Positions 1 to 48,193 of a DNA stretch of 48,193 nt are shown piece after piece. The position numbers were made by a program, and so were the translations under genes. The stretch spans positions 1 through 48,193 of the forward strand of contig JADLEU010000056.1 of the NCBI GenBank assembly GCA_020845955.1, read 5' to 3'. The first letter of the stretch is position 1; each line of letters begins with the position of its first letter. Source of the stretch: Anaerolineales bacterium. GTDB taxonomy: Bacteria; Chloroflexota; Anaerolineae; Anaerolineales; UBA6663. The notes beneath the pieces are model-generated. The model made no database searches, had not been told where the DNA came from, and saw nothing but the letters and a program-made list of their open reading frames with translations.

Positions 1-227
1 CCGTCGCGCTCGACGACGAACATGCGTGTGTCGCCGGGCACGCCGGTGAAGGCGATGTCCACCGGGTCGCTCAAACCTTGGGCAAAGAGCGACAGCGACA
101 CGCCCAGGCTGTTGCCGGCCGGTGCATCAACCGGGGCGGCGACGACCAACACCGCTCGTAGGGCGCCCAGCAGCGCAATCGCGGCAGCGCTTGCGGCGAC
201 GAGGGTCCAACGTCGAAAGCTCTGCAT
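1..227 (-). CDS. PQQ-dependent sugar dehydrogenase-like secreted protein, N-terminal part
   Basis: The first about 75 residues of a minus-strand gene that runs off the left edge. An ATG at 227 follows a good Shine-Dalgarno (AGGAGG about 7 bases upstream). The N-terminus has two Arg residues and then a long Ala/Leu/Val hydrophobic stretch (about residues 8-32), so it looks like a signal peptide or membrane anchor. The next visible part, GLSDPVDIAFTGVPGDTRMF followed by VVERDG, resembles the first blade of the glucose/sorbosone dehydrogenase (GSDH) beta-propeller family, which oxidises sugars with PQQ outside the membrane. Catalytic residues lie outside the window, so the family call rests on this one segment. 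It is separated from the upstream GAF-phosphatase gene by about 160 bases and probably has its own promoter. Confidence 0.65.
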   Translation of the reverse strand, partial: MQSFRRWTLVAASAAAIALLGALRAVLVVAAPVDAPAGNSLGVSLSLFAQGLSDPVDIAFTGVPGDTRMFVVERD

Positions 228-370
228 TTTTCTGCCTCCTGTTTTGCCATACGGATAACGCCAGGGACGGCGCTCAGCAACGTCCTGTCATTCTCCGGCC
301 GGCGGCCAGGCGCGCGCCGACCAGCGGCCCGGTCAAGGTTGATCCGCGTGCGCCGCGCGCGGCGTACCGG

Positions 371-387
371 CCGGCGCAGTGCGCCGG
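371..387 (-). terminator. GC-rich hairpin after the GAF-phosphatase gene
   Basis: A perfect 7-base-pair inverted repeat (CCGGCGC, loop ACT on the minus strand, GCGCCGG) lies directly after the stop codon of the large phosphatase gene. There is no T-run, so this is at best a non-canonical terminator or 3' end-protecting hairpin. The rest of the 228-388 gap shows no gene. Confidence 0.35.
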
Positions 388-388
388 G

Positions 389-3300
389 CTACTCGGCGCC
401 GCTGCCGCTGACCAGATCGGCCAGAGGCGTCTCATGCCCGTCTTGACGCTTGAGCACGAGGATCGTCAGGTCATCAAACGGCTCGTTGCCGCCCACGTGC
501 CGCGCGACCGCGGCCGCCAGGGCATCGACCATGGCCTGAGCCGGCTGCCGCCAGGCAGCGCGCACGACCTCCAGCGCTCGCTGCAGGCCGAATTCCTCGA
601 CGCGCGCGTTGACGGCGTCGGTCAGGCCGTCGGTGAACAGCGTCAGCGAGTCGCCCGGCCCAAGCCGGACCTGGTATTCCTGGTACTGCGCGCCCTCGAG
701 CACCCCCAGGGCAATGCCGCGGCCGGGCAGCGTCCGCACCCGGCCGTCGGCAGTTGCCCAGATCGGCGGGTTGTGGCCGCCAACAGCGTAGCGGAACAGG
801 CCCGTTTCCGGCTCCCAGACGCCGTAGAAGATGGTGACGAATTGCTCTGAGCGCGAGTCGGCCAGGATCAATTCGTTGACCCGGGCGAGCGTGTCGGCCG
901 GGCGAACGCGGTTGATGGCCACCGTCCGCATCAGGGTGCGCGACAGGGCCATCAAGAGCGCGGCCGGCACGCCCTTGTCGGCCACGTCGGCGATGACCAG
1001 GCCCCAGCGCGGGCCCTGCTGACCAGGCTGCAGCGCGATGAAGTCATAGAAGTCGCCGCCCACCTGGCGCGCGGCACGCCAGAAGGCGCTGAGTTGCCAG
1101 CCTTCGGCGGCAGGGTAGCTCTGCGGCAAGAAGCTGGCCTGGATGTCGCGGGCCACCTCGAGCTCCCGCTCCAGCCGCTCTTGCGCGGCGACCTCGCGGG
1201 CCAGACGCGCGTTTTCCATCGCCATGGCCAACTGGTGGGCAATGCCATTCAGAATCGTGAGCCGGCGGCCCAGGAGCGGCGCGGCCTGGACCACCAGGAC
1301 GCCCAGCACATCGCCGCGGGCGCGCAGCGGCCAGACGAAGCACTCCTGGCTGCCAAACCATTCCATCAGGCGCTCAGGCAGGCGCAGGCGCCAGGGTGGC
1401 TCCGTGTCGAAAAGCGGATCGTCCGCCTCCAGTCCCAGATCGTCCAGGACGATGCTCAGCGGGAGGGGTCCGCGGTCGGGCGGCTCGTCGAGGCCGGCCG
1501 CCTGACGCAGCCAAAAGGCGCGCGCCTGAGGGTCAAACTGGTAGATGGCCAGTTGATCGATCCCCACCAGGATGGGCGTGAGGCGGCTGACCGTCTCCAG
1601 CCCCTGTTCGAGCGGCTGGCCCGCGACCGACTCGGCCACCTGCAGCAAGGCCGTGCTCACCCAGGCCTCTTCCTGCTGCGAGATCGTCAGCAGGGCGCTC
1701 TCGATCGCCAGGGCAGCCTGGCTGGCGATGCCGCCCATCAGCCGGATGCGGTGGGCCGTGAAGGGGGTCTGGCCGGGCACCTGCCCGACCACAAGCACCC
1801 CCTCCACCCGGCCCTTGGCCAGCAGCGGCAGCAGGATGACGACGCCGACGAAGACCTCGCGCAGTCCCGGCGGCATCTCGTCCTCGGGATCGAGCACCAC
1901 CGGCTCGCGGGTCGCCAGCATCTCGGCAAAGCGCGGCCAGCCCGCGGTGGGCAGCCCCTCGGGAAAGCGCTCGTGAAGCGCAGCGAGCGTCAAGCCGCCG
2001 CCGTCGTCGAGGCCGTTGAAGGCGGCCAGGCGCCAGCCGTCCCTGTCTGCCATCAGGATGGCGCAGCGGTCCACGCCAACCAGCATGGGGGTCAGCCGGG
2101 CCACGGTCTCCAAGACGTCAACCAGCTCGCTGGCGCGGCCGGTGGCGTCGGCCACCTGCAGCAGAGCGGTGCTCACCCAGGCCTGCTCCCGCTGCGCGGT
2201 ATAGAGCCGAGCGTTTTCAATCGCCACCGCTGCCTGTGAGGCAAACGTCACGATTAACTCGATCTCGCTGGCCGGGAAGCGCAGTTGCCCGGCGCTATCG
2301 ACCACCAGATAGCCCACATGCTCGCCGCCGGGCGCCAGCGGCGCGGCGAGGCAGGCATGCGGGTCGGGCAGTGCAACCAGTGCGCGATAGTCCTGGGCCA
2401 CGTCCAACTCGCCGAACGGCAGGACCGTGGGGATTTCTTCGCCCGGGGAAAAGCGGCGGACGTTGAGCGGCAGGCCGATAGCCTCCTCGGTGCCGGGCGC
2501 GCCGCGCATGGCCCGCAGAATCATCTCGCCGGCCTCGTTGACCAGCAGGATCGAAGCCACGTCGTAGCTGACCACCAGGGCCAGGCCAGCCAGGATCATC
2601 TCGAGCACATTGTCGAGCTGCAGCGTGGCGGTGAGCGCGACCGAAACCTCGCGCATGATCTCGGCCAGGTGCCGCCGGCGGCGCTCGTGCTCGAACAGGC
2701 GCGCGTTGCGGACAGCCACGGCCAGTGTGTCGGCCAGGGTCTGCAAGATGCGCGCATCTTCGGCTGTGAACGCGCCTGGCCGTTCGGACTGCACGTCAAA
2801 GACCCCGAGCAACCGGGCGCCCATCGTCATGGGCGCGATCATCTCCGAGCGGGTAGCGGCCAGGCCCGGGCCGGGCACATAATCGGGGTGACGGGTGACG
2901 TCGTCGACGACGATGGTCTGCCGGCTGCGGCCCACCTGGGCGATCAGGCCTGGGCCTTCCAGGTCGTAGGCCAGCCCGTCAATCGACTGCCCAACCGTGC
3001 CAACGCCCAGGCCGGCCTGGAACACCAGCCGGTCTTCCTGTAGCAGAAAGATGCGCGCTGCGTGATACCCGAAGCGGTCGTCGACGACGTCGAGGATTTC
3101 GTCGAGCATGTCGTCTAGGTCGAGTGTCGACGCGACCGTGCGCGCGGCCTGGGCCAGCGCGGCCAACTGCTCGGCCCGGCGCTGTTCGGCGCTATATAGC
3201 TGGGCCTCCAGGATGGCGATCGCCATCTGGGCCGCCAGAGACGTGAACACTGCCGGGGCGCTGTCGTCAAACACACGCCCGCCGGCGTGCACGACGTGCA

Positions 3301-4354
3301 GCACGCCCAGGACCCGGTCATCGATCTGCACTGGCGCCGCCAGCTCGGCGCGGCCGCGGGGCGCGCTCCCGCCCAGGGCCATGTCGGCCGGCAGTTCCGG
3401 CAGGTCCTGCACTGCCAGGACCGTGCGCTGCTCCGCCGCGCGGCCGATAGTGCCCTCGCCAAAGGCCACCGCGGCCAACAGGCCCATCGCCTCGGCCGCA
3501 GGGGGAGCCGTGGCGCGCAGTCGCAGCACCTGCCCGTCGGCCTCGTAGTAGCTGACCCGGTACTCGCGGAACTTGGCGACGACGAGGTCGGCCACCTGGC
3601 GATAGAGGGCACTCAACGGCTGAAGGACGTTGATGCGCTGCGAAACGCCCGCAAGCAGCTCTAACTGCGTGGCCCGCCGCCGGGCCTGCTCGTAGAGCTG
3701 AGCGTTCTGCAGCGCCGCTGCCGCGTGGTTGGCCACGATGTTGAGCAGGCGCAGATCGCCTTCAGAAAAGGCCTGCGCCCGCCGGCTCTGCACGGCCAGC
3801 GCGCCCAGGGCACGCTGGCCAATCAGCAGCGGCACAAAGATCGCCGAGCGCGGTGGATCGGGCGAGACGTAGCGGGGCGCAGCGGGAAGAGTGCCGGCCT
3901 CGCGCTCGAAATCGTGGACGAGCAGGCTCTGGCGCTGGTCCCGCAGCCATCCCATGATGCCCACGTGCCCGGGGACCAGGCGGAACTCGGCCGGAGGCCG
4001 CCGTTGGCTGTCGACGACCCAGATCAGCAGCCGGTAGCGGTCGTCGACAAACAGACCTAATTGAAAGGTGGCCGTATCAACGATGTGACCGGCCTGCTCG
4101 TAAACGACTTCAGCCACGTAGGTGACGTCCAGTTGAGCCGTGGCAATCGCGCGGCCAATCTCGGCCAGCCGGTTGAGCTCTTCCAGGCGCCGCATGAGGG
4201 CGCGCCGCGACTGCCAGCGGCGCACCAGCAGGGCCGACGCGAGCGCCAGGGCCAGGAGCAGGATCAGCAGATAGATTGCCGTCAGCAGCGGATCACCACC
4301 GCCGACTTGCCAGACCGCCAGGTCGTGCACGAGGAAGATTGCTAGGGTCCGCAC
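389..4354 (-). CDS. Membrane-anchored multi-GAF sensor with SpoIIE-type PP2C phosphatase
   Basis: A 1321-residue signalling protein. Order: one transmembrane segment (about residues 22-45), then six GAF-like modules (roughly 70-220, 225-400, 400-570, 575-720, 723-890, 895-1055), then a coiled-coil linker (QERLERELEVARDIQASFLP) and a SpoIIE/PP2C-like phosphatase domain to the end. The phosphatase shows GGDFYDF (about residue 1097), VIADVADKGVPAALLM, GGHNPP, FTDGLTDA and EPFDDLTILVL, which carry the expected metal-binding Asp residues. GAF5 and GAF6 both begin AWVSTALLQVA with near-identical DNA, so one arose by tandem duplication. The start is a GTG that overlaps the end of the STAS gene by 13 bases. 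The likely role is dephosphorylating the neighbouring STAS protein in response to signals bound by the GAF domains (inference). The matching RsbW-type kinase is not in the window. Confidence 0.9.
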   Translation of the reverse strand: MRTLAIFLVHDLAVWQVGGGDPLLTAIYLLILLLALALASALLVRRWQSRRALMRRLEELNRLAEIGRAIATAQLDVTYVAEVVYEQAGHIVDTATFQLGLFVDDRYRLLIWVVDSQRRPPAEFRLVPGHVGIMGWLRDQRQSLLVHDFEREAGTLPAAPRYVSPDPPRSAIFVPLLIGQRALGALAVQSRRAQAFSEGDLRLLNIVANHAAAALQNAQLYEQARRRATQLELLAGVSQRINVLQPLSALYRQVADLVVAKFREYRVSYYEADGQVLRLRATAPPAAEAMGLLAAVAFGEGTIGRAAEQRTVLAVQDLPELPADMALGGSAPRGRAELAAPVQIDDRVLGVLHVVHAGGRVFDDSAPAVFTSLAAQMAIAILEAQLYSAEQRRAEQLAALAQAARTVASTLDLDDMLDEILDVVDDRFGYHAARIFLLQEDRLVFQAGLGVGTVGQSIDGLAYDLEGPGLIAQVGRSRQTIVVDDVTRHPDYVPGPGLAATRSEMIAPMTMGARLLGVFDVQSERPGAFTAEDARILQTLADTLAVAVRNARLFEHERRRRHLAEIMREVSVALTATLQLDNVLEMILAGLALVVSYDVASILLVNEAGEMILRAMRGAPGTEEAIGLPLNVRRFSPGEEIPTVLPFGELDVAQDYRALVALPDPHACLAAPLAPGGEHVGYLVVDSAGQLRFPASEIELIVTFASQAAVAIENARLYTAQREQAWVSTALLQVADATGRASELVDVLETVARLTPMLVGVDRCAILMADRDGWRLAAFNGLDDGGGLTLAALHERFPEGLPTAGWPRFAEMLATREPVVLDPEDEMPPGLREVFVGVVILLPLLAKGRVEGVLVVGQVPGQTPFTAHRIRLMGGIASQAALAIESALLTISQQEEAWVSTALLQVAESVAGQPLEQGLETVSRLTPILVGIDQLAIYQFDPQARAFWLRQAAGLDEPPDRGPLPLSIVLDDLGLEADDPLFDTEPPWRLRLPERLMEWFGSQECFVWPLRARGDVLGVLVVQAAPLLGRRLTILNGIAHQLAMAMENARLAREVAAQERLERELEVARDIQASFLPQSYPAAEGWQLSAFWRAARQVGGDFYDFIALQPGQQGPRWGLVIADVADKGVPAALLMALSRTLMRTVAINRVRPADTLARVNELILADSRSEQFVTIFYGVWEPETGLFRYAVGGHNPPIWATADGRVRTLPGRGIALGVLEGAQYQEYQVRLGPGDSLTLFTDGLTDAVNARVEEFGLQRALEVVRAAWRQPAQAMVDALAAAVARHVGGNEPFDDLTILVLKRQDGHETPLADLVSGSGAE

Positions 4355-4692
4355 TCCGCAAAGCTCTGCACAGCTTCATCCGGCGTGGGGAAGGTGCGAA
4401 AGACCTGGTCGAAGCCCGACATTTCAAAGACGTCGCGCACCCGCTCGTGCAGGGCGGCCAGGCGGACGTCGCCATTCAGCAACCTGGCACGGCGCAGGCC
4501 GGTCAACAGCGCTTTCAAGCCGGCCGACGCCATGTAGTCGACCTCGGAGAGATCGACGACCACCCGCGCGCGCCCGGCGTTACACAACTCGTTGAGCGCG
4601 TCTTCCATGGCTCGCGCCGCCGGCAGATCGAGCCGGCCGCGCGGCGCAATGGTCCAAACTTGGTCGCCGAGGGTTTGAATTCGGAGGGTCAT
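4342..4692 (-). CDS. STAS-domain anti-anti-sigma factor-like protein
   Basis: A 116-residue single STAS domain of the SpoIIAA/RsbV type. The signature region is VVVDLSEVDYMASAGLKALL. Ser56 in MASAGL is at the position phosphorylated by the partner kinase in this family. It overlaps the M42 peptidase gene upstream (ATGA overlap) and the SpoIIE-type phosphatase gene downstream (13 bases), so the three are translationally coupled. The natural reading is that the downstream phosphatase removes phosphate from Ser56 and thereby frees the protein to bind an anti-sigma kinase. The kinase and sigma factor are not seen here, so the target is unknown. Confidence 0.88.
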   Translation of the reverse strand: MTLRIQTLGDQVWTIAPRGRLDLPAARAMEDALNELCNAGRARVVVDLSEVDYMASAGLKALLTGLRRARLLNGDVRLAALHERVRDVFEMSGFDQVFRTFPTPDEAVQSFAECGP

Positions 4693-5744
4693 GCAGCATG
4701 CCTGAGATACTCGGCCAGCAACTGCGCCGTGCGCACCAGTGCGTCGGTGTGCGTGCGCTCGTAGCTGTGCGAGGCTTCTACGCCGGGCCCCAGCAGGGCC
4801 ACGCGGACATCCCCGCCGGCGCGCCAGTAGGCTTCGCCATCGGAGCCGTAATAAGGAAAGACATCGAGCTTATAAGGGATGCCGGCGTCCTCGGCCAAGC
4901 GCACCAGGCGCCGCCGCAGCGCCAGGTCGTATGGGCCGCCGGAATCCTTGACGCAAATTGTAACGTCGAACTCATCCGAGGCCTGGCCCTGCCCAATGGC
5001 GGCCATATCGACCGAAATCAACTCAGCCAGGTCGGCCGGAAAACCAGCAGCGGCGCCGTGGCCCACTTCTTCATAATGGCTGAAGTGCAGTGTCGTGCGC
5101 TGCGCTGGCTGGAGGCCGTTCACCTGCAAAGCCCAGACCGCGCCGAAGATGGCGGCCACACTGGCCTTGTCATCCAGGTGACGCGAGCGAATGAAGCCGG
5201 CCGGACCCGTCTCGACCCGCGGATCGAAGGCAACGAAGTCGCCGACCTGAATGCCGAGTGCCCGCGTCTCGTCCACTGAAGTAGTGCGCTCGTCCAGGCG
5301 CACCTCCATCGTGTCGTCCTCACGCTTCATCTGGCCGGTTTCGGGGCCATGCACGTGGCTCGAAGGCTTGGTCACCAGCAGCGTGCCGCGGATCACGCGG
5401 CCAGCCGCAGTGAAAACACTGACGCCCTCGCCCTCCACCGTGTTCCACGCAAAGCCTCCGACGCGCGTCAGGCGCAGCCGGCCGTTGACGTTGACCTCCT
5501 TGACCATGGCGCCGAGCGTATCCACGTGTGCCGTCAACGCCCGCGGCGCGCTGGCCGAACGGCCAGGCCAGGTGGCAACCAGGGTGCCCTTGCGGGTGCG
5601 GCACACCTCGAGCGGCAGATGGGCCAGCGCGCCCTCGAGGTAGTCGAGGGCCCGGTCGGTAAACCCGGTGGGGCTGGGCGTGTTCAGCAGCTCAATCAGC
5701 AGGGTCTGCATGCGGTCGAGGTCGATTTCGAGAGCAGCGGTCAT
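4689..5744 (-). CDS. M42 family metallo-aminopeptidase
   Basis: 351 residues, usual length for M42 (FrvX/TET-like) co-catalytic zinc peptidases. The metal and catalytic residues are all visible: AHVDTLG (His73, Asp75), HLDDKAS (Asp191), YEEVGHGA (Glu225/Glu226), SVDMA (Asp246), and a C-terminal His in SHSYERTH (His326 or His332). No signal peptide, so it is cytoplasmic. These enzymes form large complexes that trim peptides from the N-terminus. The ATG at 5744 has a clear Shine-Dalgarno (TGGAGG). It lies 16 bases after the TldE-like gene and overlaps the STAS gene by 4. Its place between an ATP-grasp/TldE pair and a signalling pair is unusual; a shared role in peptide turnover is inference. 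Confidence 0.9.
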   Translation of the reverse strand: MTAALEIDLDRMQTLLIELLNTPSPTGFTDRALDYLEGALAHLPLEVCRTRKGTLVATWPGRSASAPRALTAHVDTLGAMVKEVNVNGRLRLTRVGGFAWNTVEGEGVSVFTAAGRVIRGTLLVTKPSSHVHGPETGQMKREDDTMEVRLDERTTSVDETRALGIQVGDFVAFDPRVETGPAGFIRSRHLDDKASVAAIFGAVWALQVNGLQPAQRTTLHFSHYEEVGHGAAAGFPADLAELISVDMAAIGQGQASDEFDVTICVKDSGGPYDLALRRRLVRLAEDAGIPYKLDVFPYYGSDGEAYWRAGGDVRVALLGPGVEASHSYERTHTDALVRTAQLLAEYLRHAA

Positions 5745-5760
5745 CCGGCCTCCAGGTCAA

Positions 5761-7140
5761 TCACGACGGGTCGATGAAGCGAAAGCTGTCCAGGGCCAGG
5801 GCCGGCGCGCGGTGAACGCCGCCGAAGAAGCCGGCCACGGTGCGGCATTCAGCGCCCACGCCGCGCACGCCGGCCAGCGCCTCCACCAATGCCTGATCGA
5901 AGCGCAGGTTGGCAACTGGAAAGGCGAGCTGCCCGTTTTCGATCCACCACACGCCGTCGCGCGTCGTCCCGGTGACGGCGCAATCGTGCGGTGATACCAG
6001 GTTGACGTACCAGAAACGCGTGATGTACAGCCCCCGTCCTATGGCGGCGATGAGCTCGGCCGTGGTCTGATCGCCGGGCGTCACGACCAGATTCTCGGGC
6101 AGCGGCCCGTCCCAGTCCTCGGCGTCGTACGGTTGGGCATGACCCGTTGAACTACGGCCGGCCTCACGGGCGGCCGTCAGTCGGTCGTAGACGGGCGAGG
6201 TCGGCGTCCCGTGCAGCACGATCGGCACCCGCCGCTTTGGAACCCCCTCACAGTCGAAGGCGCGTGGCACACCGCGCGGATCGAAGGCGTCATCCCAGAT
6301 GGTCAGCTCCGGCGACAGGCAGGCGCGGCCCAGGCGGCCGTTCATCCAACTGCGCTCTTCCTGTACGGCCAGCGCCCCCATCCCCGCTTCCGCCAGCGCT
6401 TCGAGCAGCGCCCCGACCGCGTAGGGCTCGAGCACGACCGGATACTCGCCGGCCGGCAGGCGGCGCGGGGCGCGGGCGGCCCTGGCATGCCGGCAGGCCT
6501 CGGAGGTCAGAGCGCTCACGTCCAACTGGGCCAATTGCCAGCCGGCGGCATGCGCGTAGGCCGAGGCCTGTTCGGCGGTCTGCTCGACGACGAAGGTCAG
6601 ATCGACCTCGGTGCTGGGCGCGTATGCAATGAGTCCATGGGTGTTCGCCACGACGGTCTCGCCGTAACTGGTTCCAAAGGCCCCCGAGGCTAGCAACTGC
6701 TGCCCCCCCGCTTGGTCACAGATCGCGCGCACCACCGCCGCCCGGCTGGTGGGTGTGGCCTCGGCCACGGCCGCATCAAACGCCATGATGGGCAGCGCAT
6801 CTTGCGGTGCCTGGTCACCAGGTCTGGGCAGGCCCGGCCAATCGGCGTTGGCCGGCAGGTGACGCGCCTGCTCACAGGCTGCCAACAGCGCGCGCTGCCA
6901 CCCGGACGGGCTGAGGTCGTTGGTCGCTGCCATGCCTACGCGGCCGCCGAAAACGGCGCGGATCTCGAGCTCGGCATCGAGCTCGCCCACATTCTGATGA
7001 ATGGTATTGTGGGCAAAACGGGTGAGCGCCTGGCTGGTTGTGACAAGCGCGGCCTCCGTTTCGTCGGCCGGCGACTGCCGCAGCACCTGCTCCAACAGCG
7101 AGCAAGCAGCGCGCTCGCCCAGAACGCCCGGCCACTGCAT
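5761..7140 (-). CDS. TldE/PmbA-like metalloprotease-family protein (no catalytic HExxxH)
   Basis: 459 residues with the TldD/TldE fold signature: an N-terminal TSQALTRFAHNTIHQN segment (the typical 'RFA.N.i.q' strand), a central domain with YDRLTAAREAGRSSTGHA, and a C-terminal GRGLYITRFW...NGQLAFPVANLRF segment. I find no HExxxH motif, which places it with TldE/PmbA rather than the zinc-bearing TldD. In known systems TldD and TldE form a heterodimer that cleaves unfolded or modified peptides (for example microcin leaders and CcdA). No TldD is present in this window, so the partner would be elsewhere. It starts 1 base after the ATP-grasp gene stop, implying coupled translation. The N-terminus is fairly divergent. 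Confidence 0.83.
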   Translation of the reverse strand: MQWPGVLGERAACSLLEQVLRQSPADETEAALVTTSQALTRFAHNTIHQNVGELDAELEIRAVFGGRVGMAATNDLSPSGWQRALLAACEQARHLPANADWPGLPRPGDQAPQDALPIMAFDAAVAEATPTSRAAVVRAICDQAGGQQLLASGAFGTSYGETVVANTHGLIAYAPSTEVDLTFVVEQTAEQASAYAHAAGWQLAQLDVSALTSEACRHARAARAPRRLPAGEYPVVLEPYAVGALLEALAEAGMGALAVQEERSWMNGRLGRACLSPELTIWDDAFDPRGVPRAFDCEGVPKRRVPIVLHGTPTSPVYDRLTAAREAGRSSTGHAQPYDAEDWDGPLPENLVVTPGDQTTAELIAAIGRGLYITRFWYVNLVSPHDCAVTGTTRDGVWWIENGQLAFPVANLRFDQALVEALAGVRGVGAECRTVAGFFGGVHRAPALALDSFRFIDPS

Positions 7141-7141
7141 T

Positions 7142-8638
7142 CTACCCTAGCCTGACGGGAGCGCCTGGCCCGATGATACGGCTGCTGGGCTGGCCAACCA
7201 AGACGCTGCACAGGCCGCCGCGCTGGGCCACGTTGACCACTTGCTTCTGCGAAGCGCGCCCCAAGATGGACAAGCCGTACTTGGTCGGGGCGAGCCCCAT
7301 CACCGTGTAGAACGGTTCGACGCTCACTGTCCCATCCGACCCGACGACGGGGAACTCGCTGACAGGGATACGCGCCAGCCGCTGAATGACCCAATGCTCG
7401 CCGCTGCCGCCATCCACGATGGCCTTCTGCAGGGCCGTATCCCACTCGGCGCTGGGCGTGGACGGACCAAGCAAGACGCCGTCACCGCCATACGCCCGGT
7501 TTGGCTTCAAGACCAGCACATCCTGCTCGTGACGCGCAAATTCCAGCAGGCTGCCCGTTTCGCCGCCCGGCAAAGTCGTGCGCCGATCAGACACCAGGCG
7601 GGTCCACAACACGTGGCGGCGGAACACCTGGCGCTCATCGGCCGTGAAGTACTTCTGCGTGAACTGCGGGTCAGTCAGCACTTCCCAGCAGCTCTTATGA
7701 TCGAACTCGCCGGCCAGGGACGACATCATCCGATTGCGCTTGAACAAGACACGCATAGGCTTCAGGTCAAGTCCCTCTTCGGCTGCCAGCGCGGCCAGGT
7801 CCCTGACCTCGTAGTCGCGGTACCCCAAATCAACCGGCTGGCCTTCGCAGCACACTTCGCCGTCCGCAAGGTAGAGCTCACTCGGATCGGCGTGCAGCGT
7901 GGTCAGGCCGTACTGCTTGCGATAGTAGTCCGCCAAGGCGGCGAGCTCGGCCGGACCGTCCCCGGCGTACTTGGGCTCGATGAAACACAGGTTGCGGCCG
8001 GGATGACCGATGGCGTCCAAGTGATCGAGCACCTCGCGGAGGAAGAGCTCGCGCAGGTCCTGGCCGGCTTCCAGCCGCAGCAGCGGATCGTAGCTCTGCA
8101 CCACTGGCATCACGACTTCGGCCAAGAGTTGCTCGGTGACGGGAACGAGGTAGATACCGCCCACCCCCGAAAGGTTCGGCTCCATGTAATGCAGCGAGTC
8201 TTTCCACATGGGGCTGGTAAAGTCGATGACGGCATCCAGGCGCCCAATGACCGGGTTGTTCTCGCGCTGGTTTGGACCCCAACACTCCCACAGCCACTGT
8301 TCTTCGGGCGGCGTCAGCGGCACCGCCGCGCGCACCGCGAAATCCTGGATGTAGAGATCGGGCAGGCGTTTGAGGGCATTGATAAGGGTCAACGAGACAT
8401 AATGCAGATAGGCCAATTGATCGGGCAAGACACCCGCGGGCCGCAGCAGCACGCGAATGGCCTCCGTCTGCCCGTCGCGGACATAGACCAGGTTGCGCTG
8501 AATCGCTTCGGCCGTCATGCGCTGATCGAGTGCGGCGAGCACATGCGGCGGCATGGCAAAGAAGGCTTGCCGCACCTGCGTATCTAGGCTGAGGCCATGA
8601 AGGCCGCGTTCTTCAGCGGGCGTAAGGGGGATGACCAT
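7142..8638 (-). CDS. Circularly permuted ATP-grasp-like protein
   Basis: 498 residues from the ATG at 8638, chosen because GGAG lies 6 bases upstream; an in-frame upstream ATG at 8665 lacks this. The C-terminal half carries VLKPNRAYGGDGVLLG, a nucleotide-binding motif typical of circularly permuted ATP-grasp proteins, followed by HWVIQRLARIPVSEFPVV and a terminal QKQVVNVAQRGGLCSVLV strand. The N-terminal half (LTPAEERGLHGLS to about residue 250) has no motif I can name. ATP-grasp proteins of this type activate a carboxylate with ATP and join it to an amine; the substrate here is unknown. It is the first gene of a five-gene minus-strand operon with TldE-like, M42, STAS and phosphatase genes. 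Confidence 0.7.
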   Translation of the reverse strand: MVIPLTPAEERGLHGLSLDTQVRQAFFAMPPHVLAALDQRMTAEAIQRNLVYVRDGQTEAIRVLLRPAGVLPDQLAYLHYVSLTLINALKRLPDLYIQDFAVRAAVPLTPPEEQWLWECWGPNQRENNPVIGRLDAVIDFTSPMWKDSLHYMEPNLSGVGGIYLVPVTEQLLAEVVMPVVQSYDPLLRLEAGQDLRELFLREVLDHLDAIGHPGRNLCFIEPKYAGDGPAELAALADYYRKQYGLTTLHADPSELYLADGEVCCEGQPVDLGYRDYEVRDLAALAAEEGLDLKPMRVLFKRNRMMSSLAGEFDHKSCWEVLTDPQFTQKYFTADERQVFRRHVLWTRLVSDRRTTLPGGETGSLLEFARHEQDVLVLKPNRAYGGDGVLLGPSTPSAEWDTALQKAIVDGGSGEHWVIQRLARIPVSEFPVVGSDGTVSVEPFYTVMGLAPTKYGLSILGRASQKQVVNVAQRGGLCSVLVGQPSSRIIGPGAPVRLG

Positions 8639-8676
8639 CTTTGGCTCCAGGCGGCCACGGCACAACGCTGGAGATT

Positions 8677-8704
8677 AGTGTATGTCAAAGACAGGGCGCG
8701 TCAA
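8677..8704 (-). promoter_or_regulatory. Sigma70-type promoter of the ATP-grasp operon
   Basis: On the minus strand TTGACG (8699-8704) and TACACT (8677-8682) are 16 bases apart, leaving a 5' leader of about 30 bases with a GGAG before the ATG at 8638. It lies back to back with the hutH -10 element, so the two promoters share only about 45 bases and may interfere. Confidence 0.5.
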
Positions 8705-8712
8705 ATCCCTTG

Positions 8713-8721
8713 TGGTACACT
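8713..8721 (+). promoter_or_regulatory. Extended -10 element of hutH, predicted leaderless
   Basis: TGGTACACT (extended TGn plus TACACT at 8716-8721) ends 7 bases before the hutH ATG, so transcription would begin at or next to the start codon. There is no convincing -35 and no Shine-Dalgarno. Confidence 0.4.
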
Positions 8722-8728
8722 CCGGCGT

Positions 8729-10291
8729 ATGCCCGGCCCGCTAGCTATTGACGGTCACACCCTGACGCTGGAAAAGGTCGCCGAGGTCGCCGAGGTCGCC
8801 AGCGGCCCAGGCGTGTTGGCTGTGACGCTGGCGCCGCTAGCTCGCCGGCGCATGGAGGCCAGCCACGAGTGGGTCCAGGCACTGGTCGAGGGCGGCAGCC
8901 CAGTGTATGGACTGAACACGGGCTTCGGCATCTTCGCCGACCGCCAGATTTCGCCTGACGACACCCAGCGGCTGCAGCGCAACCTCATCCTGAGCCACGC
9001 CGTGGGCGTGGGTGAGCCGTTCGCGCCAGACGTGGTGCGCGCGGCGATGCTCATCCGCGCCAACACGCTGGCGCTCGGCCGTTCGGGCGTACGGCCCGCC
9101 CTGGTGGACGCGCTGCTGGCGATGCTCAACGCCGGGATCACGCCAATCATCCCCTCACAAGGATCGCTGGGTTCGTCCGGCGACCTGGCGCCGCTGTCGC
9201 ACCTGGCCCTGGTTCTCTCCACCGATGAGGCCGAGCGCGAATCCGAGTCCGGGCAGGTCTGGTACGCAGGCGAGCTCATGAGCGGCCAAGCCGGGATGGC
9301 GGCAGCCGGCATCCGCCGGCTGCGGCTGGGACCAAAGGAGGCGCTGGCACTAAATAACGGCGCGACATTCTCGGCCGCGCTGGGCGTGCTGGCAGTGTCT
9401 GAGGCACGGCGGGTGTTGGCGGCGGCTGAGCTGGCCCTGGGATTGAGCCTGGAGGCGCTGCGCAGCGCTTCGGCAGCCTTCGACGCGCGGCTGCACGCGG
9501 CCCGCAGGCACCCGGGTCAGCAGGCAGTGGCTGCCCGGGTGCGCGAGCTGCTGGCCGGCAGCGCCCTGATCGATGGGGCCGGCCGCGTGCAGGATGCCTA
9601 TTCGCTGCGCTGCGCGCCGCAGGTGTTGGGGCCGGCCTACGAGATTCTGGACTTCGTGAGTAATACGCTGGAGCGTGAGATCAACGCCGCCACCGACAAC
9701 CCGCTGTTATTCGACGGACAATCCCTATCAGGTGGGAACTTTCACGGCCAGGTGGTGGGCATGGCTCTGGACTACGGCGCCATCGCACTAGCGGAGGTCG
9801 GCGCCATTTCAGAGCGCCGCACTGCGCGCCTGATCGACGAAAAACTGAATGACGGCCTGCCGCCGATGCTGGTTGGCCCGGGTGCGGCGGCCGGGCTGAA
9901 TTCGGGGTTGATGATGGTGCACTACACGGCCGCGGCGCTGGCGCTGGAGAACCAGGGCTTGGCCATTCCGGCTTCAGTGCGGTCGCTGCCCACGTCGGCC
10001 AACCAGGAGGATCACAACGCCAACGCCGCCGCCGCCGGGATCAAATTGCGCCGACTGGTGGCCAACGTGCGGCGTATCGTGGCCATTGAGCTATTCACGG
10101 CCGCGCAAGCGGTCGACCTGCGGCTGCGGATGACGCCGGGCTCGCGACTGGGACGCGGCACGGCCAAGGCCCAGGCGGCGGTCCGGGCCATCGCGCCGTT
10201 CGTAGAAACCGACCAGCTCTACGGTGGACCCTTGGAGGCGCTGGCCGAGGCGATCCAGGCCGGCCAGCTCGCGCGCGAATCGGGGGTATGA
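8729..10291 (+). CDS. hutH: Histidine ammonia-lyase
   Basis: 520 residues, normal for bacterial HutH, which converts L-histidine to trans-urocanate and ammonia in the cytoplasm. Family marks: VYGLNTGFG (about 59-67), LSHAVGVG (88-95, Ser-His typical of His-specific lyases), the MIO-forming loop GSLGSSGDLAPLSH (MIO residues 149-151), RVQDAYSLRCAPQVLG and TSANQEDH (E427). The MIO triad reads Ser-Ser-Gly instead of the usual Ala-Ser-Gly. The ATG at 8729 was chosen over an in-frame ATG at 8597, because the longer version would run into the divergent ATP-grasp gene and start before the predicted promoter. No other hut genes are adjacent, so this may be urocanate production only or part of a scattered pathway. 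It is followed by hisS. Confidence 0.93.
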   Translation: MPGPLAIDGHTLTLEKVAEVAEVASGPGVLAVTLAPLARRRMEASHEWVQALVEGGSPVYGLNTGFGIFADRQISPDDTQRLQRNLILSHAVGVGEPFAPDVVRAAMLIRANTLALGRSGVRPALVDALLAMLNAGITPIIPSQGSLGSSGDLAPLSHLALVLSTDEAERESESGQVWYAGELMSGQAGMAAAGIRRLRLGPKEALALNNGATFSAALGVLAVSEARRVLAAAELALGLSLEALRSASAAFDARLHAARRHPGQQAVAARVRELLAGSALIDGAGRVQDAYSLRCAPQVLGPAYEILDFVSNTLEREINAATDNPLLFDGQSLSGGNFHGQVVGMALDYGAIALAEVGAISERRTARLIDEKLNDGLPPMLVGPGAAAGLNSGLMMVHYTAAALALENQGLAIPASVRSLPTSANQEDHNANAAAAGIKLRRLVANVRRIVAIELFTAAQAVDLRLRMTPGSRLGRGTAKAQAAVRAIAPFVETDQLYGGPLEALAEAIQAGQLARESGV

Positions 10292-10335
10292 TTTTCGATT
10301 TGATTGTGTCGCTTTGTTAGCTCAGGATACCAAGC

Positions 10336-11610
10336 ATGAAGAACAAAATCCAGGCCGTGAAGGGCGCGCGCGATTTCTACCCCGAACAGATGCTGTTGCG
10401 CAACTGGCTGTACGCCAACATGCGGTCGGCCGCGCAGGCCTTTGGCTACCAGGAGTACGACGGTCCCTTCCTCGAGACGCTCGAGCTGTATGCCGCCAAG
10501 TCGGGCGATGAGCTGGTGAAGGAGCAATCCTTCGTGTTCAACGACCGGGGCGGCGAGAAGGTGACACTGCGGCCGGAGCTGACCCCTTCGCTGGCCCGCA
10601 TGGTGGCGGCCCGCCAGCGGCAGCTGCCACGGCCTATCCGGTGGTGGAGCTTTGGGCCCTTCTGGCGCTACGAGCGCCCCCAAAAAGGACGGTCGCGCGA
10701 GTTCTTTCAATGGAACGTGGACCTATTGGGTGTGGAAAGCCCGGCGGCCGACGCTGAGTTGGCTGCCGTGGCGGTGACCTTCTTTCAAATGGTCGGTTTG
10801 ACCGCCAGCGAGATCAAGCTGCAATTCAACGACCGCCGGCTGATGGACGAGCAGCTCGCCACGCTGGGGTTGGCGGCGAACAAGACAGCCGTGTTCCGGC
10901 TGATCGACCGGCGCGGCAAGCTGGGCGCCACGGCCTGGGAGCAGTATGCCGGTGAGGTCGGGGTAACGCCCGAGCAGCTTAACGGGCTCAAAGCGCTGCT
11001 GGCGAATGCCGACTTGTGGCGGCAGTCTGAGGGGTGCCAGGCCTTTGTGGAAGCCGGCCAGGCGTTGGGCATCGGCCCGTTCCTGGAATTTGACCCGACC
11101 GTGATTCGCGGGCTGGACTACTACACCGGCATCGTCCTGGAGGCTCGTGATCGCGAGAGCGAGTTTCGCGCCATCCTGGGCGGTGGACGGTATGACGACC
11201 TGGTCGGCGACGTGGGCGGCGACCGTCTGCCGGGCATGGGCTTTGCCATGGGCGACGTGGTGATTGGCCTTGTGGCCCAGAAGTATCAGAAGGTGCCGCC
11301 GCTGCGGCCGTCGCCGACCCAGGTGCTGGTGGCGCAGTTTGACCAGATCAGCCCGGCCGAGGCGCTGCGCCTGGCCGCCCAGCTGCGTGCGGGAGGGCTG
11401 CGCGTGGAGTGGTACCCCGAGACCGCGAAGCTTGACCGGCAGCTCAAGTACGCCGACGTGAATGGGATCCGCTTCGCGGCCCTACTGGGCCCCGACGAAC
11501 TGGCGCAAGGGTGCGTGACGATCAAGGACCTGGCAGCGCGCACCCAGACGACCTACGCGCGGGCGGCGGTGGTCGACGCTTTGAGGCAGGGGCTTGAGTC
11601 GCAGATGTAG
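10336..11610 (+). CDS. hisS: Histidyl-tRNA synthetase
   Basis: 424 residues, a class II aminoacyl-tRNA synthetase that charges tRNA-His. Visible: the N-terminal GARDFYPEQM start of the catalytic core, TLRPELTPSLARM, motif 2 (FWRYERPQKGRSREFFQWNVD around residues 110-130), the histidine-binding GLDYYTG (about 258), the motif 3 region GGGRYDDLVG...PGMGFAMG, and a C-terminal anticodon-binding domain (about 325-420). HisZ, the regulatory paralogue, normally lacks the anticodon domain, so this is the true synthetase. AGGA lies 10 bases before the ATG. The tRNA-His gene it serves begins 150 bases downstream on the same strand, an unusually direct pairing. Confidence 0.94.
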   Translation: MKNKIQAVKGARDFYPEQMLLRNWLYANMRSAAQAFGYQEYDGPFLETLELYAAKSGDELVKEQSFVFNDRGGEKVTLRPELTPSLARMVAARQRQLPRPIRWWSFGPFWRYERPQKGRSREFFQWNVDLLGVESPAADAELAAVAVTFFQMVGLTASEIKLQFNDRRLMDEQLATLGLAANKTAVFRLIDRRGKLGATAWEQYAGEVGVTPEQLNGLKALLANADLWRQSEGCQAFVEAGQALGIGPFLEFDPTVIRGLDYYTGIVLEARDRESEFRAILGGGRYDDLVGDVGGDRLPGMGFAMGDVVIGLVAQKYQKVPPLRPSPTQVLVAQFDQISPAEALRLAAQLRAGGLRVEWYPETAKLDRQLKYADVNGIRFAALLGPDELAQGCVTIKDLAARTQTTYARAAVVDALRQGLESQM

Positions 11611-11680
11611 GGGTCCGATCATTAACGCCGCCAGATATCGGGGTTTCTGAGCCGATTCTAGAACAAGTGACGCAATCACC

Positions 11681-11709
11681 TTGCCCGCCCCGCTACTCCA
11701 TGATAAAAT
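11681..11709 (+). promoter_or_regulatory. Promoter of the tRNA-His gene
   Basis: TTGCCC (11681-11686), 17-base spacer, TAAAAT (11704-11709) preceded by TG (extended -10). Transcription would start near 11716, about 45 bases before tRNA-His. Apart from this the 11611-11760 gap shows no gene. Confidence 0.65.
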
Positions 11710-11760
11710 CCTGCCCATTGCAGGAGGCGGTCCTGGCTGGACTGGCATGCGGGAAAACAT

Positions 11761-11833
11761 GGTGCCTGTAGCTTAATGGCAGAGCACTGGACTGTGGATC
11801 CAGATGTTGCGGGTTCGAGCCCCGTCAGGCACC
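11761..11833 (+). tRNA. tRNA-His (anticodon GTG)
   Basis: Complete cloverleaf: acceptor GTGCCTG pairs with CAGGCAC, anticodon loop CTGTGGA between CTGGA and TCCAG, T-loop GGTTCGAGCC. The base at 11761 is the extra G-1 diagnostic of tRNA-His, facing C73 at 11833. No CCA is encoded. It follows hisS directly. Confidence 0.95.
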
Positions 11834-11858
11834 CTTAGAGAGCAGTTGGGAGTTGATG

Positions 11859-11878
11859 GGCCAGGTCTAGACCTGGCC
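11859..11878. repeat. Perfect 20-base palindrome between two tRNA genes
   Basis: GGCCAGGTCT followed by its exact reverse complement AGACCTGGCC, forming an 8-10 bp stem if transcribed. It sits midway between tRNA-His and tRNA-Arg with no T-run. It could be a processing hairpin, a Rho-independent-like stop, or a protein-binding site. Confidence 0.55.
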
Positions 11879-11902
11879 GGGTCGAGCGATCACGACTGCT
11901 GC

Positions 11903-11976
11903 GCCCTCGTAGCTCAATTGGACAGAGCACTTGACTTCGGATCAAGGGGTTGTGGGTTCGATTCCTGCCGAGGGCA
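11903..11976 (+). tRNA. tRNA-Arg (anticodon TCG)
   Basis: Acceptor GCCCTCG pairs with CGAGGGC, discriminator A at 11976, anticodon loop CTTCGGA between CTTGA and TCAAG, T-arm loop GGTTCGATTCC. Reads CGA (and wobble CGN) codons. CCA is not encoded. Probably co-transcribed with tRNA-His. Confidence 0.94.
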
Positions 11977-12102
11977 TCATTGAGCGCAAGGGTAGCATCG
12001 CCGTGCCCATCTCCGCGTAAACCCGCCAGTTAGAGTAGGCCGCACGCTCCCCGCGAGCGCCGCCGTCGCACGAATTGAGAGACTCGGTCAACTGAAGAAC
12101 TC

Positions 12103-12124
12103 AGCCTGCCGGAAAAGGCAGGCT
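12103..12124 (+). other. Strong hairpin upstream of the metallopeptidase gene
   Basis: AGCCTGCC and GGCAGGCT form a perfect 8-bp stem with loop GGAAAA, flanked by AACTC/GAGTT that could extend an outer stem and by a TTTT at 12135. It may end the tRNA transcript or shape the 5' leader of the next gene. The rest of 11977-12161 shows nothing recognisable. Confidence 0.4.
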
Positions 12125-12161
12125 GGCTGCCGAGTTTTCCGAGCTAGGATGGATCGGCCCT

Positions 12162-13244
12162 ATGCGTCGCTCCCGCGAGCAGTTGTTCAACACCGACACG
12201 CAAAAGCTCGAGCTGCTGTTGACCTCGCTCAACCGTCTGGGCGTGAGCATCGAAAGCTGCGAGTTAGTGGAGGCCGTCCGCCTGGCGCGCGCCGACATGA
12301 AGCGGGTCGGCCTCAGCAAGCTCGAACCTCACTTTTACCTGTCGACCGGTTACGGCACCGTGGCCGGCACGACCAGCATTGCCCTGGGCTTCTACGACTG
12401 CTCGGCACTGCTCAAGGACCTCAATGAGGAATTCCGCGGGTTCCGTTATGACTTCAACGACATCGTGAACCTGGTGCGCCACGAGCTGGGGCACGCCTTC
12501 TCGTACGCCTACAAGCTATACCGGCGCAAGGACTTCCGCGAGCTGTTCAACGTCAAGGGCAACTACTTTAACACCTACCCGGTCACTAACCGGTACATCC
12601 AGCGCGCTAATCCATGGAGCCGCGACTACGTCAATCCCAACGGCGATCACTACGCTCAGAAGCACCCCGACGACGACTTTGCCGAGACGTTCGGCGTGTG
12701 GCTCCAGCCACGCTACAACTGGCGGCGCGTATACCGGCTTTATCCGGGCGCCCTACGCAAGCTGGAATACGTCGAGAAGATCGTCAAGGAACTGCGCCGC
12801 CAGGAGCCACTGATCGATCAGCGCCCAGCGCCCTGGGACCCGCTGGAGGAGTGCCGCGAGACGCTGGCGGAATTCTTACGGGCGCGCGCCACTCGCTATC
12901 GCCGCAAGGCCACCGGCTACATCGATCCTGATCTGCACGAGTTATTCTGGAAGACCCCAGCCCAGCGCGATAACCGCAAGCGCGAACGCGACTACGTGCG
13001 CGCGGACAACTTCATCCGCCTGCACAAGCGCGACATCGTGCTGCAGGTGAGCCGTTGGGTCGGCACCGACGAGATCGTCGTCAAAGATTTGCTCGACAAA
13101 TGCAGCGCGCGGGCCCACGCGCTCGACCTGTGGGTCCGCAAGGATGAGCGCGAGAAGAAGCTAGTAGAGTTTACGTCCTTTGTGTCGTACCGCTGCGCGC
13201 TCTTCGCCCTCAACGACTCTTTCCTCAACGGGCACCGCCGATAA
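12162..13244 (+). CDS. Putative zinc-binding metallopeptidase
   Basis: 360 residues. A gluzincin-type motif HELGH is at 107-111 inside NLVRHELGHAFSYAYKLY, and KHPDDDFAETFGVW about 65 residues later supplies a likely third zinc ligand (Glu175). This arrangement fits the 'putative zinc-binding metallopeptidase' group (Peptidase_Mx-like). The C-terminal third is basic, rich in Arg and Lys, with no recognised domain. No signal peptide, so probably cytoplasmic; substrate unknown. The ATG at 12162 has only a distant AGGA upstream. The gene converges on the glycosyltransferase gene with 4 bases between the stop codons. Function beyond metal-dependent hydrolysis cannot be given. Confidence 0.75.
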   Translation: MRRSREQLFNTDTQKLELLLTSLNRLGVSIESCELVEAVRLARADMKRVGLSKLEPHFYLSTGYGTVAGTTSIALGFYDCSALLKDLNEEFRGFRYDFNDIVNLVRHELGHAFSYAYKLYRRKDFRELFNVKGNYFNTYPVTNRYIQRANPWSRDYVNPNGDHYAQKHPDDDFAETFGVWLQPRYNWRRVYRLYPGALRKLEYVEKIVKELRRQEPLIDQRPAPWDPLEECRETLAEFLRARATRYRRKATGYIDPDLHELFWKTPAQRDNRKRERDYVRADNFIRLHKRDIVLQVSRWVGTDEIVVKDLLDKCSARAHALDLWVRKDEREKKLVEFTSFVSYRCALFALNDSFLNGHRR

Positions 13245-13248
13245 GCCG

Positions 13249-14511
<1,263 letters not shown>

Positions 14512-14517
14512 TTCCCG

Positions 14518-14523
14518 ATTATA
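14518..14523 (-). promoter_or_regulatory. Perfect TATAAT 6 bases before the GT4 start codon
   Basis: The minus strand reads TATAAT, then CGGGAA, then ATG. With the usual spacing the A of ATG is +1, giving a leaderless transcript. No clear -35 box is seen. Confidence 0.5.
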
Positions 14524-14538
14524 GCGCCTCCGGCGGGT

Positions 14539-14567
14539 TTGCCGCGCGAGAATCCATATGATAGACT
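14539..14567 (+). promoter_or_regulatory. Promoter of the histidine kinase gene
   Basis: TTGCCG (14539-14544), 17-base spacer, TAGACT (14562-14567) preceded by TG (extended -10). Transcription would begin near 14574, giving a leader of about 40 bases before the ATG at 14613. Confidence 0.5.
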
Positions 14568-14612
14568 AGCGCCGCACTGCGACCGCATCCAGGTGTCATC
14601 CCGACCGAAACC

Positions 14613-15851
14613 ATGCCCGCTCACCCCGCCCGCGACGCGGCCCAAGAAGACCTTCAACTGCTCCTGCAGCGCATGGAACGGCTGATGGAAATCGGGCATA
14701 CGCTGGCGTCCACGCTTGACCAGGCCAAGCTGATGCGACGGATCGTCGACGCGGCGCGCGAACTCACCGACACCGAGGCCAGCTCGCTCCTTCTGCTGGA
14801 TGCCGCCACGGGCGAGCTGCGGTTTGAGGCGACCACCAACGTCCTGGCCAGCGACCTGGACGGCACCAGCGTGCCCGTCGACGACAGTATCTCCGGCTGG
14901 GTCGTGCAGCACAACGAACCCTTGCTGGTGCCGGACACGCAGTCCGATGCGCGCTGGAACCCGCAGTTCGACGAATTGACGGCTTTTGCCACACGCTCAA
15001 TGTTGGCCGTGCCGCTTGCGGCGCGCCAGCGGACGCTGGGCGTGCTGGAGGTGCTTAACAAGCGCGGCGGGGCGTTCTCGGCCGGCGACCTGCGCGACCT
15101 GACGTGGCTGGCCGCGCAAGGAGCGACCGCCATTGTCAACGCGCGCCTGTTTCACCAGTCGCACCTGGTGGCCGAAATGGTCCACGAGCTTCGCACGCCC
15201 CTGGCGGCGCTGATGGCCACCAGCCATCTGCTGCTGCGGCCGGAGCTGGACGGCCAGCAGCGGCACGACATCATCCTCACGCTCCAGCGCGAAACCGAGC
15301 GTCTGGCGCAGCTGACCACCGACTTCCTCGATATGGCCCGGCTAGAGTCCGGCCGCGTGCGCTTCACCTTCGCGACGTTTGACCTGGCGGCGCTGCTGCA
15401 GGAATGTCGCGCCATCATCCAACCCAAGGCAGCCGAGCGCGCGATCGAGGTGACGGTTGAGACGGCCACGTATCTGCCGCCCCTGCAAACCGACCGCGAT
15501 AAGCTCAAGCAGGTCGTGCTGAACTTACTGACCAACGCCGTCAAGTACAACCGCGACCAAGGGCGCGTGGTGGCACGGGCTGAGGCCGACCCCAGCGTAT
15601 TCCGCGTGTTCGTGGAAGATACCGGGCCGGGGCTGGCGCCTGAGGCCCTCGAGCGGGTGTATGATCCTTTCTATCGCGACCCAGCCAGCGAGCGCACCGC
15701 CGAGGGCACCGGGTTGGGATTGCCAATCGCAAAGCGGATCGTCGAGGCCCTGGGCGGCGAAATCGGCGTCCAGTCAAGGCCGGGCCAGGGCAGCACGTTC
15801 TACTTCACCTTGCCGCCGACACCCCACAAGACCGTCCCGTTGGCCGATTGA
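14613..15851 (+). CDS. GAF-domain sensor histidine kinase
   Basis: 412 residues without membrane segments, so a cytoplasmic sensor. A GAF domain spans about 25-180 (EIGHTLASTLDQAKLMRRIV ... LGVLEVLNKRGG), then a HisKA dimerisation helix with the phospho-acceptor His191 in AEMVHELRTPLAAL, then HATPase_c with the N box NLLTNAVKYN, G1 box VEDTGPGL and G2 box GTGLGLPIAKRIV. It would autophosphorylate on His191 in response to a ligand or redox signal bound by GAF. No response regulator is adjacent; the lone receiver protein at 46848-47237 is a possible but unproven partner. The gene is followed 68 bases later by the saccharopine-dehydrogenase-like gene on the same strand. Confidence 0.92.
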   Translation: MPAHPARDAAQEDLQLLLQRMERLMEIGHTLASTLDQAKLMRRIVDAARELTDTEASSLLLLDAATGELRFEATTNVLASDLDGTSVPVDDSISGWVVQHNEPLLVPDTQSDARWNPQFDELTAFATRSMLAVPLAARQRTLGVLEVLNKRGGAFSAGDLRDLTWLAAQGATAIVNARLFHQSHLVAEMVHELRTPLAALMATSHLLLRPELDGQQRHDIILTLQRETERLAQLTTDFLDMARLESGRVRFTFATFDLAALLQECRAIIQPKAAERAIEVTVETATYLPPLQTDRDKLKQVVLNLLTNAVKYNRDQGRVVARAEADPSVFRVFVEDTGPGLAPEALERVYDPFYRDPASERTAEGTGLGLPIAKRIVEALGGEIGVQSRPGQGSTFYFTLPPTPHKTVPLAD

Positions 15852-15919
15852 CGGCCAAACAGCCCCCTGGCGTCCGCCCCACCGCCAGGCCCCCACCCTC
15901 CAGTAGGAGAACTGACAGC

Positions 15920-17170
15920 GTGAAAGTCCTGCTCATCGGCACCGGCGGCGTCGGCGAGGCCATCGCCGTGGTCGCCCAACACCAGCCCTGGCTGGAAAAG
16001 ATGGTCCTGGCGGATTACAACCTCAAGCGCGCCCGCGAGGTGCGTCGCCGGGTGAAACCGGCCCGCCGCTTCCCGGTCGAACAGGTCGATGCGCGCGACA
16101 AGGGACAGATCGTGAGCCTGGCCCGGCAGCACGGCGTCGACCTGATCATGAACGCAGTTGATCCGGTGTTTAACGAAGCCATCTTCGACGCCGCCTACCA
16201 GGCTGGCTGCCACTACATCGACATGGCCATGACGTTGTCACAGCCACACCCCGAACGACCCTTCGAGCAGCCGGGCGTAAAGCTGGGCGACTATCAGTTT
16301 GCGCGCTCCGCGCGCTGGGAGAAAAGGGGGCTGCTAGCGCTGGTGGGAATGGGGGTCGAGCCCGGGCTGTCGGACGTATTTGCCCGCTACGCTGAAAAGC
16401 ACCTCTTCGACGAGATCGACGAGATCGGCGTGCGCGACGGGGCCAATCTGCAAGTGCGCGGCTATGCCTTCGCGCCCACCTTCTCTATCTGGACCACCAT
16501 CGAGGAATGCCTGAACCCGCCCATCCTGTGGGAGCGCGGCCGCGGCTGGTACACCACGCCGACCTTTTCGGAGCCCGAGACGTTCGACTTCCCCGCTGGC
16601 ATTGGACCGGTAGAATGCGTCAACGTGGAGCACGAGGAGGTGCTGCTCGTGCCGCGCTGGGTCAAGTGCCGGCGCGTCACGTTCAAGTACGGCCTCGGCG
16701 ATGAGTTCATCGGCGTCCTGAAGACCCTCAATCTGCTGGGATTGGATAAGAAGGAACCGATCAACGTCAAGGGTGTGCGGGTCGCGCCGCGCGACGTGGT
16801 GGCGGCCTGCCTGCCCGATCCAGCTCGGCTGGGCGAGCGCATGGCGGGCCAGACCTGCGCCGGCACCTGGGTCACCGGGATCAAGGGCGGCCGCCCACGC
16901 GAAGTCTACCTTTACCAGGTCGCCGACAACGAGACCTGCATGCGGACGTACGGCCTGCAGGCCGTCGTCTGGCAGACGGCCGTTAACCCAGTGATTGCCA
17001 TGGAACTGCTGGAGCAGGGTGCCTGGCAAGGCCGCGGCGTGCTAGGCCCGGAAGCGTTCGACCCCGACCCGTTCGTGGCGCGCATGGCGAGCTACGAGTT
17101 CCCGTACGGCCTGCGCGACAGTTGGACGCCGGCTGACCCGCGACCAGGCGACAGCCGCCCTGCCGGCTGA
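15920..17170 (+). CDS. Saccharopine dehydrogenase / carboxynorspermidine synthase family oxidoreductase
   Basis: 416 residues. N-terminal Rossmann domain VLLIGTGGVGEAIAVVA binds NAD(P); LIMNAVDPVFNEAIFDAAYQ and VGMGVEPGLSDVFARYA are typical of the family, as is the C-terminal substrate domain with WVTGIKGGRPREVYLYQ and VVWQTAVNPVIAMELL. Members act on saccharopine, carboxynorspermidine or related imino-acid adducts; the exact substrate cannot be told here. The GTG start at 15920 was chosen because AGGAGA precedes it and the Rossmann strand begins right away; an upstream in-frame ATG at 15848 would add a low-complexity Pro/Arg tail and overlap the kinase stop. Confidence 0.85.
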   Translation: MKVLLIGTGGVGEAIAVVAQHQPWLEKMVLADYNLKRAREVRRRVKPARRFPVEQVDARDKGQIVSLARQHGVDLIMNAVDPVFNEAIFDAAYQAGCHYIDMAMTLSQPHPERPFEQPGVKLGDYQFARSARWEKRGLLALVGMGVEPGLSDVFARYAEKHLFDEIDEIGVRDGANLQVRGYAFAPTFSIWTTIEECLNPPILWERGRGWYTTPTFSEPETFDFPAGIGPVECVNVEHEEVLLVPRWVKCRRVTFKYGLGDEFIGVLKTLNLLGLDKKEPINVKGVRVAPRDVVAACLPDPARLGERMAGQTCAGTWVTGIKGGRPREVYLYQVADNETCMRTYGLQAVVWQTAVNPVIAMELLEQGAWQGRGVLGPEAFDPDPFVARMASYEFPYGLRDSWTPADPRPGDSRPAG

Positions 17171-17368
17171 GCGATCTCGGGCCAGGGCCGCGGCCGCCTG
17201 CAACGTTCGGCACTCGCTCCGTCAGGCCGACGTGAAGTCGAGCACCTAGAACGCCAACACGGCCGTCCAGCCGCGCAGGTCCGCCAGGCGCGGCGGGCCG
17301 AGGTCGTGCCGGGCCGGCAGCGCCAAGGCGGGCACGCGCTGGCCGATCTGAAGAGGCTCAGGCGGCAG
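17171..17368 (-). pseudogene. Decayed peroxiredoxin/redoxin-like gene remnant
   Basis: Reading the minus strand from 17368 gives LQIGQRVPALALPARHDLGP then PRLADLRGWTAVLAF, which matches the usual redoxin opening (a 'vGd.aP.F.Lp...G..v.L.dlrG...vl.F' pattern). It is stopped by a TAG at 17246-17248. In the same frame after the stop come VLDFTSA, a second stop (TGA, 17222-17224), and ECRTLQAAAALARDR. A good GGAGG lies just before the first codon, which is now CTG where ATG is expected. It begins 13 bases after the aroQ stop, so it looks like a former last gene of the aromatic operon now lost by point mutations and truncation. Confidence 0.45.
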
Positions 17369-17380
17369 TGCGCCTCCAGA

Positions 17381-17863
17381 TTAGGTTAGGGGGGCAAGGG
17401 TGGGCGCCAAGGCGTGCAACCCCAGCCAATACGAGCGCCAGCCGAAGCCGCGGATCGTCCCCCGGCAGACCGGCGCGAGCAGCGAGCGATGCCGAAAATC
17501 CTCGCGCGCCTCGGTGTTTGACAGGTGAACTTCCACGACGGGCAGCCCGCAGGCCGCCACGGCGTCGCGCAGCGCTACGGAGGTATGCGTGAATCCGCCA
17601 GCGTTGATGATCACCCCCCCGGCCCACTCGCGGGCCGCGTGCAGGGCATCTATAAGCGCGCCTTCATGGTTCGACTGTTGGCTGCGGATTTCCAGGCCGA
17701 GGCGCTGGCCCTCGGCGGACAGCGCGGCATCGATGTCGGCCAGCGTCATCGTCCCGTAGATGTGCGGCTCGCGCGTGCCCAGCAGGTTCAAATTGGGGCC
17801 GTGCAGCACAAGGATAGCGCGCCTTGGCCCGGTGGCTGGCATGCGGGTATCAGACAGGGTCAT
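17381..17863 (-). CDS. aroQ: 3-Dehydroquinate dehydratase, type II
   Basis: 160 residues, the usual type II length. It removes water from 3-dehydroquinate to make 3-dehydroshikimate (third step of the shikimate pathway). Motifs: [17 protein letters not shown] with the catalytic Tyr, [30 protein letters not shown] and [16 protein letters not shown]. The ATG at 17863 was chosen for its strong AAGGAG; it overlaps the end of the aroKB gene by 14 bases. Last intact gene of the aromatic operon, with a redoxin remnant after it. Confidence 0.94.
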
Positions 17864-19406
17864 CGGTGAGCTCCTTAAGGATTTGAGACAAGCAGGCTTC
17901 GCCGGCCTGGTCCAGTGCAACGCCCCAGGCGACCTCGCCCACGCGGCGCGGCAGCGCGAAACGCAGCTGTCCAGCCGCCTTCTTCTTGTCGGTGAGCATG
18001 TGGCTCCGGATGGCGGCGGGGTCCAGCCCCGGGCAGCGCACCGGCAGCCGCAGCCGGACCAGGCAGGCCTCCAACGTCTCGGCCAGTCCCACCGGAGTCA
18101 CCCCCACCTGCTCGGCGAGCCGCGCCTCGGCCGCCAGGCCGATTGCGACCGCCTCGCCGTGCCGCAGCGCAAAGCGCGAGGCCGCCTCGATGCCATGTCC
18201 AATCGTGTGGCCGAGATTTAGGATCGCGCGCTCAGCGTGCTCGAAGGGATCTGCATTGACGATGCCAGCCTTGACGGCTGCAGCGCGCATGATGCCGTCC
18301 TCCAGCGCTAGGGTGCCCCCTGCCAGCCCGGCAAATAGCGCTTCGTCGCCAATCACGCCCGACTTGACGATCTCGGCCAGGCCGCAGCGCACCTCCACTT
18401 CCGGCAGGCTGGCCAGGGTATCAAAATCCGCGGCGACGACAGCCGGTGGATGGAAGGCGCCTACCAGGTTCTTGCCTTCGGGCAGGTCGACGCCCACCTT
18501 GCCGCCCAGGGCGGCGTCAGCCATGGCGAGCACTGTCGTGGGCAGGTTGGCCCAGGCGACGCCTCGCATATAAGTGGCCGCTACAAACCCGGCGACATCG
18601 CCGGTGACCCCGCCGCCCAGCGCCAGCACGGTGCCACCACGCTCGAGACCGTGTGCCACACAGCCCCGGTAAAGGTCGCCCACCGAGCCAAGCGTCTTGT
18701 TGGCTTCTCCCGACGGCAGGGCCAGCACCGGCGCGGCAACAGCCCGAGCCGCCGGCGTGCCGTGGGTCGCCGCTATCGCCGCGTCAGCAATCAAGACGAA
18801 AGGCGGCCGCAGGTCTTTGGCGCCAAGCCAGTCGGGCAGGCGGGCAGCTAGACCACGGCCGTAATAGGCCGAGGTGGGACCTAGCTCAAAGCGGGTGTAG
18901 CCGCGCGCCGCCTCGAAACGGGCCATCACCTCCACGACGACGGCGCCTACCGGCTGGCCGGCGGTCTCGACCTGATTGGGGAACGAGGCGTACAGGGCGC
19001 GCCGCTCGCGCACCAACTGCTCGAGCCGGTCGTTGAGGTCGCCAGCCAGCAGCGGCCGCGCCTGCGCATCCCCGTTCAGGCGCCCGGCCAAGACCGGCAC
19101 TGGCGCGGTCAAACCAACCACCACACCACTGCGCTCGAGACGCGCCCGGGTGCGCGGGTCGAGCAACGCGCCGCCGCCGGTGGCAATGACCAGCCCACCA
19201 CGCTCCGCCAGAATGGCATAGACCTGTGCTTCGCGCGCGCGAAACAACGCCTGCTCGCCGGACGCGAAGTAGTCGGGCACGGGCCGGCCCCAGCGCGCTT
19301 CGAGCCATTGGTCGCCGTCGATAAATTCGCGCCCCAGTTCGCGCGCTACCGCGGTGCCCACGGTGCTCTTGCCGGCGCCGGGCGGGCCGCACAGGATCAG
19401 GTTCAT
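17850..19406 (-). CDS. aroKB: Bifunctional shikimate kinase / 3-dehydroquinate synthase fusion
   Basis: 518 residues from the ATG at 19406. The N-terminal shikimate kinase (about 1-165) has the P-loop [10 protein letters not shown], the shikimate-binding region [12 protein letters not shown] and [11 protein letters not shown]. The rest is dehydroquinate synthase: [64 protein letters not shown] and the metal-binding [13 protein letters not shown]. It makes 3-dehydroquinate (step 2) and phosphorylates shikimate (step 5) in one chain. The same kinase-synthase fusion is known in Thermotoga. It starts 1 base after the aroC stop with only a weak Shine-Dalgarno, which suggests translation by coupling. 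Confidence 0.94.
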
Positions 19407-19407
19407 C

Positions 19408-20610
19408 TCACGGCCACCAGACCCGCGGCACATTCTGCATCGGCAGATCTTCCAGGCGTGCCTGGCGCAAGGCTGCCAAGCGCGGCCGCATTTCAGCCAG
19501 CGAGTCGCCGCCCAGCTTCTCGAGCAGGGCGTCGGCCAATACCAGGCAGACCATGGCCTCGCCCACGATAGCCGCGCGCGGCACAGCGCAAAAGTCGGAG
19601 CGCTCGTAGGCAGTCGGCGAGGCCGCGCCCGAGGCGAGGTCGACCGACTGCAGCGGGGTGAGGGTCGTCGAGATCGGCTTCATGGCCACACGCAGCACAA
19701 CGGGCTGCCCGGTCGTGATGCCGCCCTCCAAGCCCGCGGCCCGGTTGCTGCGCCGCGCGAGGCGGCCGGCCCGGTCATCGGGCGCGAGCACGATCTCATC
19801 ATGGACCTGAGTGCCCGGCAGGCGGGCATTCACAAACGCGTCGCCGATTTCAACGCCCTTCATGGCGTGAATGCTCATCAACGCGCCAGCCAGCCGGCCG
19901 GAGAGCCGCCGATCCCAGTGCACGTGGCTGCCCAGCCCCGGCGGCACACCCAAGGCGACGACCTCAAACAACCCGCCCAGGGTGTCGCGGGCTTGCATCA
20001 CCTCCTGCACGCGCGCGCGCATAGCGGCGGCAGCCTCGGCGCTGGGGCAGTGCATCTCCGAATGAAGCGCCAGCCGCAGCCGATCTTCAAGCTCGATGCC
20101 CGACAGGTCGGCTCGGACGCCGTCGATCTCGGTGACATAGCTGCCGACGCGGATACCGAACTCGTCCAGGAACCGGCGGCAAATGGCCCCGGCCGCCACG
20201 CGGGCGGCGGTCTCGCGGGCCGAGCCGCGCTCGAGGCTCGGCCGCAGATCGGAGTAGCCATATTTCACCGCACCGGTGAGGTCGGAGTGCCCGGGCCGCG
20301 GCACCGTCATCGGCGGCACTGCCCGGCCCTGCCACTTGGCGTGATCCAGGTTGCGAATCTGCACCGTCACGGGCGCGCCGATGGTTTCGCCGTCCAGGAC
20401 GCCGCTCACTATCTCGGCTGCATCGCGCTCGAGCTTCATGCGCGGGCTGGCGCCTGGATAGGGTTTTCCAGAAGCATTCATGCCCTGGCGCAGGGCCAGA
20501 TCGGGATCAATGTCAGCCGCGCTGAGCGGCAGGCCGGCCGGCAGGCCCTCGAGCATCGCAATCACAACTGGCCCGTGCGATTCGCCGGCCGTCAGCAACC
20601 TTAGGGGCAT
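19408..20610 (-). CDS. aroC: Chorismate synthase
   Basis: 400 residues. It makes chorismate from EPSP using reduced FMN. Motifs: TAGESHGPVVIAMLEGLPAG at the start, RPGHSDLTGAVKYGYSDLRP, ERGSARETAARVAAGAICRR, and EGGITTGQPVVLRVAMKPIS towards the C-terminus. The ATG at 20610 has a GAGGTG 7 bases upstream and starts exactly at the conserved N-terminus; an in-frame open stretch upstream is overlap with aroE and is not part of the protein. Sits 5 bases after aroE. Confidence 0.95.
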   Translation of the reverse strand: MPLRLLTAGESHGPVVIAMLEGLPAGLPLSAADIDPDLALRQGMNASGKPYPGASPRMKLERDAAEIVSGVLDGETIGAPVTVQIRNLDHAKWQGRAVPPMTVPRPGHSDLTGAVKYGYSDLRPSLERGSARETAARVAAGAICRRFLDEFGIRVGSYVTEIDGVRADLSGIELEDRLRLALHSEMHCPSAEAAAAMRARVQEVMQARDTLGGLFEVVALGVPPGLGSHVHWDRRLSGRLAGALMSIHAMKGVEIGDAFVNARLPGTQVHDEIVLAPDDRAGRLARRSNRAAGLEGGITTGQPVVLRVAMKPISTTLTPLQSVDLASGAASPTAYERSDFCAVPRAAIVGEAMVCLVLADALLEKLGGDSLAEMRPRLAALRQARLEDLPMQNVPRVWWP

Positions 20611-20615
20611 CTCAG

Positions 20616-21482
20616 TCACCTCTTTGCGAACTGCGCGACCGAGGAGCGCTGCCGGCCGGCGAGGCGGGCTAACTCGGCCTCGGCTGCCTGGCGCATCGCT
20701 GCCCGATCGGCCGCGCGCCCGGTCCACTGCTCGAAAGCCAGGGCGCCCTGCTCCACCAGCATCCCCAGCCCGGTCGCCGACAGTAGGCCGGCCGACCGGG
20801 CGGCGCTCGTCAGCGCCGTGTCGGCCGGGTTGTAGACCAGATCGTAAACAAACGCGCCGGGCGGGAACGGCACGCCTGTCTGCCAGGGCGTCCCTTCGAC
20901 GTGGGGCGCCATGCCGAGCGACGTGGTATTCACAATTAGGGCACAGCCCTCACTCGCCCGAAGCAAGCCGAACGGCGCCCAGTCGTAGACCTCCACGGGC
21001 GCCAGGGCGCCAAGCGCTTCGGCCTGATCCTGGCGGCGGGCCACCACGCGCAGGCGCGCGCCCACACCGGCGCACGCCGCCACGACCGCCCGAGCGGCGC
21101 CTCCGGCCCCAAGCACCAGGACAGCCCGCCGCGCGATGGAGACCTCATGCGCATAGAGATCAGCCAGGAAGCCGGCCGCGTCCGTGTTGTGACCGATCAG
21201 GCTGGAGCCCTGCTTGACGATGGTGTTGACCGCCCCGATAGCGTCGGCCACTGGTGTCAGCCCATCCAGATGCGCGATGACGGCCGACTTGTGGGGCACC
21301 GTGACGTTGGCACCGGCGTAATCCGGCCCGCGCAGTCGTGTGACGGCGGCGCCGACTCCTTCGGCGCGGACCGGCTCGGCCGCGTAGGACCAACCATGCA
21401 GGCCAGCGGAGGCCAGCGCCGCGCGGTGCATGGCCGGCGAGACCGAATGGCCCAGGGGATAGCCGAACAGCACTACGCGCAT
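20616..21482 (-). CDS. aroE: Shikimate dehydrogenase
   Basis: 288 residues, usual size. It reduces 3-dehydroshikimate to shikimate with NADPH. Motifs: GYPLGHSVSPAMHRAAL, NVTVPHKSAVIAHLDGL with the catalytic Lys, GAVNTIVKQGSSLIGHNTDA, and the nucleotide loop LGAGGAARAVVAA. The ATG at 21482 follows the aroA stop by 7 bases and has no Shine-Dalgarno. Instead a TATAAT that includes the aroA stop codon lies exactly 6 bases upstream, so a secondary leaderless transcript could start here inside the operon (inference). Confidence 0.94.
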   Translation of the reverse strand: MRVVLFGYPLGHSVSPAMHRAALASAGLHGWSYAAEPVRAEGVGAAVTRLRGPDYAGANVTVPHKSAVIAHLDGLTPVADAIGAVNTIVKQGSSLIGHNTDAAGFLADLYAHEVSIARRAVLVLGAGGAARAVVAACAGVGARLRVVARRQDQAEALGALAPVEVYDWAPFGLLRASEGCALIVNTTSLGMAPHVEGTPWQTGVPFPPGAFVYDLVYNPADTALTSAARSAGLLSATGLGMLVEQGALAFEQWTGRAADRAAMRQAAEAELARLAGRQRSSVAQFAKR

Positions 21483-21488
21483 GGGCTA

Positions 21489-21494
21489 ATTATA
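21489..21494 (-). promoter_or_regulatory. TATAAT inside the aromatic operon, 6 bases before aroE
   Basis: The minus strand reads TATAAT, TAGCCC, ATG. The hexamer overlaps the last codons of aroA (GTA TAA). No good -35 at 17 bases, so it may be fortuitous; the exact 6-base spacing repeats that of other starts in this window. Confidence 0.35.
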
Positions 21495-22812
21495 CCGGGC
21501 GGAACAGGCGCAAGCTGTCGAGCACTTCGAAGTACCGCGGAAAAGTCTTAGCCACACAGCCCGGGTTCTCAATCGCCACGCCCGGCACGCGCAAGCCGAC
21601 CAAGGCAAAGGCCATCGCCATACGGTGATCCTCGTAGGTCGCGATCACACCGGGACGCAGCTGCGCGGCTGGGTGGATCGTCAGCCCGTCAGGATGCTCA
21701 TCGACGGCCACGCCCAATCGCCGCAGCTCAACGCACATCGCGTGCACCCGGTCGGTCTCTTTGTGCCGGGCTGAGGCAATGCCCCGGATGAGGGTCGGCG
21801 AGGCTGCGAAGGGCGCGATCGCGGCCAGGGTTTGCGCGGTGTCGGGGATGTGGCGCATGTCCGCCGCGACGCCGCGCAGACCGCTCGCGGCCGGGCCGGT
21901 AACGGCCAGGCCGTCGGCGTCGCTCGTGACCTGGCAGCCCATGCTGGCCAGCACGTCGGCAAAGGCCACGTCGCCCTGGCGCGATTGGCGCGAAACGTTG
22001 GCGACGCGCACTGTCCCGCCCAGGATGGCGGGAGCGGCCAAGAAATACGAGGCGGCCGAAGCGTCGCCCTCGATGGCATAACTGGTCTGAGCCCGGTAGG
22101 TCTGCGGCGCGGCGCGGAAGCGCCGATATGCGTCGCGATGCACGGTCACACCGAAATCGGCCATCAACGCCAGGGTAAGGTCCACGTAGGGCGCCGAGCT
22201 TAGCTCGCCGTCGATGTGCAGTTCCACCGGCTGCCGGGCATAGGGGGCCACCAACAGCAGCCCGCTCAGAAACTGGCTGCTGACGCTGCCCGCCACGCGC
22301 GCCGCGCCGCCCGGCAGCCCCGCGGCCGTGACGCACACCGGCGGGCAGCCGCTGGGGCTGGAAACCACGGCGCCTAACTCGGTCAGGGCGGCCAGCAGGT
22401 CGGTGATCGGCCGTTCGCGCATGCGGGCATTGCCGTCCAGTACGAAGCGGCCGTGCCCGAGCGTGAGCATGGCCGTGAGAAAGCGCGCCGAGGTGCCCGA
22501 ATTGCCAATGTAAAGCTCGGCTTCGCCGGCGGGAATGCGCCCACCCTGCCCGTCGATCACAAAGCGCTCGCCGGCCTCGTCGGCAGCGACGTCAAAGCCC
22601 AGGCGGCGCAAGGCGGCGGCACAATATTGGGAATCATCCGAGAACAGCGCACCGCGCAACTCGGTGCGCCCGGCCGCCAGCGCGGCGGTAATCAGCGCCC
22701 GGTTGGTCAGGCTCTTGGAGCCTGGGACGCGCACGACGGCGTCGAGCGGTTGGCCGATCGGGTCAATGGTGCGCACCACGGGTGTTGGGGGCGAGGCGGC
22801 CGCTGCGTTCAT
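21490..22812 (-). CDS. aroA: 3-Phosphoshikimate 1-carboxyvinyltransferase (EPSP synthase)
   Basis: 440 residues. It joins PEP to shikimate-3-phosphate. Motifs: VRVPGSKSLTNRALITAALA (PEP and shikimate binding), ELYIGNSGTSARFLTAMLTL, ASARHKETDRVHAM and YEDHRMAMAFALVGL. The start ATG overlaps the tyrA stop in an ATGA arrangement. A short N-terminal extension (NAAAASPPTPVVRTIDPIGQ) precedes the conserved core. I do not judge glyphosate class from sequence alone. Confidence 0.95.
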   Translation of the reverse strand: MNAAAASPPTPVVRTIDPIGQPLDAVVRVPGSKSLTNRALITAALAAGRTELRGALFSDDSQYCAAALRRLGFDVAADEAGERFVIDGQGGRIPAGEAELYIGNSGTSARFLTAMLTLGHGRFVLDGNARMRERPITDLLAALTELGAVVSSPSGCPPVCVTAAGLPGGAARVAGSVSSQFLSGLLLVAPYARQPVELHIDGELSSAPYVDLTLALMADFGVTVHRDAYRRFRAAPQTYRAQTSYAIEGDASAASYFLAAPAILGGTVRVANVSRQSRQGDVAFADVLASMGCQVTSDADGLAVTGPAASGLRGVAADMRHIPDTAQTLAAIAPFAASPTLIRGIASARHKETDRVHAMCVELRRLGVAVDEHPDGLTIHPAAQLRPGVIATYEDHRMAMAFALVGLRVPGVAIENPGCVAKTFPRYFEVLDSLRLFRPV

Positions 22813-23678
22813 TGGAAGAGGCCCCGCCGCCGGTCGAAGGCCTGCGTGAGAAAGTCGCGCAGCGCCTCGACCGCACCGTCCTGCAGCAACGCCGACAGGG
22901 TGGCGGCTTCTGCCTGGTAGCGTTCCAGTGCCGCGAGGATCGCGGAACGATTGGTCAACAGGATATCAAGCATCATCGTGACATCACTGGCTGCCAGACG
23001 CGAAGTGTCGCGAAAACCCGACGCCGCCAGCTGCCACACCTGCGGATCGCCGGCGGCCTCGGCGGCGCGCACCAACAAGGCCGCTGCCAGGTAGGGCAGA
23101 TGGCTGCTGTGGGCCGCGAGTGTGTCGTGGCGGTCGGGCGACAACGCGAGCGGCCGTGCGCCCACCGCGGCCACTAGGGCGCGCGCCAGCGATAACGCCT
23201 TGGGCGAGGTGCGCGCCAAGGGTGTCAACACAAAAAGCTTGTCGCGAAACAGGCTGGCTTCGGCGTGCGCCAGGCCGCTGACTTCCTTCCCGCACATCGG
23301 GTGCCCGCCGAGCGGGTCCCAGCCGGACGGAAGCGCCTGCATCGCGGCGACGATCTGGGCCTTGGTCGACCCCAGATCAAGCAGCACGGTCGGGTGCTCC
23401 AGCGCCGGGCGCCTGGCGAAGTCCTGAACGAGGGCGGTAATGGCTCGCACCGGCGCGGCCAGAATCAGCACATCGGCGGCCAGCGCGCCATCCAGCTCGG
23501 CCGCGCGATCGACCGCGCCGCACTCGAGGGCCAGGGCGCAGGCCCGCGGATCTGGATCTACGCCGACAATCGACCGGCAATGGCTGCGCAGGGCCAGGGC
23601 CAGCGACCCGCCCATGAGGCCCAACCCGACGACGGCGACCTCGGCCGCGGCCAAGCGCGCAAAGCCATCCTCATCCAT
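22809..23678 (-). CDS. tyrA: Prephenate dehydrogenase
   Basis: 289 residues. It oxidatively decarboxylates prephenate to 4-hydroxyphenylpyruvate, the committed step to tyrosine. Rossmann motif VAVVGLGLMGGSLALALRS (about 13-31), LDLGSTKAQIVAAM, GGHPMCGKEVSGLAHA, and the substrate-binding HDTLAAHSSHLPYLAAALL. No chorismate mutase or ACT domain is fused; the mutase is the separate aroH upstream. It starts 12 bases after aroF and overlaps aroA by 4. No prephenate dehydratase (pheA) is present in the window, though the operon leader contains Phe codons as well as Tyr codons. Confidence 0.93.
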   Translation of the reverse strand: MDEDGFARLAAAEVAVVGLGLMGGSLALALRSHCRSIVGVDPDPRACALALECGAVDRAAELDGALAADVLILAAPVRAITALVQDFARRPALEHPTVLLDLGSTKAQIVAAMQALPSGWDPLGGHPMCGKEVSGLAHAEASLFRDKLFVLTPLARTSPKALSLARALVAAVGARPLALSPDRHDTLAAHSSHLPYLAAALLVRAAEAAGDPQVWQLAASGFRDTSRLAASDVTMMLDILLTNRSAILAALERYQAEAATLSALLQDGAVEALRDFLTQAFDRRRGLFQ

Positions 23679-23690
23679 GCCGATGGCCGC

Positions 23691-24701
<1,011 letters not shown>

Positions 24702-24708
24702 GGCTGAT

Positions 24709-25119
24709 TCATCCTTTCGGGCTGACGGCGCTGGTGCAGGCCGCCGAGTGGTTGCCGCGGAGCGCGCGGTCGGGCCGGAGCTTCTGGGCAGCGTGCAGAT
24801 AGACATGAGCAACCTCGTCCGGCCAACGCTCGGTGTTCCAATGGATCAAGACTCGGATGCAGCGTGGCAGACTGTCGGGCACGGCCATCTCAGCCACGCA
24901 CATGAGCGCCGTATCGTCCCAGCCCAGTTCACGCGCCGCGCGCGCCGGCGCCTCGGCGCTCAGGTCGGGCGTGACGGTGAAAATGACGCTGGCCACGTCC
25001 GCCGGGCGCAGCTGATTGGCCTCGGTGAGGGCCAGGAGCAGCTCGCGCGTCGCCCCGCGAATTGCTTCGGGAGTATCCACCGTGGCGACAGTCGCGCCGC
25101 GGATGCCTCGAACTGGCAT
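24709..25119 (-). CDS. aroH: Chorismate mutase, AroH type
   Basis: 136 residues, a monofunctional trimeric AroH-class mutase (chorismate to prephenate) like that of Bacillus subtilis. Conserved: [20 protein letters not shown] at the start, [20 protein letters not shown], and [20 protein letters not shown] with the active-site Arg. The last about 25 residues ([12 protein letters not shown] at the end) form an extra tail that carries the aroF ribosome-binding site in its DNA. The ATG at 25119 has a strong GGAGGAG and is the first structural gene after the leader/terminator region. Confidence 0.93.
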
Positions 25120-25146
25120 ACCTGCTCCTCCAAGAAACGCTTAAGC

Positions 25147-25176
25147 AAAAACCGCGAGGCCGATGGCCTCGCGGTT
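25147..25176 (-). terminator. Intrinsic terminator in the aromatic operon leader (attenuator)
   Basis: A perfect 12-bp inverted repeat on the minus strand, AACCGCGAGGCC - ATC - GGCCTCGCGGTT, running into TTTTT then GC. It lies 28 bases before the aroH start and 27 bases after the leader-peptide stop. A terminator between promoter and first gene only makes sense as a conditional (attenuation) element or as the end of a short RNA. Confidence 0.85.
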
Positions 25177-25178
25177 CC

Positions 25179-25205
25179 TGAGTAACTGCTTGGGGCGTCT
25201 ACTCA
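25179..25205 (-). promoter_or_regulatory. Candidate pause/alternative hairpin of the aromatic attenuator
   Basis: TGAGTA (25200-25205) and TACTCA (25179-25184) can pair around a 15-base loop, two bases ahead of the terminator stem. The TGA of the first arm is the leader-peptide stop codon, so a ribosome finishing the leader would prevent this stem. A rival pairing joins leader bases 25205-25215 (GGCTTGCGTTT) to the terminator's first arm, imperfectly. Which fold acts as antiterminator is not settled by eye. Confidence 0.4.
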
Positions 25206-25283
25206 AACGCAAGCCACGGCTACGCCAGAACGGCGACCGTAAAAGTAGAACGCATAAAAGTAGAAGGCCGTTTTAGAGCGCAT
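25203..25283 (-). CDS. Phe/Tyr-rich leader peptide of the aromatic operon
   Basis: A 26-codon ORF (ATG at 25283, TGA at 25203-25205) in the 5' leader of aroH. Residues 7-15 read FYFYAFYFY: eight of nine consecutive codons are Phe (TTC/TTT) or Tyr (TAC/TAT), then GRRSGVAVACV and stop. It starts about 10 bases after a -10 box, so it is translated almost from the 5' end, and it is followed by a strong intrinsic terminator. This is the layout of ribosome-mediated attenuation as in the E. coli pheA leader, but here it would sense both Phe and Tyr. When charged tRNA-Phe or tRNA-Tyr is scarce the ribosome would stall on the FYFY run and favour read-through into the eight aromatic genes (inference). 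Confidence 0.88.
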   Translation of the reverse strand: MRSKTAFYFYAFYFYGRRSGVAVACV

Positions 25284-25293
25284 AAGTATGAGG

Positions 25294-25323
25294 AGATTAG
25301 CATAATTCCGCGGGGCAAGTCAA
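25294..25323 (-). promoter_or_regulatory. Promoter of the aromatic operon
   Basis: On the minus strand TTGACT (25318-25323), 18-base spacer, TAATCT (25294-25299) preceded by TG (extended -10). Predicted start near 25287, only a few bases before the leader-peptide ATG. Confidence 0.6.
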
Positions 25324-25371
25324 GCGGCTGCCGTCGGCATTCTGCACAGACTCCCGGCTTCCTTTATAGTG

Positions 25372-25400
25372 TTGACGCCTTGACGGCCCCATGTTAAACT
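25372..25400 (+). promoter_or_regulatory. Promoter of the aminotransferase leader
   Basis: TTGACG (25372-25377), exact 17-base spacer, TAAACT (25395-25400) with TG three bases before it. The predicted +1 is the G of a GTG codon at 25407. It is divergent from the aromatic-operon promoter with about 48 bases between the -35 boxes. Confidence 0.7.
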
Positions 25401-25406
25401 CGCGCC

Positions 25407-25475
25407 GTGCTCAAATTTGGGCAGTTTGGACGTCGCCAGGCGACGAACGGCACGACTACCCGTGCGGCCCGTTGA
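25407..25475 (+). CDS. Candidate leaderless leader peptide before the aminotransferase gene
   Basis: A 22-codon ORF beginning with GTG exactly 6 bases after the -10 box and ending TGA at 25473-25475: LKFGQFGRRQ then ATNGTTTRAAR after the initiator. It contains two Phe, four Thr and four Arg codons, so no single amino acid dominates as in the two other leaders in this window. Support comes from position (at the predicted +1), from the strong terminator 40 bases later, and from hairpins overlapping its second half. Whether it is translated is unproven; an untranslated riboswitch-like leader is the main alternative. Confidence 0.4.
   Translation: MLKFGQFGRRQATNGTTTRAAR
25431..25473 (+). promoter_or_regulatory. 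Two stable hairpins in the aminotransferase 5' leader
   Basis: First stem CGTCGC-CAG-GCGACG (25431-25445). Second stem AACGG (25446-25450) with CCGTT (25469-25473), enclosing CACG/CGTG around a 6-base loop. GGCGAC in the first stem could instead pair with GTCGCC at 25499-25504 near the terminator, giving an alternative fold. The arrangement resembles a transcription attenuator or an unclassified riboswitch. Confidence 0.45.
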
Positions 25476-25514
25476 GGGTGTGTCGGCTACGCCTGTCTGT
25501 CGCCTGAAACAGTT

Positions 25515-25546
25515 GGCCCCGGCATACCCGCCGGGGCCTTTTTTTT
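25515..25546 (+). terminator. Strong intrinsic terminator upstream of the aminotransferase gene
   Basis: GGCCCCGGC - ATACCC - GCCGGGGCC followed by eight T (25539-25546), 50 bases before the gene's ATG. Textbook form. Since it lies between a consensus promoter and the gene, read-through must be regulated or the promoter serves a short RNA. Confidence 0.88.
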
Positions 25547-25595
25547 GCCTGGCGCGTGCCGCCGCGGCCCAGGCCCTATTGAAAGGTCTGTCCTC

Positions 25596-26900
25596 ATGCC
25601 CGCCTCGCTCGATACGCCGGTCTACGCCGTCCCCGAGGACCACCTCATCCCAGTCGGCGACTACCTGAGGAACCTGACGCCCATCCCGCCCTCGCGGATG
25701 TTCTTGATCAACAAGAGCCTGGCTGTCTTCCGCCAGGCGCAGCCAGGCGTCCCGGCCTTCGACGCCTCGCAGGGAGACGGCGGCGCCAGCCTGCCGGGCG
25801 TGCCGCGCCAGGTGTTGGAGCGGGCTCAGGAGCTGCAGCTTGATCACGGCACTGCCTACGACATGCCTTTCGGGACGGAGGCCTACCGCCGGTCGGTGGT
25901 GGAGCGGTATTGGCGGCTAGAGGCAGCTTCCGGCCTCGGCCCCGCCAACGTGCTTGGCACTCAGGGCGGGCGGGACGCGCTGGTAAAAGCCTATGCCGCC
26001 ATGCTGGCTCTGGGCCACGGGCGTATCGGTGATCCCGTAATCGTGTCGCGCGTGCCGTGGATTTCGTATAACTGGGGTCCGTACGGCGTGGGCGCCAATG
26101 TGCTGCGGGCGCCGGGCCGGCCCGAGACCGGCTGGGCCTACACTGAGGACGGCCTGGCCGCGTGCGTGGAATACGCGGGGCGCAGCGGTCGCAAGATCGC
26201 GGGCTTAATCATCACGAACCCCGACAACCCGACCGGCGCCACCATCACGCCCCAGCGCCAGGCGGCGCTGGCAAAAGCCGCCCTCCGGCTTGGCGTCGCC
26301 TTTGTGTTGTTCGATTGGATGTATCATTATGTCACAGACGAGCAACCGATGGACCTGAACCGCTTCGTCCAGTTGTTCGAGCCTTCCGAGCGACCGCGGC
26401 TGATGTTCTTGGACGGGCTGACGAAGTCGCTCGGCGCCAGCAACGTCCGCAACTGCCATCTAATCGCCTCGGAGGGCGTCATTAGGTTTAGCGTGGCGCG
26501 CGCCTCGCACGCGGTTATTCCCAGCTTCTACTCGTTGGCGGTCGCCATGGCAGCCTACGAGTTCGGCTACGCGCAAGTCTCGCGCGGCATCGTCGACCCA
26601 ACCAACGCCAGCCGCAAGGTGTTAAAGGACTTTCTGGATGAACACGGTTTCCAGGCCATCCTGGGCAAGGGCTACTATGCCTTCATCAACGTCAGCCGCT
26701 GGCTGGCCGCCAAGGGTTGGCAGGATAGCGAACCCTTGGGCCAGTACTTGGCCGAACAACACGGACTGGCCATTGTCCCGGGCAGCTTCTTTTCGGAGGA
26801 TGGCGCCGAGTGGATCCGGTTCTCCTATGCTACCCCGGTCGACCGCACGCTGGGCGCGGCCCAGCGCCTGGTGGAGGGCTTGAGTGCGTTGGTCGCCTAG
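25596..26900 (+). CDS. Class I/II PLP-dependent aminotransferase
   Basis: 434 residues. Fold-type I aminotransferase: LGTQGGRDALVKAYAAMLAL (cofactor phosphate region), LIITNPDNPTGATITPQ (conserved Asn/Asp/Pro loop), FVLFDWMYHYVTDEQP, the PLP lysine in LDGLTKSLGASNVRNCHLI, and a C-terminal WIRFSYATPVDRTLGAA with the substrate-binding Arg. ATG at 25596 with GAAAGG upstream. It is divergent from the aromatic operon and shares its control region, so a role in transaminating phenylpyruvate/4-hydroxyphenylpyruvate is attractive, but aspartate or another amino acid cannot be ruled out. Its stop overlaps the next gene by 17 bases. Confidence 0.88.
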   Translation: MPASLDTPVYAVPEDHLIPVGDYLRNLTPIPPSRMFLINKSLAVFRQAQPGVPAFDASQGDGGASLPGVPRQVLERAQELQLDHGTAYDMPFGTEAYRRSVVERYWRLEAASGLGPANVLGTQGGRDALVKAYAAMLALGHGRIGDPVIVSRVPWISYNWGPYGVGANVLRAPGRPETGWAYTEDGLAACVEYAGRSGRKIAGLIITNPDNPTGATITPQRQAALAKAALRLGVAFVLFDWMYHYVTDEQPMDLNRFVQLFEPSERPRLMFLDGLTKSLGASNVRNCHLIASEGVIRFSVARASHAVIPSFYSLAVAMAAYEFGYAQVSRGIVDPTNASRKVLKDFLDEHGFQAILGKGYYAFINVSRWLAAKGWQDSEPLGQYLAEQHGLAIVPGSFFSEDGAEWIRFSYATPVDRTLGAAQRLVEGLSALVA

Positions 26901-28863
26901 GACGGTGCGGGGGCTGGCGCTGTCGGCTGGGGTCTTGCTGCTGGCTGCCGCCCTGCGGACCTGGCGTCTGGCGGAGGTGCCGCCTGGCTTGCACCACGAT
27001 GAGGCGTTTCATCTGTTGCGGGCCGCGGAGATCGCCCGCGCTGAGGTCTTTCCGGTCTATATTCCCGACAACCAGGGGAATGAACCCTTGTTCGCCTATC
27101 TAGCGGCCGTTGCGCTATCGATCGTTGGACCGGCGAACTGGGCTGGTCGCCTGGTTTCCAGTTGGGTAGGTCTGTTGGCCGTGGCGCTGACCCTGCGCGC
27201 CGGCCGCGAAATGTTCCCGAGGCGGAGCGTCGGGACGTGGGCAGGTCTGCTGCTGGCTGTGTTGTTTTGGCATCTGGGTATGAGCCGATGGGGCTCGCAG
27301 CCCATTCTTTCGTCCGCGGCAGCCGCCGGCACGGTGGCCGGGTTGTGGCATGGCGCCCGCACCGGCCGAAAGTTGAGCTTTGTTCTGGCGGGAGGCAGCC
27401 TGTCAGCCGGCCTTTGGGCGTATGTGGTCTTTCGTGTCTTCCCGCTGGTCGTCTTAGCGGCCGGGCTTGGGTTGTGGACAGCCTGGCCACATCGCCGGAG
27501 GCGCCTGCTATTGGGCGGCACTCTGGCCGGCTTGACCGCGTTGGCGCTCTATGCACCCTTGGGGCTGTGGTTCATACGGAACCCGAGCTGGTTTTTCAAT
27601 CGCTTCGACCAGGTGACGCAAACCACCCTGGGAGCCGAGGCGCCGGCTAGGGCTCTGCTGCGCCAAGCGCGCCTTGTCCTGGGGGGCCTGGTCATCCCTG
27701 GCCAGGGCGACCACGATTGGCGGCATAACCTGCCAGGCCGGCCGGGACTCGACCCGGTGCAGGCCGGGTTGGTTGGCCTGGGAATCGCCGCCGGTGTGCG
27801 GCAGCGGCGCAGCCCCGCTGGGTATGTCCTGCTGGCCTGGGTGGCCGTCGGTCTGGCGCCGGCCGTGCTGACCGAGCACCCGCCGCAGCATGGGCGCAGC
27901 GTGATGGCCACACCCGCCCTGGCAATCCTGGGCGGCCTGGGGGCAGACCTGCTGTGGCGCTGGGGTCACAGGCGCACCTGGACCCGCGTCGGGGTGGCAG
28001 CAGCCGTGGCCGCGTCGGCCAGCCTGGCGGCTCACGCCTACTTCGTGACGTGGAGCACCGACCCGCACTTGTTTACCGCCTTCGACGCTGGGCTATTTGA
28101 CCTAGCCTCGGCACTCAAGGAGGCGCCAAAGAGCGGCGTGTTGTACGGAACGCCGATGTACCGGGATTACCCAACTTTCGAATACGCGCTGGGTCCGAGG
28201 GCTTTTGAGCGCTTCAAAGCGTTCAATGGCCGGGCTTGCACGCTGCTGCCAACCGCGACAGCCGGTGAGGCCTGGTTTGGAATTGTCACCGCGGAAGACA
28301 CCACCACGCTCCCGGCGCTGCAGGCTGCCTATCCGCTGGGCCGGCTGGTCAACACGCTGGTTCAGGACGGCGCACCCTATGCCGCCCTTTTCGCTGTCAC
28401 ACCGGACCAGCCGGTGGTCCTGGCGCCTGGCACGGCGCGCGCGGCAGAGTTCGGCGGCCTGATTGACCTGCTGGGCTACTCGGCGGAGCCATCCGTGGCC
28501 GCGGGCAACAGCATCCTGTTGACGCTATTTTGGCGCATGGCCCAGCCAACCGCGGCCGATTTACACCAGTTTGTGCACCTGTTGGGCGCTCCGCAGCCGG
28601 ACGGCAATCCATTGTATGCCCAGCGCGATGCGGGGCCGTGCGACAATTCCTACCCTACCTGGCAGTGGTCGCCAGGCGAGATCCTGGTCGACCGGGTCGA
28701 GGTCGTCGTCCCGGGCGCAACCCCGACCGGCGCCTATCAACTCAACGTCGGATGGTATGACACCGCGACCCTGGTCCGGTTGGAGGCGGCAGATGCCACA
28801 GCGCAACCGCTGGGAGATTCCGTGACACTGCGGACGATCAAGGTCGCCCCCGCCGAACCGTGA
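26884..28863 (+). CDS. GT39-like integral membrane glycosyltransferase
   Basis: 659 residues. About ten hydrophobic segments fill the first 390 residues. Just after the first helix lies PPGLHHDEAFHLLRA, where the Asp-Glu pair matches the catalytic loop of dolichyl/undecaprenyl-phosphate sugar-dependent (GT-C; PMT/ArnT-like) enzymes. Residues from about 390 are a soluble extracytoplasmic part (VLYGTPMYRDYPTFEYALGP ...) ending in a beta-rich segment (LLGYSAEPSVAAGNSILLTL) common in Chloroflexota members. It would move a sugar from a lipid carrier to an unknown acceptor outside the membrane. Starts at a GTG with GGAGG inside the aminotransferase gene end, so it is co-transcribed. Confidence 0.78.
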   Translation: MRWSPRTVRGLALSAGVLLLAAALRTWRLAEVPPGLHHDEAFHLLRAAEIARAEVFPVYIPDNQGNEPLFAYLAAVALSIVGPANWAGRLVSSWVGLLAVALTLRAGREMFPRRSVGTWAGLLLAVLFWHLGMSRWGSQPILSSAAAAGTVAGLWHGARTGRKLSFVLAGGSLSAGLWAYVVFRVFPLVVLAAGLGLWTAWPHRRRRLLLGGTLAGLTALALYAPLGLWFIRNPSWFFNRFDQVTQTTLGAEAPARALLRQARLVLGGLVIPGQGDHDWRHNLPGRPGLDPVQAGLVGLGIAAGVRQRRSPAGYVLLAWVAVGLAPAVLTEHPPQHGRSVMATPALAILGGLGADLLWRWGHRRTWTRVGVAAAVAASASLAAHAYFVTWSTDPHLFTAFDAGLFDLASALKEAPKSGVLYGTPMYRDYPTFEYALGPRAFERFKAFNGRACTLLPTATAGEAWFGIVTAEDTTTLPALQAAYPLGRLVNTLVQDGAPYAALFAVTPDQPVVLAPGTARAAEFGGLIDLLGYSAEPSVAAGNSILLTLFWRMAQPTAADLHQFVHLLGAPQPDGNPLYAQRDAGPCDNSYPTWQWSPGEILVDRVEVVVPGATPTGAYQLNVGWYDTATLVRLEAADATAQPLGDSVTLRTIKVAPAEP

Positions 28864-29000
28864 GGCACAAAGCCTTGGTCTACGCCATGCGCGACACCAC
28901 CGGCCAACATCAGGGACTGGCCTTTGAGCACCGCGATCGCCCCGACGTGGGCGCGCCCTTGCCGGACCAAGGCGAGAACAACAGTCTGGCCGCCGCCTAA
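28860..29000 (+). pseudogene. Truncated Nudix hydrolase N-terminus
   Basis: A 46-codon frame beginning at a GTG that overlaps the preceding stop (GTGA) and ending TAA at 28998-29000. RHKALVYAMRD followed by GLAFEHRDRPDVGAPLP matches the opening strands of Nudix proteins of the 'KALVYV.R...LLVFEHRD.PeaG.QVPaG' kind. It stops just where the Nudix box (GX5EX7REUXEEXGU) should begin, reading DQGENNSLAAA. Without the box it cannot be an active hydrolase. Probably a remnant left by a deletion; a short expressed peptide cannot be excluded. Confidence 0.5.
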
Positions 29001-29018
29001 AGACTTTCGGAGCAAAAA

Positions 29019-31856
29019 ATGTCATTTCCCCTGGCCAAATTCGCCGAGAAATACCTGCTGGCCCGCGAGGCTGCCCTGGCTGCCAACCCGAGGGGCGGCA
29101 CGGCCGGGTTCGAGCTCGAATGGAACATGTACGACTCGGACTTCAAACCGGTGCTCACCGTCGGCACGGGCCCTGACCGCCTGAGCTTTGTGGACTATCT
29201 GCGCCAGCACGCCATCCCGGCCTGGCTGGCCGACCGCAACCAACTGGAAGTGTTTCATTGGATGATCGAGTGGGTGACGCAGCCGCATTTTTCGGGGCTG
29301 GGCGCCGTATACGAGAGCCGGTTGCTTGAAGCAGCGCTCTACAACGCCCTGGCACGCGCCGGGCGAGAGTTCGGCGAAAAGTTATACGCCTTCCCGGGCA
29401 TCCTGCTCTACCCTGCTGCGGTGGGTCACGACTCGATCCCTGGCGGATGGCACCTGGCCAAGCGACGCTACCTGGAGCGCTGCGTCGACATCTACGGCGC
29501 GGCGCTGGCCACGGCCGGGATTCACGCCAACCTGTCGCTGCCCGAGCCATTGCTAAGCTGGGACTTCATGCATCTGTCGCCGGCTGAGCGCGGCGACGCG
29601 CACGCCCACCTGGATGACTACAAGAACCGGGTTTACATCGAAGGCACGCGCCTCATGCGGGCGTTCGGGGCGCTGTTCGTCGCCACTTCGGCCGCCACAC
29701 CTCTGCGAGCCGAACGCGCGCCGGGCGGCGAAGCACTGGTTCGCCTGAGCGAAATCGACTCCAACCGCAACTACACCTTTCCGAACCCCGAAGCGCTCGA
29801 CGTCGCCAACCTCTACCGATCACACCCCGACTACCTGCGGGCCTCGTACGACCTGGTGGAGCGCGGCGTGCGCTTCGGCAACAACAACTGGACGCCGGTG
29901 CGCGCCCGTTCGTTCGCCGAACCGGTCGAGCGGCTGATCCTGACGACCTCTGACCAGCTCCACGCGATCTATCATCACGGGCTGTATGCGGCAGGCGAGG
30001 CAGTGACGGCCGAGGCCATGGCGCAGCAGATCGAGCGTGAGAACCTGCTCGCCCGCATCAATCTCCCGATGGCGCGCGTCGAGGTGCGGACAGACGAGGG
30101 CGGCCACCCGCTCGATCTCGACATCGCCAACATCACTTTCAAGGAGCTGCTGCTGATCCAGTTCTATGCCGATCCGGCCTTTGGCCGGGCCTTCCGCTAC
30201 GATCACGAAGACCTGTCCCGCGCGCGCCGCAACGAGGCCGCGGCAGCGCACTGGGGACTGCGAGCCGAGATCGAAAACCCCTTTACTGGCAAACCGGTAG
30301 GGGTGCGGGATTTCTTGCGCTGGACCCTGGAGCAGCTGCGGCCAATGGGCGAAGCCCTGGAACTCTGGCCGCGCCTGGCGCCCCTGGTTGAAATGGCCTC
30401 CGGTGCGCCCAACACGGCCGAGCGCATGCGCGAGCGGGTGCTGCGGGAGCTCGGCGAACCGGCCGAGGCCGAGCCGCTCGTGCCGGTGGAGGTGCTCAAG
30501 CAATTGGCGGTCGAGCGCGAGGCGCGGGTGGCGCGCGATGTCGAACAGATTGCGGCCGCGGTGGCCAGCTTCGACGCCGAAGCGCCCAAGCTGCGCGACA
30601 TCCTGCAGCGGGCCCGCGACGAAGTGCGCCACGACCCAGCAGCGCCCATTCGCTTCCGCCCGAAGGCGGCGGCCATGATCAGCCGGCGCTACGCCGACAA
30701 GACCGCCGAGATCTTGGACTTGGCCCAACAACTCATCCGCATACCATCCGTCACCAATTGCGCCGACGAACGCCTGGACGAAGTGCACCGCGCCGGGACG
30801 CTGACCTTCGACTATCTGCGCGATGCCGGGCTGGATACCAAGTACTTTGATCAGCACAAATACCCCGCCATCGTGGCGGGCTTCCCCGGCGGCCTGGCCG
30901 CGCCCGTGATGCTGTCAGGGCACTTCGACGTGGTCCAACCCGACCCCGACGACAGTCAGTTCTCCGCCCGCCTGGACGGCGATTACCTGTGGGGGCGCGG
31001 AGCGGCCGACATGAAGACCGTCGTGGCCACATACCTGGTCTGGATGAAGGACATGCTCCGGGCCGGGCCGCCTTACCCAGCCATCAATCTGTGCCTGGTT
31101 GGCAACGAGGAGAACGGCGAATTCGAGCCAATGGGCACCCCCCACGTACTAACAGAGCTAGCGGCCGAGCTGGGCGGCTATGCCCCGCGCCTGTTCATCG
31201 CCGGCGAGCGCACGGGCGAGAAGGGTCGTGAGCTGTTTGGCGAGGTGTGCGTGGAGAACCGCGGTGTCATGCGTTTCGAGGTCATCGCGCGCGGCACGCG
31301 CGCCCACAGCGCGCTGGCCGCGGCTAGCGCCGACCTGGGCGAACGGCTGCTGCGCGCGCGAGGGGCGCTGGTCGAGATGTTTGAGCGCGGCCTGACGCTG
31401 CACGGCGAAGACGGGTGGCACTCGCAGTATCGGTTCCCGTTCATCAACGTGGGCCTCAGCGGAGTCTACAACATCACAGCCGATCACGGCGTGATGGGGG
31501 TCGAAATCCGTTGCATCCCCCAGGACCGGCTGAGCGGCCTGGCAGCCGAAGTGCAGGCCTACTGCGCCGAGGCGGGCCTGGAATTCAACGTGATCGTCCA
31601 GGAAGCGGGCATTACCTGCGACCCGGGCAACCCCTACCTGCGCCAGTTGCTGGACGCGGTGTGCGCGGCCTCCGAGCAGCCCGCGGCGGTGGGCCGAAAG
31701 CTGCCCGGCACCAGCGCGCGCTTCGCCCCTGGCGGCCAGGGCGTAGTCTGGGGGCAAGCCGGGCTTGGACCGCACGCGCGCGATGAGCGCCACTATGTTC
31801 CCAGCATTGAGCCGTACTACCGCGCGCTGGTCGAGCTCGGCAAGCGAGTGAGGTAA
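29019..31856 (+). CDS. Fusion of GCS2-like carboxylate-amine ligase and M20 family deacylase/peptidase
   Basis: 945 residues in one continuous frame. Residues about 1-500 resemble glutamate-cysteine-ligase-type (GCS2) carboxylate-amine ligases: GTAGFELEWNMYD, GIHANLSLPEPLL, RLSEIDSNRNYTFPNP and ARVEVRTDEGGHPLDLD. A helical linker follows (about 500-555). From about 558 it is a complete M20 metallohydrolase like ArgE/DapE/carboxypeptidase G2: SGHFDVVQP (His635, Asp637), GRGAADMKTV (Asp664), GNEENGEF (catalytic Glu697 or Glu698), a dimer-domain RAHSAL and a C-terminal ERHYVPS His. So one half should form an amide bond with ATP and the other cleave one. It lies just before argG-argH, so an amino-acid or acyl-ornithine-related substrate is possible (inference). 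ATG with CGGAG upstream. Confidence 0.75.
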   Translation: MSFPLAKFAEKYLLAREAALAANPRGGTAGFELEWNMYDSDFKPVLTVGTGPDRLSFVDYLRQHAIPAWLADRNQLEVFHWMIEWVTQPHFSGLGAVYESRLLEAALYNALARAGREFGEKLYAFPGILLYPAAVGHDSIPGGWHLAKRRYLERCVDIYGAALATAGIHANLSLPEPLLSWDFMHLSPAERGDAHAHLDDYKNRVYIEGTRLMRAFGALFVATSAATPLRAERAPGGEALVRLSEIDSNRNYTFPNPEALDVANLYRSHPDYLRASYDLVERGVRFGNNNWTPVRARSFAEPVERLILTTSDQLHAIYHHGLYAAGEAVTAEAMAQQIERENLLARINLPMARVEVRTDEGGHPLDLDIANITFKELLLIQFYADPAFGRAFRYDHEDLSRARRNEAAAAHWGLRAEIENPFTGKPVGVRDFLRWTLEQLRPMGEALELWPRLAPLVEMASGAPNTAERMRERVLRELGEPAEAEPLVPVEVLKQLAVEREARVARDVEQIAAAVASFDAEAPKLRDILQRARDEVRHDPAAPIRFRPKAAAMISRRYADKTAEILDLAQQLIRIPSVTNCADERLDEVHRAGTLTFDYLRDAGLDTKYFDQHKYPAIVAGFPGGLAAPVMLSGHFDVVQPDPDDSQFSARLDGDYLWGRGAADMKTVVATYLVWMKDMLRAGPPYPAINLCLVGNEENGEFEPMGTPHVLTELAAELGGYAPRLFIAGERTGEKGRELFGEVCVENRGVMRFEVIARGTRAHSALAAASADLGERLLRARGALVEMFERGLTLHGEDGWHSQYRFPFINVGLSGVYNITADHGVMGVEIRCIPQDRLSGLAAEVQAYCAEAGLEFNVIVQEAGITCDPGNPYLRQLLDAVCAASEQPAAVGRKLPGTSARFAPGGQGVVWGQAGLGPHARDERHYVPSIEPYYRALVELGKRVR

Positions 31857-31984
31857 AGCACTGCCTCCTCTTCACCGATTCCGCCAACCCCACGTCTAAC
31901 CACATCTACCAGCTACTGGGCTATGAGCCGGTCTGCGAGGTGGACGAGTACAAGTTCCGCGGCCCCGTCCAGCCGCGAGCGTAG
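31853..31984 (+). pseudogene. C-terminal remnant of a GNAT acetyltransferase
   Basis: A frame overlapping the end of the fusion gene out of phase reads VKHCLLFTDSANPTSNHIYQ then LLGYEPVCEVDEYKF and a stop at 31982-31984. This is the classic last third of a GNAT domain ('LfTDlaNptSN.IY..iGY.PV.d..e..F'). There is no start codon or acetyl-CoA-binding core upstream in that frame. Together with the Nudix stub at 28860 it shows the fusion gene is flanked by two broken genes. Confidence 0.6.
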
Positions 31985-32049
31985 TGTTCTGGTCGAAACC
32001 TCGTACAATGTGTCCAAATCGCCGCCTGGTCCTTTGGCAGTCATGGCTC

Positions 32050-32078
32050 TTGACCTTGGCCTCTCCGGGCAGTAAGAT
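32050..32078 (+). promoter_or_regulatory. Promoter of the argG leader
   Basis: TTGACC (32050-32055), exact 17-base spacer, TAAGAT (32073-32078). Transcription would start near 32085, about 10 bases before the Arg-rich leader ORF. Confidence 0.7.
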
Positions 32079-32094
32079 TCCCCGGCAAAACGTT

Positions 32095-32190
32095 ATGGCT
32101 ACTACCGATCATCGCGCCCGTCGTTGCAGCCGTCGTGCCCGTCCCACCCTGTTCGGGGAGGTCGGTTTGACGTGCCCGCGCCTGGCTTGA
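32095..32190 (+). CDS. Arg-rich leader peptide of argG-argH
   Basis: A 31-codon ORF, ATG at 32095 and TGA at 32188-32190. Residues 7-16 read [10 protein letters not shown], six Arg codons of ten, all CGC/CGT. It begins about 10 bases downstream of the predicted transcription start, ends 31 bases before an intrinsic terminator, and argG begins 23 bases after the T-run. An upstream in-frame ATG at 31984 exists but lies before the promoter, so it would not be in the mRNA. The layout predicts that low charged tRNA-Arg stalls the ribosome on the Arg cluster and allows transcription of argG-argH (inference from the attenuation model). Confidence 0.83.
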
Positions 32191-32207
32191 GGCGGTTAGC
32201 CGCGCCA
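32183..32207 (+). promoter_or_regulatory. Hairpin overlapping the Arg leader stop codon
   Basis: TGGC (32183-32186) with GCCA (32204-32207), and GCGG-TTAG-CCGC (32192-32203) inside; the leader stop codon is in the bulge. A ribosome at the stop would melt it. GGAGG at 32157-32161 in the leader can pair with CCTCC of the terminator's first arm (32224-32228), a candidate antiterminator. Pairings judged by eye. Confidence 0.4.
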
Positions 32208-32221
32208 CCGTGCACACCCTG

Positions 32222-32245
32222 GCCCTCCGAACCGGAGGGCTTTTT
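32222..32245 (+). terminator. Intrinsic terminator upstream of argG (attenuator)
   Basis: GCCCTCC - GAACC - GGAGGGC stem (7 bp) followed by TTTTT (32241-32245) and G. It lies between the leader peptide stop (32190) and the argG ATG (32268). Confidence 0.85.
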
Positions 32246-32267
32246 GTTGTTCGCTCAAGGAGCCGAT

Positions 32268-33527
<1,260 letters not shown>

Positions 33528-33536
33528 CAGGCGGCG

Positions 33537-34894
<1,358 letters not shown>

Positions 34895-34898
<4 letters not shown>

Positions 34899-35650
34899 AA
34901 CGTGTAGCGCGCCAAGTCCTCGCCCAGGAGAACGTCGCCGCCGAAGATGGCGCGGGCCGCAGCCTGGCGGGCCGCCAGGTCGTCGATTTGAGGCGCAAGG
35001 TGCACCAGCACAAGCCGCCGCGCGCCGGCCTCCCGCGCCAATTGCGCGGCGGCCTCAGCCGAGCTGTGGCTGGGAAAATCCCCGGTGGCCTCATGCACCA
35101 GTAGATCCACTCCCTGAGCCAGGTAGCGCACGCCGTCGGAGGGTTCGCCGTCGGCACTGTACGCCAGGGTGCCCCCATCCGGCACAGCTCGGACGCGCAG
35201 TCCAATCACGGGGACGCTGTGGACGCCTGGCGCCGCGGTGATATCGAACTCGGCCGTACGCACGACCGGGACGCCCTGGTCGAGCGCCACGGGCCGCCAA
35301 TCCAACTCAAACAGGCCCTGCCACAGGCTGGTGTCCCACTGAGCGAAGGCGCGCCGCGCCACGTCGAGCGCGTCAGCGGGGCCATGGACGGGCAGCGGAT
35401 GCCGGCGGCCGGCCAGCCAGAGCATCTCCACCAGAAGCGGGAACCCGGAGGTGTGATCGGGATGCGAGTGTGTCAGGATCACGCGCTCAAGCGACGCCAG
35501 AGGGATACCCAGACGCTGCAGTTGGCGCAGGGGGTTTGCGCCGCAATCGACGACAATCGTCGTTTCGCGGCCACGCAGTGCCAGGCTCGTCGGCTCACGG
35601 CTGCCATCGCCCAACGCCGCCGAGGTGCCAAGCAGAATGACTTCGGTCAC
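34895..35650 (-). CDS. MBL-fold metallo-hydrolase (RNase Z-like)
   Basis: 251 residues. Metallo-beta-lactamase fold with the metal motif ILTHSHPDHTSGFPLLVEM, plus VVDCGANPLRQLQRLGI, LAYSADGEP and LLVHEATGDFPSHSSAEAAA with VLVHLAP near the end. The overall order matches RNase Z/ElaC-like phosphodiesterases, but the exosite arm typical of tRNase Z is not seen, so tRNA 3' processing is uncertain and a general phosphodiesterase is as likely. GTG start at 35650 with AAGGAG 6 bases upstream. Convergent with argH, overlapping 4 bases. Confidence 0.85.
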
Positions 35651-35706
35651 AGTCTGCTCCTTACAGGCTTGGCCGCGCCACGTGGGCGGCCAGCCGTGGG
35701 TTGAAG

Positions 35707-35734
35707 TTGCCCACTGCCATCGACACTGTATTAT
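35707..35734 (+). promoter_or_regulatory. Promoter upstream of the DinB-like hypothetical gene
   Basis: TTGCCC (35707-35712), 16-base spacer, TATTAT (35729-35734). On the other strand the same bases give TATAAT (35730-35735), possibly serving the MBL gene. The 35651-35827 gap shows no gene. Confidence 0.4.
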
Positions 35735-35827
35735 AGCCGTGCGCGAGCCGCGGGCACATTGACGACAGACAATGCCGCACCTAGACTCTGGCGCTAAGCG
35801 GCCTGGTGGAGAACGACAGGAGGATCA

Positions 35828-36517
35828 ATGCCCAGCTCGCGTCCTGCCATCGAAGTTTTTCTCGAAATCGGCCAGAAGAAGGTCTTTGCCGGCGTGTTCC
35901 GGTGGCCCGGGTGGTACGGCAGCGGTCGCGATGAGGCTTCGGCGCTCCAGGCGCTGCACGAGGCGGGGCCGCGCTACCAGCGCGCGTTGCTCGGTGCCCG
36001 GCTGGGATTCAAAGCGCCCGCCGATCCGACTATGTTTCGTGTGGTCGAGCGCGTGCCGGGGAATTCGACCACCGACTTTGGCGCCCCGAATGTGCCGCTA
36101 GCCCGCGATGCCGTCCCCGTGGCGCCCGACGAGCTGCGCCGGCTCCGGACCTTGCTGAACGCCTGTTGGGCCGCATTTGACGACGCGGCGGAGGCCGCCC
36201 GCGGCAGGCCGCTGAGCAAGGGGCCGCGGGGCGGCGGCCGCGAGCTCGACGGCATCGTGGCGCACGTGCGCGCCGCCGAGGAAGGCTACCTCGTGACGCT
36301 GGGCTGGAAGGTGATACACGATAAGAGCGCCAGCCCGCTGGAAGCGCAGGCCCAGACACGCGCCGCGATCCAAAAGGCCTTGGGAGCCGCCGTGCGCGGG
36401 GAACTGCCCTCGAGCGGCCCGCGCGGTGGCAAGCGCTGGCAACCACGTACCTTCGTGCGGCGGGCAGCCTGGCACTTGCTGGATCATGTTGGCGAAATTG
36501 AGAAGCGGCTGGGGTGA
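35828..36517 (+). CDS. Conserved hypothetical protein, DinB-like C-terminus
   Basis: 229 residues. The opening EVFLEIGQKKVFAGVFRWPG then WYGSGRDEASALQALHEAGPRY resembles a small beta domain seen in actinobacterial and Chloroflexota proteins whose C-terminal half is a DinB-type four-helix bundle; here FVRRAAWHLLDHVGEIEKRLG carries the typical late His of that fold. No clear full HHH metal set can be confirmed. No signal peptide. Strong AGGAGG precedes the ATG. It is followed 3 bases later by another hypothetical gene, so the two form an operon. Function unknown. Confidence 0.65.
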   Translation: MPSSRPAIEVFLEIGQKKVFAGVFRWPGWYGSGRDEASALQALHEAGPRYQRALLGARLGFKAPADPTMFRVVERVPGNSTTDFGAPNVPLARDAVPVAPDELRRLRTLLNACWAAFDDAAEAARGRPLSKGPRGGGRELDGIVAHVRAAEEGYLVTLGWKVIHDKSASPLEAQAQTRAAIQKALGAAVRGELPSSGPRGGKRWQPRTFVRRAAWHLLDHVGEIEKRLG

Positions 36518-36520
36518 CTC

Positions 36521-37708
36521 GTGAGCGGCAGCGCTGGCCGAGATGCGGCCCCTTCGCTGGCCGAGGTCGAGCGCATTGCCGTCCTCGGCGACCCGGTCCT
36601 GCGCAACTTGCTGATCACACAGAGCTACGCCGACCTGTCGCGCGCCCTGACCCGCCGCACCGGCGCATCGGCCAACTGGTGCACCTTTGCAGCCTGGGCG
36701 TCGAAGCAGGCTGGCCAGACGATCCGGCAAGAGGATCTGCACGACGCCTGGGAGAACCTAGCAGGGAACTCGCCCACTGTCCGGCAGGCCGCCGCCAACC
36801 TGGCCCGAGCCGCTCAGCAACTGGGTGCGCGCCAGGACGTGGCCGAGATTACGCGCACAGCATGGGCAATCTTGGACCCGCGCGCCGCGCTTGACCGCGC
36901 CAGCACCGCCGTCGCGCGCGGCAATCAAAAGGTCTTCGCCGAAATCGGCCGCGAGTTCGCCCGGTTTACGGCCAATTGTCTTCCCGACGAAGCGCCCCGG
37001 CCGGCCGGCCTGGACTCGTTCTGCGCCGCTCTGCGGCCAGGCTTGCCCCCTGAGGGTCAGGACTATCTGCGCCAGGCCTTCACCAGTTACTATCAAGCCT
37101 GCTTTGAGCCGGATGCCAAGCAGCGCGCTGAACTGATCCTGCTCGCCAACCTGGCGATCGGCTGCCACGAGCAGACCCGCCTGCAACCCGAAATCGCAGC
37201 GGCCCTGGATGCCGCGGTGGCCGAACCAGACCCGTTGATCCGCCGATTGCTGACGACGCTGCTGCCCTATCACGGTTGGCTCGTCTACGCCGCCGTGGTC
37301 GTCCTGCGGCGGCTGCGGGGCCGCACGCTGCTCGATATTGCGGCCGGGCGGTTCATCGCGGCGGTGCGCCGGCAGGTCCGTGCCTTGCTGACCGCGCATC
37401 TTATGGTCATCGGCCTGGCCGATGGGAACCAAGTACGGCTGGGACAGGATTTGCGCGCAAGCTTTCCGGCGGCGCTGCGGCAGTTGAGCAACCCAGAGCT
37501 GCTGGCCCTGCTGGCGCGGATCGACCCGACGCCCGACAGCCCGCGCGCGAGCGGCGCGACCGATTGGGCCAACCTGCCGGAGCGGCTGCACTTTATCGCC
37601 GATCTGTTTCGTAGTTGCCAGGAGGCGCCCCAGGTGCTCCAGGCGCCCTTTACGCCAGACCAGACCGCGGCGATCCGGGCTGGCCGGCGGCCGCCCGGCC
37701 CGTTATAA
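36521..37708 (+). CDS. Conserved hypothetical helical protein
   Basis: 395 residues, mostly predicted alpha-helix, acidic and Ala/Leu-rich. The N-terminal [20 protein letters not shown] followed by [18 protein letters not shown] resembles a family found in Actinobacteria and Chloroflexota with a conserved '[14 protein letters not shown]' patch; I know no function for it. A possible membrane-associated helix lies near [20 protein letters not shown]. The GTG start is 3 bases after the preceding stop, with GGGGTGA upstream. Paired with the DinB-like gene. Confidence 0.6.
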
Positions 37709-37752
37709 ACGCCGAAACACAACGACCGTACGGGGCGCACAAGGTCGTGAGG

Positions 37753-37839
37753 CGGAGAGGGCGGGATTTGAACCCGCGATGGTGTGACCCATACGCGCTT
37801 TCCAGACGCGCGCCATAGACCAGACTAGGCGACCTCTCC
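37753..37839 (-). tRNA. tRNA-Ser (anticodon GGA)
   Basis: Minus-strand class II tRNA with acceptor GGAGAGG/CCTCTCC, anticodon loop CTGGAAA between CGCGT and GCGCG, a long variable arm (about TATGGGTCACACCATCG) and T-arm CGGGTTCAAATCCCG. Reads TCC/TCT. Discriminator G at 37753; CCA not encoded. Confidence 0.95.
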
Positions 37840-37851
37840 AGTTGCAGGCCA

Positions 37852-37860
37852 ATTATACCA
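37852..37860 (-). promoter_or_regulatory. Extended -10 promoter of tRNA-Ser
   Basis: The minus strand reads TGGTATAAT, with TATAAT 12 bases before the tRNA 5' end. No clear -35; the TGn extension would compensate. Confidence 0.5.
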
Positions 37861-37861
37861 A

Positions 37862-37887
37862 AGCAGCCCCCAGCGGGCGGCTCTTTT
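37862..37887 (+). terminator. Candidate terminator for the 35828-37708 operon
   Basis: AGC-A-GCCC / GGGC-G-GCT stem with a 5-base loop, followed by CTTTTCTT on the plus strand. It would end the hypothetical-protein operon after running antisense through tRNA-Ser. Confidence 0.35.
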
Positions 37888-37966
37888 CTTGTCCTGGGCC
37901 TGACCCGCCGCGCCCGAAGGGTGTGCCCTTTTGCCCTGCTGAGGCAGTTGGCCATTGGGCTCTTCT

Positions 37967-39298
37967 CTAACCTGGGAATAGCTGGGCGCTTAAGCTGGGC
38001 ACGTGCTCGACCACCATGGCCGACGACAGCGAGCTGGACCGCGCGATTTCTGAATACAAGCGTGCGGATGGCCGCGGCGTACGTATCTGGGTGTCGGTAT
38101 CCAGGGCGTAGAGGCCAAAGCGATGTGACCAGCCGCGCTCCCACTCGAAATTGTCGGCCAGGGTCCAGTGGAAATAGCCGCGCACATCCCAATTGAAATT
38201 GACTGCCTTCCACAACTCGCGCAGGTGAGTCACCAGGAAACGGCGCCTGAGGTCGTCGGCCGCATCGCCGATGCCGTTCTCGGTCACGTAGATGGGCAGG
38301 CCATAACGCTGGGCCCATTTGAGGGCCAAGAAAAAGCCCGACGGATAGGAAGCGTAGAAGCCAGCCTCGTCAAGCTCCGCGCCACGCGGAGGGCTGCGCC
38401 GGCCGAACAACTCCATGGGATTGCTGAGGTCAAAGCGCACGACGTCGGTCGTGTAATACTGGATCCCAACGTAGTCCTGCGTGCCCTTGAACTCGGGCAG
38501 GCTCAGGGCCGGCGCCAATATCCGCCGCAGCCGGCCCGCTGCCAGCGCATCGCTGAAGAGCGCGCTGAAATACGCGAACTGCGCCCGCGCCGCCCATTCG
38601 TCGGGGGCAAAACCGGGATGGGCCGGAAGCGTGGGGCGGACGCTTATCGGCAGGCCGACCAGGGCCAGCGGCTGGAGGGCATGGATCGCGTGGTAAGCGG
38701 CGGCGTGCGCACGAACGAGGTTGGCGGCCACGCGCTGCGCCAGACGCAGGTCTTTCTTTTGGGGCGGCCAAAGTCCCATGACCCAGCCGTAAACCATGAA
38801 TGCGTTCGGCTCGTTGATGGTACACCATAGGCTGACGTGCTCGCCCAGCGCGGAAGCCACCTTGCGAGCATAGCGCTCGAAGAGCGCCACAACTTCGCCA
38901 GTCTCCCAGGCCTGCCGCTCGGCCAGCCAGCGCGGGCTGGCGAAATGGTGCAGGGTCACCATGGGCGTGAGGGCGCGAGCGCGCAAACCAACAACCATTT
39001 GCCGATAATGGTCGAGCGCCGCCTCATCCCAGCGCGCCGGCGAAGGCTCCACCCGGCTCCACTCGACGGATAGGCGCAGTGCGTTGTGACCGTCAGCCGC
39101 CGCGCGATCGAAGTCCTCGCGCCAGCGCCCGGCCCACCACTCGCAGGCCCGTCCAGAGCGCTGGCCGCCCAGCACGGCCCCCGGCCGCTGCTCCCAGGCC
39201 CAGAAATCGGCGTTCTCGCTGTCGCCTTCCGTCTGGTAGCCGGAAGCGGCCGTGCCCCACAAGAAGGATTTGGGAAAGTGATGAGCGGCTTCGGCCAT
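37967..39298 (-). CDS. GH1 family beta-glucosidase/galactosidase
   Basis: 443 residues, normal GH1 length. It hydrolyses beta-glycosidic bonds with retention. The start KSFLWGTAASGYQTEGD is the GH1 N-terminal signature, the acid/base Glu is in LWCTINEPNAFMVYG (about 163), and the nucleophile Glu in YVTENGIGD (about 346). NALRLSVEWSRVEPSP and GYFHWTLADNFEWERGWSHRFGLY are further marks. No signal peptide, so it probably acts on imported disaccharides. It starts 6 bases after the GNAT gene on the same strand with no Shine-Dalgarno, so its translation is likely coupled. Confidence 0.94.
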   Translation of the reverse strand: MAEAAHHFPKSFLWGTAASGYQTEGDSENADFWAWEQRPGAVLGGQRSGRACEWWAGRWREDFDRAAADGHNALRLSVEWSRVEPSPARWDEAALDHYRQMVVGLRARALTPMVTLHHFASPRWLAERQAWETGEVVALFERYARKVASALGEHVSLWCTINEPNAFMVYGWVMGLWPPQKKDLRLAQRVAANLVRAHAAAYHAIHALQPLALVGLPISVRPTLPAHPGFAPDEWAARAQFAYFSALFSDALAAGRLRRILAPALSLPEFKGTQDYVGIQYYTTDVVRFDLSNPMELFGRRSPPRGAELDEAGFYASYPSGFFLALKWAQRYGLPIYVTENGIGDAADDLRRRFLVTHLRELWKAVNFNWDVRGYFHWTLADNFEWERGWSHRFGLYALDTDTQIRTPRPSARLYSEIARSSSLSSAMVVEHVPSLSAQLFPG

Positions 39299-39304
39299 AT
39301 GCGC

Positions 39305-40039
39305 TTATTTCGTCCGGAGCGCCTGGCCCACGTACTCGCGATGGCCCGTGTCCACAAAGCCGACGGCCTCGGCCAGCCGGATCGAGTACTCGTTGTTTTC
39401 CGAGACGACGTACAGCGGCGTGCGGCCGGTCTTAAGGATCATCCCCACCAGCGCGCGCACCACCGACTTGCCCCAGCCCCGGCCGCGGACTGCCGGGTCG
39501 GTGTAGACATACAGCTCGGCAAAGCGGGGCGACTGCCAGTTGAGGCCGGCGACGGCGCCAGCGCGCTCGCCCGAACGGATTTCGCAGCGCGGCAAGCCAT
39601 CGGGCGCCGTGCTGGTCACGAGCAGGACGTTAATTTCAGGCTGGTAGCGCTGAGGATCGTAGCGATAGATACGGTGCAGCTCAGCGTCGGAAACTGACAG
39701 GTACTTGTTGACCCACTGGGCCTGCGCCTCCGGCACGGTCAGATACACCGGCCGGCCGGGGATCAGTCCCTCGGCGAGCAAAGCTTGGGCGGCTGCCTGG
39801 CTCGGAACGCGCAAGGTGACCAGCGGCCGAAACAGATCCATGCCGGTGCGCGCGCGCACGAGAAAACCGTCCGCTCGCAGCGGCCGATCAGCCATAAGCG
39901 GCGGATAGACGAACAACTCGGTGCGGGCGACGGAATGATGGAGGGCGTAGTAGACGGCCAGCGCATCGGCCGGTGAGCGCTCGTCCAGCAGCGGGCGTAC
40001 GGCGGACCGCAACTGATCAAGAGAAGCACGCGGCAGCAT
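39305..40039 (-). CDS. GNAT family N-acetyltransferase
   Basis: 244 residues. The C-terminal half carries a GNAT core: AELYVYTDPAVRGRGWGKSVVR holds the acetyl-CoA pyrophosphate loop (R/Q-x-x-G-x-G/A as RGRGWG), followed by TPLYVVSENNEYSIRLAEAVGF. The N-terminal half (about 1-120) is a separate domain with no name I can give. Substrate unknown. The ATG at 40039 has no Shine-Dalgarno, but an extended -10 (TGCTAAAAT) lies exactly 6 bases upstream, predicting a leaderless mRNA. Upstream of the GH1 gene in a two-gene unit. Confidence 0.82.
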   Translation of the reverse strand: MLPRASLDQLRSAVRPLLDERSPADALAVYYALHHSVARTELFVYPPLMADRPLRADGFLVRARTGMDLFRPLVTLRVPSQAAAQALLAEGLIPGRPVYLTVPEAQAQWVNKYLSVSDAELHRIYRYDPQRYQPEINVLLVTSTAPDGLPRCEIRSGERAGAVAGLNWQSPRFAELYVYTDPAVRGRGWGKSVVRALVGMILKTGRTPLYVVSENNEYSIRLAEAVGFVDTGHREYVGQALRTK

Positions 40040-40045
40040 GGGCGC

Positions 40046-40054
40046 ATTTTAGCA
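40046..40054 (-). promoter_or_regulatory. Extended -10 element, 6 bases before the GNAT start
   Basis: The minus strand reads TGC-TAAAAT then GCGCCC then ATG. Predicted +1 is the A of ATG. Confidence 0.5.
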
Positions 40055-40127
40055 TATGGCCCGGGCCAAACGGGCCGGCTGGCAAGTCGGCGCTGGATCG
40101 GTTGGTGGAGCAGCGTGACCGCGGCGG

Positions 40128-41435
40128 TCAGGTGGGCTGCGCCGCGGCGGCCGAGGTCCGCCGCCGCGCAAACAATGCGAACGCCGCCAGGCGCAGCACC
40201 GCACTGGCCAGCAGGGCGCCCCCCAGCCCGATATAGTCGGCGAGCAGCGTGCCGGCCAGCGGCGCTGCAATGGCCGAGAGGTACTGCAGGCCCTGCGCAA
40301 ACGACACGAACACTGCCGTCTGCGCCGCAGGAACGGTCTTCATGAGCTCGTCAAAAAACACCAGGTCCAGCCCCGCCTGGAAGATCCCGGCGAAAGCTGC
40401 CAGGACGACCATGACGGTGACACGCCCTGTGCTGGCCACCAGAGCCGGGTAAAGCGATAGCCCCAGCGTCGCCCACAGCAATACCAGGCGCGAGCCGCGG
40501 GTCCGCGATATGCCGGTCCACAAACGGTAGCCGACGACCAACGTGAAGGTCTGGGCCGTGTTGATCAGGCCAATGGCAGCCTCGCTGGCTTGCGCTTCGC
40601 GCACCAGATAGAGCGGGAAGATGGGTGCCGCCAGGGCGACTCCCAAGAGAAAGACAAAGCGTTTAGCCGTAAACGACACAAAGGCGGGCTGCTGCCGGAC
40701 GCGCGCGATGGCATCCTGCAGCCGCGCGCCGGGCGGGCGGCGCGGGCCGGCCGGCGGCGCCACGTTTTCGGGCAGCTCGATGTGGCTGGAAAAGTAGAGT
40801 GAAATCAGCCCGCCCGCGCTCAGCAAGATGAAGATAACCTGATAGTTGGTTGGAAAGGGCAGCCACACCAGCACCTGACCCACGCTGACGACCGTGACCG
40901 CGGTGGTCAGGCCCAGGACCGACCAGCGCCGGCTCATCAACTCGTAACGCCCTTTGGGCCCAGCCACCCCGTTCATGACGACCGAGAAGGCCACGTTGAC
41001 CATCACTTGCGGCACGGTGGCCGCGGCCCAAATCGCCAGGACGACCAACACGGCCAGTTCGGGCGGCACGAACAGTGTACCCAACCCGGTGAGGGCATAG
41101 GCCATGATCGCCAGAAAGCGCGCGCGGGCAAACCAGGTCGCGATGCGGCGTTGGCGCTCCAGGAACTGCCCGACCGCAATGGCCAGCACCAATCCGGTGA
41201 CGGCCGGCATAGCGGTCAGCAGCCCGACCTGCAAGTTGGAGGCCCCCAGGCGAGCCAGAAACACCGGCAGGAACGGGGCCGCGGCGCTGGCCAGGCCGAT
41301 CCCGATACCGTCGATCTGCACGTTTATGAAATTGCGGCGTTGCTGCGGCGAGGCGTCAGCCGGCGCGGCCGACCAGCGCAGCCAGGACGGGAGTGCCGGC
41401 CAGTGGAAGCGAGGCATGAGGCGGGCAGGCGCCAA
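40128..41435 (-). CDS. MFS-family transporter
   Basis: 435 residues with about 12 hydrophobic segments (for example FLPVFLARLGASNLQVGLLT, LAVLVVLAIWAAATVPQVMV, FILLSAGGLISLYF, VTVMVVLAAFAGIFQAGLDL). A short cytoplasmic N-terminus (WSAAPADASPQQRRNFINVQ) precedes the first helix and a cytoplasmic loop (PPAGPRRPPGARLQDAIARV) divides the two halves, as expected for a major facilitator. Substrate cannot be told. The start is a TTG at 41435 just after AAAGGG, or an ATG at 41417 lacking a Shine-Dalgarno; both give nearly the same protein. It lies after two DarA-like genes on the same strand. Confidence 0.82.
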   Translation of the reverse strand: MAPARLMPRFHWPALPSWLRWSAAPADASPQQRRNFINVQIDGIGIGLASAAAPFLPVFLARLGASNLQVGLLTAMPAVTGLVLAIAVGQFLERQRRIATWFARARFLAIMAYALTGLGTLFVPPELAVLVVLAIWAAATVPQVMVNVAFSVVMNGVAGPKGRYELMSRRWSVLGLTTAVTVVSVGQVLVWLPFPTNYQVIFILLSAGGLISLYFSSHIELPENVAPPAGPRRPPGARLQDAIARVRQQPAFVSFTAKRFVFLLGVALAAPIFPLYLVREAQASEAAIGLINTAQTFTLVVGYRLWTGISRTRGSRLVLLWATLGLSLYPALVASTGRVTVMVVLAAFAGIFQAGLDLVFFDELMKTVPAAQTAVFVSFAQGLQYLSAIAAPLAGTLLADYIGLGGALLASAVLRLAAFALFARRRTSAAAAQPT

Positions 41436-41455
41436 CGCCCTTTCTGGCGCCGCAG

Positions 41456-41719
41456 CTAGATTTGCTCAAAGAGCGGAGAGTCGACGACAAAGACCGTAGC
41501 GCGGTTCTGGCCTGCGTCGGGCGGCGCGCAGGCGTCGCGCATCACATCGAGCACGGGCTGCACCTGGTCCGGCTCCAAGCCGATCAGCAGTGTCACGTTG
41601 CCGCGGCGCAGGAAACCCCCGGTGCTGGCCACGCGCGTCACGCGGTAGTCGCGGGAGATCAAGGCATCAATGACCTGCCGGTCGTCGGTGTCACGCACGA
41701 TTGCAATCATCAGCTTCAT
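41456..41719 (-). CDS. Cyclic-di-AMP receptor, DarA/PstA-like (DUF970)
   Basis: 87 residues, a PII-like fold. KLMIAIVRDTDDRQVIDALI then RVTRVASTGGFLRRGNVTLL matches the c-di-AMP-binding PstA/DarA family ('KLIiAIVqd.Da..l...L....f.vTkLaStGGFLr.GNTTlliG'). The glycine-rich TGGFLRRGN segment lines the nucleotide site in that family. It starts 7 bases after the paralogous gene upstream. Effects of these receptors are mostly unknown; it suggests the organism uses c-di-AMP. Confidence 0.9.
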   Translation of the reverse strand: MKLMIAIVRDTDDRQVIDALISRDYRVTRVASTGGFLRRGNVTLLIGLEPDQVQPVLDVMRDACAPPDAGQNRATVFVVDSPLFEQI

Positions 41720-41726
41720 GGGGCCA

Positions 41727-42071
41727 CTAGAGTTGCTCGAAACGCTCTACGCCGACAGCAAAAACCACCGCCCCGCCCACTTCTGCCTCGATGATGGTAG
41801 CATGGAACAGTGAGGCCGAGCCCTCCAGGTGAGCGGGGATGTAGCGGCGCTGTCGCCGGCAGCACTCGCGAATATGGCGCAACAGCTGCGCCTGGCGCGT
41901 GCGGTCAAACCCCACCAGGAAGAACACCTGGGTCTCCTGGAGTAACCCGCCCGAACTGTCGATTTCCGTGATCTGGAAGCCGTCCTGGGTCAGGCGCTGG
42001 CTGAGATTAGCCGCCTGGTCGCCCATGACGGCAATAAGGAAAAGCTGGTCAATCGGTGCCTGCGTGCTCAC
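41727..42071 (-). CDS. Second DarA-like PII-fold protein
   Basis: 114 residues from the GTG at 42071. IDQLFLIAVMGDQAANLSQR, then TEIDSSGGLLQETQVFFLVG, follows the same pattern as the c-di-AMP receptor next to it, but the loop SSGGLLQETQ replaces TGGFLRRGN and the C-terminus is about 25 residues longer. It may bind a different ligand or have lost binding. A GTG at 42110 is in frame but lies before the +1 predicted from the consensus promoter, so the later GTG is preferred; no close Shine-Dalgarno is visible for it. Confidence 0.7.
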   Translation of the reverse strand: MSTQAPIDQLFLIAVMGDQAANLSQRLTQDGFQITEIDSSGGLLQETQVFFLVGFDRTRQAQLLRHIRECCRRQRRYIPAHLEGSASLFHATIIEAEVGGAVVFAVGVERFEQL

Positions 42072-42110
42072 TGGAGATTGGTCGACGGGCCTCCCGCGCG
42101 CGATAGGCAC

Positions 42111-42139
42111 AGCTTAGTGCGGCTGGCGGTGAATGTCAA
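42111..42139 (-). promoter_or_regulatory. Near-consensus promoter of the DarA-like/MFS operon
   Basis: The minus strand reads TTGACA (42134-42139), 17-base spacer, TAAGCT (42111-42116). Predicted start near 42104. Confidence 0.7.
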
Positions 42140-42165
42140 ATTAGGCCAGCCGCCCGCCGGGGAAG

Positions 42166-42239
42166 TGCCCCTAGAGGGACTCGAACCCCCACTCTTGCGC
42201 TTAGAAGGCGCCTGCTTTGTCCACTTAAGCTATAGGGGC
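42166..42239 (-). tRNA. tRNA-Arg (anticodon TCT)
   Basis: Acceptor GCCCCTA/TAGGGGC, D-arm GCTT/AAGC, anticodon loop CTTCTAA between GGCGC and GCGCA (the outermost pair is mismatched), T-arm GGGGG/CCCTC, discriminator A at 42166. Reads AGA/AGG. CCA not encoded. Confidence 0.94.
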
Positions 42240-42251
42240 CTGGCGCTTGAG

Positions 42252-42257
42252 ATTATA
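42252..42257 (-). promoter_or_regulatory. -10 element of tRNA-Arg(TCT)
   Basis: Perfect TATAAT on the minus strand, 12 bases before the tRNA 5' end. No convincing -35. Confidence 0.45.
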
Positions 42258-42263
42258 CCCGAC

Positions 42264-42515
42264 TCAACCGCCAACCACAGGCGGAAAAAGCCCCACCTGG
42301 TCCCCGTCGTGGAGGACAGCATCCAGCGCGGCGGCCTGGTTGTTGACGAAGGCGCTCCTGACCAGCTCGGCGGGCGCCCCGAGGGTAGTGGCCAGTTGCC
42401 GGGCCAGGTCCAGCACGCTAGCCCCCGGCGCCAACTCGACTTCCAGGGGCGCCGAGCGGTTGGGGCCAGGATGGTGCTTGCGGAGCAGGGCGTAAAGCCT
42501 GACGAAAACGTGCAC
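42264..42515 (-). CDS. MoaD/ThiS-like ubiquitin-fold sulfur carrier
   Basis: 83 residues. HVFVRLYALLRKHHPGPNRS, then LEVELAPGASVLDLARQLAT, and a C-terminal DGDQVGLFPPVVGG ending in Gly-Gly: the beta-grasp fold and tail needed for adenylation and thiocarboxylate formation. Likely a molybdopterin synthase small subunit or a related sulfur carrier; no moaE or E1-like gene is adjacent. The GTG at 42515 was chosen because the fold starts there and the upstream gene ends 2 bases earlier. Confidence 0.82.
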   Translation of the reverse strand: MHVFVRLYALLRKHHPGPNRSAPLEVELAPGASVLDLARQLATTLGAPAELVRSAFVNNQAAALDAVLHDGDQVGLFPPVVGG

Positions 42516-42517
42516 GA

Positions 42518-42961
42518 TCAGTAGACCGGGCGCAGCCCTTTGTAAACGCGGGCGCCGCTGAGGGTGCGCAGGATCATATTGGCCTGGCCGGGCCGGCCAA
42601 TGCGGTCCGCCAACTCTTCGGGCGAGAGGGGCTGGTTGCCGTTGGCGATAAACACCCGGAAGACCGCGTCGACCAGCGAGGTATGCGCGGTAATGAACTC
42701 CGGCAGCTGCGAACAATGCATGCGCAGCGTGTGCTGGATGCCATCTTCCTTGCGCACCTCGGCCGTCTCGGGGTCGACCACGTCGATCACCTCGCCGGCA
42801 TGCTCGGCCAGGGCGGCCTGGTGCTCGGGGCAGAGGTGACTCGTCAAATAAACACGGAATTCGCGGCTCTCGCGCTCCCACCAGTCGAAGTCGATATGGA
42901 ACTTGGTCTTGAGCGTTGGCTTGATCAGCCGGTTCGCCGTCGGCGAGGGGGATAGAGTCAC
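42518..42961 (-). CDS. Conserved hypothetical protein
   Basis: 147 residues from the GTG at 42961. Central FHIDFDWWERESREFRVYLT and SHLCPEHQ, then an acidic middle (IDVVDPETAEVRKEDGIQHT) and a C-terminal helix-turn-helix-like part (SPEELADRIGRPGQANMILR). The Cys and His residues (SHLCPEHQ, RMHCSQ) might bind metal. I recognise it as a conserved partner of the next gene in Chloroflexota-type genomes but know no function. It starts 4 bases after the next larger gene and is followed 2 bases later by the MoaD-like gene. Confidence 0.6.
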   Translation of the reverse strand: MTLSPSPTANRLIKPTLKTKFHIDFDWWERESREFRVYLTSHLCPEHQAALAEHAGEVIDVVDPETAEVRKEDGIQHTLRMHCSQLPEFITAHTSLVDAVFRVFIANGNQPLSPEELADRIGRPGQANMILRTLSGARVYKGLRPVY

Positions 42962-42965
42962 GGCG

Positions 42966-44546
42966 CTATTCCGTCCACTGGGCCTGGTCGAAACGCCAAT
43001 AGGCGTCGCCGACCAGCGCATAGTAAGGTTGCGACATCAGCTCGGCAAAGACCGGGCCGGGAGGGCTGCGCCGGGCGGCGTTGACTGCCGCATACAGCGT
43101 CTTGGCATGTACCGCGCTTTGCGGGTTGAGTTTGGCCAGCTCGCGGAAGACGTCGGCCACCAGGCGCGCGAACGGGATGGACTGGCTCTTGAGCCAGACC
43201 TCGTCGAACACCGATTGGCTCCCGGCGGCGACCATCATCAAATCGTCGTACTCGACCCCGATCAACTGTTTCTGCATCGAGAAAGCCAGCCGGCCATCTG
43301 GACCGGCGGCCGCCGTGCGCACCCATTCGCGCGCCGGGCGCCGGCGCAGTGCCTGCACGGCGACCTCGCCGGGCTGCCCCCCGCGCTGGACGACCAGGTG
43401 ACCGCCCGCCGGCATGTCATACTTGTGGTACCACTCATGCAAGCCAAACACATAGCCGCCGGCACGAACAACCCAGCCGGGGAACTGCTCGCCCGTATCG
43501 ACGTCGACGAACATGAAGCGAATACGCGGCGACTCGTAGGCGGTGGGAAACAGCGGCAGCAGGCGCGGCGATAGCGGCAGCGTGCCCACCCACCGATGCG
43601 GGAAGGTGAGCGTAACCTTGACCTCCTGGGCCGGCTCAAGCCCTGGGGGTGTCAGAGAGAACTCGTCGTCCAGCTCGGCCACCAGGGCGCGCAGCGTCGG
43701 GTTCAGGCCGCTAAGATCAGCCGGCGGCGCACTGTTTTCCAGACGCCGTGGCGGATGCAGGACCTCCGGCGGCTCCAGGCGGCGCAAATACCAGAGCACC
43801 TGGCCGGCAGGGCCGACTTCGTCGAAGCGCTGGTCCTCCTGGAGAGAATAGTGGAGCGAGAACGCCTGCAGCCGGGGGTTGATATTGGTCGGCAGACCGG
43901 CGTCCTTGAGAAGGACGTCGGTGGGCAGCGGCCCGCCCCCCGCCACGTCGAGCACGGCTTCCGCCAGGTTAAGGTTGCCAATGTTGACCGTGGCCAGCAG
44001 CGCCCGAGGAAACCAACGCCCTGCAAGCCGAGCAATATCGGGGTTAGCGCTCAGGCGCGCTTCCAGTTGTTTGGTAATCGCCTCGCCGTACTGCTCAAAC
44101 AGAGCCTCGGGAGGCAGCACCTCGCCCATCGTGCCCTCGGCCAACTCCTGGTTCAGCTTGTGATTGAGCAGACCCGACGCAAACTCGCGCATTGGGCGGC
44201 CTTCGCCAAAATCGACCTGGACGACGTTCAAGGAGTTGTAGGTGGGATTTTTGCCGGGCCGCAGGCCAATCACGGTGCCGACGGCGTAGTCAAGGGCCGG
44301 GAACACGAGTTGCTGGCCCGGGGTGAAGGCATCTTTGGGGCGATAGAGGGTGGTTCCCCGCTCGCGCTGCTTGGCCGCCTGGGCCTCGCGCTCGACCCGC
44401 CGTTCGATAATGGCCAATGCCATCTCGCCCGTGCTGAGCGGGGTCTCTTCTTCCAAAAGCAGGTTGTAAAGGTAATCGAGGTCGCTTTCCTCGATCTCGA
44501 AGGCCTCACCCCAGTAGGCCGCAGTCTGTGTTTCGCGATCAGTCAC
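42966..44546 (-). CDS. Large conserved hypothetical protein
   Basis: 526 residues, probably cytoplasmic. The N-terminal EESDLDYLYNLLLEEETPLS followed by TGEMALAIIERRVE looks like a winged-helix-type module (the family often shows a similar 'D.d.LyNlLLE.etPl...elA' opening). Next comes a beta-barrel-like part with FTPGQQLVFPALDYAVGTVI and VVQVDFGEGRPMREFAS, then several long segments without known motifs, including WVVRAGGYVFGLHEWYHKYD. The GTG start has GAGG 9 bases upstream. First gene of a three-gene unit ending with the MoaD-like carrier. Function unknown. Confidence 0.65.
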   Translation of the reverse strand: MTDRETQTAAYWGEAFEIEESDLDYLYNLLLEEETPLSTGEMALAIIERRVEREAQAAKQRERGTTLYRPKDAFTPGQQLVFPALDYAVGTVIGLRPGKNPTYNSLNVVQVDFGEGRPMREFASGLLNHKLNQELAEGTMGEVLPPEALFEQYGEAITKQLEARLSANPDIARLAGRWFPRALLATVNIGNLNLAEAVLDVAGGGPLPTDVLLKDAGLPTNINPRLQAFSLHYSLQEDQRFDEVGPAGQVLWYLRRLEPPEVLHPPRRLENSAPPADLSGLNPTLRALVAELDDEFSLTPPGLEPAQEVKVTLTFPHRWVGTLPLSPRLLPLFPTAYESPRIRFMFVDVDTGEQFPGWVVRAGGYVFGLHEWYHKYDMPAGGHLVVQRGGQPGEVAVQALRRRPAREWVRTAAAGPDGRLAFSMQKQLIGVEYDDLMMVAAGSQSVFDEVWLKSQSIPFARLVADVFRELAKLNPQSAVHAKTLYAAVNAARRSPPGPVFAELMSQPYYALVGDAYWRFDQAQWTE

Positions 44547-44624
44547 TTAGAGACCTCGACTCATCTTTGGAAATCCGGTGACGGTGCCGACCACCACCGC
44601 TGTTCGCCTTCCACCTCAGGCTAA

Positions 44625-44653
44625 TTGGATGAATGACGGGTAGGTATTATACT
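44625..44653 (+). promoter_or_regulatory. Promoter of the DUF2007 gene
   Basis: TTGGAT (44625-44630), 17-base spacer, TATACT (44648-44653). The predicted +1 is the A of an ATG at 44660, 6 bases on. Confidence 0.6.
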
Positions 44654-44663
44654 CGGGGCATGA

Positions 44664-44678
44664 CCGGTTGTAAACCGG
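44664..44678 (+). promoter_or_regulatory. Palindrome just after the DUF2007 transcription start
   Basis: CCGGTT-GTA-AACCGG, directly downstream of the predicted +1. Could be a repressor operator or a 5' hairpin. Confidence 0.35.
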
Positions 44679-44698
44679 CCAACGTGAGGCAAGGTGCT

Positions 44699-44989
44699 AT
44701 GTCGGGCAAGCTGGTGGTTGTGTTCACCACCGCCGGCGGCGGGACCGCCGCGATCATCAAAACCATGCTCGAAGCCGCCGGCATTCCGGCCGTTACCTCG
44801 CAAGAGGGGGCTGGGACCGCTTACGGCCTGACTGTCGGGGCCTTGGGCACGGTCGATATCCTGGTTCCGGAATCGCGAGCGGCCCAAGCCAAGGCGCTGT
44901 TGGCAGCCATGGAGCGCGGAGACCTTAGCGAAGGCGGGTTCGGCCCGGCATTCGACGGCCCGCCGCCCACGAAAACGCCGGCCGGCTAA
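44699..44989 (+). CDS. DUF2007 family small protein
   Basis: 96 residues from the ATG at 44699. SGKLVVVFTTAGGGTAAIIK followed by TMLEAAGIPAVTSQEGAGTA and TVDILVPESRAAQAKALLAA matches the DUF2007 'putative signal transducing protein' fold. The tail is Pro/Gly-rich and probably disordered. Two starts are possible: 44699, which opens at the conserved strand with GAGG/AAGG upstream, or an in-frame ATG at 44660, which sits at the predicted transcription start and would add 13 residues. Convergent with the M23 gene, overlapping 3-4 bases at the stops. No function known. Confidence 0.72.
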   Translation: MSGKLVVVFTTAGGGTAAIIKTMLEAAGIPAVTSQEGAGTAYGLTVGALGTVDILVPESRAAQAKALLAAMERGDLSEGGFGPAFDGPPPTKTPAG

Positions 44990-46401
44990 GGAAACGCCGT
45001 CATCGTCCACTGTTCGGGGTTCACCTGGACACCACCAACCCAGAGCTCCCAGTGCAGGTGCGGACCGGTGACACGTCCCGTGGCGCCGTTGTACCCGATG
45101 ACCTGGCCGGCGTCCACCCGATCCCCCACCTGCACCTCAGTCACGGATTGGTGCCAATACCCCGAATAGACTCCCCAGCCGTGATCGATAATGGTTGCGT
45201 TTCCCCGCACGACTAGCGGTCCGGCAAAGACGACCACGCCCGCAGCCGGCGCCGTGATTGGGCGGTCCTCGCCACCTGAATAGTCTACGCCGGCGTGGAA
45301 GGCGTTGTAAGGCCCGCCGTTGTAGGAACGTAGCGAGCCGAACGCCGAGCGCAGCGCCCCAACCGACGGCAGCGCAAACGGCCCATTCCAAAGGCGCACT
45401 GGCGTCACGGGAGACACTATGGCCTGTACCTGTTCGTTTTCGGGCTCCGTTACGGCTGGATCGATCGTTTCGGGGTCGACGGTGAGCGGCAGATCCACCA
45501 GATAATCACCGGCACGCACTGCCACGCGCTGTGACAGCGCAACGACTTGCCCGCCGGGGCCTGCTACCGCGATCGTCAGCGGATACAGATCGGGATCGGC
45601 GAACCGGTGGATGCCTTGTAACGCGTATTGATCGAGGTCGCTGCCGGCCTCGGGATTGAACGTCAGCGTCCAAGCGCCCAGGCTGCCGCTGATGGCCGCT
45701 GGCGCTGCCAGGGTGGCATGCACTGACAGCGTGTGCCCCTGGATCGCGGGAAATGGCTGCAGCTGCAGCCCGCGCAATGGATAGGGCAGCGCGCGGGTGG
45801 CCAGCTCACCGCCTGGGATCACCCAGAGCGCGCCGGGAACGGCCCGGATCGGGCTGGGCAGCCGGTTAGCGGCGGCCAGCGCCCAGGGGTTCTGGTTGTG
45901 CGCTGCCGCAAAGGCCAGCAGCCCGCCCTCCGGCGAGGCCCGGAAGGCGGCGGCGTTCGGCGTGGCAAACCCTGCGTCTGGCTCCAGTACGATGATGACC
46001 GGCTGATTGATGTACAACAGCTCCGGGTTAACGATACCGTTGAGCACTACCAGCGTCTCGCGCCTTAGCCCAAGGCGCAGCGCCAGGCTGTCAAGCGTCT
46101 CGCCCGGCTCCGCCGCGTGCGTGCTTAGCGTGCCGCTGATGCCCGAAAGCCCAGGGATCGACAACGACGCGCCCACGGCCAGGGTCTCGGCCGCCACGCC
46201 AGGGTTTGCCTCCAGCAGGGCGTCGACCGACACGCCAAAGCGGCCGGCAATCTCAAACAGCGTGTCGCCCGCCTGAACGACGTAGTGCGGCGCCGCAGTC
46301 TGCGCGGGGGGAGCAGGCTGAGGGGCGGCCCACGACGGGCTCGCCCACAGGAGCAGGCTAAGGCTCAGCCAACTCAGCCGGCGCCACAAATTCGAGTTCA
46401 T
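44986..46401 (-). CDS. Secreted LysM-M23 endopeptidase
   Basis: 471 residues. Signal peptide about 1-25 (NLWRRLSWLSLSLLLWASPS). Two LysM domains follow: HYVVQAGDTLFEIAGRFGVS (about 38-82) and HAAEPGETLDSLALRLGLRR (about 92-138). A long beta-rich middle leads to a C-terminal M23 peptidase with the zinc motifs HAGVDYSGGEDRP and HLHWELWVGG. It would bind glycan chains and cut cross-link peptides, or act as a non-cutting activator; the HxH and HxxxD zinc residues are present, so activity is likely. The ATG at 46401 has AGGTGG upstream and lies 44 bases inside the end of the DUF192 gene. Confidence 0.92.
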   Translation of the reverse strand: MNSNLWRRLSWLSLSLLLWASPSWAAPQPAPPAQTAAPHYVVQAGDTLFEIAGRFGVSVDALLEANPGVAAETLAVGASLSIPGLSGISGTLSTHAAEPGETLDSLALRLGLRRETLVVLNGIVNPELLYINQPVIIVLEPDAGFATPNAAAFRASPEGGLLAFAAAHNQNPWALAAANRLPSPIRAVPGALWVIPGGELATRALPYPLRGLQLQPFPAIQGHTLSVHATLAAPAAISGSLGAWTLTFNPEAGSDLDQYALQGIHRFADPDLYPLTIAVAGPGGQVVALSQRVAVRAGDYLVDLPLTVDPETIDPAVTEPENEQVQAIVSPVTPVRLWNGPFALPSVGALRSAFGSLRSYNGGPYNAFHAGVDYSGGEDRPITAPAAGVVVFAGPLVVRGNATIIDHGWGVYSGYWHQSVTEVQVGDRVDAGQVIGYNGATGRVTGPHLHWELWVGGVQVNPEQWTMTAFP

Positions 46402-46750
46402 CGGCCACCTGTACACGATCGAGCAACTCTGGCGCCGCCTCCACGACATACTGGGCGGGCGCGCGAGGGCGGTAGAACGGTCGCCAGGGCAGCGCCAGGG
46501 CCTTGTCCACCACCAGTCCGGCAGAGTTGACCCAAACCGCCGCAATGGGAAATGACACAAAGAGCATGTGAATGGCAGTCGCGGCACGGCTGTCGCGGCT
46601 TTCGACCAAGACGAGCGTTTCGCCAGGCAGCAGCGAGCGCCGGAACATAAGCCCGCGCAGCCGCGAGCCGAACGATGCGCACCAGCGCGCCCGCGGCGCG
46701 AGGACCACCCGCGAGGCGCGCTGACGGATGCAGAAGTATCGTGTCGGCAC
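46358..46750 (-). CDS. DUF192 family protein
   Basis: 130 residues. FGSRLRGLMFRRSLLPGETL followed by IHMLFVSFPIAAVWVNSAGL and VVDKALALPWRPFYRPRAPA matches DUF192 ('GLMfR..l..g..mlf......i...M..t...ldv.Fld..g.V'). Many members are secreted, but this one has no clear signal peptide. Starts with GTG at 46750 with no Shine-Dalgarno; the true start could differ. Its last 44 bases overlap the M23 gene. Function unknown. Confidence 0.75.
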   Translation of the reverse strand: MPTRYFCIRQRASRVVLAPRARWCASFGSRLRGLMFRRSLLPGETLVLVESRDSRAATAIHMLFVSFPIAAVWVNSAGLVVDKALALPWRPFYRPRAPAQYVVEAAPELLDRVQVADELEFVAPAELAEP

Positions 46751-46767
46751 TATCGCTATCTATGCGC

Positions 46768-46796
46768 AAAACGAGGGCGGCTCGCCTGCGCCGCCC
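46768..46796 (-). terminator. Terminator after the response regulator
   Basis: Minus strand GGGCGGC - 8-base loop - GCCGCCC, then TCG and TTTT. It lies between the response regulator stop (46848) and the DUF192 start (46750). Confidence 0.55.
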
Positions 46797-46847
46797 CCGG
46801 CACTGTCGCACTTGCGCCCGACGGCCCCCTCGGCCGGCCCAAGCGCG

Positions 46848-47237
46848 CTAACTGGGACTCTGCCGCGCCAACACCTTCTCTACGCTCTCGAGTAGTTCCT
46901 GTGGACCGAAGGGCTTGGTGATGTAGTCGTCTACCTTGGCAATGTGCAGGCCCAAGACCTTGTCGATGCTCTGGGCCTTGGCCGTCACCACGATCACGGG
47001 AATCGCTTTGGTCGACTCCTCAGCCTTCATCTTTTGGTACACTTCCCAACCGTCCATATCAGGCATCATCAAATCCAGCAGGACCAGGTCGGGTTTTTCG
47101 CGCAGAATAGCTTCCAACCCCTCGCGGCCGCCCATCGCGCCCACTACCTGAAATCCCTTGCGGCCCAGGATGAGCTTGACAAGGTCAATCATTTCAGGTT
47201 CATCTTCGATGCAGACGACATGCTTGCCATTCGCCAT
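46848..47237 (-). CDS. Single-domain response regulator (CheY-like receiver)
   Basis: 129 residues, a receiver domain only. Acidic pair in CIEDEPEMIDL (Glu11-Asp12-Glu13), phospho-acceptor Asp55 in LVLLDLMMPDMDGWEVYQ, Thr in VIVVTAKAQ and Lys in DDYITKPFGPQEL. No output domain, so it would signal by protein contact. The ATG at 47237 with GGAGG 6 bases upstream is preferred to an in-frame ATG at 47249. No kinase adjacent; the orphan histidine kinase at 14613-15851 is a possible partner only by inference. Confidence 0.92.
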   Translation of the reverse strand: MANGKHVVCIEDEPEMIDLVKLILGRKGFQVVGAMGGREGLEAILREKPDLVLLDLMMPDMDGWEVYQKMKAEESTKAIPVIVVTAKAQSIDKVLGLHIAKVDDYITKPFGPQELLESVEKVLARQSPS

Positions 47238-47310
47238 GCCAACCTCCAAAGGAACGACGCTCGGCGTAGTTTACCACAACCGAGATTCCGGGAGAAATCG
47301 GCCGTTAGAG

Positions 47311-47316
47311 TATAAT
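47311..47316 (+). promoter_or_regulatory. -10 element of the TrmI-like gene
   Basis: Perfect TATAAT, about 36 bases before the ATG at 47353. -35 not clear. The response regulator has its own TAAACT (47268-47273, minus strand) in the same gap. Confidence 0.45.
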
Positions 47317-47352
47317 CGAATTTCAACCCTGGCTTGAGATTGCGAGACCCTT

Positions 47353-48193
47353 ATGGCCCTGGCCCAAGCGGGCGCTGTAGTCCAGTTGGTGGGACGTGAC
47401 AACAGGTACTTCATCGTGCGCTTGGCGCCCGGCCAGCGCCTGGAGACCCATCGCGGCGTTTTCGCCCACGACGACCTGATTGGACAGCCCCTCGGGTCTC
47501 AGGTGTTTACCCACCTAGGCCACGCCTTCTTCTTGATTGAGCCTTCAACCGACGACCTGATCCGCGACATCAAGCGCAACTCGCAGATCATCTATCCCAA
47601 GGACAGCGGTTTTATCCTCATGAAGCTGTCGGTGCAGTCCGGGCAGACCGTGCTGGAAGCCGGCACCGGCAGCGGCGCCATGACCACCGTGTTGGCCCAG
47701 GCGGTTGGTCCGGCCGGGCGAGTGGTGAGCTACGACATCCGCAGCGACATGCAGCGCACCGCCCAACGCAACCTGGAGCGCGTCGGGTTGGCCGCGCGCG
47801 TGACACTAAAATTGCGCGATATTGCCGAAGGCTTCGATGAGGTGGACGCGGCTGCCTTCTTCCTGGATGTGCCCAACCCCTGGGACTACACTGGCCAGGT
47901 GCGGCAAGCGCTGAAGGGCGGCGGCTTCTTCGGCAGCATTGTGCCGACCGCCAATCAGGTCTCCACGCTGCTTGTTGCCCTGCAGCGCGATAGCTTCGAA
48001 TTCGTCGAGGTGTGCGAGGTGCTGCTGCGCTATTACAAGGCGGTGCCCGAACGGTTGCGACCCGCCGACCGCATGGTGGCTCACACCGGCTATTTGGTAT
48101 TTGCCCGGCCAGTCACACGCCGACCGCGGCCGGCGGACGCGCCTCCCGAACACGAGGGAGACGAGCCAACCCCCGGGCCCGGCCCGAGCGAGG
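47353..48193 (+). CDS. trmI: tRNA (adenine-58-N1)-methyltransferase TrmI-like, 3' end missing
   Basis: About 280 codons from the ATG at 47353, open at the window edge. N-terminal small beta domain (GAVVQLVGRDNRYFIVRLAP), then DLIRDIKRNSQIIYPKDSGF ILMKL as the substrate platform, and an SAM-binding Rossmann fold: VLEAGTGSGAMTTVLAQAVG (motif I), VVSYDIRSDMQRTAQRNLER, and AAFFLDVPNPWDY, which holds the DxPxPW-type catalytic patch of TrmI. It would make m1A58 in the tRNA T-loop. The visible C-terminal tail is Pro/Arg/Glu-rich (ADAPPEHEGDEPTPGPGPSE) and near its end. No strong Shine-Dalgarno. Confidence 0.9.
   Translation, partial: MALAQAGAVVQLVGRDNRYFIVRLAPGQRLETHRGVFAHDDLIGQPLGSQVFTHLGHAFFLIEPSTDDLIRDIKRNSQIIYPKDSGFILMKLSVQSGQTVLEAGTGSGAMTTVLAQAVGPAGRVVSYDIRSDMQRTAQRNLERVGLAARVTLKLRDIAEGFDEVDAAAFFLDVPNPWDYTGQVRQALKGGGFFGSIVPTANQVSTLLVALQRDSFEFVEVCEVLLRYYKAVPERLRPADRMVAHTGYLVFARPVTRRPRPADAPPEHEGDEPTPGPGPSE

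Follow-up and report, generated by a model that had tools for sequence, protein, structure and literature searches.

When a short open reading frame made largely of Phe and Tyr codons lies ahead of a set of shikimate pathway genes, it raises the question of whether the leader is a ribosome-mediated transcription attenuator and, if so, which amino acids it reads. Such a frame lies on the minus strand of the 48,193-nt Anaerolineales contig analysed here in its entirety ("the window"). The initial annotation of this DNA had proposed a dual Phe/Tyr attenuator that controls an eight-gene operon.

Anatomy of the leader

The promoter had been described as consensus-like. This holds for the -35 box, TTGACT (25318..25323, minus strand), a TTGAC-type element found at the same position in most relatives, while the -10 region (25294..25301, minus strand) is weaker than claimed and its exact box is ambiguous. 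GCTAAT (25301-25296) gives a spacer of 16 and TAATCT (25299-25294) a spacer of 18; the latter is suggested by analogy with two relatives (L010 and L011). The ATG of the leader peptide, at 25283, is located 10-12 nt downstream of the -10 box. The reading frame, MRSKTAFYFYAFYFYGRRSGVAVACV (25203..25283, minus strand), has 26 codons and no Shine-Dalgarno sequence, and its control codons, FYFYAFYFY, occupy codons 7 to 15 (25239..25265), exactly as first described.

The stem that had been noticed over the stop codon corresponds to a predicted antiterminator. Its 5' arm, GUGGCUUGCGUUUGAGUAG (25199..25217, minus strand), runs from the last leader codons through the stop codon and pairs with a 3' arm at 25163..25185, which overlaps the 5' arm of the terminator. 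The intrinsic terminator, AACCGCGAGGCC-ATC-GGCCTCGCGGTT (25150..25176, minus strand), lies 25 nt from the stop codon and has the 12-bp stem reported earlier, a loop of ATC, a folding energy of -24.6 kcal/mol and a short T-run (about 25146..25151). It was absent from the output of a simple terminator scan of the window, probably because G-T pairs prolong the stem into the T-run. Beyond it, the strong Shine-Dalgarno sequence of aroH, GGAGGAG (25125..25131, minus strand), precedes the ATG at 25119, as had been noted.

The entire leader folds with a z score of -4.4. A scan of the window against Rfam 15 returned only tRNAs, with no leader, T-box or riboswitch family at the curated threshold; the leader region itself gave a sub-threshold match to the L20 leader (14.3 of 42.8 bits). 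The sequence TTYTAYTTYTAY occurs five times in the 6.06-Mb genome, and two of the five are in this leader. This rarity, together with an aromatic run that is kept in more than 100 relatives, indicates that the F/Y leader is more than chance.

The operon downstream

Assignments by NCBIfam bear out the proposed operon from DAHP synthase to tyrA and aroQ, with a chorismate mutase gene in first position. On the minus strand these genes are aroH (24709..25119; AroH type, TIGR01796, PF07736); aroF, DAHP synthase with a ferredoxin-like regulatory domain (23691..24812; PF00793, PF18152), whose true start is probably inside the ORF; tyrA, prephenate/arogenate dehydrogenase (22809..23678, NCBIfam); aroA, EPSP synthase (21490..22812, TIGR01356); aroE, shikimate dehydrogenase (20616..21482, NCBIfam); aroC, chorismate synthase (19408..20727, TIGR00033); an aroK-aroB fusion for shikimate kinase and 3-dehydroquinate synthase (17850..19433, NCBIfam); and aroQ, type II 3-dehydroquinate dehydratase (17381..17920, TIGR01088). 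Because the eight genes overlap or nearly abut, they are likely to form a single transcription unit, and by the NCBIfam gene calls its products include prephenate and Tyr precursors. In the DAHP synthase of Thermotoga maritima, the PF18152 ferredoxin-like domain mediates inhibition by Phe and Tyr. Given this domain on the DAHP synthase of the window, Phe and Tyr would act on both the enzyme and the gene.

Almost every genome examined has the aroH-aroF pair behind the leader. All eight genes stand in this order in several genomes on the Anaerolineae side, part of the order is found in others, and Chloroflexus-type genomes have only aroH-aroF nearby. Two relatives (L255 and L260) carry a tandem aroF pair between aroH and tyrA. 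In two others, likely AroH-PheA fusions, single open frames of 441 and 486 aa, lie directly behind the F/Y leader (L010, G006:C34:107805-108749, and L008, G020:C87:28099-29040, respectively). In several genomes of the order (e.g. G009, G013, G022, G026 and G030), neither aroH nor the matching aroF type was found, which suggests loss or replacement of the pathway entry enzyme.

Conservation among relatives

Loci were gathered by searching the order, class and phylum for AroH and by scanning named genomes, which put the window in Chloroflexota, close to Anaerolineae. A leader was scored upstream of aroH when at least 5 of 10 codons were F, Y or W. The counts that follow are not additive, since some loci fall in two groups: an aromatic-rich leader was present at 25 of 27 loci in the order of the window and at all 4 further loci of that order, at 45 of 47 other loci of the class, at all 20 of the best phylum matches and, among named Chloroflexota, at 63 of 66 loci, with Chloroflexus, Roseiflexus, Oscillochloris, Chloroploca and Kouleothrix represented. 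A terminator accompanies every one of the 25 order leaders (-16 to -26 kcal/mol) and 42 of the 45 class leaders. Both the run and the terminator are clearly kept; the lack of conservation that had been named as counting against the attenuator was not found.

The leader was missing from seven aroH loci (L021, L025, L086, L089, L170, L212 and L222). Other Chloroflexota families have it at 5 of 38 aroH loci, some of these by chance, and lack it at the remaining 33, and none of 12 aroH loci from Desulfobacterota and Planctomycetota has it. When at least 6 of 10 codons are required to be aromatic, the sense strand yields 86% of order loci, 89% of class loci and 73% of named loci, while the antisense strand yields 0% and dinucleotide shuffles 1-3%. 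The aromatic run is, then, a feature of the sense strand. Searches elsewhere found no Trp-rich leader upstream of trpE (10 relatives' loci), no aromatic leader upstream of pheA (14 loci) and none upstream of aroF where the genome has no aroH (6 loci).

A predicted switch between terminator and antiterminator

The pairing of the terminator 5' arm with upstream RNA was computed with the ribosome placed on the leader, at the moment before the terminator 3' arm has been made. Over 116 leaders, the predicted pairing is 0.78 with the ribosome stalled on the last codon of the run versus 0.30 with the ribosome at the stop codon, and 110 of the 116 change in the expected direction (stalled above stop). 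The corresponding values are 0.76 versus 0.35 for the 25 order leaders, for which the same stall with a shuffled linker gives 0.62, and 0.80 versus 0.31 for the window leader. Geometry agrees with these values. With a ribosome footprint taken as about 13 nt, the antiterminator arm would begin outside a stalled ribosome and end under a terminating one: its start lies a median of 24 nt past the last control codon, and its end is usually 0-3 nt short of the stop.

Support for the predicted antiterminator comes from the family; in the window alone it does not go beyond shuffled linkers, as 14 of 100 shuffles are equal to it and the MFE z score is -1.8. RNAalifold on a plain sequence alignment of the leaders gave no consensus structure, since the register of the arms shifts and there is competition between alternative pairings, and a comparison of matched with swapped arms was used instead. 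Free linkers pair with their own terminator 5' arm at -17.6 kcal/mol versus -14.8 kcal/mol when swapped (z -11.4, 0 of 5000 permutations, figures that are not independent, as the loci are related and some occur under two names). The control pairing, linker with terminator 3' arm, gives z +1.2, so neither composition nor kinship by itself accounts for the signal at the 5' arm. The F/Y run likewise prefers its own post-stop segment (matched versus swapped, z -5.8), a pairing that also appears in the fold of the window leader and that is predicted to be the lock expected when the leader is untranslated. At equilibrium, the terminator is the preferred fold of the full-length window leader even when a ribosome is stalled on it; therefore antitermination must be kinetic, occurring during transcription as in known attenuators.

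The attenuator reading thus stands as first proposed: leader ORF, terminator and alternative antiterminator are present and are supported by comparison, and a ribosome-mediated transcription attenuator very probably controls the aroH operon. Anatomy, conservation and arm-arm co-variation were computed; from these we infer the transcription start, stalling, termination and response to Phe and Tyr.

Which amino acids are read

F and Y codons are both present in 131 of 132 distinct leaders, whose runs differ in order, length and spacing and total 435 F, 405 Y and 50 W codons. Both synonyms are used for each of the two main residues (TTT 321, TTC 114; TAC 220, TAT 185). Together with the stall geometry, the conserved codon types make dual sensing of Phe and Tyr well supported by sequence.

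An attenuator that is effectively Phe-only, its Tyr codons contributing little, has one precedent in Corynebacterium glutamicum. There the AroR leader peptide, encoded upstream of aroF, contains Phe-Tyr-Phe and acts by transcription attenuation (PMC11802643, PMC4046766), and it is reported to answer to Phe and not to Tyr, the operon being unaffected by Tyr availability (review PMC11802643). The present leaders argue against the same behavior: F and Y are near equal in number and change order from leader to leader, tyrA is inside the operon, and in the window stalls anywhere from F7 to Y15 give equal predicted antiterminator availability (0.79-0.80), whether on an F or a Y codon. Phe-only control is accordingly judged unlikely. 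The dual sensing of the initial annotation therefore keeps its codon and geometric support, with the response to Tyr, given the reportedly Phe-only AroR, a conditional part of it.

Sensing of all three aromatic amino acids seems improbable to the same degree. It would fit the Trp codons in the runs of 41 of the 132 leaders (e.g. RWFAFYFYYG and FYFYAYWF), the position of chorismate, the operon product, as common precursor, and the lack of a Trp-rich leader at trpE in the 10 relatives examined. Yet 91 of the runs are without Trp, that of the window among them, and the W-count per window is no higher than in the antisense strand or shuffles.

A TnaC-like arrest peptide, whose nascent chain would bind free Phe or Tyr and stall, is very improbable. 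Peptide tails are indeed alike within families (AVGGA, AVASR, DWSLRIS), but this is explained by the bases that encode them, which form part of the segment pairing with the terminator arm; the tails differ among families, and the aromatic run, unlike an arrest motif, varies in order, length and spacing. Equally remote is a reading without translational regulation, whether as a simple terminator in the leader that is read through constitutively or as a small Phe/Tyr-rich peptide with a function of its own, since run, stop and terminator keep their spacing, the arms co-vary and the leader is placed specifically before aroH.

Translation start and proposed mechanism

In 22 of the 25 order leaders, only 6-12 nt separate the end of the -10 element from the ATG, and an SD-like sequence is found in 1 of the 25. 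The short gap and the near absence of SD sequences suggest that the leader ORF begins right at the RNA 5' end or close to it. In the order of the window the leader thus appears to be nearly leaderless, with the transcription start estimated from the -10-to-AUG distance. Other members of the class and the Chloroflexia often have a gap of 15-40 nt and sometimes an SD-like sequence, and the near-leaderless start is not general in Chloroflexia.

Under the proposed attenuation mechanism, RNA polymerase would initiate just upstream of the leader AUG, at a distance of a few bases, with a ribosome loading immediately on the near-leaderless start. With Phe- and Tyr-tRNA charged, it would pass the F/Y run, reach the stop codon and cover the antiterminator 5' arm; the 12-bp terminator could then form and transcription would end before aroH. 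If either charged tRNA were scarce, the ribosome would stall within the run and leave the last codons free to pair with the terminator 5' arm, so that polymerase would continue through the eight genes. In an untranslated leader, the run would pair with the purine-rich sequence after the stop and sequester the last codons, and termination would be favoured.

On balance, the leaders seem likely to constitute an old attenuator family of the Chloroflexota, spanning Anaerolineae and Chloroflexia, in which Phe and Tyr (in some species Trp as well) are read jointly to set the shikimate trunk as a whole, with leaderless initiation in the order of the window such that the ribosome would test every leader transcript from its first bases. 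The initial annotation, sound in its main account, did not include the apparent near-leaderless start, the Trp codons or the phylogenetic breadth.

Relation to known systems

The mechanism is classical attenuation of the pheA/trp type. In E. coli, the pheL (pheA) and pheST leaders consist of a short ORF with Phe codons, alternative hairpins and an intrinsic terminator. The window leader resembles them in its control-codon ORF, its alternative hairpins and its terminator before aromatic genes; it differs in that the E. coli leaders read only Phe, have an ORF led by a Shine-Dalgarno sequence and control a branch gene or a synthetase rather than the shikimate trunk. Single leaders with codons for several of the amino acids made by the operon are found at E. 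coli ilvGMEDA (Ile/Val/Leu) and thrABC (Thr/Ile), and the present leader is like these, with other amino acids. Leader peptides without a ribosome binding site have counterparts in Actinobacteria: the C. glutamicum ilvBNC leader ORF was reportedly found to be leaderless by Morbach in 2000, and the same is said of mycobacterial poly-cysteine uORFs in work by Canestrari in 2020. The leaders of the window's order would share this feature in another phylum and for other amino acids, and those of the Chloroflexia differ from it in a longer 5' UTR and, sometimes, an SD-like sequence. The E. coli pheA and pheST attenuators are also mentioned in a review (PMC11802643).

Judged by published descriptions, AroR appears to be the closest known case, the likeness being functional: a leader peptide with Phe and Tyr codons governs DAHP synthase by transcription attenuation. 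AroR has three control codons and stands before aroF in Actinobacteria, whereas the window leader has eight and stands before an eight-gene operon that begins with aroH. The initial annotation, in which no such dual leader was known for this type of bacterium, had missed this precedent. A search of open-licence papers found nothing about attenuation by leader peptides at aromatic genes of Chloroflexi/Chloroflexota. In a survey from 2010, leader-peptide systems were described as known until then only in Proteobacteria and Actinobacteria, and Firmicutes were added (PMC2965389). A conserved Phe and Tyr (sometimes Trp) leader across two Chloroflexota groups, apparently near-leaderless in the order of the window, seems to be undescribed.

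Such a family widens the known range of leader-peptide attenuation and provides a first handle on the regulation of aromatic amino acids in these mostly uncultured bacteria. Its more than 100 natural variants are a resource on the fit of control codons, ribosome footprint and hairpins, and they pose the question of whether alternating codons can let one leader sum two amino acids, AroR notwithstanding.

Neighbouring and second candidate regulators

Divergent from the leader, at 25372-25594 on the plus strand, lies a promoter-like TTGACG-17-TAAACT, followed by a transcript of about 145 nt that is strongly structured (z -2.6) and, upstream of a PLP aminotransferase gene, by a GC-rich terminator ending in T8. 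The element is 84% identical over 98 bp to one in a relative (G001) and matches no Rfam family at threshold. It is possibly a second attenuator, a riboswitch or a small RNA.

The same genome also has a leader ORF rich in Leu, Ile and Val, MTTSLLVVLIVVLIGVLVENPFPVGLATVRIRHK, with a strong terminator at the ilv-leu cluster (L323, G000:C205, reverse complement position 3207). Leader and terminator recur in 6 of 7 relatives (L324, L325, L326, L328, L329 and L330), and this is likely a second attenuator. In this genome (G000:C205:10556-11089) and in relatives, the pheA gene, for prephenate dehydratase, shares a contig with leuA and lies near it, and in G000 it occupies the 3' end of the ilv-leu cluster; given this location, branched-chain control may extend to the Phe branch.
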